Below are positions 1-64,000 of a stretch of 64,000 bases of DNA, piece after piece. Each line of letters begins with the position of its first letter. Position 1 is the stretch's first letter. This stretch comes from Ginsengibacter hankyongi. GTDB taxonomy: Bacteria; Bacteroidota; Bacteroidia; Chitinophagales; Chitinophagaceae. A program made the translations under genes and the position numbers. The stretch covers positions 186,001 to 250,000 of the forward strand of contig NZ_VYQF01000004.1 of assembly GCF_008710285.1 (NCBI RefSeq), given 5' to 3'. The notes beneath the pieces are model-generated. The model searched no databases. It was not told the DNA's origin and worked only from the letters and a program-made list of their open reading frames with translations.

Positions 1-482
1 TCCCACTCAACCCTTGGCATATCATGACGCTCAGCAGAATGTTCTGCACGAAGGCCTGTGATCCATATTGAATTATCTTTTAGTGCTCTTTTTAGAGGAG
101 CTACTTTTCGTATGTAGCAACAGTCTTTCCTGTTTTCGACAGATTCGTAAAAAGAATTGGGGCCTTTTTCAGCAACAAAATTTTCCAGCGATATGGTATC
201 AGGATAAAATGCCTTTACATGTGTATCGTATTTTTCGTTGGTGGCCCTCCAAACAGAATAAGTTTCCGGGAATAATCTCCCTGTGTCTAATGTAAAAATT
301 TTTATGGGTAGGTGATTATTTAAAATTTTATGACTGATAACCTGGTCTTCATAACTGAAGCTTGTTGAGAAAATTACTTCACCTGGAAATTGACTGGTCA
401 ACGCCAATAGAACTTCATCAATGTTTAAAACATTTGCTGCGTCTGCTATTGATGAGACTTTATCTTTTAGCTGTTGAAACAT
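1..482 (-). CDS. cysH: Sulfonucleotide (APS/PAPS) reductase CysH, 3' end outside window
   Basis: Reduces adenylyl sulfate or 3'-phospho-adenylyl sulfate to sulfite in assimilatory sulfate reduction, in the cytoplasm. I translated 160 codons from the ATG at 482; no stop occurs before the window edge. Visible motifs are STSFSYEDQVI (residues 39-49, nucleotide-binding P-loop-like segment), FTLDTGRLFPETY (63-75) and RKDCCYIRKVAPLKR (118-132). The Cys pair C121-C122 is the first half of the CC...CxxC set that binds a 4Fe-4S cluster in the APS-reducing type. The second half (CxxC) and the catalytic C-terminal Cys should lie beyond position 1, so APS versus PAPS specificity is inferred from the CC pair only. 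A Cys-rich leader ORF lies 74 bases upstream. Confidence 0.9.
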   Translation of the reverse strand, partial: MFQQLKDKVSSIADAANVLNIDEVLLALTSQFPGEVIFSTSFSYEDQVISHKILNNHLPIKIFTLDTGRLFPETYSVWRATNEKYDTHVKAFYPDTISLENFVAEKGPNSFYESVENRKDCCYIRKVAPLKRALKDNSIWITGLRAEHSAERHDMPRVEW

Positions 483-532
483 TTTATTATTAATAGTTTG
501 ATGGATTTATAAAAGAGAATTTTATTGAAATG

Positions 533-567
533 GTTGTTGCTTTATGGAATTAATAATCAGCAACAAC
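533..567 (-). promoter_or_regulatory. Hairpin overlapping the Cys codons of the cysH leader
   Basis: GTTGTTGC at 533-540 and GCAACAAC at 560-567 are perfect inverted repeats; one more T-A pair (541/559) closes the stem. On the minus-strand RNA the upstream arm is the TGT-TGT-TGC run, the last three Cys codons of the leader ORF, so a ribosome on those codons would block the stem. A second weak AT stem (ATAAAA/TTTTAT, 509-525) follows. No GC stem with a T-run is present, so a classical intrinsic terminator is not evident; the regulatory role is inference. Confidence 0.5.
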
Positions 568-622
568 AGGGCATCGAGTTGCCACAATTGCACATATTAA
601 TGAGCGGAAAGAATGACTTCAT
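557..622 (-). CDS. Cys-rich leader peptide (21 aa) upstream of cysH
   Basis: ATG at 622, TGA at 559-557. The peptide reads MKSFFPLINM followed by CNCGNSMPCCC: five Cys among its last eleven residues, ending in three consecutive Cys codons (TGT TGT TGC) directly before the stop. It lies between a Bacteroidota-type -7 element (656-649) and the cysH start (482), on the same strand. Clusters of codons for the pathway product next to a stem are the hallmark of ribosome-mediated attenuation, as in trp, his and thr leaders. Cys-rich upstream ORFs controlling sulfur genes are known in actinobacteria; I do not know of a described Bacteroidota case. The coding assignment rests on composition, position and the overlapping hairpin. 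Confidence 0.6.
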   Translation of the reverse strand: MKSFFPLINMCNCGNSMPCCC

Positions 623-648
623 ATTATTTTAATTCTAATAGTCTACCA

Positions 649-656
649 CAAAAGTA
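649..656 (-). promoter_or_regulatory. -7 promoter element for the cysH leader transcript
   Basis: The minus strand reads TACTTTTG, an exact match to the Bacteroidota primary-sigma -7 consensus TAnnTTTG, followed by GTGG. The predicted transcript would start about 15-20 bases before the leader ATG. No clear TTG (-33) is seen upstream. Confidence 0.5.
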
Positions 657-1093
657 GGGTATAGATTTTTAAAAATTGAAAATATTTTTAAACATTACCA
701 TTAATTATATTAAAACAATAAGAAAAAAATAAAAATAAATGATGTAAGCGTTGTGCCAAAGTCTTTATGGGCCAGTGTTTCAGCAACTGATGTTGAAAGT
801 TTATTTATTGTAAAATATTTTTTTGAAAATTTTAAAATCATAACAATACAATAAAAAGAACAATTGCATCTGGTAATAATTTTAATTTTTTATTGATCCA
901 TATCAATGGAATTTCTTATCTCACCTCAATGGATGGAAGCATATAGCCATGGTAGCTTTGCGGTATAAAAGTTTATATAAATGATTGACAAGAAAAAGAC
1001 TCGAATGGTTTTTGTTCCCAAAGTAAGAAGAGGGAAAGAAAAACTTTTTATACAACAACATGCATAATTTATACATTAAAAATTAAAATCAAC

Positions 1094-1543
1094 ATGAAAA
1101 AATTATTAGCAACAAATTCGAACAACTGGATGGCTTTAATAGCACGGCTTGCAGTAGGGATTACTATTTTTCCACATGGCGCTCAAAAATTATTGGGATG
1201 GTTTGGAGGTTATGGTTATAATGGTACAATGGGATTTTTAACCGGGCAAATACATCTTCCGTGGATTATCGCTTTGCTTGTAATTTTAATTGAATTTTTT
1301 GGGTCCCTGTTTTTAATATTTGGTTTTCTTACACGGATAGCAGCCTTTGCAATTTTGGGAAGTTTTTTAGGTGTACTCTTTAAAGTTCATATTCAAAATG
1401 GATTTTTTATGAACTGGGGGATGCAGCCTAACAAGGGAGAAGGCTATGAATTTTTCATTTTACTTTTCGGCCTGGCGCTTATTGCATTAATTGCAGGGGG
1501 TGGTAAAGCAAGTGTAGACGCAGCAATTACAAAGAATAAATAA
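1094..1543 (+). CDS. DoxX family membrane protein
   Basis: A 149-residue protein with four hydrophobic helices (about residues 12-30, 50-75, 78-100, 118-137) and the DoxX N-terminal pattern ARLAVGITIFPHGAQKLLGWFGG. The C-terminal Asn-Trp-Gly-containing loop with GEGYEFFILLFGLALIAL is also typical of the family. DoxX-like proteins sit in the inner membrane and have been linked to redox or thiol stress, but the activity of this subfamily is not settled. It lies 57 bases upstream of a DODA-type dioxygenase on the same strand, so co-transcription is likely. Confidence 0.85.
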   Translation: MKKLLATNSNNWMALIARLAVGITIFPHGAQKLLGWFGGYGYNGTMGFLTGQIHLPWIIALLVILIEFFGSLFLIFGFLTRIAAFAILGSFLGVLFKVHIQNGFFMNWGMQPNKGEGYEFFILLFGLALIALIAGGGKASVDAAITKNK

Positions 1544-1600
1544 ATAGAAAAAAGATATTATCTTTTGATTAGAAAAGATAATTAAAAGAAGTTAATTGAA

Positions 1601-2437
1601 ATGACAACATTATCTGATTTTAAAAAATTTACCACTAATCTGAAAAAACAGGATCATTTGATGCCTGTTTTATTTATTGGTCATGGTTCTCCCATGAATG
1701 GGATTGAACATAACCAGTTTAGTGAAAACTGGGCGAACCTTGCAAAGGAAATTCCTTTGCCTACAGCGATATTAGTAGTTTCAGCTCATTGGTTAAGTCG
1801 TGGCACGAAAATTACCGCTATGGATTTTCCTCAAACTATACATGACTTTGGTGGTTTTCCCCAGGAATTATTTGATGTACAATATCCTGCTCCGGGTAAT
1901 CCGCAACTGGCACAGGAAACTGCTTCGATCATTAAATCAACCAATGTAGAATTAAATCATGATTGGGGCCTGGACCATGGCGCATGGACGGTTATACGAA
2001 ATATGTATCCTGATGCAAAAGTTCCGGTATTGCAGTTAAGCATTGATTACACCAAAGGTCCGCAGTTTCATTATGAACTGGCGAAGGAACTTTCTTTATT
2101 ACGCAATAAAGGTGTGTTGATAATGGGAAGCGGAAATATGGTACATAACCTTCGGATGGTTTCATTCGATAAGATTGATACAGAGTTTGGCTTCGATTGG
2201 GCAATTGAAATGAATGAAGTTTTTAAAAAGAACATTATCAGCCGCAATCACCAGGCATTGATAAATTATGAAAACCTTGGTACCGCGGCAAAGCTTGCAG
2301 TTCCTACACCTGATCATTATTATCCGTTATTATATTCATTGGGGTTGCAGGGCAAAGATGAGGAAGCATATATTTTCAATGATAAATTAATGGCTGGTTC
2401 GCTTACAATGACATCGCTGGTAATTAATGCCGGTTGA
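1601..2437 (+). CDS. ygiD: 4,5-DOPA-extradiol-dioxygenase-like protein (YgiD/LigB family)
   Basis: A 278-residue member of the class III extradiol dioxygenase superfamily, cytoplasmic. Motifs: FIGHGSPMNGIEHNQFSENW near residues 25-44 (family start GHGSPMN), VVSAHWLS (metal-ligand His), IHDFGGFP (second His) and LDHGAWTVIRNMYPDAKVPV. These match the non-haem metal and substrate residues of DODA/YgiD proteins, which cleave catechol rings or reshape small aromatics. The physiological substrate is not evident. DoxX lies just upstream, and a 347-base gap with gltB promoter motifs follows. Confidence 0.85.
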   Translation: MTTLSDFKKFTTNLKKQDHLMPVLFIGHGSPMNGIEHNQFSENWANLAKEIPLPTAILVVSAHWLSRGTKITAMDFPQTIHDFGGFPQELFDVQYPAPGNPQLAQETASIIKSTNVELNHDWGLDHGAWTVIRNMYPDAKVPVLQLSIDYTKGPQFHYELAKELSLLRNKGVLIMGSGNMVHNLRMVSFDKIDTEFGFDWAIEMNEVFKKNIISRNHQALINYENLGTAAKLAVPTPDHYYPLLYSLGLQGKDEEAYIFNDKLMAGSLTMTSLVINAG

Positions 2438-2784
2438 ATAAATTTGTATTGAAATTTACAGAAGCAATTCCTTAATCAACATTTTGTTCACAATTCTTAA
2501 AAAAGACGCTCTTAATTAACGAGTCTGATGAAGCAGGTTGGGCATTGTAGATTTTTTGACCTGAGTTCTTCTGCCAGCCTACGTCTCAGACAAAATGCCT
2601 ATCTTTGCCCACTGTAAAATCAACCTATTTTTGTTTTCTTGTCACCATTGAATAAGAATAATTTCGGAAGGATCCGTTTTCCGATATTTTTAAAGAAATC
2701 TAATTAGAAAAGCAAAAATTAAGAGCTTTAGTTTCTGATCAAAATAAAAGCAGGTTAAATTAATTCTTAATATTTAATATAAAT
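2438..2784 (+). promoter_or_regulatory. gltB leader region with two -7 elements and a small hairpin
   Basis: This gap holds two exact TAnnTTTG motifs, TATCTTTG at 2600-2607 and TATTTTTG at 2626-2633, which could start gltB transcription with a 150-180 base leader. Inside the leader, TCGGAA (2664-2669) and TTCCGA (2679-2684) form a stem followed by TATTTTT; a competing CGGA/TCCG pairing (2665-2676) overlaps it. This resembles a weak attenuator, but no leader peptide with a biased codon run is visible. Confidence 0.4.
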
Positions 2785-5700
2785 ATGGCCAATAAAGGTT
2801 TATACGCTCCGGAATTTGAACATGACTCATGCGGAATTGGATTTGTTGCTAATATAAAAAGCAATAAAAGCCACCAGATAATTTCTGATGCATTGACCAT
2901 TTTAGAAAACATGCAGCACCGCGGAGCTTGTGGGTGCGAAGTCAATACAGGTGATGGAGCAGGAATTCTTATTCAGACACCACACGAATTTTTCTTTGAT
3001 GAATGTATAAAGCTGGGGATTCATTTACCTACTTATAGCAAATACGGAGTAGGTGTTTTATTTTTCCCAAAAGATATAAGGCTAAGAGAAGAATGCCGCG
3101 ATATTTTCAACCGTTCTGCAGAAACCCTTGGACTTGAAATAATGGGTTATCGCCGTGTACCTGTAAATACCGATGGTATAGGTCTTACCGCATTATCTGT
3201 TGAGCCTGAAATTGAACAGGTTTTTATTGCTTGTCCAGACCATATCAATAACCCGGATGATTTTGAAAGAAAATTATTTGTGTTAAGAAATTATGCCGCA
3301 CAAACTATTAATAATACCGTAAGAAAAGATGCGATTGGATTTTATGTTGCCTCGCTTTCTTATAAAACAGTTATTTATAAAGGGCAACTTACAAGCCTTC
3401 AATTGCGTGGATACTTTCCTGACCTTAGCAATAAAAAAATTGTTTCTGCATTTGGATTAATTCATTCCCGTTTTGCTACCAACACTTTTCCATCGTGGAA
3501 ATTGGCCCAGCCTTTCCGTTATATAGCGCATAATGGTGAGATTAATACTTTGCAGGGAAATTTGAATTGGCTTCGTACCAGTGAAAAAGGATTTGTGTCC
3601 CAATACTTCAGTAAAGAAGAAATGGAAATGTTACTACCCGTGGTAGAACAGGGTCAATCCGATTCTGCGAGCCTTGATAATATGATTGAATTGCTTACAT
3701 TATGCGGCCGTTCTCTTCCACATGTTATGATGATGTTGATTCCTGAAGCATGGGATGGCAACGAGCACATGGATCCTGTTAAAAAAGCTTTCTATGAGTT
3801 TCATGCTTCATTTATGGAACCATGGGATGGGCCCGCTTCTATTTCGTTTACCGATGGAAGATTGATTGGAGCTACTTTAGATAGAAATGGACTTCGCCCT
3901 TCCAGATATTGTATTACAACTGATGATCGTGTTATAATGGCCTCAGAGACTGGTGTTCTTCCCATAGATCCCAAACTCATTAAAGAAAAAGGAAGGTTAC
4001 AGCCAGGGAAAATGTTTGTGGTGGATTTAGAAGAAGGAAGAATTATAAGTGATAATGAAATTAAACAAAAAATCTGTTCGCAGAAACCATATAGTGAATG
4101 GCTCAATAAATATAAGATCCGTTTAGAAGAATTACCTGAACCAAGGGTTATGTTCACTCATCTCGAACATCAACAGGTATTTAAATATCAGAAAGCATTT
4201 GGCTATACAACAGAAGACCTTGATGTATTAATTGCTCCAATGGCAATTACAGGAAAAGAGCCAATTGGCTCTATGGGAAGTGATGTTCCATTAGCAGTTT
4301 TAAGCGACGAACCCCAGCACCTGAGCAGTTATTTTAAACAACTTTTTGCCCAGGTAACTAATCCTCCTATTGATCCTATAAGAGAACGGCTGGTAATGTC
4401 ACTCGCAACTTTTGTGGGTAACAATGGTAATCTTTTACAGGAAGATCCTTTATCATGTCACTGCGTCGCTTTAAAACACCCGGTATTATCTAATCATGAA
4501 TTAGAAAAAATAAGAAGTATAGATACCGGGATTTTCCAGGCAAAAACTTTACAGACGTATTTTATGGCTGATGGAAAGCCGGGTTCTTTGCAAAGAGGAA
4601 TAGAAAGATTGTGCCGTTATGCGGTTGATGCTGTAGGAGATGGTTTTGAAGTTTTGATTTTATCAGACAGGGCAATTGATTCAGAACATGCTGCTATCCC
4701 TTCGTTATTAGCCACGGCTGCAGTTCACCACCATTTAATAAAAAAGGGTTTGCGTGGGCAGGTCGGTTTGGTTATTGAAGCCGGCGATGTATGGGAAGTG
4801 CACCACTTCGCTTGTCTTATTGGTTTTGGCGCTACCTGTATCAATCCTTACCTGGCTTTATCAACTATTCGTGATATGAAGATTTCTGGAAAACTCCAGA
4901 CAGATCTCAATTCAAGTGAGCTCAAAAAAAATTACGTAAAAGCGGTTAACGATGGATTGCTGAAGGTGTTTTCAAAAATGGGAATCTCTACATTACAATC
5001 ATACCAGGGCGCCCAAATTTTTGAGATCATTGGCATTAATAAATCCGTTATTGATAAATATTTTACAGGCGCCACTTCCAGAATTGAGGGAATGGGATTA
5101 GATGAAATTGCGAATGAAACTTTAATAAAACATTTCTTTTCTTTCAGCAAAAAAAATATTCCTAACGAACGGCTCACTGTTGGCGGATTATATCAATGGA
5201 AACGTAAAGGGGAATTTCATTTGTTCAATCCTCAAACCATTCACCTTTTGCAGTATTCAACTAGATCGAATGATTATTCAATCTTTAAAAAATATTCAAA
5301 GCTTGTGAATGACCAGGGTGAAAAAGCTGCAACGCTGAGGAGCCTTTTTCAATTTAAAAATAACCGCCCATCGATTTCTATAGACGAAGTAGAACCTGCC
5401 GAAAATATTTATAAAAGATTTGCAACAGGCGCAATGTCATTCGGCTCCATTTCATGGGAAGCACATACCACATTGGCTATTGCCATGAATCGCTTAGGCG
5501 GTAAAAGTAATACCGGTGAAGGCGGTGAAGATGAAATCAGGTATGAGAAATTACCTAACGGAGATTCGATGCGAAGTGCTATCAAGCAGGTTGCTTCAGC
5601 AAGGTTTGGTGTTACCAGTGAATATCTCACCGAAGCAGATGAATTACAAATTAAGATGGCGCAAGGTGCAAAACCTGGTGAAGGCGGACAGTTGCCGGGC

Positions 5701-7296
5701 CATAAAGTTGATGATTGGATCGGCAGGGTGCGTCATGCAACCGCGGGTGTGGGATTAATTTCACCACCACCTCATCATGATATTTATTCTATAGAAGACC
5801 TCGCACAATTAATTTTTGACCTTAAAAATGCAAACAGGAACGCCAGGATAAATGTGAAGCTTGTTTCTAAAGCAGGTGTAGGTACAATTGCAGCAGGTGT
5901 TGCAAAAGCAAAGGCGGATGTTATTTTAATTTCAGGCCATGATGGCGGGACAGGCGCTTCACCCATTAGTTCAATAAAACATGCGGGTTTACCATGGGAA
6001 CTTGGCCTTGCTGAAACGCATCAAACGTTAGTTAAAAATAAATTGCGTAGCCGCGTTGTTGTGCAAACAGATGGCCAGTTAAAAACAGGCCGTGACATTG
6101 CCATTGCGACTTTATTGGGCGCTGAGGAATGGGGAGTTGCTACGGCGGCTTTGGTAGTAGAAGGTTGTATTATGATGCGCAAATGCCATTTAAATACTTG
6201 TCCTGTTGGCGTTGCCACTCAAAATCCGGAATTAAGGAAACGCTTTACCGGCGATGCAGATCACGTTGTTAATTTGTTTAAATTTTTAACCCAGGAATTG
6301 AGAGAGATTATGGCTGAGTTGGGCTTCAGAACAATTAATGAAATGGTAGGGCAGGTAGATTATTTGGAGAAAAGAGAAAATATTTCACATCCAAAGTTTT
6401 CTAAGCTCGATCTTTCACCGATATTATATAAAGAGCCTGCATCAAAGTTTACAGGCTTGTTTAAGTCCGAAGAACAAGACCACGGTTTAGCTGAAGTACT
6501 GGACTGGAAATTATTAAAAGCGGCCCAGCCTGCAATTGATCACCTTAAAAAAGTTAAGCAGTCTTTTGACATACAAAATACGGACCGGACAACGGGCACA
6601 ATTTTGTCTAATGAAATTTCAAAAAAATATAAAGCAAAAGGTTTACCTGATGATACAATTCATTTCAAATTTACCGGTACCGCAGGACAAAGCTTCGCTG
6701 CTTTTAATACAAAAGGTGTAACACTTGAACTGGAAGGGGATGCTAATGATTATTTTGGCAAGGGATTGAGTGGGGCTAAATTAATTATATATCCTTCTAA
6801 GGATGCTGGTTTCGTTCCTGAAGAAAATATTCTGATTGGAAATGTTGCTTTTTATGGAGCTACATCCGGTGAAGCTTACATTCGCGGTAAAGCCGGCGAA
6901 CGTTTTTGTGTTCGTAATTCAGGAGCAAATGTAGTAGTAGAAGGAGTAGGAGATCACGGTTGCGAATACATGACCGGCGGTTATGCGGTTATTTTAGGAG
7001 AAACAGGAAGAAATTTTGCTGCCGGAATGAGTGGTGGCATCGCCTATGTATACGATGTTCAGCACAATTTTGATTCTTTATGTAATAAAGAAATGGTAGA
7101 CCTTGACAGTATTGACAGGGAAGACGAGAAATTATTACAGGAGATGATCAGTAACCATTATCGTTTTACGAACAGCACTGTCGCAAAATTTCTTCTTAAT
7201 GATTTTGAAAACCAATTGAAAAATTTTGTAAAAGTATTTCCTAAAGACTATAAAAAAATATTGGTTGAAAAAAGACAGATGGTTGAAGTTAAGTAA
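2785..7296 (+). CDS. gltB: Glutamate synthase large subunit
   Basis: Transfers the amide nitrogen of glutamine to 2-oxoglutarate, making two glutamates with GltD as electron donor. The length, 1503 residues, is normal. A short 15-residue propeptide precedes C16 in HDSCGIGF, the Ntn-type glutaminase nucleophile. The central and FMN domains follow ([37 protein letters not shown]). The 3Fe-4S ligands are C1128, C1134 and C1139 in [20 protein letters not shown]. The C-terminal beta-helix (GXXG repeats such as [14 protein letters not shown]) is complete. It lies 58 bases upstream of gltD in a clear operon, with an ammonium-uptake block downstream. Confidence 0.98.
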
Positions 7297-7354
7297 TACA
7301 AAGGCAATATTTATTCGCAGAGAAATTTATAAAAAAAATTTAATTGTTAGTTGA

Positions 7355-8827
7355 ATGGCAAAACCAACAGGATTTTTAGAATTTACAAGAGAACTTCCGT
7401 ACAAGAGGCCGCCCTCTGAAAGAGTAAATGATTATAATGAATTTGTAGAGAGATACACAGATGAAAAATTAAACCAACAAGCCGCACGATGTATGGATTG
7501 TGGTGTTCCTTTTTGTCACCATGGATGCCCGTTGGGAAATGTTATTCCTGAGTTTAATGACGCGGTGTACCGTAAGAGTTGGAAGGAAGCTTATGATATA
7601 CTTACTTCAACTAATAATTTTCCTGAGTTTACCGGGCGTATATGTCCTGCTCCCTGCGAAACATCCTGCGTATTAGGTATCAATCAGCCTGCAATTACCA
7701 TTGAGGAAATTGAAAAACATATTATCGAGATCGCATTTGATCATGGTTTTGTTAAACCAAAAAAACCGAACATAAGAACCGGTAAAAAAATTGCAGTTGT
7801 TGGTTCCGGCCCAGCGGGAATGGCAGCAGCAGCCCAATTGAATTATGCAGGCCATGCTGTTACTGTTTTCGAAAGGGATGATATGCCCGGAGGATTATTA
7901 CGGTATGGAATACCAGATTTTAAATTAGAAAAATGGGTGGTGGATAGAAGAATTAAATTAATGGAGGAAGAAGGCATTGTATTTAAGTGCAGCGCAAATG
8001 TGGGTGTTGATATTAGCATTAATGATTTACTCAGAGAATATCATGCAATCGTTTTAGCCGGAGGTTCTACTATTCCACGGGATCTGACAATACCGGGAAG
8101 AGAATTAAAGGGTATTTATTTTGCCATGGACTTTTTAAAGCAACAGAACAAAAGGGTTGCTGATAAACTACTAACTGATCAAGACATTTTCGCAACGAAT
8201 AAAAATGTGGTCGTGATTGGCGGGGGAGATACCGGCAGTGATTGCGTCGGTACTTCTAACAGGCATAAAGCAAATTCTGTAACCCAATTTGAACTGTTAC
8301 CAAAGCCTCCTGATAGTCGGACTTCTTATATGCCCTGGCCAACCTACCCAATGTTAATGAAAACTACCAGCTCTCATGAAGAAGGAGCTCAGCGTCACTG
8401 GGCTATTGCTACCAAGGAATTTGTAGGAGATCAAAATGGTAATCTTAAGGCTTTGAAAATTGTTGATCTCGAATGGAAATTTACAGACGATAGTCGTCCG
8501 GCAAAATTTGTAGAAGTAGAGGGAAGTGAAACTGAAATTTCGTGCGAGCTTGCCCTCTTGGCTATGGGATTTGTTCACCCTCAACATACGGGGTTGCTGG
8601 AACAGTTAGAAATTGAACTCGATGAAAAGGGAAATGTTCGGGCTTCAGAAAAAAATTATCATACCAATATCGCAAAAATATTCACTGCAGGTGATATGCG
8701 CAGGGGACAATCATTAGTTGTCTGGGCGATTTCTGAAGGACGGGAATGCGCCAGGAAAGTTGATGAATATCTGATGGGGCATTCTTTGCTAGAAGCAAAA
8801 GACCAGAACATTTTACACAACGTATAA
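7355..8827 (+). CDS. gltD: Glutamate synthase small subunit (NADPH/FAD)
   Basis: A 490-residue flavoprotein that passes electrons from NAD(P)H through FAD and 4Fe-4S clusters to GltB. The N-terminal cluster motifs are ARCMDCGVPFCHHGCPLGN and GRICPAPCETSC. Two Rossmann motifs follow: VVGSGPAGMAAAAQL for FAD and VVVIGGGDTGSDC for NAD(P)H. The C-terminal FAD clamp FTAGDMRRGQSLVVWAISEGR is present. The length is normal, and it is read with gltB. An intrinsic terminator follows 25 bases after the stop. Confidence 0.97.
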   Translation: MAKPTGFLEFTRELPYKRPPSERVNDYNEFVERYTDEKLNQQAARCMDCGVPFCHHGCPLGNVIPEFNDAVYRKSWKEAYDILTSTNNFPEFTGRICPAPCETSCVLGINQPAITIEEIEKHIIEIAFDHGFVKPKKPNIRTGKKIAVVGSGPAGMAAAAQLNYAGHAVTVFERDDMPGGLLRYGIPDFKLEKWVVDRRIKLMEEEGIVFKCSANVGVDISINDLLREYHAIVLAGGSTIPRDLTIPGRELKGIYFAMDFLKQQNKRVADKLLTDQDIFATNKNVVVIGGGDTGSDCVGTSNRHKANSVTQFELLPKPPDSRTSYMPWPTYPMLMKTTSSHEEGAQRHWAIATKEFVGDQNGNLKALKIVDLEWKFTDDSRPAKFVEVEGSETEISCELALLAMGFVHPQHTGLLEQLEIELDEKGNVRASEKNYHTNIAKIFTAGDMRRGQSLVVWAISEGRECARKVDEYLMGHSLLEAKDQNILHNV

Positions 8828-8852
8828 TCTTCATTTTTAATAGTCATCTTCT

Positions 8853-8880
8853 AAACCTGCTTTAATGCAGGTTTTTTTTT
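8853..8880 (+). terminator. Intrinsic terminator of gltBD
   Basis: AAACCTGC (8853-8860), a six-base loop, then GCAGGTTT (8867-8874) running into further Ts to 8880. It closes the gltBD operon and separates it from amt. Confidence 0.9.
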
Positions 8881-9049
8881 CGTGTATATATAATACCCCT
8901 AATGTACCAAAATATTTATTCACACTAATTTTCAAAAAAGTTGAAAAATTCCTTAACTAATTAATTATCAGTGTTGGCTCAGTTTATGGCAACATATTAT
9001 TATATTATATATATAATTTATTTGACTATTATTTTCCGATTTTATCAAC

Positions 9050-9057
9050 TATTTTTG
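9050..9057 (+). promoter_or_regulatory. -7 promoter element of the first amt
   Basis: TATTTTTG matches TAnnTTTG exactly; TTTG at 9021-9024 is a possible -33 element, though the 25-base spacing is a little long. Transcription would start near 9064, only about ten bases before ATG 9073, which argues against the longer in-frame reading from 8971. Confidence 0.45.
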
Positions 9058-9072
9058 GATAAAAATATAAAA

Positions 9073-10467
9073 ATGAAGAAAATAACACTTGGCAAAGCCG
9101 CTCCATTCATTATTTTAATGCTTATTTCCGTCCTGGCATTGTTTGTCCCTTCATTTGCAGAATATAATGCCCAGGGAAAATACAATTCAGCGGACATTGC
9201 ATGGATTATAGTAGCTACAGCACTGGTGTTCTTAATGACGCCTGGACTAGCATTCTTTTACGGTGGTATGGTGCATAGGAAAAATGTGCTTTCCACAATG
9301 ATTAAAAGTTTTGTAGCCACCGGGATTGTAAGTATATTATGGGTAACCGTAGGCTTCAGTTTGGCCTTTGGAAAATCTATAGGGGGGTTTATTGGGAATC
9401 CATTTACGCATGTTTTTTTCAAAGGAGTATTTTCAGGAGCACCATGGAGTTTAGCGCCCACTATTCCATTAATGCTTTTTGCGCTTTTCCAATTAATGTT
9501 TGCCATAATTACTCCAAGCCTGGTTGTTGGCGCTGTTGCTGAGCGTATTCGTTTTTCTTCTTATATTCTTTTTATTGTAATGTTCAGTCTTTTTGTTTAT
9601 GCTCCGTTAGCACACTGGACATGGAATCCGGAAGGATTTTTATTTAAAATGGGGGTACTTGATTTTGCAGGCGGCACTGTAGTTCATATTTCTGCCGGAT
9701 GCGCTGCACTTGCTGGTGCGATAGTATTAAAGCGCCGGACAGTACACTTGGAAAATAAAGAAATACCACCGGCTAACATTCCATATGTGTTAATTGGCAC
9801 AGGTCTCTTGTGGTTTGGCTGGTTCGGCTTTAATGCTGGGTCTGCATTAGCCGCAAACTCGTTATCAGTTTCTGCTTTTGCAACTACAAATACCGCTGCC
9901 GCTGCCGCTGGTTTGGCCTGGATGTTTTTTGATGTTTTAAAAGGAAAAAAACCTTCAGTACTGGGATTTTGTATCGGAGCGGTTGTTGGCCTCGTGGCAA
10001 TAACGCCGGCAGCTGGTTATGTTGCTATACCGCAAAGCATTTTCATTGGAGCAGTAGCTGCATTAATTTCAAACATCGCGGTATATTACAAATCAAAATC
10101 AATTTTAGACGATACACTTGATGTTTTTCCTTGCCATGGAGTTGGAGGAATTGTTGGCATGATTATGACTGGGATTTTTGCTACAAAAAATATTAATAGC
10201 GGCGGTAACAATGGTTTGTTCTACGGTAACCCGGCTTTCTTTTTTACACAATTGAAAGGTTTAGCCGTGGTGATTACTTACAGCTTTTCCGTTTCTTATG
10301 GAATATTTAAATTCATCAATTGGGTAATGCCAATGAGAGTTAGTAAGGCTGATGAAGAAATGGGATTAGATGCGTCTCAACATGATGAGAAATATTTGCA
10401 GGGCACTTTGCTGTTGAGAAATAGTAGTGTCGCAATGGAACTCGAAAAAACCATCCAGGATTATTAG
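9073..10467 (+). CDS. amt: Ammonium transporter (first copy)
   Basis: A 464-residue Amt/MEP/Rh channel in the inner membrane. It starts with a cleavable-looking hydrophobic segment ending near SFAEYNAQ, then has about eleven helices. The twin pore histidines lie in VVHISAGCAALAGA and FPCHGVGGIVGM; the signature WFGWFGFNAGSA is also present. I chose ATG 9073 over the upstream in-frame codon at 8971 because the extra 34 residues are Tyr/Ile-rich, unlike the family, and a -7 element lies inside them. It sits between gltD and a porin plus second amt, consistent with nitrogen scavenging. No PII gene is seen next to it. Confidence 0.93.
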   Translation: MKKITLGKAAPFIILMLISVLALFVPSFAEYNAQGKYNSADIAWIIVATALVFLMTPGLAFFYGGMVHRKNVLSTMIKSFVATGIVSILWVTVGFSLAFGKSIGGFIGNPFTHVFFKGVFSGAPWSLAPTIPLMLFALFQLMFAIITPSLVVGAVAERIRFSSYILFIVMFSLFVYAPLAHWTWNPEGFLFKMGVLDFAGGTVVHISAGCAALAGAIVLKRRTVHLENKEIPPANIPYVLIGTGLLWFGWFGFNAGSALAANSLSVSAFATTNTAAAAAGLAWMFFDVLKGKKPSVLGFCIGAVVGLVAITPAAGYVAIPQSIFIGAVAALISNIAVYYKSKSILDDTLDVFPCHGVGGIVGMIMTGIFATKNINSGGNNGLFYGNPAFFFTQLKGLAVVITYSFSVSYGIFKFINWVMPMRVSKADEEMGLDASQHDEKYLQGTLLLRNSSVAMELEKTIQDY

Positions 10468-10567
10468 CCTGCTGATAATAGATCTAAATTGTTAGACGAG
10501 AATGTTTAATTAATCATTATTGACATTAATTGAAACAATTAGCGTCATTTATATTATCTCTCCGTTT

Positions 10568-10615
10568 AAAATCCGATTTTTTTGTTCTCTTGTGAGAATA
10601 AAAAAATCGGATTTT
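10568..10615. terminator. Long bidirectional hairpin terminator after amt
   Basis: AAAATCCGATTTTTTT (10568-10583) pairs perfectly with 10600-10615. Inside it a G-T wobble and TTCTC/GAGAA (10585-10589, 10594-10598) extend the stem to 22 pairs around a TTGT tetraloop. A/T runs on both flanks allow termination in either direction. Confidence 0.85.
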
Positions 10616-11166
10616 GTGTTTTATCGCCAATCTTTATTTCCCCCTTCCTTGCAAGTTTACAAATGTGAATCGACCATTATTTAATATTTTATATTAAAAA
10701 TATAAATATATAAAAATATTTATCAACATTGTAATTTTTAAAATGTGGATTAGTTTATAAAACATTGATAAATATATATTTAATAAAATTGTCATAGATA
10801 TTATAAATATAAATATGTGAATTTTATTTCAGATAAATAGAAAAAATAAATATGTTTGACTTATGAATTTGAATAATATTGTGAAAATCGTGAAACTGGT
10901 AATTTACTTTATTGTTAAAATGTTATCTTTTCGTATGCCTGAGGGCCACAATTATTTAAATCCAAACACATTCCAGGATACTGCCAAAATCGCCTGGGAT
11001 AAAAACACATATCCTTACTTTATGAAACACATTTGCAAAGTACGATGCTGGTAGAAATTAATGGTGCTTTTACCAAAAAAAGGAAAGGAGCATAACTGTT
11101 TATATAACTTCTGAGAAAAGTTAACCAGTTATACCCCTTTCATTATTAATCTTTAAATCTAAAACA
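10616..11166. other. AT-rich spacer between first amt and porin
   Basis: About 550 bases, extremely AT-rich at 10680-10860. It holds an 11-bp perfect inverted repeat, ATATTTATCAA at 10716-10726 and TTGATAAATAT at 10765-10775, and a -7 match TATGTTTG at 10851-10858 that could start the porin mRNA with a leader of about 300 bases. A 63-codon open frame at 10863-11054 shows no family resemblance, and I do not call it a gene. Confidence 0.5.
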
Positions 11167-12240
11167 ATGTTAAGAAAATTTTTCTTAGGCGCAATCGTAT
11201 GTTTAAGTTTTATTCAGAGTTTCTCGCAAGATTCCACACAAACTGCTGCACCAACTTCTCCTGCACCAACCATAACAGGATCAGTTGATGCATACTTCAG
11301 GTATAATTTTAATGATCCAAAATCCGGCGGACCGTTAAATGATTTAAATAATTATACCAGCTTTACAAATTCTCAAAATTCCTTCCAACTTGGAATGGCA
11401 AGTATAAGAGCCGATCATAGTTTTGGCAAGGCCAGTGCCACTATAGATTTAGGATTCGGTACCAGAGCAGAAGAGTTTTCTTATGGGGATCCTGCTCATC
11501 CTACATTATTCGCAGTTAAGCAAGCTTACGTAAGCTACGCTGTTTCCAGTAAATTTAAATTAACCGTCGGTAAATGGGCAACACATATAGGTTACGAAGT
11601 AACTGATGCTTACCTTAACCGGAACTATAGCATGGACTATATGTTTTCCTATGGCCCCTTCTCTCATACAGGTCTTAAAGCAGATATAGGGCTTGGAGCG
11701 AAAAGCGCCTTAATGCTGGGAGTGGCCAGCACAACGGATCATGTTGCTGACACCAGCTCAAGAAAATATGCTATTGGACAATTCAGTACCGGCACATCAA
11801 ATGATAAAGTAAAGTTTTATCTTAATTACCAGGGTTCCTACGGTGGCGCGTATAGCGTTACTCAATTCGATGCGGTATTAACAGCGGCAATTACCAGCAA
11901 GTTTAGTATTGGATATAATGGCACTGTACAAACATTAAAACCTGAAGGCATGTCAAGTGCAAGCTGGTGGGGCTCTGCTGTTTACCTGACTGCCGATCCA
12001 ACAACTTCATTCGGGATTACACTTCGTGCAGAATATTTCGATAATAAAAAAGCGGTGGTTGCTGCTCCCGCTACCAGCATATTTGACGTAACACTTTCGC
12101 CAAATTTCAGGGTCGGAAATCTCACCATAATTCCTGAATTAAGGTTAGATGCGGGAAAAGATGAAATTTTTGAAAAAAGCGATGACAGTCCCACTAAAAC
12201 GACGGTTACGGGCATACTCGCCGCAACATATCATTTTTAA
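11167..12240 (+). CDS. Outer-membrane beta-barrel porin (BBP2-like)
   Basis: A 357-residue protein with an N-terminal signal peptide (FLGAIVCLSFIQSFSQ, cleavage about residue 21) and then alternating strands ending in ATYHF, the C-terminal aromatic of outer-membrane barrels. It resembles the OmpL/BBP2-type porin family common in Bacteroidota: the start GSVDAYFRYNFNDPKSGG followed by strands that alternate short and polar, e.g. YVSYAVSSKFKLTVGKWATH. It sits between two ammonium channels, so I infer passage of ammonium or other small nitrogen solutes across the outer membrane. The next amt starts 44 bases after its stop. Confidence 0.85.
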   Translation: MLRKFFLGAIVCLSFIQSFSQDSTQTAAPTSPAPTITGSVDAYFRYNFNDPKSGGPLNDLNNYTSFTNSQNSFQLGMASIRADHSFGKASATIDLGFGTRAEEFSYGDPAHPTLFAVKQAYVSYAVSSKFKLTVGKWATHIGYEVTDAYLNRNYSMDYMFSYGPFSHTGLKADIGLGAKSALMLGVASTTDHVADTSSRKYAIGQFSTGTSNDKVKFYLNYQGSYGGAYSVTQFDAVLTAAITSKFSIGYNGTVQTLKPEGMSSASWWGSAVYLTADPTTSFGITLRAEYFDNKKAVVAAPATSIFDVTLSPNFRVGNLTIIPELRLDAGKDEIFEKSDDSPTKTTVTGILAATYHF

Positions 12241-12284
12241 CTCTTACCTAAACAATTTTACACACACCAAAAAAACCTTAAAAA

Positions 12285-13826
12285 ATGAGATTATCTGATT
12301 TCACCAAAAGCCTTTACTTTTCGCGGAAAGGATTTTTCAAAATCTTTATTCCTTTTCTGATCATTTTATTTATTACCGTGGCAATTCCATCTTATGCGCA
12401 GGACGCAACAGGTGCAAACACAGGTACGGCAGCAGACGTTACTGCCACCGTTGCCGGTAAACCTACTTTGGAAGAAGTTGCCGCTTCTTCCGGTCATAAT
12501 AAGATCGCGATAAACATCATGTGGACCTTATTAGCAGGATTTCTGGTAATGTTTATGCAGGCAGGATTTGCCTTGGTTGAAACTGGCTTTACACAAAAGA
12601 AGAATGTTGCCCATACAATGGGAATGAACTTCTTGGTATATGCCTTAGGTATGATCGGATTCTGGATTTGTGGGTTTGCTTTCATGTTTGGAGGCGCTTT
12701 AAACGCGGCCACATTGGGTGGAGCACCAGGCGTAGTTCCCCATGAATACATAGTCCACATATTTGGTAAAGATTTTGGAATTATCGGTACTGTTGGTTTT
12801 TTCCTAAACAGTAAAGTATATGATGTGGGTGTATTTGCCTTATTCCTTTTCCAGATGGTATTTATGGATACTACAGCAACGATACCCACCGGTTCTATGG
12901 CCGAAAGATGGTCTTTTAAATCATTCCTCATTTTTGGATTATTCATATCCATGTTTGTTTATCCACTCTTTGGTAACTGGGTTTGGGGCGGCGGATGGTT
13001 GTCCCAACTTGGAGTAAATTTTGGTCTAGGTCATGGACACGTTGACTTTGCAGGATCTTCAGTTGTACATATGGTGGGTGGAGTTGCTGCATTGGCAGGC
13101 GCAATAGTAATCGGTCCACGCATAGGTAAATATGGTAAAAGTGGGGAAGTAAATACCATACCAGGCCATAATATACCAATGGCAATTCTTGGCACATTTA
13201 TACTTGCCTTTGGCTGGTTTGGTTTTAACCCTGGTTCTACCCTTGCAGGTGGCGACTATCGAATAAGCATAGTTGCTGTTAATACTATGATGGCCGGAAC
13301 TGCCGGAACTTTATCAGCTTTACTTTTTATGTATGCCAAAGGCCAGAAGCCGGATCCCGGAATGTTGTGTAATGGATTACTTGCCGGTCTCGTAGCCATA
13401 ACAGCTCCGTGTGCTTTTGTGAACTCCATAAGCTCAGTAATAATAGGCGCAATTGCAGGAATATTGGTTATTGTAGCTTACAACTTTGTAGATAGGAAAT
13501 TAAAGATCGACGATCCGGTTGGAGCATTTGCAGTACATGGTGTAAATGGTGCATGGGGTGTCCTTTCCCTGGGACTTTTTGCCGACGGTTCTTATGGAGA
13601 CGGGTGGAATGGAGTGCCCGGAACTGTAAAAGGATTATTTTATGGAGATGCAAAACAATTTCTTGCTCAGTGCATTGGAACACTAACGTGTTTCGTATTT
13701 GTGTTCGTGGTGATGTATATTTTCTTTAAACTTTCCAATAAGATCACTCCGATAAGAGTATCACCGGAAGCAGAAATTGGGGGGCTCGACATTCCTGAAA
13801 TGGGAGTTCATGGCTATGTAGATTAA
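12285..13826 (+). CDS. amt: Ammonium transporter (second copy)
   Basis: A 513-residue Amt channel. An N-terminal signal-like helix ends near IPSYAQDATG and is followed by an Ala/Thr-rich linker, so the mature N-terminus faces the periplasm. Pore histidines are in SSVVHMVGGVAALAGA and FAVHGVNGAWGVLS, and the signature FGWFGFNPGSTLAGG is present. It belongs to a different Amt subgroup from the first copy (GPRIGKYGKSGE loop, longer N-terminus), so the pair is not a recent duplication. It is 44 bases downstream of the porin, which suggests one transcript, and is followed by an intrinsic terminator. Confidence 0.93.
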   Translation: MRLSDFTKSLYFSRKGFFKIFIPFLIILFITVAIPSYAQDATGANTGTAADVTATVAGKPTLEEVAASSGHNKIAINIMWTLLAGFLVMFMQAGFALVETGFTQKKNVAHTMGMNFLVYALGMIGFWICGFAFMFGGALNAATLGGAPGVVPHEYIVHIFGKDFGIIGTVGFFLNSKVYDVGVFALFLFQMVFMDTTATIPTGSMAERWSFKSFLIFGLFISMFVYPLFGNWVWGGGWLSQLGVNFGLGHGHVDFAGSSVVHMVGGVAALAGAIVIGPRIGKYGKSGEVNTIPGHNIPMAILGTFILAFGWFGFNPGSTLAGGDYRISIVAVNTMMAGTAGTLSALLFMYAKGQKPDPGMLCNGLLAGLVAITAPCAFVNSISSVIIGAIAGILVIVAYNFVDRKLKIDDPVGAFAVHGVNGAWGVLSLGLFADGSYGDGWNGVPGTVKGLFYGDAKQFLAQCIGTLTCFVFVFVVMYIFFKLSNKITPIRVSPEAEIGGLDIPEMGVHGYVD

Positions 13827-13837
13827 TTTTTTTCATT

Positions 13838-13875
13838 TTCCGGAAGCGTTCTAATAAACGCTTCCGGAATTTTTT
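13838..13875 (+). terminator. Intrinsic terminator of the porin-amt unit
   Basis: TTCCGGAAGCGTT (13838-13850) pairs with AACGCTTCCGGAA (13857-13869), followed by TTTTTT. The 13-bp perfect stem ends just before nhaA. Confidence 0.92.
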
Positions 13876-13888
13876 AAATAAAAGAGGT

Positions 13889-15100
13889 TTGACAAAATTC
13901 ATCAGAAACGCAATTAACCCTGTAAAGCTGTTTATCGCAGACAGCCGGTTTACCGGAGTCTTGTTGCTTTCCTGCACTGCCGTTTCATTAATATTATCTA
14001 ATTCATCAGCCGGTGAATGGTATAGAGGTTTATGGAATAGTGACCTGCATTATCATCTTCCTATTCAGCTTCCTCATTCCGGTCTGAAATGGATTAATGA
14101 TTTTTTGATGGCCATTTTCTTTTTGTTTGCAGGGATGGAAATAAAACGTGAATTGCTGGTAGGTGAATTGTCTAGCTTTAAAAGGGCTGTAATGCCTTTC
14201 GGCGCCGCATTGGGCGGAATGATTGTTCCTGCGCTTATTTATTCTTCTTTTAATATTACTTCAAGCTTTGCACATGGATGGGGAATACCTACCGCCACAG
14301 ATATTGCGTTTTCAATAGGTATTGCATCATTGTTTGGAAAGAGGGTTCCACAAAGCCTAAAAATATTTTTGATGGCCCTTGCCATTATTGATGACCTGGG
14401 AGCTATTGTGGTTATTGCACTCTTCTATGGTAACCATGTAAAATGGATTTTCCTGTTAGGCGGCGCCGTTGTATATGGTGCCATTTGGGCTGTTAACTAT
14501 TTTAAAGTTAAACAGGGCATTGTCCAGGTCATTCTCTCATTGATTTTATGGTATATGATTTTTAATTCGGGAATTGAGGCAAGCATCAGTGGTGTATTAA
14601 TTGCGTTTACCATACCGGTAAACTCTTTACCTAAATTTGAAACTGCTATCAGCAGGTTTGTAAACTTTATTATTTTGCCACTTTTTGCCTTGGCAAATAC
14701 CGCAATATTATTACCACCAGATGTTGTATACTCCTTGCAAAGTTCAGTGGGTATTGGAATTATGTTTGGCCTTGTAATTGGCAAGCCCATTGGTATTTTT
14801 ATTTTCAGCAGGGCTATGATTGCATTTAAAATTGCAAAGCTGCCTACCAACACAAACCTAAAGCAGTTATTAGGTGTAGGCTCTTTGGCCGGCATTGGAT
14901 TTACCATGTCGATCTTTACGACCACGCTTGCATTCCAGGATGAGTTATTTAGAGACATTGCAAAAATTTCGATCCTCTCCAGCCTAGTATTATCTATGAT
15001 TTTAAGTTTTATCTACTTTAAGATGATTGACAAAAAAATTGTAATACCTGCACACAAAAGGCCTCCTTTGGTACAACCGGCGCCACTGGCAATAGGTTAA
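13889..15100 (+). CDS. nhaA: Na+/H+ antiporter NhaA
   Basis: A 403-residue inner-membrane antiporter exchanging Na+ for protons. The twin aspartates are in LAIIDDLGAIVVIALFY; other family blocks are FAGMEIKRELLVGEL, WGIPTATDIAFSIGIASLFG, RVPQSLKIFLMALA and GIGFTMSIF. Homology to the NhaA N-terminus begins around FIADSRFTGVLLL, so translation must start near 13889. The only suitable codon there is TTG (13889-13891); no ATG or GTG lies between the preceding terminator and the homologous region. The purine-rich AGAGG at 13883-13887 is too close to act as a normal ribosome site. Confidence 0.93.
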   Translation: MTKFIRNAINPVKLFIADSRFTGVLLLSCTAVSLILSNSSAGEWYRGLWNSDLHYHLPIQLPHSGLKWINDFLMAIFFLFAGMEIKRELLVGELSSFKRAVMPFGAALGGMIVPALIYSSFNITSSFAHGWGIPTATDIAFSIGIASLFGKRVPQSLKIFLMALAIIDDLGAIVVIALFYGNHVKWIFLLGGAVVYGAIWAVNYFKVKQGIVQVILSLILWYMIFNSGIEASISGVLIAFTIPVNSLPKFETAISRFVNFIILPLFALANTAILLPPDVVYSLQSSVGIGIMFGLVIGKPIGIFIFSRAMIAFKIAKLPTNTNLKQLLGVGSLAGIGFTMSIFTTTLAFQDELFRDIAKISILSSLVLSMILSFIYFKMIDKKIVIPAHKRPPLVQPAPLAIG

Positions 15101-15309
15101 CAGGTATAGAAGAAATAGAATTTGCAACCGGTAATAAAATAGATTTGAAATATTTCCCTTTTGGAAACTTAAAGGCCTCTTCATTTCTATGGAAGGCTTT
15201 TTTAAAATAAGAGAGATATGAATTCAATACTTTAAATAAATAGAGTCATTAAAAAATTTAAAAGAATTTGCATAAATTGAATTGGTAGTGTTTAAACTTT
15301 GAAGCCATC

Positions 15310-15654
15310 ATGTCCACGATAATAATTATTGCTTTTATTCTTGTAATTGTAATTGCCTGTCTATTTCTTGCATGGCGGGATGATAAAATAGGTGATCTCG
15401 AAAAAAGGGTTGAAATACTCGAACAACAGGCAAATAAAAAGATTGTGAGCAGGCTGTTTTTTGTTGAATTAAAATCAATCAACAGCGTGTTGGATACTTT
15501 AAATAATTGCTTTTACCAAATTGATAAAAACGGCGATTATGATATTGACACCGAATACAGGCTCGATGATGTAACCGATGAATGGTGGGATTCTTTATCA
15601 ATCAATGATCTTGAAGTAGTTAATAAGATGAAGAATGCTAAGCCATTGACTTAA
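15310..15654 (+). CDS. Small membrane-anchored coiled-coil protein, unknown function
   Basis: A 114-residue protein with one N-terminal transmembrane helix (IIIIAFILVIVIACLFLAW), a charged short coiled coil (DKIGDLEKRVEILEQQANKK) and an acidic C-terminal half with a DKNGDYDIDTE stretch that resembles, but does not match, a Ca2+-binding loop. The topology suggests the body is cytoplasmic. I do not recognise a family. It stands alone between nhaA and an NRAMP-type gene; the ATG at 15310 places the helix at the very start. Confidence 0.6.
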   Translation: MSTIIIIAFILVIVIACLFLAWRDDKIGDLEKRVEILEQQANKKIVSRLFFVELKSINSVLDTLNNCFYQIDKNGDYDIDTEYRLDDVTDEWWDSLSINDLEVVNKMKNAKPLT

Positions 15655-15792
15655 ATTTTACAATACCAAATGGTTTCATGTTGCGTTAAATAACATTACC
15701 AGTTTGGGTTTAAGCCTTTGTGTTAGAATATTTAATTTATGCAGCTTTTTTAAACGAATGCTTGCTTCAATACTTTAATTGTTATTAATTAT

Positions 15793-17061
15793 ATGAACAG
15801 GCATAAACTGCATCCTTCACAATTAAGAAAGTTCTGGAAGGCTTTGGGTCCCGGACTTATTTCCGGCGCCAGCGATGACGATCCCTCAGCGATTACTACA
15901 TTTTCACAGGCTGGTGCAAGATTTGGCCTCTCTACTTTGTGGGTTGCCATACTTTCTTTTCCGGTACTTGCTACTATACAGGAAATGTGCGCCAGAATAG
16001 GAATGGTAACAAAAAAGGGAATTGCCGGTGTAGTAAAAGCACATTATCCCAAATGGGTATTGTATGTTTTAATAGGGCTAAGTTGCCCGGCGTTCCTGCT
16101 TAACATGGGCGCCGATATTTCAGTGTTGGGCGAAACAGGAAATTTATTATTTCCACACATTGCGCCTTTGTATTGGAGTATTGCATTTACTTTATTATTG
16201 CTGTTATTGATGATTGTTCTTTCATTTCAAAGGCTTGCACGTGTTATGAAATTCGTTTGTTTAAGCCTCGTAGTATATGTTGTCGCTCCTTTTTTTTATC
16301 ACCAGGATCTAAGTTCGATTTTGAAACATTCGTTTATCCCTTCCTTTCACTTTAATAAAACCTATATATTACTGATTACCGGTTTAACGGGCGCCATTAT
16401 TTCTCCCTATTTATTTTTTTGGCAAACTTCCTCTGAAGCTGAAGAAGATAGGGTAGCTGATATCAATAAACCTGTAAAGAGAAAATTTTTTAGAGCCATG
16501 AGAATAGACATTATCACAGGAGCTTTTTTTGCAGTACTCATTATGTATTTTGTAATACTTACAACTGGCACTGTTTTACATAACAACGATATTTATGAAA
16601 TAAATACAGTTGCTGAAGCAGCAGTTGCGCTAAAGCCTTTGGCAGGCAATGTAGCTTATATATTGTTTTCTATTGGAGTCATTAGCACAGCTTTTCTAAT
16701 CATTCCTGTTTTAAGCGGATCTGTTTCTTATATTTTGTCAGAAGCCTTTAACTGGAAATCCGGTTTCAATAAATCGTTTGGCGAGGCAAAAGAATTTTAT
16801 ATCATTATTATTGTGGCGATGTGCCTTGGAATTATTATGCAGTTGCTGCGGATCAATGCAATAAAAGCATTACTTTTTACAACAGTAATTTATGGCATCA
16901 TTGCTCCATTTCTAATTGGTATCATCATGCATATCTGCAACAACAAAAAGATCATGGGACAGCACATAAATAAAATCACGTCAAACTTAATAGGCATGGT
17001 AACGTTGTTACTGATGCTAGGTGTTCTTATAGTTTTAGGATATTTTTTGTTCATATTGTAA
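15793..17061 (+). CDS. NRAMP-related divalent metal transporter
   Basis: A 422-residue protein with about eleven helices of the NRAMP (LeuT-fold) superfamily. The first-helix region reads GPGLISGASDDDPSAI, where classical Mn/Fe NRAMP proteins have DPGN; helix 6 reads GAIISPYLFFWQ, where they have MPHN. The Asp is kept, but the metal-selective Met and both Asn are missing, so a substrate other than Mn2+/Fe2+ is likely. This variant group is widespread in soil bacteria and annotated generically. It is a single gene with no operon partner; the EamA gene downstream converges. Confidence 0.85.
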   Translation: MNRHKLHPSQLRKFWKALGPGLISGASDDDPSAITTFSQAGARFGLSTLWVAILSFPVLATIQEMCARIGMVTKKGIAGVVKAHYPKWVLYVLIGLSCPAFLLNMGADISVLGETGNLLFPHIAPLYWSIAFTLLLLLLMIVLSFQRLARVMKFVCLSLVVYVVAPFFYHQDLSSILKHSFIPSFHFNKTYILLITGLTGAIISPYLFFWQTSSEAEEDRVADINKPVKRKFFRAMRIDIITGAFFAVLIMYFVILTTGTVLHNNDIYEINTVAEAAVALKPLAGNVAYILFSIGVISTAFLIIPVLSGSVSYILSEAFNWKSGFNKSFGEAKEFYIIIIVAMCLGIIMQLLRINAIKALLFTTVIYGIIAPFLIGIIMHICNNKKIMGQHINKITSNLIGMVTLLLMLGVLIVLGYFLFIL

Positions 17062-17076
17062 CATTTGTTTTAAGAC

Positions 17077-17964
17077 TCATAAAGCCCTTCTCTTGAAAAC
17101 AAGATACAAGCCGGCAATTACAAAGGCCACCCCAAAAAAAGTGTATAAACTAAGGGGTTCTTTCAACAGTATAGACGCAATAATAAAACCGGATATCGGG
17201 CAAACAAACAACCAGAAAGAAGCTTTAACAGGATTATCTTTCAATAAGTAAAGCCACAATTGCACTGCGGCGATGGAAACAGGTATGGCCAGCCACAACA
17301 CAGAAGCAATCCACTTAAAATCGAAAATATTTTTATCACGGTGATACGTTACTAATAATACCGGCAAAAGAATAATGCCACCCGCTAACGTTTGCCAGCC
17401 ATTGATGGTGAGAATATGAAGATCGCTCCATTTGTTTTTGGAAAAATAAATTGCACCTGCTGAGTAAGAAATCATGCTGATTAATAAAATTGTTATACCC
17501 ATTGGCGTTGCATAACTATCTTTTATTAATGGGTAAGCCGCAATTATGATACCTGCTGTACATAACAATAAACTTATAATAGTAACCATCTTTATCGGCT
17601 GCCGAAACCATATAGCTGCCATAATACTAATCAATACAGGACTGGTTCCTACTGAAAGAGATCCTAATCCTGCGGAAACATTTTGCATAGCGGTGACATA
17701 TAGGCCCAGGTAAATACTGATGTTCAGCAAGCCATAAATAACCAGTTGCTTCCATTCCTGTTTTTGCGGTAAACGCTTACCCAATATAACATGAGCTATA
17801 AAAAGCATGATAGCACCGGCAATAAAAAATCTTGTAACGGCAATTACAAATGGCTGTGCAGATTGAAGCCCGATCTTTGTGGCAGCGGATGCTGATGACC
17901 ATAAAAGTGCAAAGAAAAATCCTGCTACTATGAAACTAAATCTATGGGTCGGATTGCTTTTCAA
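17077..17964 (-). CDS. EamA/DMT family transporter (RhaT/YdcZ-like exporter)
   Basis: A 295-residue protein with ten predicted helices in two repeated EamA halves. The first half includes FFALLWSSASAATKIGLQ and the PFVIAVTRFFIAG pattern; the second half includes ISYSAGAIYFSK and the closing LLKEPLSLYTFFGVAFVIAG, the usual end of the domain. Proteins of this group export metabolites or amino acids; the substrate cannot be read from sequence. Its stop is 15 bases from the stop of the convergent NRAMP-type gene. Confidence 0.88.
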   Translation of the reverse strand: MKSNPTHRFSFIVAGFFFALLWSSASAATKIGLQSAQPFVIAVTRFFIAGAIMLFIAHVILGKRLPQKQEWKQLVIYGLLNISIYLGLYVTAMQNVSAGLGSLSVGTSPVLISIMAAIWFRQPIKMVTIISLLLCTAGIIIAAYPLIKDSYATPMGITILLISMISYSAGAIYFSKNKWSDLHILTINGWQTLAGGIILLPVLLVTYHRDKNIFDFKWIASVLWLAIPVSIAAVQLWLYLLKDNPVKASFWLFVCPISGFIIASILLKEPLSLYTFFGVAFVIAGLYLVFKRRAL

Positions 17965-18169
17965 TTATCCTGGTATTTGAAGGAGCGCAATATTATAAAA
18001 AAATATGCACTTGGTAATTAATGCTAGGCCATGCCGCCCCAGCGGTGATTCTTATGTGTTGATCCGAATCATTACATACCCTTCAGTAATCATTTTATTA
18101 AAATTGAATAATTGTGAACTTTACGGGTGTGAAATAAAGAACAGAATAATAAACTAAAAACTTACTATC

Positions 18170-18473
18170 ATGAACGACGAAAAAGATAATCAACTCTGAA
18201 AGGAGGCGAAGAACAGGGCAGGATGTAAAATACATCTCATTATCTATCTTATTATAAACGGAATCCTTTGGGGTATTATGGTTCTTTACAGCTGGAGTAA
18301 ATTCATATGCATGGCTGATATGGCCAACGGTGGGCTGGGGCATTGGTGTAACTTTTAATTATTTCGGTGTATATAAATTCAACCACACCGCGGAAAATGA
18401 ATACCAGAAATTAACAGGAAACCGGCATGGGGTGTATAAATTAACCTGCTGGCAGAATGATGGACATTATTGA
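18170..18473 (+). pseudogene. Broken 2TM-domain protein gene
   Basis: The ATG at 18170 opens MNDEKDNQL, then hits TGA at 18197-18199 (a CGA-to-TGA change would restore Arg). The same frame continues KEAKNRAGCKIHLIIYLIIN, typical of the first helix of the Bacteroidota 2TM domain. Near 18285-18300 the homology shifts frame and continues AWLIWPTVGWGIGVTFNYF, the second helix, then the polar tail EYQKLTG. So there is one in-frame stop and one frameshift within about 100 codons. Intact relatives are small inner-membrane proteins, often fused to or near LytTR regulators. The surrounding 17965-18762 holds no other gene that I can support. Confidence 0.7.
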
Positions 18474-18762
18474 ATGGTTTGGTATCAATTTATTTTAATT
18501 ATAAAAGTCGAAAGATGGCTTTTTGTAATAGAGAAATAACACAATGATTCAACAGATTTAATGATCACAGTATTTTTACGCAATATTATGCAAAAGAACA
18601 CGTTTTAGTAGGCAAATACATTAATCGTAAGCGAAACCCAGCTCTGTAACATTTAAAAGTGGGTACGCACTTAAACAACAAAAACCATTTTTTACCGGCT
18701 TTATTTATTTATTACTTATTTAAAAATTTTACATTTATCGACAATTTTTTACAAATCCATTT

Positions 18763-19866
18763 ATGAAAACACTTTTTAGTAAACGGGCATTTCTTTTTTG
18801 CCTGGTTGCATTCTTCACTGTAAGTGTAAATGCACAATTCACCGAAACTTTTGAATCGCAAACCCCATTTCAAAACACCTTTAACAGCAATGGGCAAGCG
18901 TTTTCCCTGACTAACGCCTTTACAATTTATAGCTCCAGGTCTGGCTTTGGCTACCAGCATTCCAACCGGTTCGTAGATAACAGCAACCTGGTTGCCACTA
19001 ACCAGGCCAATTCAATCAAAACTACTAACGCGACTGCGTTTACAGTAAAAGACTTTTGGCTATACGTTTCCGCAGATGGAGGTAATAATCCTTCGGCAGA
19101 TGGCTCCATTATTATTACAGGAAAACTTGCCGGGGTAACCCGTTTTGCCATCACTAAAACCGCAGGTTTCGGTACATCCTTTGTGCCGGATAATGGTTTT
19201 TCCAATATTGATCTTACAACGGAAGGCGGCGTGGATAACAGTAATATACCCATTGACGAAATAGAATTTCAATTACAAGGAAATTTTAATTATATCGGCA
19301 TTGATAATTTTACATGGGCACCCCAATTGGTTTTGCCGATATCTCTAATTTCTTATTCTGCAACGCTAAGTGCCACGCAACAGGTAGTATTAAACTGGCA
19401 GATGGCGAATGGGAATAATACCAGCCAGTTCATAATTAAAAAAAGTAGCGATGGCAGAAACTTTAAAGAAATAGGATCAGTAAGTGCTGCGGGTAATAAT
19501 AATGCTGTGGCAAGCTACAACTTTATAGATGCTTCGCCATTCGGGAGCGCCAATTACTACCTTCTTGCAGAAGTAGACAAAGATGGGCAGGTAAGGCAAT
19601 TGGGCGTTAAACAAATAATACTTTATAACCGGTTCAGTTCTGCTTCTATGTATCCTAACCCGGTAGCAGGAAGTAGTTTTACATTACATACCAGCCTATC
19701 TGCGAATACTTTTAATAGCTACCTGATAACCGACATCTCGGGAAGAATTGTGCAAAAAGGAGATATAATTGCAACCCGGCAAAAGATAGATGTTCCTACG
19801 CTAGCTACTGGTAGTTATACAATACAATTGAGCGACGGCGAAGTAATTAAGTGGATAAGAAATTAA
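18763..19866 (+). CDS. Secreted protein with type IX sorting domain
   Basis: A 367-residue protein: signal peptide (FLVAFFTVSVNAQF region, cleavage about residue 21), a beta-rich domain (about 22-190) without an obvious catalytic motif, a fibronectin-like segment (SYSATLSATQQVVLNWQ, NFKEIGSVSAAG) and a type A C-terminal sorting domain starting at SMYPNPVAGSSFTLHTS and ending in SDGEVIKWIRN. The C-terminal domain directs export by the Por/T9SS machinery. The sequence LNWQMANGNNTSQFIIKKS is typical of the linker before such domains. Cargo function is unknown; a structural or carbohydrate-related role is only a guess. It stands alone. Confidence 0.85.
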   Translation: MKTLFSKRAFLFCLVAFFTVSVNAQFTETFESQTPFQNTFNSNGQAFSLTNAFTIYSSRSGFGYQHSNRFVDNSNLVATNQANSIKTTNATAFTVKDFWLYVSADGGNNPSADGSIIITGKLAGVTRFAITKTAGFGTSFVPDNGFSNIDLTTEGGVDNSNIPIDEIEFQLQGNFNYIGIDNFTWAPQLVLPISLISYSATLSATQQVVLNWQMANGNNTSQFIIKKSSDGRNFKEIGSVSAAGNNNAVASYNFIDASPFGSANYYLLAEVDKDGQVRQLGVKQIILYNRFSSASMYPNPVAGSSFTLHTSLSANTFNSYLITDISGRIVQKGDIIATRQKIDVPTLATGSYTIQLSDGEVIKWIRN

Positions 19867-19945
19867 CTGTGTAAAAGGGCATCTTTTTTACCGGACGAGG
19901 TGGTTACGGCGCTTGCTTCGTCATTTGAAGGAACCGCCATAGCTA

Positions 19946-19991
19946 TTCCTTGCTATTTGCCATGGGAATTCCCATGGCAAATAGCAAGGAA
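19946..19991. repeat. 46-bp perfect palindrome
   Basis: Bases 19946-19991 read identically on both strands, centred on GGGAATTCCC with no spacer; the arms run TTCCTTGCTATTTGCCATGGG. It lies between the convergent ends of the T9SS cargo gene and the MFS gene. It has no T-run on either side, so it is not an ordinary terminator. It could extrude a cruciform or be the mark of a past insertion. Confidence 0.9.
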
Positions 19992-20077
19992 AGTAGCAAT
20001 ATTTCAATAAGAAAAAATAAAATGTTGTTTTTGCAATATTGGAGAAAAATAAGTCGATTTACGGGATTCTATCCGTA

Positions 20078-21370
20078 TCAATTTATTTCGTCAACTGCGT
20101 GGTCACTCATCGAAGACCTGGCCATTAGCAATGCGGCGACCGAAAGTATTGCTGCTGACGCAAGATAATATCCAACATATCGAACGCCGTAGGCTTCTGC
20201 AAGCTTGGTGGCCAGATATGGAGTAAGCGATGCTCCTAAAATTCCTGCCAGGGTAAAAGCGAGGGACGTTCCTGTATATCGAACAGGTATGGGAAAAATT
20301 TCAGCCAGCGCAGTCCCCAAAGGGCCATAGGTAAGCCCCATGAGAAACATACCAAGTATAAGAAATATAACAATTAACGTCCAACTGCCTGGTATGAATA
20401 GTTGTGAGAATAGCAGGCCAAAAATGAAAACGGCGATCGTTGCAACAATCATCGTGTTGCCGCGGCCGTAGCGATCAGCTAACCTGCCTGCTATCAGAAT
20501 ACCTATTGCAAAAAACAACATCGACACCGCTTGCGCTCCCAGGAAGCCGCCGTGCCCGTAATGAAATATAGCAGTGCCCCAGCTTAACGCAAATACCGTC
20601 ATTAAATAGAAGAGTAAAAAATTGGTAATGGAGGCAAAGGTTCCCAGGAACAGGGCTTTTGTATGTTTAGTAAATACATCTATTATCGGCAACCTGACCC
20701 GTTCGTCATTTTCAATGATCTTCAGGAAATCCGGCGTTTCAATAAGTTTCAAACGCACATACAGCCCTACCCATACTAAAAGGGCACTTGCAACGAACGG
20801 AATCCGCCAGCCGAAATTCATAAATTGTTCATCGCTCATCAGGTTGCCCAGTATAAGAAATATGCCGGTAGAAAATATAAAACCGAGCGGTGCGCCAAAT
20901 TGTGGAAACATTCCATACCATGCCTTTTTGCCCGGCGGAGCATTTTCAGTAGCAAGCAGCACAGCGCCACCCCATTCTCCACCAAGACCAACTCCTTGCC
21001 CGAATCTTAATAATGCTAATAGAAGAGGAGCTGCAATACCGATGGAACGATAGCCGGGAAGGAGGCCAATAGCTACCGTTGATGTCCCCATGGTCATCAG
21101 CGCTGCAATCAGCGTAGACTTACGTCCAATACGATCGCCGAAGTGCCCGAATAATGCTGCACCGACCGGCCTGGCAAAAAATGCCAATGCAAAAGTTGCC
21201 AATGATTCTAAGATTGCGGTGGTTTGGTCGGCAGCCGGGAAAAAAAGCTTTGGAAAAACCAGTACCGCAGCTGTACCATAAATGTAAAAATCGAAAAATT
21301 CAATGGTCGTGCCGGTAAGGCTCGCCAACAATATACGGCGGGTGCCGTTTCGCGAACTTACTTCAGTCAT
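20078..21370 (-). CDS. MFS transporter, metabolite:H+ symporter (MHS) family
   Basis: A 430-residue protein with 12 helices. MHS-family blocks are GTTIEFFDFYIYGTAAVLVF, the loop 2-3 motif GHFGDRIGRKSTL, RFGQGVGLGGEWGGAVLLA and AGRLADRYGRGN. Relatives carry dicarboxylates, shikimate or betaines with protons; the substrate here is unknown. Two hand-counted 60-base lines are 55% G+C and a third is 42%, higher on the whole than neighbouring genes, and the flanks hold a 46-bp palindrome on one side and a repeat-adhesin fragment on the other. Recent acquisition is therefore plausible. Confidence 0.9.
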   Translation of the reverse strand: MTEVSSRNGTRRILLASLTGTTIEFFDFYIYGTAAVLVFPKLFFPAADQTTAILESLATFALAFFARPVGAALFGHFGDRIGRKSTLIAALMTMGTSTVAIGLLPGYRSIGIAAPLLLALLRFGQGVGLGGEWGGAVLLATENAPPGKKAWYGMFPQFGAPLGFIFSTGIFLILGNLMSDEQFMNFGWRIPFVASALLVWVGLYVRLKLIETPDFLKIIENDERVRLPIIDVFTKHTKALFLGTFASITNFLLFYLMTVFALSWGTAIFHYGHGGFLGAQAVSMLFFAIGILIAGRLADRYGRGNTMIVATIAVFIFGLLFSQLFIPGSWTLIVIFLILGMFLMGLTYGPLGTALAEIFPIPVRYTGTSLAFTLAGILGASLTPYLATKLAEAYGVRYVGYYLASAAILSVAALLMARSSMSDHAVDEIN

Positions 21371-21565
21371 AAAGTCAATTTTCTAATAACGAGGCAGCAA
21401 ACTTAAGGGATTTAATATAGTTATGTCAACGTGAAATTAATGTTTCTATCATTCGAAAGAAGAGACATCGAATGGAACTTAAAGAGAAAATTTCAACGAG
21501 CTAAATAAACTGCCCTGCTACATATTACTTTCCTGGGAATCTAATTATCAACCAGTGCCAGGTCT

Positions 21566-21727
21566 ATGATCGTAAGCGTAGCAAAAAAAAGCTATAATGG
21601 ATCTGCTATTAACTGTTCATCTGCGGATGTTCAACTAACTACTGCTCCCAGTGGAGGAATCAGTACATATAGATATTCTATTAATAACGGTTCATATTTT
21701 CAGCCGGTAATGTATTTTGTAGCTTGA
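21566..21727 (+). pseudogene. Fragment of a repeat adhesin (SprB/PKD-like repeat)
   Basis: A 53-codon open stretch contains SYNGSAINCSSADVQLT and GGISTYRYSINNGSYFQP. This is the pattern of the SprB-type repeat (N-G-S-x-C...T-x-x-x-x-G-G-x-x-x-Y-x-Y-S-x-N-x-G) that occurs dozens of times in Bacteroidota gliding adhesins. A single repeat with no signal peptide, no sorting domain and an abrupt stop points to a leftover piece of a larger gene. The rest of the gap 21371-21791 shows nothing else I can name. Confidence 0.5.
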
Positions 21728-21791
21728 GCGGCAGACGAAACTAGGTTGCGGTATTAGAAGAAGACCTGCTATAGTTTGAAATAATTGTAGA

Positions 21792-22829
21792 TCATCGGGG
21801 TTGCTGATCCTCCAGAATTACATCATCAATTTTCCTGTTCTTAAGGATGTTAACATAGCTCAAAGCAAGATGGTTATTGTAATTTTCATATGCTTTTTGT
21901 GCCCACTGGATTGCTGAATCAACATCGCCATTTATTTCATTTATAATTGCCATGTTATAACAAGCCCTGCCTGCAATTTTGCGCTTAGGGTTATTCACTT
22001 CGGCCTGCCACAACTTTGCAGCGCCATCCCAATTACCCGTCCTGGCCTTTCGGGTAGCGATTTTAAAACTGGCGGAGCCTCTTACGTAATAGTCTCTTGT
22101 AACTCTTACCCATAAAGGAATTATATTGAAAGCATAATCATGCCCGGCAACATTACCTACTTCTTTTACTGCTTCGCGTCGGTCAGTTAACGCCTGTGCC
22201 GCCAGCAGGGGATTTATGCCTCTTGCATGGAAAGTGATCGTTCTGTTTATCGAAGCCTCATCAAGTATGTTTTTGCCTCTCACTTCATATATTCGCCATC
22301 CTGCATTTACAATGGTATGCATATTGGCTTGTTGTTCTATCGCGGGCACATTGCCCAATACAGTTTTGATGGTTGTCTTATTTACAGAATAATCTATTTG
22401 TGATTTTGTGTCGAAAAGCTCGAGTGAAAAAAGCGCATCGGCATTATTGTCGGAACAATATTTTTCAATAAGATCCCAGGGAAGCGGAGCAGGAAACATG
22501 CCCGGAGCATCGGTGGTCAGGCCACTGTTGGTAAGCAATGTAACTTCATCAAAACGATTATTTTTTTTTAGTTCATCTGAGAGGCCGGTGATAGTAGCCT
22601 GTGAGCCTTCCTTATCAAGATTGGGGCTTTCGAGGGAAACAGCTTTATCAATTACATTAAATACTTTTGATTTTTTTGAAACTTCGGTCCTGTTTACTAC
22701 CACTACGTTCTTTATGTACGGTGGCAGCGTAACGGGTGCAGGCTGCAGAACGCTTATGTGAACCAAATTGGTTGAAGCGCAGGAAGAAAATGCAATAATT
22801 ATTATTACATTAATGAACAGATTTTTCAT
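21792..22829 (-). CDS. DUF6340-like lipoprotein with TPR-type C-terminus
   Basis: A 345-residue protein starting with a lipoprotein signal, MKNLFINVIIIIAFSSCAS, the acylated Cys being C17. The middle (VTLPPYIKNVVVVNRTEVSK, then PGMFPAPLPWDLIEKYCSDN) matches what I know of the DUF6340 family of Bacteroidota surface or periplasmic lipoproteins. The C-terminal 90 residues have helical repeats (NWDGAAKLWQAEVNN, ACYNMAIINEINGDVDSAIQWAQKAYE) of the tetratricopeptide kind, suggesting protein-protein contact. The function is unknown. It is divergent from the methyltransferase gene. Confidence 0.75.
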   Translation of the reverse strand: MKNLFINVIIIIAFSSCASTNLVHISVLQPAPVTLPPYIKNVVVVNRTEVSKKSKVFNVIDKAVSLESPNLDKEGSQATITGLSDELKKNNRFDEVTLLTNSGLTTDAPGMFPAPLPWDLIEKYCSDNNADALFSLELFDTKSQIDYSVNKTTIKTVLGNVPAIEQQANMHTIVNAGWRIYEVRGKNILDEASINRTITFHARGINPLLAAQALTDRREAVKEVGNVAGHDYAFNIIPLWVRVTRDYYVRGSASFKIATRKARTGNWDGAAKLWQAEVNNPKRKIAGRACYNMAIINEINGDVDSAIQWAQKAYENYNNHLALSYVNILKNRKIDDVILEDQQPR

Positions 22830-22921
22830 AACATTGAATTATTGTATTTATGAAAACGCTTTTATAGCGCCTGTAGTATTAGTTTCCGGCTCATTTTTCC
22901 CCGGATCTTCATCTTGCAATC

Positions 22922-22981
22922 GGCCACAGATCAATTTGGCCAGTAAAAGAATTAGAAATTTTTAATTTGTGATCTGCGGCC
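22922..22981. repeat. Inverted repeat abutting the methyltransferase start codon
   Basis: GGCCACAGATCA (22922-22933) and TGATCTGCGGCC (22970-22981) are 12-base inverted arms with one mismatch, spaced 36 bases. The right arm ends four bases before ATG 22986, so the structure could either be an operator or hide the ribosome entry site. Confidence 0.6.
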
Positions 22982-22985
22982 AAGT

Positions 22986-23888
22986 ATGACAACAACTGAA
23001 ATAGAATCCTGCATTGAATCAGCGGAAGAGAACTCCTTACTCTACGAAGAAAAAAGCTTTGATAAGCGTAGTGAGGCCATAGATTTCATAGAGTTCCAGG
23101 TTTTGGACCCGATAGAAGTACTATCGCAAAAATCAATTCAGCAAGATGAACTGGTTTTGCTGAAAGATCGAGCTGAAAAAGTAATATTCGAACTGTATAA
23201 AATTGATATTAAGCTATTTCAAAAACTTAAGAAAACTATCCGAACAAAGGGATTAAATGCAACAGCGTTCAAAAGCATGGTTAGTGAATATTTCGATTTT
23301 GATTTAACATATAAAAAGAAGGTTAAAGAAACAGGATATGACAATCTGGACATCTTCATTAATGGATTATTGCCGTGTGAGACTATTCCCGAACAGGCTA
23401 AACCGTTAGAACCTGAAATGGTTTATTATCAAAAAACGCCGGCAAGAATTATTTTTGAAATAGTGGAGCAAGCTCATTTTATAAAAGAAGATGTTTTTAT
23501 TGATATAGGTTCTGGTTTAGGACAGGTAGCCATCCTGGTGAATCTCCTCGCCGGAATTAAAACCAAAGGAATAGAATTCGAGCCATCGTTCTGCAGCTAC
23601 GCAACAAGTTGTGTTATGGCGCTTAAATTACCTAGTGTAACCTTCATGAATATTGACGCACGCAAAGCAGATTATTCGGAAGGAACCGTTTTTTTTATGT
23701 TCACGCCTTTCAAGGGTGAAATGTTACAAGATGTCCTGGAAATTTTACGGAAAGAATCTTTGCTTAGGAAAATTAGAATCATCACCTACGGTCCTTGTAC
23801 TGCAGAGGTGGAACTGCAAAGTTGGCTGCGTTCTGCCGCTCCAAAAAATGAGAATATGTATAAAGCAGCGTTTTTCACGAGTTGCTGA
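22986..23888 (+). CDS. Class I SAM methyltransferase, DOT1-like
   Basis: A 300-residue protein. The N-terminal 150 residues are helical and charged, with no known domain. The C-terminal half is a Rossmann-fold methyltransferase: motif I is DIGSGLGQVAIL (D173 onward), preceded by YYQKTPARIIFEIVEQA. The acidic end of strand 2 is GIEFEPSFCSYA, and motif IV is MFTPFKGEMLQDV. The order YQKTP - DIGSGLGQ - GIE resembles the DOT1 lysine methyltransferase fold, which occurs in scattered bacteria; the target (protein, lipid or RNA) is unknown. It is a single gene with an unusual leader. Confidence 0.7.
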   Translation: MTTTEIESCIESAEENSLLYEEKSFDKRSEAIDFIEFQVLDPIEVLSQKSIQQDELVLLKDRAEKVIFELYKIDIKLFQKLKKTIRTKGLNATAFKSMVSEYFDFDLTYKKKVKETGYDNLDIFINGLLPCETIPEQAKPLEPEMVYYQKTPARIIFEIVEQAHFIKEDVFIDIGSGLGQVAILVNLLAGIKTKGIEFEPSFCSYATSCVMALKLPSVTFMNIDARKADYSEGTVFFMFTPFKGEMLQDVLEILRKESLLRKIRIITYGPCTAEVELQSWLRSAAPKNENMYKAAFFTSC

Positions 23889-23981
23889 ATTATTCAAGTG
23901 ATTGAATAATTACGTTCCTATAACAGTAAAGGACAAACGTAGTAAGTTTAATAACAAGGTTGGCGTAATTTATTAAAGAAA

Positions 23982-24650
23982 ATGACAGGAGAGAATGTTT
24001 GTAAAAGATTGCCGGAAAAGGAAATAAATAAAAGTGAACTGAATTACCTGACTATGAATAATAACGACAGAAAAAGAACAATAGATAAGAAGAATATTTT
24101 CGCAATTATTGGAAGCGCAGCTGAGAACTCCTCAAATCTTAAACTGGTAAAAGCTTTAGCTCATATTACTGAAGACAAATTTAACTTAACGGTATTTGAC
24201 AACTTAAGAGAATTGCCACATTTTAGTCCTGAACTTTCAATTGGAAAGGCGCCAAAAATAATACTCGACTTTAGAGAGAGTATTAACCGTGCAGACGGAC
24301 TTTTAATTTGTACACCGGAGTACGTGTTTAGCATTCCATCTGGTTTAAAAAATGCTATCGAATGGTGTGTTTCAACAATCGTATTTTCAAACAAACCAAC
24401 GGGGCTCATTACTGCATCTGCCGATGGGAAGAAAGGACATGAAGAATTACAATTAATAATGAAAACGGTTGAAGCAAAATTTACCGAACAGTCGACACTT
24501 CTTATTCAGGGTATAAAGGGAAAGATAAATGAACAGGGAACAATTACCGACAGCAAAACAAATTTAGATTTTATGACTTTTATTGAAGCATTCGAAGAAC
24601 TGTTTAAAAATTCCGGCGACACAAAGAACATAGATGCTGTGGAGGTTTAA
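23982..24650 (+). CDS. NADPH-dependent FMN reductase
   Basis: A 222-residue flavodoxin-like oxidoreductase that reduces FMN or quinone-type substrates using NAD(P)H in the cytoplasm. The fold starts at NIFAIIGSAAENSSNLKLV (FMN phosphate loop), with ADGLLICTPEYVFSIPSGLKNAIEWC as the conserved flavin-binding TPEY...P..LKNAIDW signature. The start could be ATG 23982, used here, or ATG 24054 (residue 25), which gives a length closer to the family; the first 24 residues are charged and not conserved in relatives known to me. It is read in the same direction as the methyltransferase, 93 bases downstream. Confidence 0.88.
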   Translation: MTGENVCKRLPEKEINKSELNYLTMNNNDRKRTIDKKNIFAIIGSAAENSSNLKLVKALAHITEDKFNLTVFDNLRELPHFSPELSIGKAPKIILDFRESINRADGLLICTPEYVFSIPSGLKNAIEWCVSTIVFSNKPTGLITASADGKKGHEELQLIMKTVEAKFTEQSTLLIQGIKGKINEQGTITDSKTNLDFMTFIEAFEELFKNSGDTKNIDAVEV

Positions 24651-24773
24651 CGCCAACGTATTTCCTCAATAAAAAGAAAAAATGTTGAACGTTGCTAATT
24701 AAGCGTTCCTAAAAAAATTATTAAATTTTCCTGCAATCCCAGATCGGCACGATAAATGTTTTAATTTACCCGC

Positions 24774-25331
24774 ATGCCCAGAATCTTTTTTACTTTACTT
24801 CTTATTGTATTAGCTAATTGCTTGTTTGCGCAATATGTACATTATTCGGATACAAGGAATATAAATAGTAAAACAGAGGCAGCCCCGCCTGCACCAAAAG
24901 CAGCGCCAAATATTATAAAACAAATAGTAAAGGATACAGTAAGAGATACGGTGAAGGTTGTTGTGCACGATACAGTAAAGGTGATAATACGAGACACTAT
25001 AAGACTTGCCGTAAGAGATACTGTTAGGCTAACCGCAAGGGATACCGTAAAAATTATAGTTCACGATACGGTAAGAGTAGCCGGGGAAAAAATTGTTTAT
25101 CATAAATGGCCCGATCGATGTCCTGGTCTTTCAGGCGCGGTCCCTGTCTTAACGAATTATGTTCCTAAAGACATTGTTCCCAAAATAACAGAAATATACA
25201 AAGGACATTTATATTCCATCACCAGTATAAAGGTGGGCAATAACAAACTTAACTATAAATTAAAAGTTTGCGAGAACGGTGAAATTAAGTTTGAATATGC
25301 AGACGAGAATGGTGATATTATAACCAAATAA
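24774..25331 (+). CDS. Secreted protein with six tandem DTVK-type octapeptides
   Basis: A 185-residue protein: signal peptide (FFTLLLIVLANCLFAQ, residues 5-20), a Pro/Ala-rich linker (34-46), then six perfect-register octapeptides at residues 58-105. Each begins DTVK, DTVR or DTIR and ends in Arg or His (DTVKVVVH, DTVKVIIR, DTIRLAVR and so on), with one more DTVR at 54-57. A folded-looking 80-residue C-terminal domain follows (KWPDRCPGLS..., YKGHLYSITSIKVG). The repeats would form beta strands alternating polar and hydrophobic faces. I recognise no family; the repeat is a spacer or coiled/beta stalk by guess. Confidence 0.75.
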   Translation: MPRIFFTLLLIVLANCLFAQYVHYSDTRNINSKTEAAPPAPKAAPNIIKQIVKDTVRDTVKVVVHDTVKVIIRDTIRLAVRDTVRLTARDTVKIIVHDTVRVAGEKIVYHKWPDRCPGLSGAVPVLTNYVPKDIVPKITEIYKGHLYSITSIKVGNNKLNYKLKVCENGEIKFEYADENGDIITK

Positions 25332-25456
25332 GTTTTGGGGAATAAAGCACCTTTCGCTTTAAATTCGATGTTGTGGGCCACTTTCATTGAAATATAAAAA
25401 CTTTTATATAAATCTGGTCTTCTCTTTCGGTAAAGTGTGTGGAAGATGTTTGACGC

Positions 25457-25909
25457 TTAGTGAAATACCTTTGTTTCCTGGATCGGCGTACAATGCTCAG
25501 ATAATATTTCTACTTTATCTCCATTTTTAACTACAACAATACTGCAACGCTGATCTTCATCAAAAGGGCTACCACGGTACATTCCCTTCCCTTTCCACCT
25601 GGTGCTTACTATGGCAGTATTATCATAAATAGTGGTCTCAAATTCGCTACGGCTCATATCTTTTAATAAATAAGACGATTCGCCTGCCGTGGCTACCACG
25701 CTGTCCCTGCTGAATGTGCCACCACTTCTTGTAAAATAAATATAAGAAGGCGATAATACAGAGTCAACTTCCTTCATGTTCTTATGCTCCCATCCATTAT
25801 CAAACCGGTTTATAACACTAATGACTTCACCTTCTGTGAGGGAGGCCTGCTTGGGATTACAGGAGTCAAAAACTATTAAAAGAAAAAGGCTAAATAGAAA
25901 TTTTCTCAT
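25457..25909 (-). CDS. SnoaL/DUF4440-like lipoprotein
   Basis: A 150-residue protein: signal peptide with lipobox-like FLLIVFDSC (C17) and an NTF2-like cone fold. Conserved elements are VISVINRFDNGWEHKNMKEV, the acidic SYIYFTRSGG segment and the C-terminal pair of strands (SIVVVKNGDKVEILSEHC). Such periplasmic NTF2-like proteins are often orphan small-molecule or peptide binders; no catalytic residue set is evident. It stands alone between a repeat protein and a kinase. Confidence 0.75.
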   Translation of the reverse strand: MRKFLFSLFLLIVFDSCNPKQASLTEGEVISVINRFDNGWEHKNMKEVDSVLSPSYIYFTRSGGTFSRDSVVATAGESSYLLKDMSRSEFETTIYDNTAIVSTRWKGKGMYRGSPFDEDQRCSIVVVKNGDKVEILSEHCTPIQETKVFH

Positions 25910-26299
25910 ATTACATTGAAATCTTTGTTGTTAGAAAATTGAAGATAAGAATTTTTTGTACTTGCACGTAACGGTTACGCTGATATGGTAATTGTTTTAT
26001 GTGGTAAAATGATTTTAAATACAACAGCGCTAAATACTTAAAACAGTAGTTTTCAGTATCAATCTCCAAATAGAATTTGAAAAAAAATTAATATATAAAA
26101 AACGAAGAAAATTTGCATTTGCTGTAAAACATTTTTACGTTTACAGTGCATTATATTTATTTACCAAACCTACATATCGAATCCCTTAAGCTTTAAATAA
26201 TCTCCTCGTAAGTAAAAACATTGTTGCCTGGAATATAAATGTTTCTGATAACCAAAATATCCGGCTGCATTAACCCCTAAATTATAAAGGAAGAAATTT
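25910..26299. other. Spacer before sensor kinase
   Basis: About 390 bases without a supported gene. CTGTAAA (26122-26128) and TTTACAG (26140-26146) are a 7-bp perfect inverted repeat with an 11-base loop inside the presumed kinase leader. No strong -7 match and no RNA gene are visible. Confidence 0.4.
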
Positions 26300-28339
26300 A
26301 TGGAGCATGGCAGAGTGTTAATACCGGCACACGGCTGTAAAAGCATTAAAAAAATCGTTTGTATTTTTTTAATCATTATTGTATCTAATACTTCCTTTGG
26401 CCAACAAAATTTTGAAGCGAAAAAAGGAGTGCTGGACCTTCGCAACTGGAGCTGGAAGAAAAACGGGATAACGGATTTAAATGGCGAGTGGGAATTCTAT
26501 TGGAAATCGCTATACACCCCTTCATTTTTTGATTCGTCGAAAGCAAATTCTGCCGTATATAGTGTGGTTCCGGGTTTTTGGAACAATCTAATACCCGGAA
26601 AGGGATTACTTAAACCAGGCTTTGGCTACGGCACTTACCGGTTGAAAATATTGTGTCCCGCATCCAACGAAAAGTTGGCGCTGAAATTTTTAACGGTTGG
26701 CTCTGACTACAAATTGTTTGTAAATGGTACACAGGTTTTGCAGGAAGGAAACGTAGGCACCAGCAAGGCAACTTCCATTTCTGCGTTTATGCCTGCTGTA
26801 ATTCCCGTTATGCCAGAAAATAATGAATTAAATATTGTTATCCAGGTTTCAAACTACACCTATGATGAAGGCGGTCTATGGGACTTTATAAAACTGGGAA
26901 CAGAACAACAGATAAATACTTTTCATATTAGAAATGTGTCGCGTGATTTTTTTATTGCCGGCAGTTTTTTCCTGATGGGCATATTTTATTTTGTAATCTA
27001 TTTTTTTTACAGGCGCAGATTATCGCCTTTATATTTTAGCATATTTTGCCTGCTGCTTGCCATAAGGCCACTGGTTACTGATGAATTGGCTATCAATTAT
27101 ATTACAGACTGGAACTGGAATTTGATAAAACATATTGAGTTTGTATCTCTCTATTTAACAGTTCCCGTGCTATCGCTTTTCTCTTATGAATTATTTCCAA
27201 AAGAGTTTTCAAAAAGAATACTACGTTATATCTTAATAGCAAGTGTTCCGTTTGTATTTATGGCCCTGTTTACTTCTCCTTTTGTATTTCGGTATTTTTT
27301 GCATCCTTTCGAAATATTTATATTGCTGACTGCTTGCTATGGCTTGTTTGTATACACAAGGGCGGTAAAAAACAGGAGACCTGGCGGTATCTATTTTTTA
27401 ACGGGTTTTGTATTTCTTTTTATAACATTTATAAACGATGTACTATACACCAATCTTATTATTGAAAGTATTCACCTGGTTTATGTGGGTCTTTTTCTTT
27501 TTATTATTTCGCAGGCTATTGCTCTTTCAAGACAATTTTTCTGGACCTTCTCCAGGCTTGAAATCGTAAACACTCAATTAGAAAAGATTAATGATGAGTT
27601 AAGCCGTAAAAATAATACCATTAATGAAGCAAACAAACAGCTAACGCGGCTTAACGCAGAACTGGACAGCCTCGTTTATCGTACTTCACATGATCTGAGA
27701 TCACCGGTCACTTCTATTCTTACGCTTATTGAAATTATCAGGGAAGAAAAAGACGAAGCAAAAAGAAATGAATATTTCAACCTTCAAACGAAGACATTAT
27801 TCAGGCTAGATTCTTTAATATCGGATACACTGGATTTTGCAAAAAATAAAAGAGTGGAATTAAATTATGAGCCGGTTGATTTCAGGGAATTGATAGAAAG
27901 TATTTTGCAGGATCATATTTTTTCTGATAATTCGGAGAATATTGCAAGGATTGTTGAGATAGAACAGCAGGGAATATTTGTAAGCGATAAAACCCGGCTA
28001 AGCATGGTAGCTAGTAACCTGGTATCCAATGCGCTCAGGTATCATAACCTCAATCAGGATAAACCCTGGGTGAAAATAATTGTAATTGCAAATAACACGC
28101 AGGCTGAATTAGTGTTTGCTGATAATGGCCAGGGTATTGATGAGAAGCATATTGATCATATTTTTACCATGTTTTACAGGGCTAATAAAAAAACAACCGG
28201 TTCCGGCATTGGACTGTATATCGTGAAAGAAGCGGTTGAAAAGTTAGGCGGCGCAATCCAAATAGAGTCGAAGATCAATGAAGGAACGAAATTTACTATC
28301 ATCATCCCCAACCAGGGAAATGAATCAGCCCGGGACTAA
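26300..28339 (+). CDS. Hybrid-free 7TM-type sensor histidine kinase
   Basis: A 679-residue membrane kinase. Residues 1-35 are a signal-like segment. Residues 40-200 form a 7TMR-DISM-type extracytoplasmic beta sandwich (WSWKKNGITDLNGEWEFYWK, PGFWNN). Seven helices follow (about 215-400), then a coiled coil (NTQLEKINDELSRKNNTINE), a HisKA dimerisation helix with YRTSHDLRSPVTSIL (H468 region) and an HATPase domain with N (LVSNALRY), G1 (DNGQGIDE) and G2 (GSGIGLYIVKEAV) boxes. No response regulator gene is adjacent, so the partner is unknown. The sandwich suggests sensing of sugar-like or outer-membrane-derived ligands. Confidence 0.85.
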   Translation: MEHGRVLIPAHGCKSIKKIVCIFLIIIVSNTSFGQQNFEAKKGVLDLRNWSWKKNGITDLNGEWEFYWKSLYTPSFFDSSKANSAVYSVVPGFWNNLIPGKGLLKPGFGYGTYRLKILCPASNEKLALKFLTVGSDYKLFVNGTQVLQEGNVGTSKATSISAFMPAVIPVMPENNELNIVIQVSNYTYDEGGLWDFIKLGTEQQINTFHIRNVSRDFFIAGSFFLMGIFYFVIYFFYRRRLSPLYFSIFCLLLAIRPLVTDELAINYITDWNWNLIKHIEFVSLYLTVPVLSLFSYELFPKEFSKRILRYILIASVPFVFMALFTSPFVFRYFLHPFEIFILLTACYGLFVYTRAVKNRRPGGIYFLTGFVFLFITFINDVLYTNLIIESIHLVYVGLFLFIISQAIALSRQFFWTFSRLEIVNTQLEKINDELSRKNNTINEANKQLTRLNAELDSLVYRTSHDLRSPVTSILTLIEIIREEKDEAKRNEYFNLQTKTLFRLDSLISDTLDFAKNKRVELNYEPVDFRELIESILQDHIFSDNSENIARIVEIEQQGIFVSDKTRLSMVASNLVSNALRYHNLNQDKPWVKIIVIANNTQAELVFADNGQGIDEKHIDHIFTMFYRANKKTTGSGIGLYIVKEAVEKLGGAIQIESKINEGTKFTIIIPNQGNESARD

Positions 28340-28365
28340 GAATGATCTTTATAATAACTTTAAAT

Positions 28366-28397
28366 AAAAAAGTATCGCCCGGAAGCGATACTTTTTT
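28366..28397 (+). terminator. Intrinsic terminator after the kinase
   Basis: AAAAAAGTATCGC (28366-28378) pairs with GCGATACTTTTTT (28385-28397) across a CCGGAA loop. It is symmetrical and also serves the minus-strand gene ending at 28427. Confidence 0.9.
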
Positions 28398-28426
28398 ATT
28401 AATGTCTTCAAGGGAACAATTGAAAT

Positions 28427-28678
28427 TTATTTATCCTTATCAGTTTTATTTTTAACTTCTCCTGTAGTGGTGTTCACCTTGGTTTTATGTTTAACACCAT
28501 TTTTTTCCCTTTTTACTTTATAACCATTGTGATGTTTGTGTTTGCTAAAAGTGTTGTGTACTTTTTGCCCTGCTGTGGAGGTTTTTTTAACCTTGGTTTG
28601 CGAATCCTGGGCCTGTGAAGCAAGGCTGAAGCTTACAACAAGAGCTACAAATAATAATAATTTTTTCATCTTTTTCAT
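28427..28678 (-). CDS. Small secreted Lys/His-rich protein, unknown
   Basis: An 83-residue protein with a signal peptide (MKKMKKLLLFVALVVSFSLASQAQ) followed by a 60-residue highly basic tail (TFSKHKHHNGYKVKREKNGV) ending in TTTGEVKNKTDKDK. ATG 28678 is chosen rather than the upstream in-frame ATG 28708 because the signal peptide begins there. No Cys or domain is present. The periplasmic location is inferred from the signal; the function is unknown. The composition recalls small basic exported proteins of Bacteroidota. Confidence 0.65.
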   Translation of the reverse strand: MKKMKKLLLFVALVVSFSLASQAQDSQTKVKKTSTAGQKVHNTFSKHKHHNGYKVKREKNGVKHKTKVNTTTGEVKNKTDKDK

Positions 28679-28750
28679 TTTTTGTTTAGTATACAGGTAT
28701 ATAATCAATTAGCCTGCCACATTAATTTTCACCGAAATTATTTCGCCGTC

Positions 28751-31336
28751 TTAAGCGGAATTTCTCCCGGCATTTATAATGCCAAACGAGCAACGCATTG
28801 CCAGCTTTTCGTAAATGTCTTTTACCGGATTGGTAATCAGTTCTTCTTCCAACTCGCGGATATTTGAAATGGCAAACTGCTGAATGGTGACTAATGGTAA
28901 AACTATTTTTTCACGCATGCCTATAGATTGTTGCTCAACAGCATAGTCAGCCATCAATTCATTTTTACCGGAAAGCTGGAATAGATATTTTTCAGTAGTT
29001 ACATATTCCGTATAAATCATGTTCCATATATCTGCATACTTTTCGTCTTTTGATAAATATTCAGTTAATGGGAAAAAACATTTCTTCATTGCCATTTCGC
29101 AATTGTCGATAAGCGTTTTAAAAAATAATGAATTCTGGTATAAGGTTTTTAATTGATTGAATTTTCCTTCTTTTTCCATTTTTTGTAAAGCTTCGCCTAC
29201 GCCATAAAAGCCGGTAACATTTTGTTTCAATTGGCTCCATGCGCCTACAAAAGGTATGGCACGCAGGTCTTCAAAATTTATTTTATTAGAGCCTCCACGT
29301 TTGGAAGGCCTGCTGCCTATATTGGTTTCACCATAAAATTTTAGGGGGCTTATATGGATTAAATAATCCATAAAATCAGGATGATTTTTAAGCCTGCTGT
29401 AAGCATTAAAACTTTCATCAGCCAGTTCCTGCAATAAAGCCTCTTCTTCTTTTTCCAGGGTAATAGACTTGTTTGAAAATATATCATTTGAGATGCCTGC
29501 ATGAATTAATTGCTCAATATTATATTGAGCTGAATCAATGGTTCCAAAGTTGGAGCTAACGGTTTGTCCCTGTATGGTTAATTGTATTTCTTTGTTGGAA
29601 ATATTTTTACCCATAGAAGCATAAAACTTATGGGTTTTACCACCACCTCTTGCAGGCGGACCACCACGCCCGTCAAAGAAAACAACATTAATATTGTATT
29701 CTTTTGAAACCGCCGTTAATTCTTCCTTTGTTTTATAAATGCCCCAGTTACCCATTAAATATCCGCCATCTTTAGTGCCGTCACTAAAACCAAGCATAAT
29801 AGTCTGGTTATTGTTTCTTTGCTTTAAATGTTGGCGGTAAGGTTCATTCTCATACAACGCTCTAACAATTTTTGCTGCATTCTGCAAGTCTTCAATTGTT
29901 TCAATAAGCGGTACAATGTCAACATTTAATTCTTCTTTTTTCCATCCGCATAAAATGAAGAGGCCATAAACTTCGAGTACATTTAATGCACTGCTGGAAT
30001 GGCTGATGATATAACGGTTGCAGCCCTGCTCGCCATTGTATTCCTGTATTAATTTAATTGCTTTTATACTTTCGATTGTATCATTAATTACAGGGTCCTT
30101 GTAATCTTTTTCTGCAAGCACTTCGTTATTATTACTAAGCAACTCAATCTTTTTTTCGTCGCTTAATTTTGAATAGTCTGCGGGTATTACATTTCCTGCA
30201 GCCGCCAATGCCTGGAATACTTTTTTATGAATAGAACTGTCCTGCCGTATATCAATTGAAGCGAAGTGTAATCCAAAAACATTTATTTTGTTGATGAGGT
30301 TATCAACGAGGTGCAGAAACAATCCGTTATGCTGGTAAATAAGCGTTTGCCTTATTGTATTTAAAACTTCAACAATTTCATTTTTGGTTAAGCGGGTTCG
30401 GTTACCGGGAATAAAGATATTGTTATACAATTGTTTTTCAAGGTCCGATAAAAGAACATCTACTCCTTTGAAAGTGAGGCGGCGCCTGAGTTTCCGTATT
30501 TCAAGATAATAGCATTTTATAATGCCACCCCTTAATGCATCAGCAACTTTTAATGTTATTTCAGTATTTACAAAAGGGTTACCATCCCTGTCGCCACCGG
30601 GCCAAAAGCCCATTTTGATAATGGGATTATTTTCGTGTACGGCATCTGGAAATTGGCTTTTTAAGAAAGAAAGAATTCTTCCGGCAGCAGCAAAAAAAAC
30701 ATTTTCGAGATACCATATCAGGCTCAATGCTTCATCATAAGGTGTCGGCTTTTCTTTTTTAAAGAAAGGCGTTTTACCTAATTGTTGCAGGTACATGTTA
30801 ATCTGAGCAGCATTATTTTCTGATAATGATTTTGAAAGATCATTAATAATGCCCAACACGGAACCGGGGTAAAATTGCGTGGGATGCGCAGTAAGCACCA
30901 GTTCAATAGAAAAATCTTCCAGCTTTTTTGCCAGTTCAGTTTCTTTATTTTTTTGAATTACTTCCAGCTCGAGTTGCTTAAGAGTACCTGCGCCGCCGGT
31001 ATCATGCACGTGAGGAAAAGCGGCATCTTCCAATGCATCAAATAATACAACCTGCCTTTCTACAAATTGTGTAAAGCGAAAAAGCAAATCAAGTTGATCT
31101 GCCTGCGAAGTAAGGGAAGTGTGTTTTTTAAAAAATTCCTTGATGATTTCTGTGGGGCTCAGTTTCTTTTTATAGCCTTCTTCACAAATATTTACAAACA
31201 GTGATAAAAGAATACCTGTCTTTTCAATGCGGTGAAAAGGTAAAGACGTAAAAAGGCTGTTATACAGTTGAAACTTGATGCCAACGTAATTCTTAAAATG
31301 CTGCAGCCCACGGGAAGCCTGGTTATCCATAATCAA
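28751..31336 (-). CDS. ppc: Phosphoenolpyruvate carboxylase
   Basis: An 861-residue cytoplasmic enzyme making oxaloacetate from PEP and bicarbonate, an anaplerotic feed for aspartate and the threonine pathway next door. Motifs: LVLTAHPTQ (catalytic His block), GFSDGTKDGGYL, the glycine-rich loop DGRGGPPARGGGKTHKF and GSRPSKRGG. These are the Bacteroidota variants of the classical GYSDSGKDAG and FHGRGGTVGRGG blocks. The start is ATG 31336 or the in-frame ATG 31330 two codons on. It is divergent from thrA across a 317-base region that contains the thr leader. Confidence 0.95.
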   Translation of the reverse strand: MIMDNQASRGLQHFKNYVGIKFQLYNSLFTSLPFHRIEKTGILLSLFVNICEEGYKKKLSPTEIIKEFFKKHTSLTSQADQLDLLFRFTQFVERQVVLFDALEDAAFPHVHDTGGAGTLKQLELEVIQKNKETELAKKLEDFSIELVLTAHPTQFYPGSVLGIINDLSKSLSENNAAQINMYLQQLGKTPFFKKEKPTPYDEALSLIWYLENVFFAAAGRILSFLKSQFPDAVHENNPIIKMGFWPGGDRDGNPFVNTEITLKVADALRGGIIKCYYLEIRKLRRRLTFKGVDVLLSDLEKQLYNNIFIPGNRTRLTKNEIVEVLNTIRQTLIYQHNGLFLHLVDNLINKINVFGLHFASIDIRQDSSIHKKVFQALAAAGNVIPADYSKLSDEKKIELLSNNNEVLAEKDYKDPVINDTIESIKAIKLIQEYNGEQGCNRYIISHSSSALNVLEVYGLFILCGWKKEELNVDIVPLIETIEDLQNAAKIVRALYENEPYRQHLKQRNNNQTIMLGFSDGTKDGGYLMGNWGIYKTKEELTAVSKEYNINVVFFDGRGGPPARGGGKTHKFYASMGKNISNKEIQLTIQGQTVSSNFGTIDSAQYNIEQLIHAGISNDIFSNKSITLEKEEEALLQELADESFNAYSRLKNHPDFMDYLIHISPLKFYGETNIGSRPSKRGGSNKINFEDLRAIPFVGAWSQLKQNVTGFYGVGEALQKMEKEGKFNQLKTLYQNSLFFKTLIDNCEMAMKKCFFPLTEYLSKDEKYADIWNMIYTEYVTTEKYLFQLSGKNELMADYAVEQQSIGMREKIVLPLVTIQQFAISNIRELEEELITNPVKDIYEKLAMRCSFGIINAGRNSA

Positions 31337-31450
31337 TAAAAATTAAAATACCTGCCCTCCGGCAAGCGGGTTAAAAAAGCAGCAATCGTATCGGGGCATG
31401 AAAATACTTCAAAATTTTCGTTTAAATTTTCTCTTTACAATCAATTAGCT

Positions 31451-31458
31451 TAATTTCG
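31451..31458 (+). promoter_or_regulatory. Possible -7 promoter element before the thr leader
   Basis: TAATTTCG differs from TAnnTTTG at one position (C for T). It lies ten bases upstream of the leader GTG, a spacing that fits the short leaders seen in other Bacteroidota attenuated operons. No clear -33 is seen. Confidence 0.3.
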
Positions 31459-31467
31459 GCCTCCATC

Positions 31468-31560
31468 GTGGTAAACAACAACAATTATATCAACCCGTTT
31501 ATTTCAGCAGCAGTGATTTTCACTTCTACTACCACAGTTATTACAACCCGCAAGGGTTAA
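31468..31560 (+). CDS. thrL: Thr/Ile-rich leader peptide of the thr operon (30 aa)
   Basis: GTG 31468 to TAA 31558-31560 encodes VVNNNNYINPFISAAVIF followed by TSTTTVITTRKG: six Thr and four Ile codons, with five of the Thr packed into the last eleven codons. The pattern matches threonine attenuator leaders, whose ribosomes stall when charged tRNA-Thr (or Ile) is scarce. The final codons overlap a GNRA-type hairpin, AACCC-GCAA-GGGTT (31545-31558), and GGGCTTTTAGCC lies further down (31581-31592). No T-run terminator is obvious. The assignment is from composition and position. Confidence 0.65.
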   Translation: MVNNNNYINPFISAAVIFTSTTTVITTRKG

Positions 31561-31653
31561 ACATTTCCATATAGTCCCCCGGGCTTTTAGCCGTTTCAAA
31601 ATCTAAAAATGTTATTCATTTTAAATTCTTAATTCTCAATTTTTAATTCATAT

Positions 31654-34098
31654 ATGCAAGTTTTAAAATTCGGCGGTACTTCAGTTGCAAATGCAAAAAA
31701 TATAAACACAGTAGTTTCAATTGTACAGGAAAAATTAAAAGAAGATATAAGAGTAGCCGTTATTCTTTCTGCCCTTGGCGGTATTACAGATGCGTTGCTG
31801 GAAGCGGCAACACTTGCATCTCTTGGTGATATTACTTACAAGGAAAAATTGCTGGCAATAGAACAGCGGCACCTCGCAGTTGTAAAAGAATTAATTCCGC
31901 TCGATAAGCAAAGCAGTGTATTAAGCATGGTTAAAAAACGCTGTAATGAAATTGAAGATACCTGCAACGGGGTTTTTTTGTTGAAAGAATTATCACTTCG
32001 CACAAAAGACTCTATCGTGAGTTATGGCGAATTATTATCATCGCAAATCTTTGCGGCGAAATTAAAATCTCTTGATATCAATAATACCTGGAAAGATGCG
32101 AGGGATCTCATTATTACCAGTTCTGATTTTGGAAACGCAACTGTTGATTTTACCGTAACCAATAAAAATATAAAAGATTTTATAGCTACCGTTGATAGCC
32201 CGGTTATTATAGTTCCCGGTTTTACAGGTAAAGATAAAAGCGGAAACACTACAACTTTGGGAAGAGGTGGTTCTGATTATACGGCTGCTATTATTGGCGC
32301 CGGCATAGAAGCTTCTGTTGTTGAAATATGGACCGATGTTTCAGGGATGATGACGGCTGATCCAAGATTGGTTTCCAATGCAAAAATCATTCAGGAGATC
32401 TCTTACCAGGAAGCAATGGAATTATCACACTTTGGTGCAAAGGTTATTTATCCGCCAACCATTCAGCCATTGATGAATAAAGGAATTCCGGTAGTTATAA
32501 AAAATACTTTTGCTCCATCCTATCCGGGAACATGGATCCATAATGAAATAAAAAAGAACGGTAATAGCATTCGCGGAATTTCAAGCATTAATAATCTTTC
32601 TCTTATAAGCCTTGAAGGAAGTGGTATGGTTGGAATTCCCGGATTTTCAAAAAGATTATTTGAAGCCTTGTCCAATGAAAAAATCAATGTTATTCTCATT
32701 ACGCAAAGTTCATCGGAGCATTCTATTTGTGTGGGAATTGAAGAAGCAAATGCCGACAGGGCCAAGACAGTTATTGATGAAGCCTTTGCTTATGAAATAG
32801 AAATTAAAAAAGTAGAGCCGCTTGTGGTTGAGAAAGGTTTGGCAATAATTGCCCTCGTTGGCGACAACATGAAAAATCACCCCGGCATCAGTGGGAAAAT
32901 GTTTGGTGCATTGGGAAGAAATGGTGTAAATGTAAGAGCCATTGCTCAGGGTTCTTCTGAAAGAAATATATCTGCAGTAATTGCATTAACTGACGTAAAG
33001 AAAGCAATTAATGTATTGCATGAAGAATTTTTTGAAACGACTTATAAACAGGTAAATCTTTTTATAACCGGAACAGGAAATGTAGGAAGCAAATTGTTGG
33101 CTCAATTGCAACAGCAACAAAAACATTTACAGGAGCACCTTCGCTTACAGGTACGCGTAGCCGCAATTTCCAACAGCAGGAGAATGTTGTTTAATGATGA
33201 AGGAGTTGACCTTTCTAAATGGAAAGAATTATTGCAGGATGGCGAGGCCATGGATATGAATGAATTTATTGCAACCATACAGGAAAAGAATTTACGCAAT
33301 TCCGTTTTTGTGGATGTAACGGCCAATGAAGCTATTGCAAAATCATATCCTGAATATTTGAAAAAAAGTATTTCCGTTGTTGCCTGTAATAAAATTGCCT
33401 GCTCTTCATCTTACGAATATTATAAAAAATTAAAAGACCTTGCAAGAGAATTTAATGCTTTATTTTTATTTGAAACCAATGTGGGTGCAGGTTTGCCTGT
33501 TATCGGCACGTTAAACGATTTATTAAGAAGCGGTGATAAAGTAAACAGGATAGAAGCTGTATTAAGCGGCACACTTAATTTTGTTTTTAATAATTATACC
33601 GGTGAAAAAAGTTTTGCAACGGTAGTCCGGCAGGCACAGGATGAGGGATATACAGAGCCCGATCCGAGATTGGATTTAAGTGGTACGGATGTAATGCGCA
33701 AGATCATGATATTGGCGAGAGAGTCAGGGGAGGAGTTGGAAATGGAAGATATAAGCAATGAATCATTTATGCCGGAGTCGTGTATGAAAGGAACGGTTGA
33801 GAATTTTTATAATGAAATGGAAAAGCATGAAGATCATTTTTTACAATTAATAACGAAGGCAAAGCAGGAAGGAAAGAAATTGAAATTTGTGGCGAAGTTT
33901 GAAAATGGTAAAGCGGCCGTTGGTTTGCAACATATAGATCCGCAACATGATTTCTATCATTTGTACGGAAAGGATAATGCAGTGCTTTTTTATACCGACC
34001 GTTATACAGAGCAACCATTAGTTATTAAGGGCGCAGGTGCCGGAGCCGAAGTAACTGCGTCTGGTGTGTTTGCAGATATAATAAGAGCGGCAGGATGA
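31654..34098 (+). CDS. thrA: Bifunctional aspartokinase / homoserine dehydrogenase
   Basis: An 814-residue fusion carrying the first and third steps of threonine synthesis from aspartate. The kinase domain (about 1-290) opens with KFGGTSVANAKNI and has TLGRGGSDYTAA; two ACT regulatory domains (about 305-460) include SLEGSGMVGIPGF and VGDNMKNHPGISG. The dehydrogenase (about 465-814) has the NAD site FITGTGNVGSKLL and TNVGAGLPVIGTLNDL plus SGTLNFVFN. The arrangement matches E. coli ThrA. It heads the thrABC operon behind a Thr/Ile leader peptide, with 54 bases to thrB. Confidence 0.97.
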   Translation: MQVLKFGGTSVANAKNINTVVSIVQEKLKEDIRVAVILSALGGITDALLEAATLASLGDITYKEKLLAIEQRHLAVVKELIPLDKQSSVLSMVKKRCNEIEDTCNGVFLLKELSLRTKDSIVSYGELLSSQIFAAKLKSLDINNTWKDARDLIITSSDFGNATVDFTVTNKNIKDFIATVDSPVIIVPGFTGKDKSGNTTTLGRGGSDYTAAIIGAGIEASVVEIWTDVSGMMTADPRLVSNAKIIQEISYQEAMELSHFGAKVIYPPTIQPLMNKGIPVVIKNTFAPSYPGTWIHNEIKKNGNSIRGISSINNLSLISLEGSGMVGIPGFSKRLFEALSNEKINVILITQSSSEHSICVGIEEANADRAKTVIDEAFAYEIEIKKVEPLVVEKGLAIIALVGDNMKNHPGISGKMFGALGRNGVNVRAIAQGSSERNISAVIALTDVKKAINVLHEEFFETTYKQVNLFITGTGNVGSKLLAQLQQQQKHLQEHLRLQVRVAAISNSRRMLFNDEGVDLSKWKELLQDGEAMDMNEFIATIQEKNLRNSVFVDVTANEAIAKSYPEYLKKSISVVACNKIACSSSYEYYKKLKDLAREFNALFLFETNVGAGLPVIGTLNDLLRSGDKVNRIEAVLSGTLNFVFNNYTGEKSFATVVRQAQDEGYTEPDPRLDLSGTDVMRKIMILARESGEELEMEDISNESFMPESCMKGTVENFYNEMEKHEDHFLQLITKAKQEGKKLKFVAKFENGKAAVGLQHIDPQHDFYHLYGKDNAVLFYTDRYTEQPLVIKGAGAGAEVTASGVFADIIRAAG

Positions 34099-34152
34099 AA
34101 CCCTTGACCCCTGATGGGGCAACAATATTTAAAAGAATTATACAAATAGAAT

Positions 34153-35130
34153 ATGCAGAAACAGGAGCAAATAGAAAATGTAAGTAGTTCCCCTTTAGGG
34201 ATTAGCAGTGTTACTGTGCATGCACCTGCAACTATTGCCAACCTTGTTTGCGGCTTTGATGTGTTGGGACTTGCCTTGAATGATCCTTATGATGTAATGA
34301 AATTATCCATCAGTGAAACGCCTGGGATACGCATTCAACATAATGATGTTTACAACCTGCCAACAATTCCTGAACAGAATGTTGCGGGAGTTTCTCTTTT
34401 AGAAATGATGCAGGAGCTCGATAGTCATTATGGCTTTGATTTAGTAATTGAGAAACATATAAAACCCGGTAGTGGCCTTGGTTCCAGCGCTGCGAGCGCT
34501 GCTGGTGTAGTTGTAGCCGCTAATCATTTACTGGGAAATATTTTTTCAAAAGAAGACCTGGTGCGTTTTGCAATGGCTGGCGAAAAGCTGGCCTCCGGTG
34601 TAAAACATGCTGATAATATTTCACCCGGTATTTATGGCGGTATTACTTTAATACGTTCTATTTTCCCTTTGGATATAGTTTCTTTAACGGCGCCGCCTAT
34701 GTATGTTGCAGTGGTTCATCCGCAGATAGAAGTAAAAACTTCAGATGCACGTGAAATTCTTCGTAAGGAAGTATTGCTGAAAGACGCAATTAAGCAATGG
34801 GGGAATATTGCAGGGCTTGTTGCAGGTTTTATGAAAAATGATTACGGATTGATTAGCCGTTCGCTGGAAGATGTGATCATTGAGCCTGTCCGCAGCATGT
34901 TAATTCCGGGCTTTGATGATGTAAAGAAAAAAAGCGTTGATGCGGGAGCGTTAGGTGGTGGTATATCCGGTTCCGGCCCTTCTATTTTTATGTTGTGTGA
35001 AGAAAAAAACACAGCGTTAAAAGTTGAAAAAATAATGAAAGATATTTATGATAATACCGGATTAAAATATCACACTTACGTAACCACTATAAATAATGAA
35101 GGAATTAAAGTGGAAGTTAATAATCATTAA
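34153..35130 (+). CDS. thrB: Homoserine kinase
   Basis: A 325-residue GHMP kinase that phosphorylates homoserine with ATP. The ATP-binding block is KPGSGLGSSAASAAGVVVAAN (residues about 103-123), and the C-terminal glycine-rich motif is GALGGGISGSGPSIFML. The ATG at 34153 gives about 18 residues before the domain start VTVHAPATIANLVCGFDVLG, slightly longer than E. coli ThrB; a later start is possible. It sits between thrA and thrC, and the thrB-thrC spacer holds a GC-rich repeat. Confidence 0.95.
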   Translation: MQKQEQIENVSSSPLGISSVTVHAPATIANLVCGFDVLGLALNDPYDVMKLSISETPGIRIQHNDVYNLPTIPEQNVAGVSLLEMMQELDSHYGFDLVIEKHIKPGSGLGSSAASAAGVVVAANHLLGNIFSKEDLVRFAMAGEKLASGVKHADNISPGIYGGITLIRSIFPLDIVSLTAPPMYVAVVHPQIEVKTSDAREILRKEVLLKDAIKQWGNIAGLVAGFMKNDYGLISRSLEDVIIEPVRSMLIPGFDDVKKKSVDAGALGGGISGSGPSIFMLCEEKNTALKVEKIMKDIYDNTGLKYHTYVTTINNEGIKVEVNNH

Positions 35131-35170
35131 ATAAATAAAAATTAATGCTCAAGCCCGGCAAGACGACGTT

Positions 35171-35210
35171 TTTAGTTCCCTCTCCACGGGAGAGGGGTTG
35201 GGGTGAGGCC
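35171..35210. repeat. GC-rich hairpin repeat (REP-like) in the thrB-thrC spacer
   Basis: CCCTCTCC (35178-35185) pairs with GGAGAGGG (35189-35196) across a 3-base loop, followed by GTTGGGGTGAGG. This CCCTCTCC...GGAGAGGGtTGGGGTGAGG pattern is a familiar dispersed intergenic repeat in many bacterial genomes (knowledge; not checked here). It is strikingly more GC-rich than its surroundings and sits inside the operon. Confidence 0.65.
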
Positions 35211-35220
35211 AAATTTTACT

Positions 35221-36516
35221 ATGCTTTACTTCAGTACGAATAATAACGCTCCAAAAGCCGATTTTAAAGAAGCAACCATTAAAGGTCAGGCGCCTGATAA
35301 AGGACTGTATTTTCCTGAAACGGTTCCCGTGTTAGATAAAAGTTTTATTGATAACATCAATAAATATTCGAAAGAAGAAATTGCTTTTAAAGTTATTCAG
35401 CCTTATATAGGCGATCTAATACCCAAAGCTGAACTGGAAAGGATTGTGGCAGAGACAATCAATTTTGATTTTCCTCTGGTTAAGGTTGAAGAAAATATTT
35501 TTTCACTCGAATTATTTCATGGGCCTACGCTTGCATTTAAAGACGTTGGCGCAAGATTTATGAGCCGTTGCCTTGGTTATTTTGTAAAAGATAATAATAA
35601 AAAGGTTACCGTTCTTGTAGCAACTTCAGGAGATACAGGTGGTGCGGTTGCCAATGGTTTTTATGATGTAGATGGGGTAGATGTGGTAATATTATACCCG
35701 TCAGGAAAAGTAAGCAGTGTACAGGAATTGCAATTAACCACATTAGGAAAAAATATTAAGGCTCTTGAAATTGATGGCACATTTGACGATTGCCAGCAAA
35801 TGGTAAAGCAGGCTTTTGCAGATGGAGATTTGAATAAGCAATTATTTCTTACTTCTGCCAATTCCATCAATGTTGCAAGATGGTTGCCACAACAATTTTA
35901 TTATTTCTTCGCATATACCCAATGGGCTGATAAAAATAATCCTCCTGTTATAAGTGTACCCAGTGGTAACTTTGGTAATATTTGTGCGGGACTATTGGCG
36001 CATCGTTCAGGCTTACCCGTTAGTCATTTTATTGCCGCCTGTAATGTAAATAATGTTGTAACTGAATATTTGGAAACAGGCAATTATTCGCCTAAAAAAT
36101 CTGTAGCAACCTTATCCAACGCAATGGATGTAGGCAATCCAAGCAATTTTGTTCGCATACTTGAATTATTTGATAAGGAATTCCAATCGCTTAAAAATGT
36201 TATGAGCAGTTATTCTTTTTCTGATGAAGAAACAAAAAACATTCTTAAAGAAGTTTATTTAAAAGATAATTATTTATTAGATCCCCATGGAGCTGTTGGC
36301 TATGGTGCGTTAAAAAAATACTTACAACAATATCCTCATTTAAAAGGAATGTTTTTAGAGACAGCACATCCCGTAAAATTTTATGATGTAGTAGAACCGA
36401 TCATTAATGAAAAAGTGCCAATGCCTTCTGTTATAAATGATCTTTTTAAATTGACAAAGAAGAGTGTAAAGACGAAAGCAAAGTATGAGGAATTGAAAGA
36501 GTATTTATTGGCTTAA
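35221..36516 (+). CDS. thrC: Threonine synthase
   Basis: A 431-residue PLP enzyme converting O-phosphohomoserine to threonine. The PLP lysine is in HGPTLAFKDVGARFM, with ATSGDTGGAVANG as the phosphate-binding loop and VPSGNFGNICAGLLA further on. The start is ATG 35221 (MLYFSTNN); an earlier GTG at 35203 lies inside the REP-like repeat and is unlikely to be used. It is the last gene of thrABC. Confidence 0.96.
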   Translation: MLYFSTNNNAPKADFKEATIKGQAPDKGLYFPETVPVLDKSFIDNINKYSKEEIAFKVIQPYIGDLIPKAELERIVAETINFDFPLVKVEENIFSLELFHGPTLAFKDVGARFMSRCLGYFVKDNNKKVTVLVATSGDTGGAVANGFYDVDGVDVVILYPSGKVSSVQELQLTTLGKNIKALEIDGTFDDCQQMVKQAFADGDLNKQLFLTSANSINVARWLPQQFYYFFAYTQWADKNNPPVISVPSGNFGNICAGLLAHRSGLPVSHFIAACNVNNVVTEYLETGNYSPKKSVATLSNAMDVGNPSNFVRILELFDKEFQSLKNVMSSYSFSDEETKNILKEVYLKDNYLLDPHGAVGYGALKKYLQQYPHLKGMFLETAHPVKFYDVVEPIINEKVPMPSVINDLFKLTKKSVKTKAKYEELKEYLLA

Positions 36517-36580
36517 TAATTTGAACCCTTAATGTTATAGCAGTCATGCTTTTCTTTAATTTTTAATAATAAAAATGAAA

Positions 36581-36588
36581 TAAATTTG
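36581..36588 (+). promoter_or_regulatory. -7 promoter element of the YHS lipoprotein gene
   Basis: TAAATTTG matches TAnnTTTG exactly and lies 20 bases before ATG 36609. The -33 position is only T-rich. Confidence 0.45.
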
Positions 36589-36608
36589 CATAAACTATTT
36601 TATTTCTT

Positions 36609-36917
36609 ATGAAAAATATTTCAGTATTAATTATTTGCTTGGCAATTACTTTATTCATTGCATCTTGCGGAAACCAGGAGGCGGGTAAAAATTTAGACGC
36701 AAACGTTGCTGCGATAGCTAATGTTGATACAATAAAATATACTCCTGCTATGGTCGATAACAAAAGAGACCCTTCATGTGGAATGCCTGTATCAGCAGGT
36801 ATTGGGGATACGGTACATTATAAAGGGAAAGTGTTAGGATTTTGTTCCAAAGAATGTAAAGATGATTTTTTAAAAGATCCTGAAAAAGGAATAACTGCGG
36901 CTGATTTAAAGAAGTAA
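36609..36917 (+). CDS. YHS-domain lipoprotein (metal-binding)
   Basis: A 102-residue protein with a lipobox-type signal, LFIASC (C20), and a YHS/TRASH-like domain: DPSCGMPVSAGIGDTVHYKG and GFCSKECKDDFLKDPEK. The three Cys (one in PSCGM, two in FCSKEC) would bind a divalent or copper-type metal at the cell envelope. It stands alone between thrC and a YdcF-like gene. Similar small YHS lipoproteins are found near copper and N2O reductase genes in Bacteroidota, and the nos cluster is 5 kb away. Confidence 0.85.
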   Translation: MKNISVLIICLAITLFIASCGNQEAGKNLDANVAAIANVDTIKYTPAMVDNKRDPSCGMPVSAGIGDTVHYKGKVLGFCSKECKDDFLKDPEKGITAADLKK

Positions 36918-36946
36918 GACTAGAGTTGCATTTTTATAATTTAGCC

Positions 36947-37693
36947 TTACTTTAATTTGTACCATACATACGCTGCCGCTTCTTTCAAATAGACATCCCA
37001 GCCTAATAGTACGGAGGGCTGCGGAATAATGGATGACAAGCTAAACCTGCTTCTTCCGTCAACATAATTACAGGGATATGCAACAGTTGTGATTCCGGCA
37101 TTTTTAAATATGAGTGAAGCTCGTGGCATATGGCTTGCAGAAGTGATAAGCAAGTAAGGAGGATTTATTTGTAAAGAATCCAGGATTTGCTTTGCGTATA
37201 CAGCATTATCAAAAGTATCATTCGATCTGTCTTCAACGAAAATTACTGAATCCGGAATTCCCATTATGACAAGTTCACCTTTAGCCCATCGGCCCTCGCG
37301 AAAACTTTTATCGTCCGTTTTTCCGTTACCGCCGCTTATTAATATGTGTTTGATAACGCCAAGCTTATATAATTTTTCTGCTTGTATAAACCTGTCTGCT
37401 GTTGCATTGAAATATCCGCTTCCATCGGGGGCCGGGCTTCCGAATCCACCCGGTACAATTCCGCAACTGTAAGTAATATTTTTATCGATTGATGCCGGTA
37501 ATGGCTGCCATTGTTTTGCATACCAGTCTAAAAGCCATTTGTTGCTAAACAAAAGAAAAATGCATAAAGCCATTATTCTGCAAATTTTTTTCAGTGATGC
37601 TCTACGGAAAAGAAATCCTGCAATAACTAATATAATTATCCAGTTGAAGGGCGATAAAAAAAATGATAAAACTGAAGAAGCTAACTGGCGCAT
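36947..37693 (-). CDS. YdcF/ElyC family membrane protein (DUF218)
   Basis: A 248-residue protein with two N-terminal transmembrane helices (about 12-29, 36-48) and a DUF218 domain: ISGGNGKTDDKSFREGRWAK, GIPDSVIFVEDRSNDTFDNAVYAK and LLITSASHMPRASLIF, the classical set of the SanA/YdcF/ElyC family. These proteins act on envelope or lipid-carrier processes; the exact reaction is not known. A minus-strand terminator-like hairpin lies 76 bases upstream of its start. Confidence 0.88.
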   Translation of the reverse strand: MRQLASSVLSFFLSPFNWIIILVIAGFLFRRASLKKICRIMALCIFLLFSNKWLLDWYAKQWQPLPASIDKNITYSCGIVPGGFGSPAPDGSGYFNATADRFIQAEKLYKLGVIKHILISGGNGKTDDKSFREGRWAKGELVIMGIPDSVIFVEDRSNDTFDNAVYAKQILDSLQINPPYLLITSASHMPRASLIFKNAGITTVAYPCNYVDGRSRFSLSSIIPQPSVLLGWDVYLKEAAAYVWYKLK

Positions 37694-38196
37694 ATTCTTT
37701 TATAATTTATGTGAAAAGTTTAATAAAAATAAAAGAAAGATATTTCCCAAAGGTGTTATAAAAAAACAGGTCCTTCTGTAGAAACAGAACGACCCTTTAC
37801 GATTGCTTGATATGAGAAATTTTAATTGTATTCGTTTGGCTGATTCACAGCTTAAAACCATTTTTCACCTTCTTTCTTCCTCAGTAGCTCTTTTATAACA
37901 TGAAATTAGGCCGCATTGAAATGGGAAACTAATCAAATTATGGCTTGTTATATTATCGCAGAGGCGATTATTGTTAATGAAATGCCTTGCCTGCATTGCG
38001 TTTCGGGAAAAAATCGCGATGATGCCCAAACTGGTTTCCGGGTATATAATTTTGTTTTTTTTTAAATAAATGCGAAATAAAAAGGCGATGTAATTTTACA
38101 AAACCCGGCTCAAAACGCTTCAATGAGATATAAGTTGTAATATTGAAAGCCTTATTATTTGGCCGGCTTACGAAAAATACATAAATAACGATTTGC
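37694..38196. other. Intergenic stretch between YdcF-like and GH13 genes
   Basis: About 500 bases with no supported gene. It carries the orphan terminator-like hairpin (37769-37794) and a plus-strand TAnnTTTG match (TAATTTTG) within 38040-38060 that may drive the GH13 gene with a leader of about 140 bases. A 74-codon minus-strand frame (37974-38198) has no recognisable features. Confidence 0.4.
37761..37794 (-). terminator. Orphan intrinsic-terminator-like hairpin, minus strand
   Basis: On the minus strand, GGTC-G-TTCTGT pairs with ACAGAA-G-GACC (37794-37769, loop TTCT) and is followed by TGTTTTTTTAT (37768-37760 region). It sits upstream of, and points into, the YdcF-like gene. No gene precedes it on this strand, so it either ends an unseen small RNA or attenuates the YdcF transcript. 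Confidence 0.55.
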
Positions 38197-39942
38197 ATGA
38201 TAAAGAAAAATTACCTGCTCCTACTTTTGATTGTTACATTGGGTTGTGCACAATGGTCCTGTAAATACAAAACAACTGCCGAGCATGCTGCGAATACCGA
38301 TAGTATCCCAGGAAAAAAATGGTGGAAAGAAGCCATTGTTTATCAAATTTATCCGCGCAGTTTTAAAGATAGTGACGGCGATGGAATTGGTGATTTGAAA
38401 GGAATTATATCCAAACTGGATTATATAAAAAGTTTAGGAATTAATACGGTCTGGATCAATCCCATTTATTCTTCACCGAATGATGATAATGGTTACGACG
38501 TGAGTGACTACCGTAACATTATGAAAGATTTTGGCACCATGGCAGATTTTGATTCATTATTGAAAGGCATGCATGAACGGGGAATTAAGCTGGTGATGGA
38601 TCTTGTAGTGAACCACAGCAGCGATGAACACGAATGGTTTAAACAGAGCCGGAGTTCAAGAACCAATCCTTACCGCAATTATTATCATTGGTGGAATGCT
38701 GAAAAAGGGAAGCCCTCTTATCGATTTAGTTTGTTTGATATTAATCATGATGCGTGGATGTACGATTCAACAACCAATGCATATTACCTGCATTATTTTT
38801 CGCGTAAGCAACCCGATCTAAACTGGGAGAATCCAAAAGTACGCAGTGAAGTATATGATATTATGAAATTTTGGGCCGACAAAGGTATTGATGGCTTCAG
38901 GTTAGATGCGTTCCAGTTTGCTGCGAAAGACACTACATTTCCCGCGTTTCCAAAAGGATTTGAAAAGCATTTCTCATTGTACTATGCCATGCAGGGAAAC
39001 CTGCATAAATATTTACAGGAGATGAATAAAGAAGTGCTAAGTAAGTATAACGTTATGAGTGTGGCAGAAGGCGCCGGCAATTCATTTGAAGATGCACATG
39101 ACCTTGTGGATTCTAACCGCCATGAATTAAATATGGCGTATGCTTTTGATGGTGTTGATATTGCAAAGCCCGGTGGATATAGTTTATTAAAATTGAAAGA
39201 AGTGTTCGCCCGGTGGGATAGTGCTTTTGCAAGTAACGGATGGCTCTCAATTTTTCTCGCAAACCACGACCAGGCAAGGCTTGTAAGCAGGTTTGGAAAT
39301 GACAGTCCCGAATTCAGAGCGCCTTCGGCAAAAATGTTGGCTACTTTTATTATGACGATGCGTGGCACACCTTACTATTATAATGGTGATGAACTGGGAA
39401 TGACCAATGCGGGCTTTACTAAAATAGAAGACTATCGTGACATGCCTACGCTGAATGAATACCGGCATCTTGAAAGTACCGGCGGAGATATCCCAAAATT
39501 TTTGAAAGAAAAGCAATTTACCGATCGCGACAATGCTCGCACTCCTTTTCAATGGGATAGCACAGCTAATGCAGGTTTTACAACCGGTATACCATGGATA
39601 GAGGTAAATAAAAATTATAAAACCATAAATGAAGCTGCTGAAGAAAATAATCCTAACAGCGTATTAAATTATTTTAGAAAAATTGTAAAGCTGCGGAAAG
39701 AAAATCCATTGCTTGTTTATGGAAAATATACATTACTGGATAAAGATAACGATGACGTGTATGCGTACACGCGAGAACTGGACGGGAAAAAGTTTTTAAT
39801 ACTTTTGAACTTTAAAAGTAAGCCTGCGGCCTTTAATACAGGCATTGATATCAGTAAAGCCAAATTGCTTTTAGATAATTATTCAAAGCCTTCTGACGGC
39901 AATACTTTACAACCTTATGAAGCAGCGGTATGGGAGTTATAA
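38197..39942 (+). CDS. Secreted GH13 alpha-glucosidase-type enzyme
   Basis: A 581-residue glycoside hydrolase family 13 protein with an N-terminal lipoprotein-type signal (LLLLLIVTLGC). The (beta/alpha)8 domain starts WWKEAIVYQIYPRSFKDSDG, typical of the oligo-1,6-glucosidase/trehalose-synthase branch. Catalytic residues are D237 in GFRLDAFQF (nucleophile), E291 in MSVAEGAG (acid/base) and D358 in FLANHDQARLVSRFG. The DSDGDGIGDLKGI loop is a Ca2+ site of this branch. A C-terminal beta domain (residues about 500-581) is present. It likely cleaves alpha-1,4/1,6 glucosides in the periplasm; exact specificity is not evident. Confidence 0.9.
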   Translation: MIKKNYLLLLLIVTLGCAQWSCKYKTTAEHAANTDSIPGKKWWKEAIVYQIYPRSFKDSDGDGIGDLKGIISKLDYIKSLGINTVWINPIYSSPNDDNGYDVSDYRNIMKDFGTMADFDSLLKGMHERGIKLVMDLVVNHSSDEHEWFKQSRSSRTNPYRNYYHWWNAEKGKPSYRFSLFDINHDAWMYDSTTNAYYLHYFSRKQPDLNWENPKVRSEVYDIMKFWADKGIDGFRLDAFQFAAKDTTFPAFPKGFEKHFSLYYAMQGNLHKYLQEMNKEVLSKYNVMSVAEGAGNSFEDAHDLVDSNRHELNMAYAFDGVDIAKPGGYSLLKLKEVFARWDSAFASNGWLSIFLANHDQARLVSRFGNDSPEFRAPSAKMLATFIMTMRGTPYYYNGDELGMTNAGFTKIEDYRDMPTLNEYRHLESTGGDIPKFLKEKQFTDRDNARTPFQWDSTANAGFTTGIPWIEVNKNYKTINEAAEENNPNSVLNYFRKIVKLRKENPLLVYGKYTLLDKDNDDVYAYTRELDGKKFLILLNFKSKPAAFNTGIDISKAKLLLDNYSKPSDGNTLQPYEAAVWEL

Positions 39943-40143
39943 GAATAGTTTTTTAATTTTTAAAATGGAATGGTAAAAGATAAATTATAAGACTAATTAC
40001 AAAAACATTATTTGCCCATCCATTGATTGAAGTCATTCCGCCCGGTGACTACATCGTTTTAAAAAGTATTAATTTGAGATACATTTTAAAATAATAGTAG
40101 ATGAGAAAATGCTACGGCTTTTTATAGGAAATACTCAAGAATT

Positions 40144-40665
40144 TTAAGCCCGCACCCTCACAGGTCTTGTTATCATTTTGGAAAGCATCACGCTCCAGTA
40201 TTCTGCTTTTGCTTTAAGTAATAATAGCTCTCTCTGGGAGTTGATAAGACCATCATAAAACATAATAGAAGCAGTTTTAGCACGATTCCTGAATTCGAAC
40301 TCCAGTTCAATGGCAAAAAGATTTTTGCTGTTTTCAGACTGCGTTATGTTTCCCGGTTCGGAAGTTTTATATTTTGTAACCAATTTACAATTTTGAACTT
40401 CGTTGAGCGATATCAGTGACGAATTGTATTTATTCTTAATCTTTTCAACGATCAATATTTTCCTGTGAATGCCATCAATACCGATCACCTTGTTTTGAAG
40501 CATTTCCTGACTGCAAAAAATAAGATTATTTGCGGCGCCTTCACGGCTTAGTTGTAAAAATGCACCTTCTTTTCTCTTGCGGGCCAGTCGGGAAAAGAAA
40601 CTGATACAACGAAAGATAAACGCTGCAAAAAAAAGCAGGCTAAAAATTATAGTAATTGGTAACAT
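40144..40665 (-). CDS. Membrane-anchored protein, unknown function
   Basis: A 173-residue protein with one N-terminal helix (ITIIFSLLFFAAFIFRCISFF) and a basic turn (RLARKRKEG), so the body is cytoplasmic. The rest is mixed alpha/beta (KVIGIDGIHRKILIVEKIK, LISLNEVQNCKLVTKYKT) with no motif I recognise; it vaguely recalls bacterial PH-like or DUF3592-type membrane proteins. It is a monocistronic minus-strand gene in a 1.3-kb region otherwise free of genes. Confidence 0.55.
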   Translation of the reverse strand: MLPITIIFSLLFFAAFIFRCISFFSRLARKRKEGAFLQLSREGAANNLIFCSQEMLQNKVIGIDGIHRKILIVEKIKNKYNSSLISLNEVQNCKLVTKYKTSEPGNITQSENSKNLFAIELEFEFRNRAKTASIMFYDGLINSQRELLLLKAKAEYWSVMLSKMITRPVRVRA

Positions 40666-40973
40666 ACGAACAATTGGATTTAGAAATTATTACAGACCAA
40701 TAATTGAATAACTACTTTTTTTGAAAATAATTGTTCAGAAATATAAATTTCTTCCAAAAAATTAAAGTTATTAAAAAAAGACGTATAAATACCCCGCTTT
40801 ACCAGAAGTTTTCACACGTTTTTCGGAGCTTCTGCGTCTCTTTAAGAGGAATTTTACGAAGGTCCTGTGTAGGTGTTATCATCATGGGTCGGTTACAGAA
40901 ATTTTGACTTTCAAACTGACATTTTTTAGGGATGTAAGACAATTTTTATCTTTTTAAAGTGCTAAAATCGCAG

Positions 40974-40989
40974 TGGCACGCGGGTTGAT
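40974..40989 (+). promoter_or_regulatory. Sigma-54-like -24/-12 promoter of hsp20
   Basis: TGGCACG-CGGG-TTGAT matches the RpoN consensus TGGCAC(N5)TTGC at all positions except the final C of TTGC (A here). The start would lie near 41000, leaving a leader of about 37 bases. A competing sigma-70-type -7 element, TACTTTTG, lies at 40994-41001, so use of either is untested. The upstream 40666-40970 shows paired TGAC half-sites (TGAC-N8-TGAC) but no gene. Confidence 0.5.
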
Positions 40990-41023
40990 TTTTTACTTTT
41001 GAAATTTATTTATTAACCATTAA

Positions 41024-41031
41024 AAAGGAGG
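41024..41031 (+). promoter_or_regulatory. Strong Shine-Dalgarno of hsp20
   Basis: AAAGGAGGTAATTATG: AAGGAGGT sits at the ideal distance from ATG 41037. Near-perfect sites of this kind are exceptional in Bacteroidota, where most genes in this window have none. Confidence 0.75.
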
Positions 41032-41036
41032 TAATT

Positions 41037-41489
41037 ATGACACTCGTAAAAAGAAATGGAAGTTTATTAAATCCATTGCCGATGCTTTTTGATGATTTTT
41101 TTAATCGGGATTTGTTCAACTGGAATAACTCCAACTTCTCTGACACAAACACAACAATTCCTGCGGTTAACATTAAAGAAACAGCAGAGAATTACGAAGT
41201 TGAAGTGGCTGCTCCCGGCATGACTAAAAAAGATTTCAGAGTTGAGCTCGATGGAAATTCCCTGACCATTAGTTCCGAAAAAAATAATCAAAAAGAAGAA
41301 AAGGAAGATGAAAGATATTACCGCAAGGAATTTAGCTACCAGGCTTTCCAAAGGACTTTTAATTTGCAAAAGGATGTTGTGGATATTGACAAAATTGAAG
41401 CGAAGTATGAAAATGGATTGCTTCATCTTCTGATTCCAAAAAAAGAGGAAGCTAAGCAAAAGCCTCCACGGCTTATCCAAATTTCTTAA
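41037..41489 (+). CDS. hsp20: Hsp20/alpha-crystallin small heat-shock protein
   Basis: A 150-residue chaperone that binds unfolding proteins without ATP. The alpha-crystallin domain runs from about 45 to 138: TTIPAVNIKETAENYEVEV, VAAPGMTKKDFRVEL and ENGLLHLLIPKKEEAK, including the family A-x-x-x-n-G-v-L motif as YENGLLHLLIPK. The N-terminal 40 residues with LFDDFFNRDLFNW form the oligomerisation arm. It has an unusual promoter and ribosome site and a perfect terminator after the stop. It is a single transcription unit. Confidence 0.95.
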   Translation: MTLVKRNGSLLNPLPMLFDDFFNRDLFNWNNSNFSDTNTTIPAVNIKETAENYEVEVAAPGMTKKDFRVELDGNSLTISSEKNNQKEEKEDERYYRKEFSYQAFQRTFNLQKDVVDIDKIEAKYENGLLHLLIPKKEEAKQKPPRLIQIS

Positions 41490-41509
41490 TTAACAAGCTT
41501 CCTTATTTG

Positions 41510-41538
41510 AAAAGTTGCCTCTTACAAGGCAACTTTTT
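41510..41538 (+). terminator. Intrinsic terminator of hsp20
   Basis: AAAAGTTGCCT (41510-41520) pairs with AGGCAACTTTT (41527-41537), with T at 41538. Symmetric flanks also permit termination from the minus side, where the nos-linked barrel gene ends at 41687. Confidence 0.9.
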
Positions 41539-41686
41539 AATTTATACAGAAGCGATAGCTGAAACTTATTTTTTTACAATTTCTATTGTAATTCCTGGCT
41601 CTTATATTAACAACCCGACTGTTACATAGCGGCCGCCGTAAACGAAATTATTCCTATACAGCAATGTTATAAACAGTCCTCGCTTC

Positions 41687-42598
41687 TTACAAAGAAAACG
41701 TTACATGTGCCATTCCTTTAAACTTTAGTTGGGTTTGGCCTTCGGCAAAATTTTGCGAGAGAGGTAATTGTGCGTTTATGCCAACACCAATTTTGTTAAA
41801 GGTAAATTCAACACCGGCAATTGCATTGGTAACATTGCTGCCAGTATATTGAACTGTCTTGCTGTTAAATAAATTTCCTGATACGTTTTCATAACCAATT
41901 CCTGCGTTAGGCGATACACCAACTTTGCCGCTATTAGCCCTGTAAAAAGCTATAAGATTTGTAGATAGCTTATTGCCGTATTTATAATTCTGTTTATTAA
42001 AAGTATTGATCTTATAACTGGCCGATGCATTTAAGCCAAAATTGTTGATGCTAATATTATAAATGCCATTCAATAGAAAATCTGTGCTGCCGGTTCCTAG
42101 CTCCGCATTAACATCAGCTATAGTTATGCCGGGATCTGCAAGGTCAAGATTGAAAGACCCGGTAGCAAGTTTAATTCCCGCCCCTAACCATAATTGTTGT
42201 TGTATAATCTTTTTACTATGACTAACAGAAGTGGTACTTAATATTTTGTACTGTCCAATAATAGTAACATCGCCCAAGCCATGCGGAGTTGATGTGCCAT
42301 CATCGTCTAGCTGCTTGTTGGAATAATAAGGGATAAAGCCAAGCACCTGGAATTTTGATCCCAAATTGATGCCGCCCCAAACTTCCATACTGTGGTAATA
42401 GTTGTTGCTGTATTGCGAAGGATCACTAAATAAAGTTGTGTGATATTGTGCATAATTATACCTCATACCCATAAACCCGCGCCGGAAATCTGGAAATAGA
42501 CCCATATAAACGTTGCTGCCGCCGCAACCGCAAATGGGGCACGCTATGCTGGCAGATGCAAACAATAAAATACTGAAAAAGAGAAAAATTTTTTTCAT
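41687..42598 (-). CDS. Outer-membrane beta-barrel protein of the nos cluster
   Basis: A 303-residue protein: signal peptide (FLFFSILLFASASIA), then a CPICGCGG cluster at the mature N-terminus and a barrel of alternating strands ending MAHVTFSL. The Cys cluster (three Cys in six residues) could bind copper or iron as the protein leaves the periplasm; the rest has no catalytic motif. Its position at the end of the N2O operon suggests a role in metal or electron supply to NosZ. I do not recognise a Pfam-level family beyond generic outer-membrane transporters. Confidence 0.7.
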   Translation of the reverse strand: MKKIFLFFSILLFASASIACPICGCGGSNVYMGLFPDFRRGFMGMRYNYAQYHTTLFSDPSQYSNNYYHSMEVWGGINLGSKFQVLGFIPYYSNKQLDDDGTSTPHGLGDVTIIGQYKILSTTSVSHSKKIIQQQLWLGAGIKLATGSFNLDLADPGITIADVNAELGTGSTDFLLNGIYNISINNFGLNASASYKINTFNKQNYKYGNKLSTNLIAFYRANSGKVGVSPNAGIGYENVSGNLFNSKTVQYTGSNVTNAIAGVEFTFNKIGVGINAQLPLSQNFAEGQTQLKFKGMAHVTFSL

Positions 42599-42622
42599 AA
42601 TGTAGTGTGGTCGGAGATTGAT

Positions 42623-42997
42623 TTATGCGTTTAATAGTTTTTGTTGCATTACCCGGGCTATACTTAACGCCCTTTCTTTTGCAAGTTCTGCTTTTTCGCC
42701 TTCAAATAATTCATCCGTTGTTTCATTAAATAATTTTAGCCAGCGTTCAAATTGTTTTGCTTCAAGGCCTATCTTCTTATGAATATGTGCATGTAATGCC
42801 ATTGGATTGCCGGTGTAGCCTCCGGTATAAAAAATGGCGTTCTCCCAAAAACGATACATTACAGGCAAATGAACCTGCCAGTTAACCGGAATCTGCACGT
42901 TGAAAATTGGCCCTAATATCTCATCTTCTTTTACCTTATCGTAAAAAGTGTTAATAAGGTTTGCTATATCCGTTGCATCTGTTATATCCATTTTCAT
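42623..42997 (-). CDS. Group III truncated haemoglobin
   Basis: A 124-residue globin: DITDATDIANLINTFYDKVK, then PIFNVQIPVNWQVHLPVMYRFW, GNPMALHAHI (proximal His region) and the F/H helices. Length and the LPVMYRFWENAIFYTGGYTG run are typical of the group III family. It binds O2 or NO; inside this operon a role against NO produced during N-oxide respiration is likely. It overlaps nothing: 24 bases from the barrel gene, 17 from nosY. Confidence 0.9.
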   Translation of the reverse strand: MKMDITDATDIANLINTFYDKVKEDEILGPIFNVQIPVNWQVHLPVMYRFWENAIFYTGGYTGNPMALHAHIHKKIGLEAKQFERWLKLFNETTDELFEGEKAELAKERALSIARVMQQKLLNA

Positions 42998-43014
42998 AAA
43001 CTTAGATTAAACCG

Positions 43015-43782
43015 TTAAAGATCTTTCCTGTTAAACCTTCTCAGAGAGGCCCAAAGAGGTGCCCATATCCATAACAATAAAACGACAAATGAAATAATTA
43101 TTCCTGTCTGCGTTCCAAAAAAATCTTTAAAGATGGCGCCGGTATAACCCATCAGCGCTGATACATCAAGTTGCAATAAAATTAATATCCGCGAAAGATC
43201 AACCGGGTTTAAACTGCTAATTACCACCATAAGTTTTTCTAATGGATAGTCCTGGAACTGGAAAAGTATAAAAAGAACAAGACCATCAAAAATTAAAGAA
43301 AAGTAAAGCCATAATAAAACAGATATGCCAATACCTTTTGCTTTGTCTCTTGTGTATACAGCTGCCAGTAATGCAATTGCTACAAAAATTATCGTTAATA
43401 GTAAACCAACTCCCAGTAAGATTAATGCTGCGGGAGTAAAAGAATATATGAACACCGCTATACCTACTCCAATGAAAAAAGCGAGGCTTAAAGCAATAGC
43501 TATACCTCCAAAAAGGCTCATCCAAATGTGTTTTCTTTGAAGTGGTTGACTCACGAGCAGTTCGATAAATTCAGAACTGTTGTAAACGTATATGGTGGAA
43601 AAAATAATACATATTAAAGGAACAATTATTAATACAATATTCATTAAACTGAGGAGGCCCTTTGATGTATTATCATCAAGATTAAACAATCCAAAAGATA
43701 TGGCCAGCAATAACAAAGTGTAGGCTATAACAATTTTGTTCCTTAGGATATCGACAATAACATATTTGATAATTTTTTTCAT
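43015..43782 (-). CDS. nosY: NosY-type ABC permease
   Basis: A 255-residue membrane protein with six helices, an ABC-2 type permease. Pattern: VIVDILRNKIVIAYTLLL at the N-terminus, YVYNSSEFIELLVSQPLQRKHIW, and a last helix that ends WIWAPLWASLRRFNRKDL. With NosF it forms the NosFY ATPase complex that with NosD supplies the Cu-S cluster of NosZ. It follows nosF by four bases. Confidence 0.9.
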   Translation of the reverse strand: MKKIIKYVIVDILRNKIVIAYTLLLLAISFGLFNLDDNTSKGLLSLMNIVLIIVPLICIIFSTIYVYNSSEFIELLVSQPLQRKHIWMSLFGGIAIALSLAFFIGVGIAVFIYSFTPAALILLGVGLLLTIIFVAIALLAAVYTRDKAKGIGISVLLWLYFSLIFDGLVLFILFQFQDYPLEKLMVVISSLNPVDLSRILILLQLDVSALMGYTGAIFKDFFGTQTGIIISFVVLLLWIWAPLWASLRRFNRKDL

Positions 43783-43786
43783 GCAA

Positions 43787-44497
43787 TTAATTTTTTTGCA
43801 TAACCGAAGCTATGGCTTTGGATAATTTTTGTTCGCCGGTATCTTCACGAAGGCGGTCGATGCTTTTATGAAACAACAGGTTGCCGTCTTGCATATATAT
43901 AACATGTGTCACCAGGTCGTCGAGTTCGCTCAATATATGCGATGTTATGAGCACTAATTTTCCTTTTTGTTTTTCTGCAATTATTTTTTCTTTCAATATT
44001 TCTGATGCTACGGGATCGAGCCCTGCTGTGGGTTCATCCAAAATCAATACATCCGGGTTAAAAAGAAAAGCTAAAGAAGCACTTACTTTTTGAGTAGTGC
44101 CACCCGATAACGTACGCATGCGTTTTTGCATCAGGTCCGGCAGTTTGAATGCTTTAACCAAATCTTCATCCAGCGATTGGCCGCCGCTTTTAAACCTGAT
44201 ATCCTTCATCATGTTCAGTAACTGGCCAATAGTCATATTTTCAGGATAACGTCCTATTTGAGGCATGTAGCCGATGTGTTCCCTGTAGAGCCAATCGTGC
44301 AAAATATTTTTCTCATTAAAAGTGATAAATCCATTATCGGGTATTACCATGCCCAGCATACATTTTACCAACGTCGTCTTACCGCTACCGTTAGGTCCTA
44401 TTAATGCAATGCATTGACCTTTGCCGCACGTTGCAGAAACATTATTTAAGGCAGTGAGTTTCCCAAATTTTTTGGTAACGTTATTAGCTATAATCAT
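43787..44497 (-). CDS. nosF: NosF ABC ATPase
   Basis: A 236-residue ATPase with Walker A GPNGSGKTTLVKCML, Q-loop YMPQIG, signature LSGGTTQKV and Walker B VLILDEPTAGLDPV. It works with NosD and NosY in the maturation of the nitrous-oxide reductase CuZ centre. It overlaps nosD by four bases (ATGA), which supports translational coupling. Confidence 0.93.
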   Translation of the reverse strand: MIIANNVTKKFGKLTALNNVSATCGKGQCIALIGPNGSGKTTLVKCMLGMVIPDNGFITFNEKNILHDWLYREHIGYMPQIGRYPENMTIGQLLNMMKDIRFKSGGQSLDEDLVKAFKLPDLMQKRMRTLSGGTTQKVSASLAFLFNPDVLILDEPTAGLDPVASEILKEKIIAEKQKGKLVLITSHILSELDDLVTHVIYMQDGNLLFHKSIDRLREDTGEQKLSKAIASVMQKN

Positions 44498-45729
44498 AAA
44501 TGTATCGGTTTCATATACGGAAAATTATCTACTAAGTTTTCTGGGGTAATACCTGGTAAAATTTTTTCTATTTTATCTAACATCGTCGCCATAATACTTC
44601 TGAATAATATCATTGCTGAAGGATTTTCAGCAACTATCATTGAGAAAAGACTGACGGGGTGATAAGGCACATCTCCAATATTATTTTTATTCAAATCATA
44701 TCCTTCATATTTATCCCAGTAGTTATAGCTGAAGCTACTTACCAGGGTACCGTTAGTCGCCACATCAAAAGAATTGCCTAAAAAATTATTGATTCTAATA
44801 GTATCGTCCAAACAACTGGCGTCAATTTTAACGGCCCAGCCATTTTTACTGAATTCATTTTTTTCAACCAAAACCCTCGTGGCGCCTTCCATAAAAATAC
44901 CGGTGGTGTTGCGCAGAAATTTATTGCCTGAAATATAACTGTCAGTTATTTCTTTTAAAAAAATACCATAACACCCATCGCCCCAGTTATCTTCAAAAAT
45001 ATTATTAAACATTTTTACACCATGTGAGAACATTACCGATACGCCGGCGTTATTATTTTTAAAAATGTTGCCAATATAAGTGTTTTCATGTGAAAACATA
45101 AAGTGCAGGCCGTAACGCATATTGGCATGGGAAACATTTCGCCAGATAGCAGAGTTGGTAACAAATTCAAAATAAATGCCATCGCGGTGGCCGGCTATCG
45201 TATTACCAATAATGCGAAGGCTATCGCATTGCCAGCAATGAATTCCATTGCCGCTTTGCTGGTCGGTGGTGGCAACGCCTTTGAGTTTATTATTTTCTAT
45301 CAGGCAATTAACTGCTTTCTGTAAATAAATTCCAAAGAAGGTGTCATCTAAAATATTATTTTTTATTACCACGTTTTTGCGGGCATAAATTTTTATGCCT
45401 GCAATATCAATTAAGCTTGAAATACCGGAGTGTATTAATTTAAAACCTTCAAGAATTACGTTATCTGCTTTGATAGAAATTATTTCATAGGAATGCTGAC
45501 CGTCTAATACCGGGAAACTTTTACCGATCAGGACCAGTGATTTATTTACCTGGATATTTTTTTCAGCATAAACACCAGGCATCACCATTATTGTATCGCC
45601 GTTAGTAGCAATGTTAATAGCCTGTTGTATAGAACTTAGGGCAGAGTTTTTTTGAACGGTATAAATCCGTGCAAAAACTTTCGGCGAAAGAAGTAAAAAT
45701 GAAATTATAATGACGATAAACTTTTTCAT
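44494..45729 (-). CDS. nosD: NosD periplasmic copper-processing protein
   Basis: A 411-residue protein with a signal peptide (IVIIISFLLLSPKVFA) and a right-handed beta-helix of the carbohydrate-binding/CASH type. Repeated N-x-I turns are clear: NVVIKNNILDDTFFGIYLQ, NCLIENNKLKGV, KMFNNIFEDNWGDGCYGIF. NosD handles sulfur or copper for the NosZ CuZ site in the periplasm and is essential in known clusters. It overlaps nosF and nosL by four bases each. Confidence 0.93.
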   Translation of the reverse strand: MKKFIVIIISFLLLSPKVFARIYTVQKNSALSSIQQAINIATNGDTIMVMPGVYAEKNIQVNKSLVLIGKSFPVLDGQHSYEIISIKADNVILEGFKLIHSGISSLIDIAGIKIYARKNVVIKNNILDDTFFGIYLQKAVNCLIENNKLKGVATTDQQSGNGIHCWQCDSLRIIGNTIAGHRDGIYFEFVTNSAIWRNVSHANMRYGLHFMFSHENTYIGNIFKNNNAGVSVMFSHGVKMFNNIFEDNWGDGCYGIFLKEITDSYISGNKFLRNTTGIFMEGATRVLVEKNEFSKNGWAVKIDASCLDDTIRINNFLGNSFDVATNGTLVSSFSYNYWDKYEGYDLNKNNIGDVPYHPVSLFSMIVAENPSAMILFRSIMATMLDKIEKILPGITPENLVDNFPYMKPIHL

Positions 45730-46754
45730 TGCTTATTCAATTCAGACCAGCTAAGTTTGGTTCCCGGATATTTATTGAATGTTTGTTCCATGCTGTCCGG
45801 GTTGCTAAAGGCAGCTACATTCCCATTCATAGGGCTTCTTAAAGCTTCGCTTTTTAAAAATGATGACGCTGTTGCCGGAATTAAAGAGTGGTTCCCGGAA
45901 AAATCAACAAAATAAATTTTAAATTTTTCTTCTTTTTTAAGCTCCGCTGAATGAAGAAAAGAGAGCACACAATGGGCATCATCGAACTTATAAATTTTAC
46001 CCGTATTGGTTACTATTTCTGCACCGAAGCGATTATCGCTTACAGGCATTTTACAATAACTGCAAATATCTTTGCCCACAATAATAGGAGCAGGACCGCT
46101 ATTACAGGATGAAATAAAAAATAACATGGGCAACAGAACAATAAGCGCAGGCTGACGATAGATTGACTTTAATTTCTTTCCAACTTTATATTCAATAATA
46201 TTCATTACTACCAACAGTAATCCAACACCTACAAACAGAAATCCTCCTATTGCTGGAATTGAATATGCTCCGAAATTTAATAACTGTTTAAACCCAATTA
46301 ATGGGGGCTGATAAGCCATTCCGGGCACAATGATAGGTGCATCAGGATTAAGGTTATGACCGTAATTATATTCCCAACGCCAAAAATCGATCATGGCCAC
46401 CACGCCGAACACTACGAATAAAATAAGCACTGTGGTAAGCATCCAGCGCTTTTTAAAAAAAGCGGTAATTAATATTATTATTGCAAAAGCAATGATAATA
46501 ACCGGGAGTATTTTAAACTCGATAAAATCTTCTGTATGGAGGGGCTTCATTCCAATGTAATGGTTTAATCCATTTACAATGTCGATATTACCTCCGAGGT
46601 GGTTGGGATAAATGAATAAGCTCAATCCCTCGGGGTATTGTGGCGCATTTAAATCAATGCGCCACATAGGAACTTTTACAACAATAAATAAAATCACTGC
46701 ACATAGTAATAGAAGGACCCGGTTTATTTTTTGAATTGAATAATTTTTTTTCAT
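45726..46754 (-). CDS. nosL: NosL-type protein fused to an N-terminal membrane domain
   Basis: A 342-residue protein. Residues 1-205 hold about four helices (CAVILFIVVKV, ILPVIIIAFAIIILITAFF, VLILFVVFGVVAMIDFW, IGGFLFVGVGLLLVVM) with a long periplasmic loop. Residues 211-217 (LFFISSC) resemble an internal lipobox. The NosL domain follows, with CSYCKMPVSDNRFGAEI (C231, C234, M236), the copper ligands. NosL delivers Cu(I) to NosZ. The anchored form with a former lipoprotein signal inside is distinctive. Overlaps nosD; 59 bases after nosZ. Confidence 0.85.
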   Translation of the reverse strand: MKKNYSIQKINRVLLLLCAVILFIVVKVPMWRIDLNAPQYPEGLSLFIYPNHLGGNIDIVNGLNHYIGMKPLHTEDFIEFKILPVIIIAFAIIILITAFFKKRWMLTTVLILFVVFGVVAMIDFWRWEYNYGHNLNPDAPIIVPGMAYQPPLIGFKQLLNFGAYSIPAIGGFLFVGVGLLLVVMNIIEYKVGKKLKSIYRQPALIVLLPMLFFISSCNSGPAPIIVGKDICSYCKMPVSDNRFGAEIVTNTGKIYKFDDAHCVLSFLHSAELKKEEKFKIYFVDFSGNHSLIPATASSFLKSEALRSPMNGNVAAFSNPDSMEQTFNKYPGTKLSWSELNKQ

Positions 46755-46813
46755 TGCTTTAAAATCTTGTGATGAATCAAAAAAAAACCGGATCCATCTT
46801 ATTTAAGAAATCA

Positions 46814-48817
46814 TTATTTGCCAAGTAACGGTGGTGCAGTTGTGGTATCTGGTAAATTTGCTCCTGTACTGAAACTAATTGCCACATTACTATTTGCCGG
46901 TGAAACCCTCACATATCCCTGCATTTCCTGGTGTAATGCACTGCAAAAATCGGTACAATAAAATGGATACATACCAGGTTTTTCTGGATTCCATTCAAAG
47001 GACTGTGTTTCTCCCGGCATAACGAGCAACTCAGCGTTATTAGCGCCTTTTATTGCAAATCCATGAGGTACGTCCCAATCTTGTTCTAAATTGGTTACAT
47101 GCCAGTATACCTGGTCTCCCATTTTTATTCCCTCAATATTATCCGGTACAAAATGGGAACGTATTTGTGTTATGTACACATCAACTTTTTTACCATTACG
47201 TATTACTTTGGCTTCCTTTTCTCCTTTAGTAACATAAGGATTTTGGTTTTGATTGATATCAAAAAACTTCACAGATTTGTCTTTGATCAAAGATGCTGCT
47301 ACAGCCTGCCCATAATGTGGTTCACCTACTGTTGGGAAATCGAGCAACAATTTCATCTTATCTCCGCTAATATCAAAAAGCTGCGCTGCCTGTGCTAGTT
47401 CAGGGCCTGTAGGAAGGTACCTGTCTTTAGTTATTTTATTATAAACGATAACATATTTGCCATTTGGTTTCCGTGTATCCCCGCCCGGTATACATAAATG
47501 CCCGGGAGAATAATAAGTAGGTTCCCGGTCAATTACTTTTAAATCTTTAATATTCCATTTTACTATTTCTGACGAAACAAACATAGTAGTAACAGCATTG
47601 CCTCTGCCATCAAACTCTGTATGCAAGGGCCCTAAGCCAGGTTTTTTAACTTCACCATATAAAGCCGCTTCATACTCTATAACAGGTATGCCATCATAAT
47701 TACCAATAAATTTTTTATCAGCAATAGCCTTTTGAATTTTATCAAAACTAAACACAGGAATTAAAGCTGCTAACTTACCGCTGCCTACAATGTATTCACC
47801 GGTAGGGTCTACATCACATCCGTGAGGGGATTTAGGACAGGGAATGAAATAACAGACATCTTTCAAATCTTTTGCATCTAAAACTGTTACTTCTTTTTCA
47901 ATGGTAGAAGTAGCGGAATGTGTTTTTTCATCATACACGTTATGTGCATATTGTACCGCTTCTTTTTTCCCGTTTCCATGGTTGGCATATTCCTCTAATT
48001 TTTTCCAGTTAACGGCAAGTATAAAATCTTTATCCCGTTGTGAAGCGTTTACTTCTAATAAAGTACTGGCCTGTTCTGTATTGTAGCACGAAAAGAAAAA
48101 CCAATCGTGCGATTTTCCTTTACCCGAATGGCTCAAATCAAAATCTACCGGTGGTACCCTTAATTGAAAAGCCACTTTCATGTTGCCGGAGTTTTTATCA
48201 ACACTGATAAAGCTAATGGAGGCCTTAAAATTCTTGCGATAAGTATTGATGGGAACATCTCCATTATCATTATCCATCGGTACGGCAAAGCGGGTTCCGG
48301 CCACTACATATTCTGTATTTTCTGTAATGAAAGGAGAGGAGTGATTACCGGCGCTATTAGGTAATTCTAATATCTCGGCCGTTTTAAAAGTAGTTAAATC
48401 AACTCTTGCAACACGAGGTGTATTATTTGCGTTGGCAAAAATCCAGCGGCCATCTATTTCGCCGTTAGTCTGGGATAATTCAAGGTGATGTTGATCATCC
48501 CATGGAACAAAACCGTGTGAGGTATTGAGCATGGGCTTGGTTTCTTCACTATAACCATAACCGTTTTCAGGAAAAACAGAAAATATGGGAATAATTTTGA
48601 GAAGCCTTCCTGACGGTAACCCATAGACGCTCATCTGTCCGTTAAATCCACCGGAAACAAAGTTGTAAAATTCATCGTATTTGCCCGGGGCAACATACAC
48701 TTTTTGAGCAGCATCGCCGCTAATGGCGTCCGATGTGTTTTTTGGCTTGCAGGAATAAAATCCTGTTAACAGAAAGGCGGCTCCTAATGCATAAAGCCAA
48801 TTTGTATTCTTTTTCAT
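46814..48817 (-). CDS. nosZ: Nitrous-oxide reductase, clade II
   Basis: A 667-residue periplasmic enzyme reducing N2O to N2. The N-terminus is a Sec/lipoprotein-type signal (LLTGFYSC, C23), not a Tat signal, as in clade II. The CuZ propeller domain includes NTSHGFVPWDDQHHLELS with its paired His, NHSSPFITENTEYVVAGTRF and SPHGCDVDPTGEYIVGSGK. CuA in the cupredoxin C-terminus is FYCTDFCSALHQEMQGY: C621, C625, H629, M632. The full length is normal. It follows a cytochrome c gene that can donate electrons. Confidence 0.97.
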   Translation of the reverse strand: MKKNTNWLYALGAAFLLTGFYSCKPKNTSDAISGDAAQKVYVAPGKYDEFYNFVSGGFNGQMSVYGLPSGRLLKIIPIFSVFPENGYGYSEETKPMLNTSHGFVPWDDQHHLELSQTNGEIDGRWIFANANNTPRVARVDLTTFKTAEILELPNSAGNHSSPFITENTEYVVAGTRFAVPMDNDNGDVPINTYRKNFKASISFISVDKNSGNMKVAFQLRVPPVDFDLSHSGKGKSHDWFFFSCYNTEQASTLLEVNASQRDKDFILAVNWKKLEEYANHGNGKKEAVQYAHNVYDEKTHSATSTIEKEVTVLDAKDLKDVCYFIPCPKSPHGCDVDPTGEYIVGSGKLAALIPVFSFDKIQKAIADKKFIGNYDGIPVIEYEAALYGEVKKPGLGPLHTEFDGRGNAVTTMFVSSEIVKWNIKDLKVIDREPTYYSPGHLCIPGGDTRKPNGKYVIVYNKITKDRYLPTGPELAQAAQLFDISGDKMKLLLDFPTVGEPHYGQAVAASLIKDKSVKFFDINQNQNPYVTKGEKEAKVIRNGKKVDVYITQIRSHFVPDNIEGIKMGDQVYWHVTNLEQDWDVPHGFAIKGANNAELLVMPGETQSFEWNPEKPGMYPFYCTDFCSALHQEMQGYVRVSPANSNVAISFSTGANLPDTTTAPPLLGK

Positions 48818-48850
48818 TTTGATTAATTATTATTTTAAAAGAGTTAGTTT

Positions 48851-49330
48851 TTATTTTACGCCATCATTTTTACGCATGAACTCATACACATTACGTGCAT
48901 CATCATCACTTATATTTTGATTAGGCATACGCACCAAACAAATTTCAAGCATAGCCTGGGCTTTAGGATCCTTATTAATCATATCATCGGTGTTGGTAGC
49001 AAAGTTCATAATCCACTCTGCAGTGTGGCGATGAGTAACTCCTTTCCATCCGGGGCCAACCAATTTTTCATCTGTTAACTTATGGCAGGCGCCACATTTC
49101 ACATTATAGATTTTGCTGCCCGCCTCGGCTTTGGCAGCATCAAGGGTTGAACTAACATCTACTTTAGTAAATTTTCCTTCGCCGCGATTGGGATCATAAG
49201 AAGGATTTCCATTATCAGCAGCTACCGTACTACTTGTATCAGTCGTAGCTTCGGATTTATTATTGCCGCCACTGCAGGCATACAAAATAGTTACTACCGA
49301 AATGGACATAAAAACGATTATTTTTTTCAT
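48851..49330 (-). CDS. Lipoprotein cytochrome c of the nos operon
   Basis: A 159-residue class I cytochrome with lipobox-like VVTILYAC (C19), a Ser/Asp-rich linker and one haem: KCGACHK (C79, C82, H83), with M135 in VRMPNQNI as the likely second ligand. It is the first gene of the leftward nos operon (33 bases before nosZ), so I infer that it is the electron donor to NosZ in the periplasm. Confidence 0.93.
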   Translation of the reverse strand: MKKIIVFMSISVVTILYACSGGNNKSEATTDTSSTVAADNGNPSYDPNRGEGKFTKVDVSSTLDAAKAEAGSKIYNVKCGACHKLTDEKLVGPGWKGVTHRHTAEWIMNFATNTDDMINKDPKAQAMLEICLVRMPNQNISDDDARNVYEFMRKNDGVK

Positions 49331-49493
49331 ATTGATTGTTTTAATTACACTGCAATTTTACACCAGGCAAGAACCTTCTTTTATGAGTTCAATCATAAAA
49401 CAGAAATAAGGAAAAAAGGAAAATATTTGTAAGACTCTTTTTCGCTGATTATCAATAGAAATAGATAGATTAGTTAGCTCATTATATCTCTCA

Positions 49494-49511
49494 ATATGAT
49501 TTATGTCATAT
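49494..49511. promoter_or_regulatory. Inverted repeat ATATGA-N6-TCATAT (operator candidate)
   Basis: Perfect 6-base arms with a 6-base spacer, lying in the shared 253-base region between the cytochrome c and Crp/Fnr genes. It is related to, but not identical with, the TTGAT-N4-ATCAA family of FNR/DNR boxes. Confidence 0.5.
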
Positions 49512-49525
49512 CAAAATATGCTAAA

Positions 49526-49546
49526 GATCATAACGACATTATGATC
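49526..49546. promoter_or_regulatory. Inverted repeat GATCATAA-N5-TTATGATC (operator candidate)
   Basis: Perfect 8-base arms with 5-base spacer, overlapping the expected -33 zone of the rightward promoter. Most likely a site for the adjacent Crp/Fnr protein or another dimeric regulator. Confidence 0.55.
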
Positions 49547-49553
49547 ATGCTTT

Positions 49554-49561
49554 TAGTTTTG
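49554..49561 (+). promoter_or_regulatory. -7 promoter element of the Crp/Fnr gene
   Basis: TAGTTTTG matches TAnnTTTG exactly, 23 bases before ATG 49584. The inverted repeat 49526-49546 sits where the -33 element and activator would bind. Confidence 0.55.
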
Positions 49562-49583
49562 GCGGTATAAAAATCTAGTTATA

Positions 49584-50177
49584 ATGATCAATACTGATTT
49601 ACTAATTGCCTGGGGTGCGGCATTTAAAAAAGTACAGGCGGGAGAAGTTATTTTCAAGGAAGGCAATGAAGCCCACTTTTATCATCAATTAGAAACCGGT
49701 AGTATTAAATGGGTAAATATTAATAATGAGGGTGTAGAATTTATCCATAATATAATTGCACCGGGAGAATCTTTTGGTGAAATTCCTTTATTTGATAATG
49801 CACCCTATGCAGCTACTGCAATAGCTGAAAAAGATTCGGTTATTTTACGCCTGCATGAATCTTCTTTTCAACAATTGTTAAAAGAAAATCCTGAAATACT
49901 ATTCTCGTTTACAAAACTCATGGCTCAAAGATTGCGCTATAAATTTCTTATAACAAAAGAAATGACGTCGCAAAATCCTGAACGCAGGATAACCACATTG
50001 ATAAATCAATTTAAAAAAGATAATCAACATTTCTGCAACGATTGTAACCAGCTAAAACTCACCAGGCAACAACTTGCAAGTATGACCGGGATGCGGGTAG
50101 AAACTGTTATAAGAACCATGCGCTCCATGCATGACAAAGGAAAACTAAAAATTGAAAAGGGAAGAGTTTTCTGCTGA
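49584..50177 (+). CDS. Crp/Fnr family regulator
   Basis: A 197-residue cAMP-receptor-type protein. The effector domain (1-115) has GEVIFKEGNEAHFYHQLETG and the PGESFGEIPLFDNAPYAATA phosphate-cassette region; the DNA-binding wHTH (145-190) is LTRQQLASMTGMRVETVIRTMRSM. A short HFCNDC (near residue 151-156) between the domains could bind a metal or cluster, but there are too few Cys for a normal FNR 4Fe-4S site. It most likely controls the divergent nos operon and the adjacent NO-related genes. It heads a rightward set with the 12-TM protein and RIC. Confidence 0.88.
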   Translation: MINTDLLIAWGAAFKKVQAGEVIFKEGNEAHFYHQLETGSIKWVNINNEGVEFIHNIIAPGESFGEIPLFDNAPYAATAIAEKDSVILRLHESSFQQLLKENPEILFSFTKLMAQRLRYKFLITKEMTSQNPERRITTLINQFKKDNQHFCNDCNQLKLTRQQLASMTGMRVETVIRTMRSMHDKGKLKIEKGRVFC

Positions 50178-50241
50178 TTATGACTGAACGCATAAATAAT
50201 GCGCAAATTTAATTCTTACTTTGCTGCAAATCTTCTTTATA

Positions 50242-51492
50242 ATGCAGCGGTTTATTCAACAGTGGATAAGAATTAGTTTAATTAGTTTGGCAACAGTCGC
50301 TTTACTGGGTTGTATTCTGCGATATAAAATAGCTTTCTCACTTCCCTTTGTAGATCAAAAATATTTACTACATGCTCATTCGCATTTTGCATTTTCCGGG
50401 TGGATAACACAAGCGTTGATGACATGCTTAACGGGATATCTTGCAAAATCTCCACAAGCAAAAATTCAAAAGAAATATAATGTTCTTTTGCTGGCTAATT
50501 TGATCACCGCATGTGGAATGTTATTTAGTTTTCCCTGGGAAGGCTATGGCATTGTGTCCATAATATTTTCAACATTATCCATTTTTGTTTCCTATTTCTT
50601 TGCCGTTATATACTGGCACGACCTGAACAAGTTGCCGCAAAAATGCATAGAACATACCTGGTTTAAGTTTGCAATAGTATTTAACGCTGTTTCTTCCATC
50701 GGGGCCTTTAGCCTCGCATTTATGATGGCAACAAAAATTATGCATCCGGAATTGTATACCGCTGCCATTTATTTCTTTCTTCATTTTCAATATAACGGTT
50801 GGTTCTTTTTTGCGTGTATGGGTTTGTTTACGGCTTATCTCTCTACTCAAAATATCAATCTTAAATACATGCCTTTCGTATTGCAGTTGTTCGCTGCGGC
50901 CATAGTGCCCGTTTATTTTTTATCTATACTTTGGGTCGAACCTTCTTTGTGGATCTACATAATAATTGTGTTATCTGTAACCGCACAGTTTGTTGCCTTT
51001 TTATTAATGGTTTTTATGCTGAGGCCTTATTTAAAAAAAATTATTTCTCAATCTCCATCTATTGCGGTTTGGCTCACAGCGTTTGCTACTATTTCTTTAT
51101 TTATAAAACTTCTATTGCAAATGCTTTCAGTAATACCTTCTTTAAACCAGATGGTGTATGGCTTCAGGCCAATAGTAATTGGCTATTTGCATCTTGTTTT
51201 TCTTGGCATTATTACTTTATTCCTACTTGGCTACTGCATTCTTCATAATTATATTATTACAAGTAAAGCAGCAATTAAAGGTATTTACATTTTTACAGCG
51301 GGTATTATTATTAATGAAGTACTGCTTATGCTTCAGGGCGTATACGATTTGTTTTATATAAACATTCCTTATATGAGCGAGATGCTGCTTGCGGCAGCAA
51401 TAATAATGTTTACAGGTGTAACATTTACCGTTATATCTCAATATAAAAGAATTGAATATTTAGATACTTCTTCCGCATTATTCACGTATTAA
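50242..51492 (+). CDS. 12-TM His-rich membrane protein, NnrS/haem-copper-like (uncertain)
   Basis: A 416-residue polytopic protein with about twelve helices. The conserved-looking His sites lie at helix ends: LLHAHSHFAFSGWITQALM (helix 2), FFLHFQYNGWFFF (helix 6) and VIGYLHLVFLGIITLFLLG (helix 10). Their spacing recalls NnrS and the subunit I fold of haem-copper oxidases, but no known family signature is complete, so haem or copper binding is inference. Its position between the Crp/Fnr regulator and RIC suggests N-oxide stress or respiration. ATG 50242 is preferred over the TTG at 50221, which lies inside a TACTTTG promoter-like stretch. Confidence 0.65.
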   Translation: MQRFIQQWIRISLISLATVALLGCILRYKIAFSLPFVDQKYLLHAHSHFAFSGWITQALMTCLTGYLAKSPQAKIQKKYNVLLLANLITACGMLFSFPWEGYGIVSIIFSTLSIFVSYFFAVIYWHDLNKLPQKCIEHTWFKFAIVFNAVSSIGAFSLAFMMATKIMHPELYTAAIYFFLHFQYNGWFFFACMGLFTAYLSTQNINLKYMPFVLQLFAAAIVPVYFLSILWVEPSLWIYIIIVLSVTAQFVAFLLMVFMLRPYLKKIISQSPSIAVWLTAFATISLFIKLLLQMLSVIPSLNQMVYGFRPIVIGYLHLVFLGIITLFLLGYCILHNYIITSKAAIKGIYIFTAGIIINEVLLMLQGVYDLFYINIPYMSEMLLAAAIIMFTGVTFTVISQYKRIEYLDTSSALFTY

Positions 51493-51505
51493 AAATTATA
51501 TAATC

Positions 51506-52195
51506 ATGAACAATTATTCAGAACAAACACTTGGCCAAATTGTAACCCAGCAGCATAAGGCAGCATTTATATTTGAAAAATATAATCTTGATTTTTGTTG
51601 CAAAGGGAAAAGAAGCCTTGTGGCAGCATGTAGTGAAAAAGGAATTCCGGTAGAAAATATTATAGATGAATTGAATACGCAGGCTGTGGGCAATACAGAA
51701 AATATGCCCTTTCAAAAAATGAGCGCAACTGAATTAATAGCTTATATTTTGGAATACCATCATTTTTATGTTAAAGAGTATGGACCAACTATTAAACAAC
51801 ATTTGGATAAAGTGGCTTTTAAACACGGCGAAAGATTTCCGTGGATGACAGAGGTAGCTACTGATTATACAGCATTGCTGAATGAGCTTTTACTACATAT
51901 GCAGAAAGAAGAGATCATGCTGTTCCCAAGAATAGAAAGAATGGAAAAAAATGAGAAGGGAACTTATCCTCCTAATTTCATTGCAGCACCCATTGGAGTA
52001 ATGGAGGCAGACCATGAAGTGGCCGGGCAGTACATGGAACATATAAAGGAGTTAACCAACAACTATACATCGCCCGAAACTGCATGTAATACATTCCGGG
52101 TAAGCATGCTTGAATTAAAGGAATTTGAGGAAAACCTTCATCAGCATGTTCATCTTGAAAATAATATTTTGTTTCCTAAAGCTCTTGCTTTTTAA
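51506..52195 (+). CDS. ric: RIC family iron-sulfur cluster repair protein (YtfE/ScdA)
   Basis: A 229-residue di-iron protein. The N-terminal domain has YSEQTLGQIVTQQHKAAFIFEKY and the Cys pair LDFCCKGKRSL; the C-terminal hemerythrin domain has YHHFYVKEYG, LLLHMQKEEIMLFPRIERM and the closing HVHLENNILFPKALA, giving the His/Glu set for two irons. It repairs clusters damaged by NO and nitrosative stress. It lies 13 bases after the 12-TM gene, in one operon. Confidence 0.95.
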   Translation: MNNYSEQTLGQIVTQQHKAAFIFEKYNLDFCCKGKRSLVAACSEKGIPVENIIDELNTQAVGNTENMPFQKMSATELIAYILEYHHFYVKEYGPTIKQHLDKVAFKHGERFPWMTEVATDYTALLNELLLHMQKEEIMLFPRIERMEKNEKGTYPPNFIAAPIGVMEADHEVAGQYMEHIKELTNNYTSPETACNTFRVSMLELKEFEENLHQHVHLENNILFPKALAF

Positions 52196-52213
52196 ATGAG
52201 ATTAATCTGTGCC

Positions 52214-54112
52214 TCAATCCTTATGCAGGAATTTTCTTTTCCCGGTGGTTATTAATTTTTGGCCACGGATTAATATTTTTAAACTGTTTCTTTTTATAGA
52301 TATGCCCGGGTTTTTTTTCTCATTGTCGTCCATTCCGTGTTTATAAGCTGAAATTATTTCCTTGTAGGATAACACACCGGTTACGGTTTTTTTATCCGAT
52401 ACAACTGGTAAAATATCAACATTTTCTCTTGCCATCATTTCCACTGCTGTTCGTAGGGGAGTGTCCATCGTCACGGAAAAATTATTTCTCTTAATCAGTT
52501 TTCCAACAGGATTATCCTGGTTTTGATGATTGCTAAACAAGCTGGATGAACTTATAATTCCCATGAACTCATTATCCTTGCTTACAATAATGAAATAATT
52601 GCTGATATACTCTTTTTCCTTTTCAAGCCACTGCCTCACATCCCTTATGCTGTTTTCTTCATTTATCACTAATTCATTTTCTTTAATCACTTCCTTCACT
52701 AATATTTTTTCCAATATATCCGGTTCATAAGAGTCCGGTGTTTTTACACCACGCCTCGTAATTTTTTCCGTCATTATGGTACTTTCCATCAGGAAAAAAG
52801 AAATTAGATAAGAAGCAGTGCATGATGCAAGCAATGGTAATAATGCATTGGACTGGCCGGTAACTTCCAAAGCAAAAATTATAGAAGTAAGCAAAGCCCT
52901 CGAGGCTCCCGCAAACATAGCGGACATACCTACTAATGCTGCAAGAGTTATCGTTATACCAGATGCAGGAAAGAAATAAATGATCACACTCCCCAATAAC
53001 GCGCCGGCGGCTCCGCCAATAGTAAGTAAAGGCGCAAGCGTACCTCCCGATGTTCCGCTTCCCAGAGCAATTGCCCATGAAAGAAATTTAAACAGGCATA
53101 ACGACAGCACAACATTTAGTGCCATATCGCCGGAAAGTATATTAGTGATATTTTCGTAGCCTACGCCTAACGTATGAGGCGCAAAATATCCTATAATGCC
53201 CACTGCGAGGCCACCTATCGCAGGCCACCACATCCAGTGAATGGGCAACTTTTCAAAGCCGTCTTCTATTAAATAAACAATTTTTGTTACAAGCACTGAT
53301 AATAATCCAATTGAAATTCCAATAATGCTATAAGTTAATAAAGCGGTATTGGACGGCGCTTCAATAAATTTTTTAATGGCAAAAACAGGCCCGGCGCCAA
53401 AAAGAAAATGATGGCCTGCCGCACCCGTAATACAAGCTAAAGCAACAGGTATAATAGAACGTGGTGAAAACTCAAATAACAAAAGTTCTATAGCTAGAAA
53501 GATCCCTGCAATAGGGCTTCCGAAAATCGCTGCCATCCCCGCCGTAGCACCAGAGGCTAATAAAATTTTTCTTTCGTTGTGAGTGATTTTTAATAGCTGC
53601 CCCAGTGTTGAACCCAAAGCGCCTCCGGTTGCAATGATCGGGCCTTCAGCACCAAACGGGCCGCCGGTTCCAATCGCAATGGCAGATGAGATAGGCTTTA
53701 GATAAGTAATAGTTGGTTTTATTTTGCTTTGGTTAGTAAGTATTTGCTCCATTGCTTCCGGAATACCATGTCCGCGAATAGCTTTGGAACCATAAAGCGC
53801 CATAAGGCCAACAATAATGCCTCCAACAACAGGTACGATAATAACCAACCACCCTAACGAATTATCTGCAGGACTACCATGTGCGAATGAGAAAATGCCA
53901 TGAAAAGAGATATTGGTGATCAGATTGATGAGGTATATAAGAAACTTAGCGATAAAACTTATGCAAATTGCGATTAGAATCGCTAAGGAGGCAATAGTAA
54001 CAAGTCGTTTTTTGTTTTGTGAAACCTGCGGTTTTATATTCTCAGCCTCTAATGTGGGGGTTAACGAAATTGATATTGGGATCCCGTTATTTAAAATGTT
54101 TTTTCTGTCCAT
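52214..54112 (-). CDS. ClC chloride channel/antiporter with CBS pair
   Basis: A 632-residue protein. The ClC core (about 35-440) has the GHGIPEAMEQILTN selectivity loop, GPFGAEGPIIATGGALGS with the gating Glu (GAEGP, equivalent to the E. coli GREGP), GSGTSGGTLAPLLTIGGAAG and FAGASRALLTSIIFALEVTG. Two CBS domains follow (about 470-590), the second with DTPLRTAVEMMARENVDILPV. Inner-membrane Cl-/H+ transport is expected; CBS control by adenine nucleotides is a family inference. It converges with RIC. Confidence 0.95.
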   Translation of the reverse strand: MDRKNILNNGIPISISLTPTLEAENIKPQVSQNKKRLVTIASLAILIAICISFIAKFLIYLINLITNISFHGIFSFAHGSPADNSLGWLVIIVPVVGGIIVGLMALYGSKAIRGHGIPEAMEQILTNQSKIKPTITYLKPISSAIAIGTGGPFGAEGPIIATGGALGSTLGQLLKITHNERKILLASGATAGMAAIFGSPIAGIFLAIELLLFEFSPRSIIPVALACITGAAGHHFLFGAGPVFAIKKFIEAPSNTALLTYSIIGISIGLLSVLVTKIVYLIEDGFEKLPIHWMWWPAIGGLAVGIIGYFAPHTLGVGYENITNILSGDMALNVVLSLCLFKFLSWAIALGSGTSGGTLAPLLTIGGAAGALLGSVIIYFFPASGITITLAALVGMSAMFAGASRALLTSIIFALEVTGQSNALLPLLASCTASYLISFFLMESTIMTEKITRRGVKTPDSYEPDILEKILVKEVIKENELVINEENSIRDVRQWLEKEKEYISNYFIIVSKDNEFMGIISSSSLFSNHQNQDNPVGKLIKRNNFSVTMDTPLRTAVEMMARENVDILPVVSDKKTVTGVLSYKEIISAYKHGMDDNEKKNPGISIKRNSLKILIRGQKLITTGKRKFLHKD

Positions 54113-54552
54113 TCAAATATTTATTACTCTTCTATAATACGTGCGCGGCAAATTTAAGACCATATCCTTAAAATTTCAACAATATAAATTGGCAGGTTAA
54201 TTAAACTATCATTTTTTATAATTGACTTCGGTTGCTGATACTTTTTAATTATTAACTTTAATAACACGAAAAAAGTTTGAAATGAATCGCCATCTTGTGC
54301 TAAAAGAAATGGGTGTTATTGCGCTCTACAGCAGTTTCCCATCAGTGCCCGGAGAGTTTTTTTCATCCCGTAAAATGAAAGAAAAGAAATTACGTGCAGG
54401 CTTTTTTTCTGATGCATTAACAGCAAGAACTTGTGATTAAGTGGTGACACAATCAAAGAAAGGTGAGATTAAATAATTTAAATGATCCATCAAATTAAAA
54501 TGATAAAAAGATCTTTAAATGAGTTAAGATGGAATAGAATTCAATTAAATTT
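54113..54552. other. Spacer between ClC and PAS kinase genes
   Basis: 440 bases with no supported gene. A 52-codon plus-strand frame at 54282-54440 has an N-terminus MNRHLVLKEMG but no known motif; I do not call it. No RNA gene, strong repeat or terminator is visible. Confidence 0.4.
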
Positions 54553-56379
54553 TTATAAAGCTTTGTCAAACGGCGACAACATAAATTCAATTTTTATTTT
54601 GCATCCATGTCCTTCACCGGTTTTAATGTATGCCTTACCGTTATATGCTTCTGCACGATAAATAATATTGGTAAGACCAATCCCTTTGCTCTTTTCTTCG
54701 AGGTTGAATCCCTTTCCATTATCGCTTATGTCCAATGTTAAAGAGTTACCAGATTGGATAAGTGCAATTTTTACTTTCGTAGCTTCAGCATATTTTATAA
54801 TATTATTAAACTGTTCCTGGATAATTCGGTAAATATTTATCTTAAGTCCTTCTGGCATGGTCTCTTCGTTGATCTTTATATTTAAACTATAAGTTATGCC
54901 TGTTTCCTTAAAACTGTGGGTAAAATTTTCAATTGATTCCGCCAGGCTTTGATTGTACAAAGACGGAGGAACCAGTGATGCAGATAATCTCCTGATCTCT
55001 TCATTGGCCATAGCGATGATATTTATACCAGTGTCTATAAGTTTCTTATCTCTCTCAGATGCAGCATGTACATTTTTAAGGTAAATGCCCGAAGCTGCGA
55101 GGAGCTGGTTGATATTATCATGCAGTTCCATTCCAACCTCCGATCTGCTTTTTTCCTGCGCTTCCACTATTTCTTTTTGCCTGTTTCTTTTTGCAAGGTT
55201 TATTTCGTCCTGCAATTTTATTTTTTCAGTTACATCTTTTATAGTGATAAGGTATGCGATTTTGCCCTTGTAATTAATTTCGGAAATAGAAGGCTCAACT
55301 TTAAAAATCTCCCCGTTCTTTTTTATATGGGTACTTATGGACTTATCCCGGGCATAATTTTCACCCGATAATTGAGTTTTCAATTTTGAATGTTCCTCTT
55401 CTACTCGTATATCGTATGCCGTTAGTTTAAGAAATTCTTCCCTGGAATAGCCGTATAATTCTGTTGCGGTATCATTCACTTCCAAAAGCCTTGACGTTTT
55501 CTTTTCAAATATTCCAATGGCGAAAGGACTGTAATTAAAAATATTTTTATAAAGACTTTCTGATTCCCTGATGGAAACCTCTATCTTCTTTCTTTCTGTA
55601 ATATCCTGCACGGTTCCTATTGCTGCTTCCGCAATCTTTGACTTATTAAACTCAAACCTGGCTTTTTCACTTACCCATTTTTCTCCGCTTGGGGTAATAA
55701 TTCGGTGTTCAATTTCGTATACGCCATTTTTAAGCGCGCTTCTCCATTCCTTGTCTACTTTATTTCTGTCCGCAGGATGAACTCTCTGAAGAAATAATTC
55801 ATAATTTATATTAGTACCGACCGGTATTTCAAATATGTGATATGTTTCCGCGGACCATTCCAAAATATTATCCTGTGTGTTAAAGTACCAACTGCCCGTT
55901 TTGGCAACTTCCTGCGCATCCTTCAATTGCTGCTCTCTCTTTGTTATCTCATTTTGGATACTAATTAATTTTTCTTCATTTTCTTTTTGAGCAGTAATAA
56001 GGTTTCGGACAGAAAGATATTGGAAAATTCTCCCTTTTTGATCCAATAATGGTGTAATTACAGTATCCACCCAATAGTAAGTGCCATCCTTTGCTTTGTT
56101 TTTGATTTCGCCCCGCCAATGTTTTCCCTTTTTAATTGTTTGCCACATTTGCCTGAAAAATTTCTCAGAATGATAGCTGCTATTTATAATACGATGCGTG
56201 TTTCCAATAAGTTCTTCTGCTGTATATTTTGATACCTCAGTGAACTTTTCATTTACGTATATAATTACTCCCTTTAAATCGGTAATGGATACAATAGCTG
56301 CTTCATTAACTGCGGCCTGGTATGCCTGCAGTGTTTGTAAAGTCTCATTATATCGGCTTCGTAACGCGGGAACATACAT
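54553..56379 (-). CDS. Cytoplasmic PAS-domain histidine kinase (NarL-type HisKA_3)
   Basis: A 608-residue protein without transmembrane helices. Three PAS domains: NEAAIVSITDLKGVIIYVNE (about 29-145), NILEWSAETYHIFEIPVG (about 155-280) and SPFAIGIFEKKTSRLLEVND (about 290-395), each followed by a PAC-like segment. The HisKA_3 dimerisation domain has the phospho-acceptor MELHDNINQLLAASGIYL, and the HATPase has the G1 DNGKGFN and GIGLTNIIYRAEAYNG boxes. The typical partner is a NarL/LuxR response regulator, not visible here. A putative soluble gas/redox sensor, by PAS content only. Confidence 0.88.
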   Translation of the reverse strand: MYVPALRSRYNETLQTLQAYQAAVNEAAIVSITDLKGVIIYVNEKFTEVSKYTAEELIGNTHRIINSSYHSEKFFRQMWQTIKKGKHWRGEIKNKAKDGTYYWVDTVITPLLDQKGRIFQYLSVRNLITAQKENEEKLISIQNEITKREQQLKDAQEVAKTGSWYFNTQDNILEWSAETYHIFEIPVGTNINYELFLQRVHPADRNKVDKEWRSALKNGVYEIEHRIITPSGEKWVSEKARFEFNKSKIAEAAIGTVQDITERKKIEVSIRESESLYKNIFNYSPFAIGIFEKKTSRLLEVNDTATELYGYSREEFLKLTAYDIRVEEEHSKLKTQLSGENYARDKSISTHIKKNGEIFKVEPSISEINYKGKIAYLITIKDVTEKIKLQDEINLAKRNRQKEIVEAQEKSRSEVGMELHDNINQLLAASGIYLKNVHAASERDKKLIDTGINIIAMANEEIRRLSASLVPPSLYNQSLAESIENFTHSFKETGITYSLNIKINEETMPEGLKINIYRIIQEQFNNIIKYAEATKVKIALIQSGNSLTLDISDNGKGFNLEEKSKGIGLTNIIYRAEAYNGKAYIKTGEGHGCKIKIEFMLSPFDKAL

Positions 56380-56592
56380 ACTTTGCTCTTTTTGAAGACC
56401 TGCAAATTGAAACTTGCTCTTGCTAAAATAGTCTTATTGGAGCGTAATACATATGATTATTGTCAGATAAAAATGTGACTATAATGATTAAATGTTGGTT
56501 CGCAACCTAACTTCGCGTACTCGATTTTGCTGCATACTTCGTTTCGTATAATCGATAACTTTATGTAAGGCATTGTCATTTAATATTATAGC

Positions 56593-58593
56593 ATGAAATC
56601 TTTTGAAAATAAAACCGGGGTACGTGACTGGGGGGCTACATTTTTCAAACAGTTAAGTTTATGTCTTTTAATCTGTCAATTCCTGGTAATACCCGGCAAT
56701 GCGGCTTTTTCGCAGGCGCAAGTAGAACCGTGGGGTAATATAATGGGTATGCGTGTAAACGGGCAATTGATCCCTTTTGAATCGAGCCTGGCGGTTGTTG
56801 AGGATAAATGGCGCCAAATAAATGCAACTGCACAGGAACATCAACGGCCAAAATACATTCGTGTTGGCAATAAACAAATTGTTACAACAAAAATTGATAG
56901 TATCAATTTTGTAGAAACTATTGAAGATAGTAAAGAAGGAACAGCAGATGTAAACGTGGCAGTTTCATCAAACGGTGTTGTAAAAAAAGATGCAGTTTTC
57001 TTCGTATTGTCTTTACCGTTAGATGCATATATAAGTGCAGGCGGAAGTTTAAATACGGTAACGCCGCGAAAGTATTTTGATATAAAACTAAAAGCTTTTA
57101 ACCAGGATTCAACAGTTATAGCCCGAGCTATAAATTTCGTTGCTGCGAAGCAAAAACTCACGTTGCTTTTTAATAAGCCCACTGAAATTATTTTTAAGAA
57201 AAGTGATAACAAGACGAATAAAATAATAAGAGTATATTTTTCTTTGATGGATCCTGGTTCCCAAAAAGATTCTGTTGTTCAGAAAACCTTTACCATTAAA
57301 GCAAGTGGAACTATTGATAATGCACCTATAACTTTTAAACTGAATACGTCAAAAGAGGGAAGAGCATTCGATGGATTTGGGGGTAATTTTCGTTTGCAAA
57401 ATCCTAAGGCAGATCCGCAGGTGATAGATTATTGCCTGCAAAATATAAGAGTGGCCTGGGGCAGGGTAGAGTTTCCATGGAGCTTCTGGCAGTCGGAAGA
57501 AAACATGGATCCTGTTGCCGCAGCCAAAGAGGGAAAGTTGAATCTCCATGTGCAGCAATCGCTGGAAATGGCCGCCAGGTTGGGTAAAATGAGGATACCC
57601 ATTATTCTTTCCGGATGGTTTCCGCCGCAATGGGCTGTTGTTGGTAAGCTCAATATGAATCCGGTAAACGGCGTTTGGGGGAACCCGTTAGATTCAACAA
57701 AAATGGATGAAATATATAAATCCATAACGGATTATATTTTGTATTTGAAAAATAACTATAACACTGATGTTGCATTATTTTCCTTTAATGAATCTGATCT
57801 CGGTATTAATGTAAGAGTGACGCCTTTGCAACATGATGCATTAATTAAAGGATTGGGCGCATATTTCAAATTGCACGGACTTGCAACTAAAATGTTGTTG
57901 AGCGATAATTCGGATGCGACAACTTATCAGTTTATTTATCCAGCTTTGCATGATGCAGAAGCCAAACCTTACATAGGTGCGATATCATTTCATTCATGGC
58001 GCGGATGTGATAACGAAACATTAAAAAAATGGAAGGCCGCAGCTGATGAACTGAAAGTGCCGCTAATAGTTGGGGAAGGAAGTATTGATGCGGCAGCGTG
58101 GAACTATCCTGCAATCTTTGAAGAGCAGATTTACATAATGCAGGAAATTGAATTATATGTTCGGCTGCTGGCAGTTTGCCAGCCATTAACCATATTGCAA
58201 TGGCAGTTTACTTCAGATTATTCTCCAATGGCTGGCGGAGGCATTTTTGGAAACGATGAGCCGTTGAGGCCCACGCAGCGGCTCTGGAATTTTAAACAAT
58301 TAGCGTCTACGCCTAAGGGTTTGTTTTCAATGCCCGTTAGTTGTAACAGGCCAGGCATAACGGTTGCAGCAGTTGGTGATAATAAGAAAAAAGTTTACAC
58401 CATACATATAGTTAATAAGGGAGCTGCAAGAAATGCAACGCTAACGGGCCTTCCTGCGTCCGTAAAAAATATAAACATATATACAACAGATAAAAATAAT
58501 TCAGTTAAAAAAGGCACCTCATTAAAAGTGATTAACGGTACCGTAAAGTTTTATGTAAATAGTGAAAGTTTTACGACACTAATAAAAGAATAG
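56593..58593 (+). CDS. Secreted GH30-like glycosidase (clan GH-A)
   Basis: A 666-residue protein: signal peptide (LSLCLLICQFLVIPGNAAFS), an N-terminal domain without recognised family (about 45-235), a TIM-barrel from FDGFGGNFRLQNPKADPQV, and a C-terminal beta-sandwich (about 570-666). The clan GH-A catalytic pair is E400 in FSFNESDLG (acid/base after an Asn) and E495 in LIVGEGSI (nucleophile). The GFGGNFR start and RVEFPWSFWQS resemble GH30. The substrate (beta-glucan, xylan or glucuronoxylan type) is not evident. It stands alone with no SusC/D pair in this window. Confidence 0.8.
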   Translation: MKSFENKTGVRDWGATFFKQLSLCLLICQFLVIPGNAAFSQAQVEPWGNIMGMRVNGQLIPFESSLAVVEDKWRQINATAQEHQRPKYIRVGNKQIVTTKIDSINFVETIEDSKEGTADVNVAVSSNGVVKKDAVFFVLSLPLDAYISAGGSLNTVTPRKYFDIKLKAFNQDSTVIARAINFVAAKQKLTLLFNKPTEIIFKKSDNKTNKIIRVYFSLMDPGSQKDSVVQKTFTIKASGTIDNAPITFKLNTSKEGRAFDGFGGNFRLQNPKADPQVIDYCLQNIRVAWGRVEFPWSFWQSEENMDPVAAAKEGKLNLHVQQSLEMAARLGKMRIPIILSGWFPPQWAVVGKLNMNPVNGVWGNPLDSTKMDEIYKSITDYILYLKNNYNTDVALFSFNESDLGINVRVTPLQHDALIKGLGAYFKLHGLATKMLLSDNSDATTYQFIYPALHDAEAKPYIGAISFHSWRGCDNETLKKWKAAADELKVPLIVGEGSIDAAAWNYPAIFEEQIYIMQEIELYVRLLAVCQPLTILQWQFTSDYSPMAGGGIFGNDEPLRPTQRLWNFKQLASTPKGLFSMPVSCNRPGITVAAVGDNKKKVYTIHIVNKGAARNATLTGLPASVKNINIYTTDKNNSVKKGTSLKVINGTVKFYVNSESFTTLIKE

Positions 58594-58649
58594 ATATTTA
58601 AGAAAGGTATAAATTTGACAGGCAAGCTCTACAGGCCATTCATCCAGGC

Positions 58650-58784
58650 TTAAGCAACACTTTTTATCTTGAACACTTTAAACAAATAAACAAACCCCGG
58701 TATCACCAATACCAATCTTACTAATAATGCAATCAGCGATTGTTCTAAGGCTGCATAAGACGCTTGTGTAGTCTGCTTTATTCT
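58650..58784 (-). pseudogene. C-terminal remnant of a membrane protein
   Basis: A 44-codon open stretch ending at TAA (58652-58650) reads SYAALEQSLIALLVRLVLVI then PGFVYLFKVFKIKSVA, a plausible last helix plus basic tail. It begins right after an in-frame TGA (58787-58785) and has no start codon, so I take it as the leftover end of a gene whose 5' part is gone. Confidence 0.4.
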
Positions 58785-58823
58785 TCAGCTTCTATCTATA
58801 CATTATAAAACTATAAGGCAAAT

Positions 58824-59351
58824 TTATTTCAGATCAAATAACTTCTCTGCATCAAGCCAGCTATCGAGTCTTTCATATTTTGTATCATTCAGATTATGAG
58901 GAGAAGAAAACATAATTGCCCTGCCATCAAAAACAGATAAATTAAAATCATGATCATCAATTAGTATATCACCCTTCAATACACTTTTATCGCCGCAAAA
59001 AATCCTTCGCTTCCAGTGAATGAACGGAAAATGTTTATCAAGCCATTTCGTTTTATGCGGCAAAGAATACGGAAATTCCATAGCAGCCGAAGCAATATAC
59101 ACTTCAAACCGGTTATTAAGTTCTTCCACTACTTCAATGCTTTTCTCAATTACCGGCAGGTCTTTGAAGAAATCTTCGCAATGGGGATATTCTTTTACGA
59201 TCTTACGATGCTCTTCAGGCACAATCATATGCAACTTGGTTCCTCTTAAATCTTCTTTGGTATAACGCACTCCAAAATCCCTTTCATACCATTCCAGGAA
59301 ACGCTCAACTGCATTTGCAATTACATCATCCATATCAATAAGTATTCTCAT
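58824..59351 (-). CDS. 5'(3')-deoxyribonucleotidase-like HAD phosphatase
   Basis: A 175-residue HAD-superfamily enzyme: ILIDMDDVIANAVERFLEWY (motif I DMDDV, nucleophile Asp), EVYIASAAMEFPYSLPHKT (motif II Ser region) and LIDDHDFNLSVFDG (motif III/IV). These match the NT5C type that dephosphorylates deoxynucleoside monophosphates. Cytoplasmic. A single gene between hydrolases. Confidence 0.88.
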   Translation of the reverse strand: MRILIDMDDVIANAVERFLEWYERDFGVRYTKEDLRGTKLHMIVPEEHRKIVKEYPHCEDFFKDLPVIEKSIEVVEELNNRFEVYIASAAMEFPYSLPHKTKWLDKHFPFIHWKRRIFCGDKSVLKGDILIDDHDFNLSVFDGRAIMFSSPHNLNDTKYERLDSWLDAEKLFDLK

Positions 59352-59496
59352 AGATTTTTATTTGATTAAAAAATTAAAAGTAAAATAAATCAACCTTATG
59401 TTATTTAGAAATGTGCTTCTGTTAAGAATCTTTCACTAAGACACTGTGTTCATTAAGAAAATGTGCTGCGCACCTTGTGCATCTGTAGCAGTATCA

Positions 59497-60321
59497 TCAA
59501 TAAGTATTTTTTTCCAGGAAATGAATAACGGCATCAGCAAATTCTTTGGTCGCTGATGCATGATTATGGTCGCCGGGAACAGTGGCTATGGTGCTTTTTG
59601 GTAAAAGCCCGGCCAGTTCGCCGGAAGATCCATTATCGGAATCTTCGCTGCCGCTTATAACTAATACAGGTTGTGTTACTTTGCTTAGTTCTTCTTTGCT
59701 GGTTGATGGCTGCGATCGTTGTAAATAAGCCAAAGCAAGCTGGTCGAGCTTTTTCTGTTGCACATATTCAACCAGGCCCTTCAATTCCGGGACAGAGTCT
59801 CCTCTCAATGCATGGTAAAACATAATTCTTCTTGGCCAAACCGGATTGGTGAAATCTGCGCCCATGCCACCTAACACCGCATCCTTTATTCTTTTATCAA
59901 GCACTAATAATCTTGCTGTAATAATAGAACCTCTTGAATAGCCAACTACGCTGTAATGTTTTATTTTAAGTGAATTCATTAATAGGATAATGTCTTTTGC
60001 TTCTGCATCATTATCGTATGCAGTGGAATCATGCGGTTTGCCCGATTTTCCATTTCCACGCATATCTAACGTAATTACTTTATAATTTTTTTCAAGAAGG
60101 GCGCTATATAATGTTGCGTGTTTCCAGGAATTGCCATCAACTATAAAACCATGAACGAGGAAAACAGGTTTACCTTTACCACGAACTTCATAATAAATTT
60201 TAGTGCCATCAAAAGAAGAAAAATAATTGGAATGTATTGGAAACTTTGAAGAGAGTGAATCGGTCTGCGCCTTTGAAAAGGTTGTAATAAAAATGCATGC
60301 AATTAAAAATAAAATTCGCAT
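59497..60321 (-). CDS. Exported alpha/beta hydrolase
   Basis: A 274-residue protein with a signal peptide (ILFLIACIFITTFSKAQ) and an alpha/beta hydrolase fold. PVFLVHGFIVDGNSWKH supplies the oxyanion region, VVGYSRGSIIT the nucleophile Ser elbow, VISGSEDSDN the Asp region, and VPGDHNHAS the catalytic His. The substrate is unknown; periplasmic location inferred. Confidence 0.85.
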   Translation of the reverse strand: MRILFLIACIFITTFSKAQTDSLSSKFPIHSNYFSSFDGTKIYYEVRGKGKPVFLVHGFIVDGNSWKHATLYSALLEKNYKVITLDMRGNGKSGKPHDSTAYDNDAEAKDIILLMNSLKIKHYSVVGYSRGSIITARLLVLDKRIKDAVLGGMGADFTNPVWPRRIMFYHALRGDSVPELKGLVEYVQQKKLDQLALAYLQRSQPSTSKEELSKVTQPVLVISGSEDSDNGSSGELAGLLPKSTIATVPGDHNHASATKEFADAVIHFLEKNTY

Positions 60322-60429
60322 CGTATTATTATTTGTATGAAGATATTTTTAATTTTCGTAGTAATTATATTTTGTGATGATTGGTGTAATTGATTAGTTT
60401 TAGAATTGAGCGAATAAAACTGTTTAAAA

Positions 60430-60780
60430 ATGCCGGATACTTTAACAGCCCAGCAAAATAATTTGAAACAACATGGAGAGAAAATAACTCTTGAGTTAGA
60501 TAATTGCGATATAAAAGAAAATAATTATTATGAAGATGTTACAGCCAAAGGGTTGGCGCTAATAGAGGCTGATAATTATAAAGAAAAATACATTGTACAA
60601 ACGGTGATAGTTTACTATCTCAAAAGGAATAATTTAACTGAAAAATTTGTGAGCCAGACATTTCCACTTGATACAATAACTCTCGAAAGCCATATTTTAA
60701 ATAACGATATCATTCTTTATGTTGATAGTTTTGACAGAAGTAAATACTTTTTTGATTTCATCCCCGGTATAAAACCATAA
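60430..60780 (+). CDS. Hypothetical protein (116 aa)
   Basis: A 116-residue, soluble, acidic protein without signal or membrane segment; mixed helices and strands (KENNYYEDVTAKGLALIEA, IVQTVIVYYLKRNN). I do not recognise a family. It lies 54 bases before a thioredoxin-like gene, so it may be co-transcribed. Confidence 0.5.
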   Translation: MPDTLTAQQNNLKQHGEKITLELDNCDIKENNYYEDVTAKGLALIEADNYKEKYIVQTVIVYYLKRNNLTEKFVSQTFPLDTITLESHILNNDIILYVDSFDRSKYFFDFIPGIKP

Positions 60781-60833
60781 AGCCTTTCGTCATTTGAAAA
60801 GAAATTGCAGATGCCTTTAAGACCACCATCCTC

Positions 60834-61397
60834 ATGAAACAGGTTTTATTCGTTTATTGTTTTATGTTATCAACTTTATCTTATAGCCAGGTTGATTCAG
60901 GAAAATACACGATTACCGCGGATTCATTTTTGGTGATGATGGATAAAAGAAACAGCGAATTTATCAATAAGCCGTTTGCTCAATTTTCAATTAAAACCAA
61001 TAATAAAAAATGTTCTAACAGAACTTTAAAGGGTAAAGTAGTTTTCATAAATTTTTGGTTTGCAGCATGCGCTCCCTGCATGGCTGAGATGGATCAATTA
61101 AACAGATTATTTGAACATTTTAAGCAATATAAAAACTTTGAATTTGTGTCATTTACTTTTGAAAGCCCAAATGAAATTGCATTAATAAAAAAGAAATATA
61201 ATATTCACTATAATATTTTTTCTATCAGCCGGGATGAATGTTACAGGCTTAATAATAACAATGGATTTCCTACCAGTATAATTCTTAATGCTGCAGGCTA
61301 CGTGAAATGGATTCATTCCACAGACGCTGTTAATGAAGAAGAAATCAAAAAATATTTTGCAGGTGAAGTTTATCCGCTAATAGTAAAAGAATTGTAA
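60834..61397 (+). CDS. TlpA-like thiol:disulfide protein
   Basis: A 187-residue periplasmic protein with a signal peptide (FVYCFMLSTLSYSQ) and a thioredoxin/AhpC-TSA fold. The redox site is FAACAPCMAEMDQL (CAPC), and the cis-Pro strand is GFPTSIILNAAG. It probably reduces disulfides or serves cytochrome maturation. No partner gene is visible. Confidence 0.85.
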   Translation: MKQVLFVYCFMLSTLSYSQVDSGKYTITADSFLVMMDKRNSEFINKPFAQFSIKTNNKKCSNRTLKGKVVFINFWFAACAPCMAEMDQLNRLFEHFKQYKNFEFVSFTFESPNEIALIKKKYNIHYNIFSISRDECYRLNNNNGFPTSIILNAAGYVKWIHSTDAVNEEEIKKYFAGEVYPLIVKEL

Positions 61398-61502
61398 TTA
61401 TTGCATATTAGTGGATTATTTGCATTATTATTTGTACAAAAAGATCATTGCATAAAAGTAAATCAGTTGTATTTTATTTTTTTTTGAAAATAGATTACAC
61501 TG

Positions 61503-62486
61503 TTAGGCAATTGCTGATTCCCTGTTATACTTGGTTCTGTATTCAACCGGCGATAAGCCTGTTATTCTTTTAAATACAGTTCTGAATGCCTTTGTATCTG
61601 AGTAACCCACTTCATACATCACTTCATTTACATTCTTCCTGCTCTTTTCTAAATTTTTCTTAGCCACTTCAATTTTTACGCGTTGAATATATTCGGTAAC
61701 AGTATTAGCCGTTGCCTTCTTAAACCGGCGCTCCATATTTCTTCTTCCCAATGCAAACATTGATGCCAACTGATCCACCGTTATTTTTTCTTCAAAATTA
61801 TTTTCAATGTATTCCTGCGCTTGTTTTATGGGTTCATCATCATGTGTTTTTTGCCCCTGGAAAATTATAAAGGGAGATTGACTGATGCGGTCTATATCAA
61901 TCATAAACATTTTTGCAATCATCACGGCAACATCACGGCCAGCATATTTTTCAATAATATACACCAGTAAATTGGTAAATGAATAAGCACCGCCGCTTGT
62001 ATAAATTCCATCTTCCTCGGTCATAATTTTATCATCAACGAGGGTTACTTCAGGAAACGTATTTCTGAAATCATTTGCCGCCGCCCAGTGTGTTGCGCAT
62101 TGTTTGCCATTTAATAACCCTGTTGCCGCCAGGAAGAATGAAGCAATGCAAAGGCTCGCTACTTCGGCACCCGCATTATATTGTTTTACGATCCATGGAA
62201 TAAATGCCGCGTTATTTTCCATCATGGTTTTCGGATCGCCATGGATAGCGGGAATAATGATGAGGTCTGTTTTTTTTACATCACCAATTAATACATCGGC
62301 ATCAATTTTAAACAAGCCATTTCGCTGGCTCGTTTCTTTTGAAATGCCCACCAACTGTACCTTAAATAATGGAGGCCGTTCCATATTTTTTAATATAGAA
62401 TTTACATCATTAAATATCTGGTGCGTTCCTTCAATATTTACAACGCTGGTATGTCCTTTAGGAATAAGTATTGAAACGTGTTTCAT
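61503..62486 (-). CDS. GlxA-type AraC regulator with DJ-1/PfpI domain
   Basis: A 327-residue transcription regulator. The N-terminal half (1-190) is a class-I amidotransferase-like DJ-1/PfpI domain, VASLCIASFFLAATGLLNGK being the Cys elbow (C113 region) and CATHWAAANDF its follow-up. The C-terminal AraC domain has EEKITVDQLASMFALGRRNM and VNEVMYEVGYSDTKAFRTVF. The ligand is unknown. It is divergent from the GyrI-like gene. Confidence 0.9.
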   Translation of the reverse strand: MKHVSILIPKGHTSVVNIEGTHQIFNDVNSILKNMERPPLFKVQLVGISKETSQRNGLFKIDADVLIGDVKKTDLIIIPAIHGDPKTMMENNAAFIPWIVKQYNAGAEVASLCIASFFLAATGLLNGKQCATHWAAANDFRNTFPEVTLVDDKIMTEEDGIYTSGGAYSFTNLLVYIIEKYAGRDVAVMIAKMFMIDIDRISQSPFIIFQGQKTHDDEPIKQAQEYIENNFEEKITVDQLASMFALGRRNMERRFKKATANTVTEYIQRVKIEVAKKNLEKSRKNVNEVMYEVGYSDTKAFRTVFKRITGLSPVEYRTKYNRESAIA

Positions 62487-62619
62487 AACCGGTATTTTTT
62501 ACGCAGACTTTTTTATTAAACAAAAATAGAAAATGTTTTTGTCGCAATCAACCCATTATATTGGCGCATTTGCACCCTGCAATTCCCCGTTAATGAATGT
62601 AGGTTTGTGCTGTAGATAA

Positions 62620-63038
62620 ATGGAAGATATGGAAGAATTTAATCTTACTACCGATGTAATTGTTTTTGGATTACAGGTAAAAAATTTCCCTTCTGGTATT
62701 GACGAAGCTTTTAATGAGTTAATTAAAAAGACCGGGAATCGTGCCGGTGAACGTGCCTATTATGGCATCAGCGAATATAAGGATGGTAACATGATTTACT
62801 ATGCCACTGCTGAAGAAAAGACCATCGACGAAGCTGGAAAATATAATTACATCAGACTAAAAATTGATAAAGGATCATATTTAACGTGTAATATTTTTGA
62901 TTGGCGCAAAAAAACAGAATGTATTAAAGACGCTTTTATGAAATAATACAGGATCCGCGTGTGAATAAAGCAGCGCCCGCAATTGAATGGTACAAGAGCG
63001 ATAATGAAATGATGTGCCTCGTTAAAATGAATGATTAA
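62620..63038 (+). pseudogene. GyrI-like small-molecule-binding protein, frameshifted
   Basis: The first frame runs 108 codons to a stop at 62946 (GSYLTCNIFDWRKKTECIKD region). The reading then continues in another frame as QDPRVNKAAPAIEWYKSDN up to a TAA at 63036-63038, which is the expected end of the family. One missing base near 62932-62940, in the run GCTTTTATG, restores a single open frame (DAFYEIIQDPRVN). So this is a GyrI/SOUL-type effector-binding protein of about 139 residues broken by a one-base slip, or a sequencing error in a T-run. The opening EEFNLTTDVIVFGLQVKNFP is normal. Confidence 0.7.
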
Positions 63039-63085
63039 AACAACACATTCAATAATTATTTTTTTTAACAACTAAAACGATAACC

Positions 63086-63460
63086 ATGCTCAAACGCGCT
63101 AAAGCCTTCAGCGGATTTTCTGTTAATGATCTGCAAAAAGCAAAAAAATTTTATAGTGAAATACTAGGGCTTGAAGTAGTGGACAATCCAATGGGATTGA
63201 TAGAATTGCAGATCGAAGGAAGTAACAAGATATTGATATATCCCAAACCCAATCATGCGCCCGCAACTTTTACTATCCTCAATTTCCCTGTGGATAGTAT
63301 TGAGCAGGCAGTGGCTGAACTAACGGCAAGAGGCGTGGTTTTTGAACAATACAAAGAGTTAAAGACCGATGAGAAAGGCATCAGCAGAAATCCACCTGGC
63401 CCTAAGATTGCGTGGTTTAAAGACCCTGCAGGAAATATTTTATCTGTTATTGAAGAATAA
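63086..63460 (+). CDS. VOC/glyoxalase-fold protein
   Basis: A 124-residue vicinal-oxygen-chelate protein: [39 protein letters not shown] and the C-terminal [22 protein letters not shown]. Metal ligands are only partly conserved: the usual first His is replaced by Ser (FSV), so it may be a binding protein rather than an enzyme. A single gene downstream of a broken GyrI-like gene. Confidence 0.85.
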
Positions 63461-63480
63461 ATATTTTAAACCACATTTTA

Positions 63481-64000
63481 TGACAACTGATACCATTAAT
63501 ACAACAGAACTCTTTTTATCTCTTGACAAAACATGGACTGAATTAGTTCAAATGATTTCCTCAACTAGCGATGAAGTCATAAACGCAGTTCCTTTTGAGG
63601 GTAGCTGGACGGCAGCGCAATTAGTTACCCACGTTACAAAATCAAACAATGCAATTATACAGGGATTGGATATGGAGGGTAAACTTGCAGAAAGAAATCC
63701 TGAAGACGGTGTTCCTAATCTTAAAAAGATATTCCTGGATTTCGACACAAAATTTCAATCACCGCAATTTATTGTACCTGAAAATAGAAATTATGATAAG
63801 CATGAGGTTATAACGGTTCTTCGCGGTTCAATCGACAGGCTAAAGGATGCCCGTAAAAAAACAAACCTTATTGAAATTATTAACCTTCCTGTTTTTGGTG
63901 AAATCACAAAACTGGAATTATTGCATTTTGTATTGTATCATACGCAAAGACACAATCACCAGTTGGAAGGAATTATTAATGCTTTAAAAAGAAACAGGCA
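63481..64000 (+). CDS. DinB-family metal-dependent protein, 3' end outside window
   Basis: 173 codons translated from ATG 63481 to the edge without a stop. GSWTAAQLVTHVTKSNNAI (first metal His) and HFVLYHTQRHNHQLEGI (second and third His, the H-x3-H set) match DinB/YfiT four-helix proteins. In relatives the domain ends soon after, so little is likely missing. Bacillithiol-type S-transferase or hydrolase function is possible but not shown. It lies 20 bases after the VOC gene. Confidence 0.85.

Follow-up and report, generated by a model that had tools for sequence, protein, structure and literature searches.

The 66-nt ORF located before cysH in the stretch of DNA analysed here (64 kb, hereafter the window) is probably a cysteine-sensing leader peptide whose readout is not an intrinsic terminator and which, in part of the family, would act on translation. 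The sensing module is supported by conservation of the leader among relatives, and the case for the leader rests more on this conservation than on the statistics of the stem in the window, because the conservation is the stronger of the two. Expression of the operon would respond to cysteine. In some relatives the leader is preceded by a SAM-I riboswitch, and this tandem arrangement is the most novel part of the findings.

The leader ORF and its conservation upstream of cysH

The window carries the 5′ part of cysH (Table 1), whose product scores 267 bits against NCBIfam NF002537 (cut-off 154) and also matches Pfam PF01507. The gene starts at position 482 on the minus strand and is cut by the window edge. 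It heads a cys cluster whose downstream order on the same strand, beyond the window (L004), is cysD, cysN, a uroporphyrinogen-III methyltransferase gene, cysJ and cysI, followed by one further ORF and then a cysG N-terminal/TauE fusion. At L004, CysJ falls under its equivalog cut-off (557 of 668 bits) and the other named cluster genes pass at least one cut-off. By its gene content, the cluster encodes cysteine biosynthesis. Across the cysH promoter, on the plus strand, the window encodes a DoxX-family membrane protein (1094-1543) and a 4,5-DOPA-extradiol-dioxygenase-like protein (1601-2437).

The original prediction for this region described a TACTTTTG promoter and a 21-codon ORF with five Cys residues within its last eleven codons, the final three being consecutive Cys codons, and each of these elements is present in the sequence. 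A gap of 26 nt separates the end of TACTTTTG from the leader ATG, which suggests a short 5′ UTR. The TGT TGT TGC run that closes the ORF is the presumed site of ribosome stalling under cysteine shortage. No match to Rfam release 15 was obtained at the gathering score across the 64-kb window. The genome from which the window derives contains 38 TGYTGYTGYTRA sites, and when all 38 were examined, none of the other 37 proved to be a poly-Cys leader of the window form, that is, a short ORF complete from start to stop, lying outside ORFs of at least 90 codons and directly before a gene. As a comparator, 30 of the 46 CAY4 sites in the same genome were inspected for a histidine leader, and none was present.

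Table 1. Positions of the leader features in the window and of SAM-I riboswitches at the tandem loci of relatives.
Feature	Locus	Position	Strand	Basis
TACTTTTG, TAnnTTTG promoter motif	window	656-649	(-)	sequence
Poly-Cys leader ORF, 21 codons, MKSFFPLINMCNCGNSMPCCC, stop TGA 559-557	window	557..622	(-)	ORF list and sequence
Three consecutive Cys codons TGT TGT TGC, codons 19-21	window	560..568	(-)	sequence
Stem 5′ arm GUUGUUGCU, overlaps Cys codons and first stop-codon base	window	559..567	(-)	fold
Stem 3′ arm AGCAACAAC	window	533..541	(-)	fold
Spacer, leader stop to cysH start, 74 nt, 13 C and 1 G	window	483..556	(-)	composition count
cysH 5′ part, phosphoadenylyl-sulfate reductase, runs past window edge	window	3..482	(-)	NCBIfam NF002537, Pfam PF01507
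SAM-I riboswitch, terminator present	L062	2077-2209		
SAM-I riboswitch, terminator present	L067	2169-2285		
SAM-I riboswitch, terminator present	L068	2115-2228		
SAM-I riboswitch, terminator present	L072	2161-2273		
SAM-I riboswitch, terminator present	L073	2062-2177		
SAM-I riboswitch, terminator present	L075	2109-2220		
SAM-I riboswitch, terminator present	L077	2130-2242		
SAM-I riboswitch, terminator present	L088	1963-2069		
SAM-I riboswitch, terminator present	L129	371-514	minus	
SAM-I riboswitch, without terminator	L298	433-531	minus	
SAM-I riboswitch, without terminator	L299	462-559	minus	
SAM-I riboswitch, without terminator	L301	400-497	minus	

Among 244 genomes of the same family, cysH (E 1e-40 or better) is found in 148, at 149 places, and upstream DNA was obtained for all 149 loci. 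As a measure of the leader we took the maximum number of Cys residues in the last 12 codons of any ATG, GTG or TTG ORF of 7-90 codons located no more than 400 nt upstream. At least four Cys residues were reached at 55 of the 149 loci, or 54 after removal of L206, a false positive in which the ORF lies inside a gene. By the same measure, the reverse strand gave 2 of 149, and dinucleotide shuffles gave 4 of 745. The 54 leaders are spread over 29 of the 68 genera that have cysH, as counted by hand from genus labels. This comparative result strongly supports a cysteine-sensing leader peptide and agrees with the proposal that a cysteine-keyed leader precedes a sulfate-assimilation operon.

The leader is not universal. 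Of 92 cysH 'heads', defined as loci without a same-strand 90-codon ORF ending within 200 nt upstream, 51 have a leader with at least four Cys residues, seven have one with three, and 34 have two or fewer. Examples include the Niastella caeni leader, MFCSHAIQIMYISCCNKYCCCC, and the leader endings ...SCCNKYCCC in Longitalea luteola, ...MATCCCC in Gynurincola endophyticus and ...MMACCCSCFCCCC in Taibaiella chishuiensis. In other families of the order, a leader is present in five of the 11 loci fetched (L294, L295, L298, L299 and L301). The leaders of L298, L299 and L301 end in six or seven consecutive Cys codons, with runs of up to seven in L298 and L301. Outside the order, at the class-level loci, a same-strand gene mostly lies close upstream of cysH, and the only leader candidates are L290 and, more weakly, L307. 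In L282, four Cys residues are reached inside the upstream gene.

A first scan of the Chryseobacterium loci (within L074-L114) gave no comparable leader. At L082, L089, L094, L096 and L102, the upstream frame is the reading frame of a regulator, which belongs to the Rrf2 family in L096. An Rrf2-family gene lies upstream of the cysH operon in L096 (1926-2342), in other Chryseobacterium loci, and in L028, L177, L179, L193, L197 and L204, and such a regulator may provide protein-based control in place of the leader peptide. An Rrf2-like gene is located upstream in 12 of the 149 family loci, one of which also has a leader; these are too few to call the two arrangements mutually exclusive.

The TAnnTTTG motif, which we take to be the −7 promoter element of Bacteroidota, occurs 190-40 nt before the leader stop codon in 47 of the 54 leader loci, compared to 144 of 1080 shuffles. 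By our count, 39 of these 47 loci have an in-frame leader ATG at a distance of 19-35 nt from the motif. The leader is therefore probably the first ORF of its transcript.

SAM-I riboswitches upstream of the leader in relatives

All 92 cysH heads, along with additional loci, were searched with Rfam, and a covariance model of our own, built from 20 Rfam RF00162 hits, was run on 154 sources. The SAM riboswitch scan covered 55 of the 80 named loci, 19 of which were also searched with Rfam, the other 25 being L040 and 24 loci of Chryseobacterium. In 12 relatives, an RF00162 match precedes the poly-Cys leader on the strand of cysH. Nine of these belong to the family and have a clear terminator (L062, L067, L068, L072, L073, L075, L077, L088 and L129), and the other three (L298, L299 and L301) come from another family of the order. 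Two additional loci, L156 and L170, appear to equal L073 and L088. The candidates L290 and L307 have a same-strand riboswitch with weaker leaders, and L174 and L177 have a riboswitch with no Cys leader between it and cysH.

In each of the nine family tandems, a hairpin (−10.7 to −16.5 kcal/mol) that runs into six or more T nucleotides is located 60-73 nt past the aptamer and before the leader. No comparable hairpin follows the leader in these nine loci, the best one before a T-run being that of L088 (−7.0). In L298, L299 and L301, there is no such T-run after the aptamer, which ends only 18-19 nt before the first leader ATG. Because of this proximity, SAM may gate the cysteine sensor itself in this lineage. 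In 12 of 14 cases the promoter motif precedes the riboswitch by no more than 80 nt, and in none of the 14 does it lie between the riboswitch and the leader; therefore, both elements are probably carried on one transcript.

Within the set of 54 family leaders, a same-strand riboswitch is present in a minority (L129, L156 and L170). The SAM-I, or S box, riboswitch that forms the first of the two elements in the tandem loci is absent from the window, as judged with both Rfam and our own model, and from L004, as judged with our own model. Eight more leader loci for which longer flanks were available have no SAM riboswitch further upstream. SAM riboswitches were also observed on the opposite strand, in L031, L118, L128, L138, L139, L143, L146, L149, L151, L154, L172 and L176, where they presumably serve a divergent gene next to the cys operon.

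We lean towards a general picture in which sulfate assimilation in Chitinophagales is controlled by 5′ leader RNA sensors. The poly-Cys leader would be read without an intrinsic terminator, through translation or Rho, and in several lineages a SAM-I riboswitch would act in series with it on one transcript, such that full expression would occur only if SAM and Cys-tRNA are both low.

Readout of the leader

In the mechanism that we propose, RNA polymerase would initiate at TACTTTTG and the leader would be translated before cysH. When Cys-tRNA is ample, the ribosome would pass the Cys codons, terminate and depart. When Cys-tRNA is scarce, it would stall on the terminal Cys run of the leader, and expression of cysH would follow. 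In part of the family, empty leader RNA would base-pair with the region around the cysH start, and a ribosome stalled on the leader, together with any queued behind it, would hold this region open, which constitutes translational attenuation. The C-rich, G-poor spacer would remain unstructured once the leader is occupied. For the mycobacterial polycysteine attenuator, the leader RNA is said to sequester the downstream start until a ribosome stalls.

Start-site pairing was assessed in 72 loci, comprising 51 from the family, of which four have three Cys residues, and 21 named loci that are non-identical around the leader stop. L206, L184 and L147 were omitted by hand, L013, L127, L140, L146 and L164 because they have no usable cysH ATG, and L129 because it has no leader ATG by rule. 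The 72 loci are related, and the effective numbers in the following comparisons are smaller. Translation initiation in Bacteroidota departs from the usual models. The mean energy required to open the cysH start is 6.36 kcal/mol, compared to 4.93 kcal/mol with shuffled leaders; the excess is 1.43 kcal/mol (sem 0.35), with higher values in 46 of the 72 loci. Covering the whole leader lowers the mean to 3.77 kcal/mol. A single stalled ribosome lowers it to 5.38 kcal/mol, which is above the 4.66 kcal/mol of leader-shuffled sequences with the same mask, and full relief of the start would need the whole leader to be covered. The effect is concentrated in a subset of loci: with the stalled-ribosome mask, the energy drops by 2 kcal/mol or more in 19 of 72 (codon-shuffled leaders predict 8.2 and dinucleotide shuffles 5.8) and by 4 kcal/mol or more in 10 of 72 (2.0 and 1.5 expected, respectively). 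When the whole 5′ region is shuffled, the mean is 6.49 kcal/mol, indicating that the free start is not less accessible than in such sequences. This last comparison, together with the single-ribosome result, weakens the argument for a translational readout.

In a test with swapped partners, pairing of leader codons 3-13 with the cysH start is mildly enriched (8 of 51 loci at 5%), and no enrichment is seen for the Cys run. Strong cases of leader pairing with the cysH start, identified by eye, include L035, where codons 3-13 pair with the start codon region, and L163 and L119. In L064, L134 and L148 the Cys run itself pairs beside the cysH start, again by eye. A separate observation concerns L145, L146, L149, L151, L154, L138, L139 and L128, in which the leader start (TTGATGG or similar) complements a CCATCAA-like sequence near the cysH start. 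As seen by eye, this pairing forms a long-range closing stem in several genera.

In 30 of the 72 loci, including the window, the start already opens at 5 kcal/mol or less. The window start has an opening energy of 1.7 kcal/mol in all states, and since it is predicted to be open in every state, the pairing model does not explain the readout there, which may instead use the Cys-run stem or Rho. We read these predictions as translational attenuation in part of the family, with the rest possibly Rho-dependent.

Termination by Rho is the main rival to translational attenuation, and we consider it possible although rather unlikely. The same cysteine leader would be used, with the spacer serving as a rut-like site when ribosomes leave the leader quickly and being covered when a ribosome stalls at the leader end. 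The composition of the spacers is in keeping with this proposal, with C and G fractions of 0.236 and 0.120 compared to 0.170 and 0.172 upstream, and with C exceeding G in 52 of 54 leader spacers as opposed to 15 of 34 cysH heads that have no leader. In the window, the spacer excess of C over G (12) is beyond that of all 30 control gene heads of 74 nt each taken from the window (largest 11, mean approximately 1.3). Furthermore, the pyrimidine fraction in the 30 nt past the leader stop is 0.63-0.68, and the genome encodes Rho. However, the spacers are mostly short (36-74 nt in 44 of 51 loci) for a rut site plus a release region. An excess of C over G also avoids structure, as exchanging C and G makes the leader fold more stable by 4 kcal/mol on average. 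Moreover, there is little or no skew in the long spacers of the tandem loci of the other family (C/G of 26/41 in L298, 37/26 in L299 and 28/23 in L301). We favour translational attenuation over Rho-dependent termination.

Classical transcription attenuation, in which an intrinsic terminator competes with an antiterminator and the Cys-run stem is one of the alternative hairpins, is improbable. The window does contain a stable 9-bp stem in which GUUGUUGCU pairs with AGCAACAAC, as had been predicted, although 17 nt rather than 19 separate the arms. The 5′ arm (567-559) overlaps the three Cys codons (568-560) and takes in the first nucleotide of the stop codon. Folding of the local 69 nt gives a z-score of −3.77 (50 shuffles), and the duplex between the Cys run and its downstream partner is equalled by 4 of 100 shuffles. 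For the whole 177-nt leader, the z-score is only −1.52, and 12 of 200 shuffles fold as well. In the nearest relative, L035, whose CysH is 83% identical to that of the window, the stem recurs by eye with one U-A to C-G exchange and one pair lost, and L036 retains part of it.

The comparison of cysH upstream regions that had been suggested as a check recovers the ORF among relatives but not a stem conserved across the family. In the 54 leader loci, the Cys run pairs with its own spacer no better than with shuffles (mean z −0.26; seven of the 54 rank among the best five of 100) and no better than with swapped partners (mean z −0.11). With pairing at the level of both controls, the stem is not a shared switch, and a conserved switch stem is rejected as a family feature and is not supported as a general mechanism. 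The stem is real in the window and L035, and a switch based on it would be local to the nearest kin of the window.

The T-run expected of an intrinsic terminator is also missing after the window stem, as originally observed in support of a non-classical readout, and the window spacer has no terminator-like site. Such sites occur between the leader and cysH in two of 72 loci (L158 and L160) compared to 4 of 360 shuffles, which is the chance level, and an intrinsic terminator after the leader was rejected as a general feature. In addition, the nine family tandems have a clear riboswitch terminator before the leader and none comparable after it. Since the same mRNA carries such a terminator, these bacteria use this type of element when it is needed.

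It is very unlikely that the ORF encodes a functional small peptide, for example one that binds metals or thiols, rather than a disposable leader. Cys clusters of the CCCC or CCNKYCCC type can in principle bind metals. However, the peptides share little beyond a common Cys cluster near the stop codon, varying in length and in sequence, and the ORF is placed between a promoter motif and cysH. Among 14 close leader pairs, 42 differences fall in third, 37 in first and 30 in second codon positions. This mild bias fits a leader whose product is unused, and is also weak evidence of coding. Finally, the likelihood of a chance ORF in an AT-rich intergenic region is negligible, because although short ORFs abound (the first 8 kb of the window contains 103 with 20 codons or more), this explanation is contradicted by the conservation of the leader, its controls and the promoter-motif counts.

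Relation to known attenuators and implications

The closest parallels are the polycysteine leaderless short ORFs of mycobacteria, which are cysteine-responsive attenuators (Canestrari et al. 2020, as cited in the relevant passages of PMC9031893 and PMC13236596) and were preceded by a prediction of mycobacterial cysteine leaders (PMC1262725). As presented in these passages, they likewise have consecutive Cys codons near the stop and are located upstream of cys genes, they lack a conserved terminator hairpin (PMC1262725), and downstream translation is the proposed control point. The mycobacterial ORFs are leaderless, whereas those described here mostly have their ATG 19-35 nt past a Bacteroidota-type motif and are probably not. 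The present leaders also differ in belonging to another phylum, in having cysH as the first gene and in the addition of a SAM riboswitch in some relatives.

The uORFC-8-2 motif of Rhodobacterales, found upstream of cysS, also has an upstream ORF with tandem Cys codons that lie within a stem, according to the section of PMC8632094 that describes it. It precedes a tRNA synthetase gene and has a terminal U-run that fits an intrinsic terminator, whereas the leaders described here have no terminal U-run or terminator, have longer Cys runs and precede a biosynthetic operon. Attenuators of the trp and his type similarly place a leader ORF rich in codons for the end product of the pathway between the promoter and the first gene, but in those systems an intrinsic terminator follows the leader.

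Within the same phylum, leader-peptide attenuation has been inferred upstream of amino-acid operons in Flavobacterium psychrophilum, where pheA and hisG are among the conserved structured 5′ elements; the section of that paper on leaders does not mention cysteine or cysH (PMC9723704). Leader-like short ORFs have been noted in Bacteroides (PMC7366714, in the part cited). According to the portion of a 2010 report cited here, Proteobacteria and Actinobacteria were, ermC aside, the only groups in which leader peptides had been demonstrated until that report added a case from Firmicutes (PMC2965389). Tandem attenuators with two short ORFs are known from mgtCBR of Salmonella (PMC3641672, likewise in part). 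Among the matches listed in a search of the open-access literature, as judged by titles and abstract openings, there is no description of a cysteine leader in Bacteroidota, consistent with the original statement to this effect, and none of a cys operon that carries a SAM riboswitch and a leader peptide in tandem.

Cysteine leader attenuation, described in the cited portions of the literature for Actinobacteria and Rhodobacterales, is now extended to a large environmental group of Bacteroidota. That no terminator follows the leader, in mRNAs with a textbook example a few dozen bases upstream of it, turns its readout into a concrete question. The tandem arrangement would be a two-input gate on a single sulfur operon, in which SAM reports on the methionine branch and Cys-tRNA on cysteine, and its two arms can each be tested separately.
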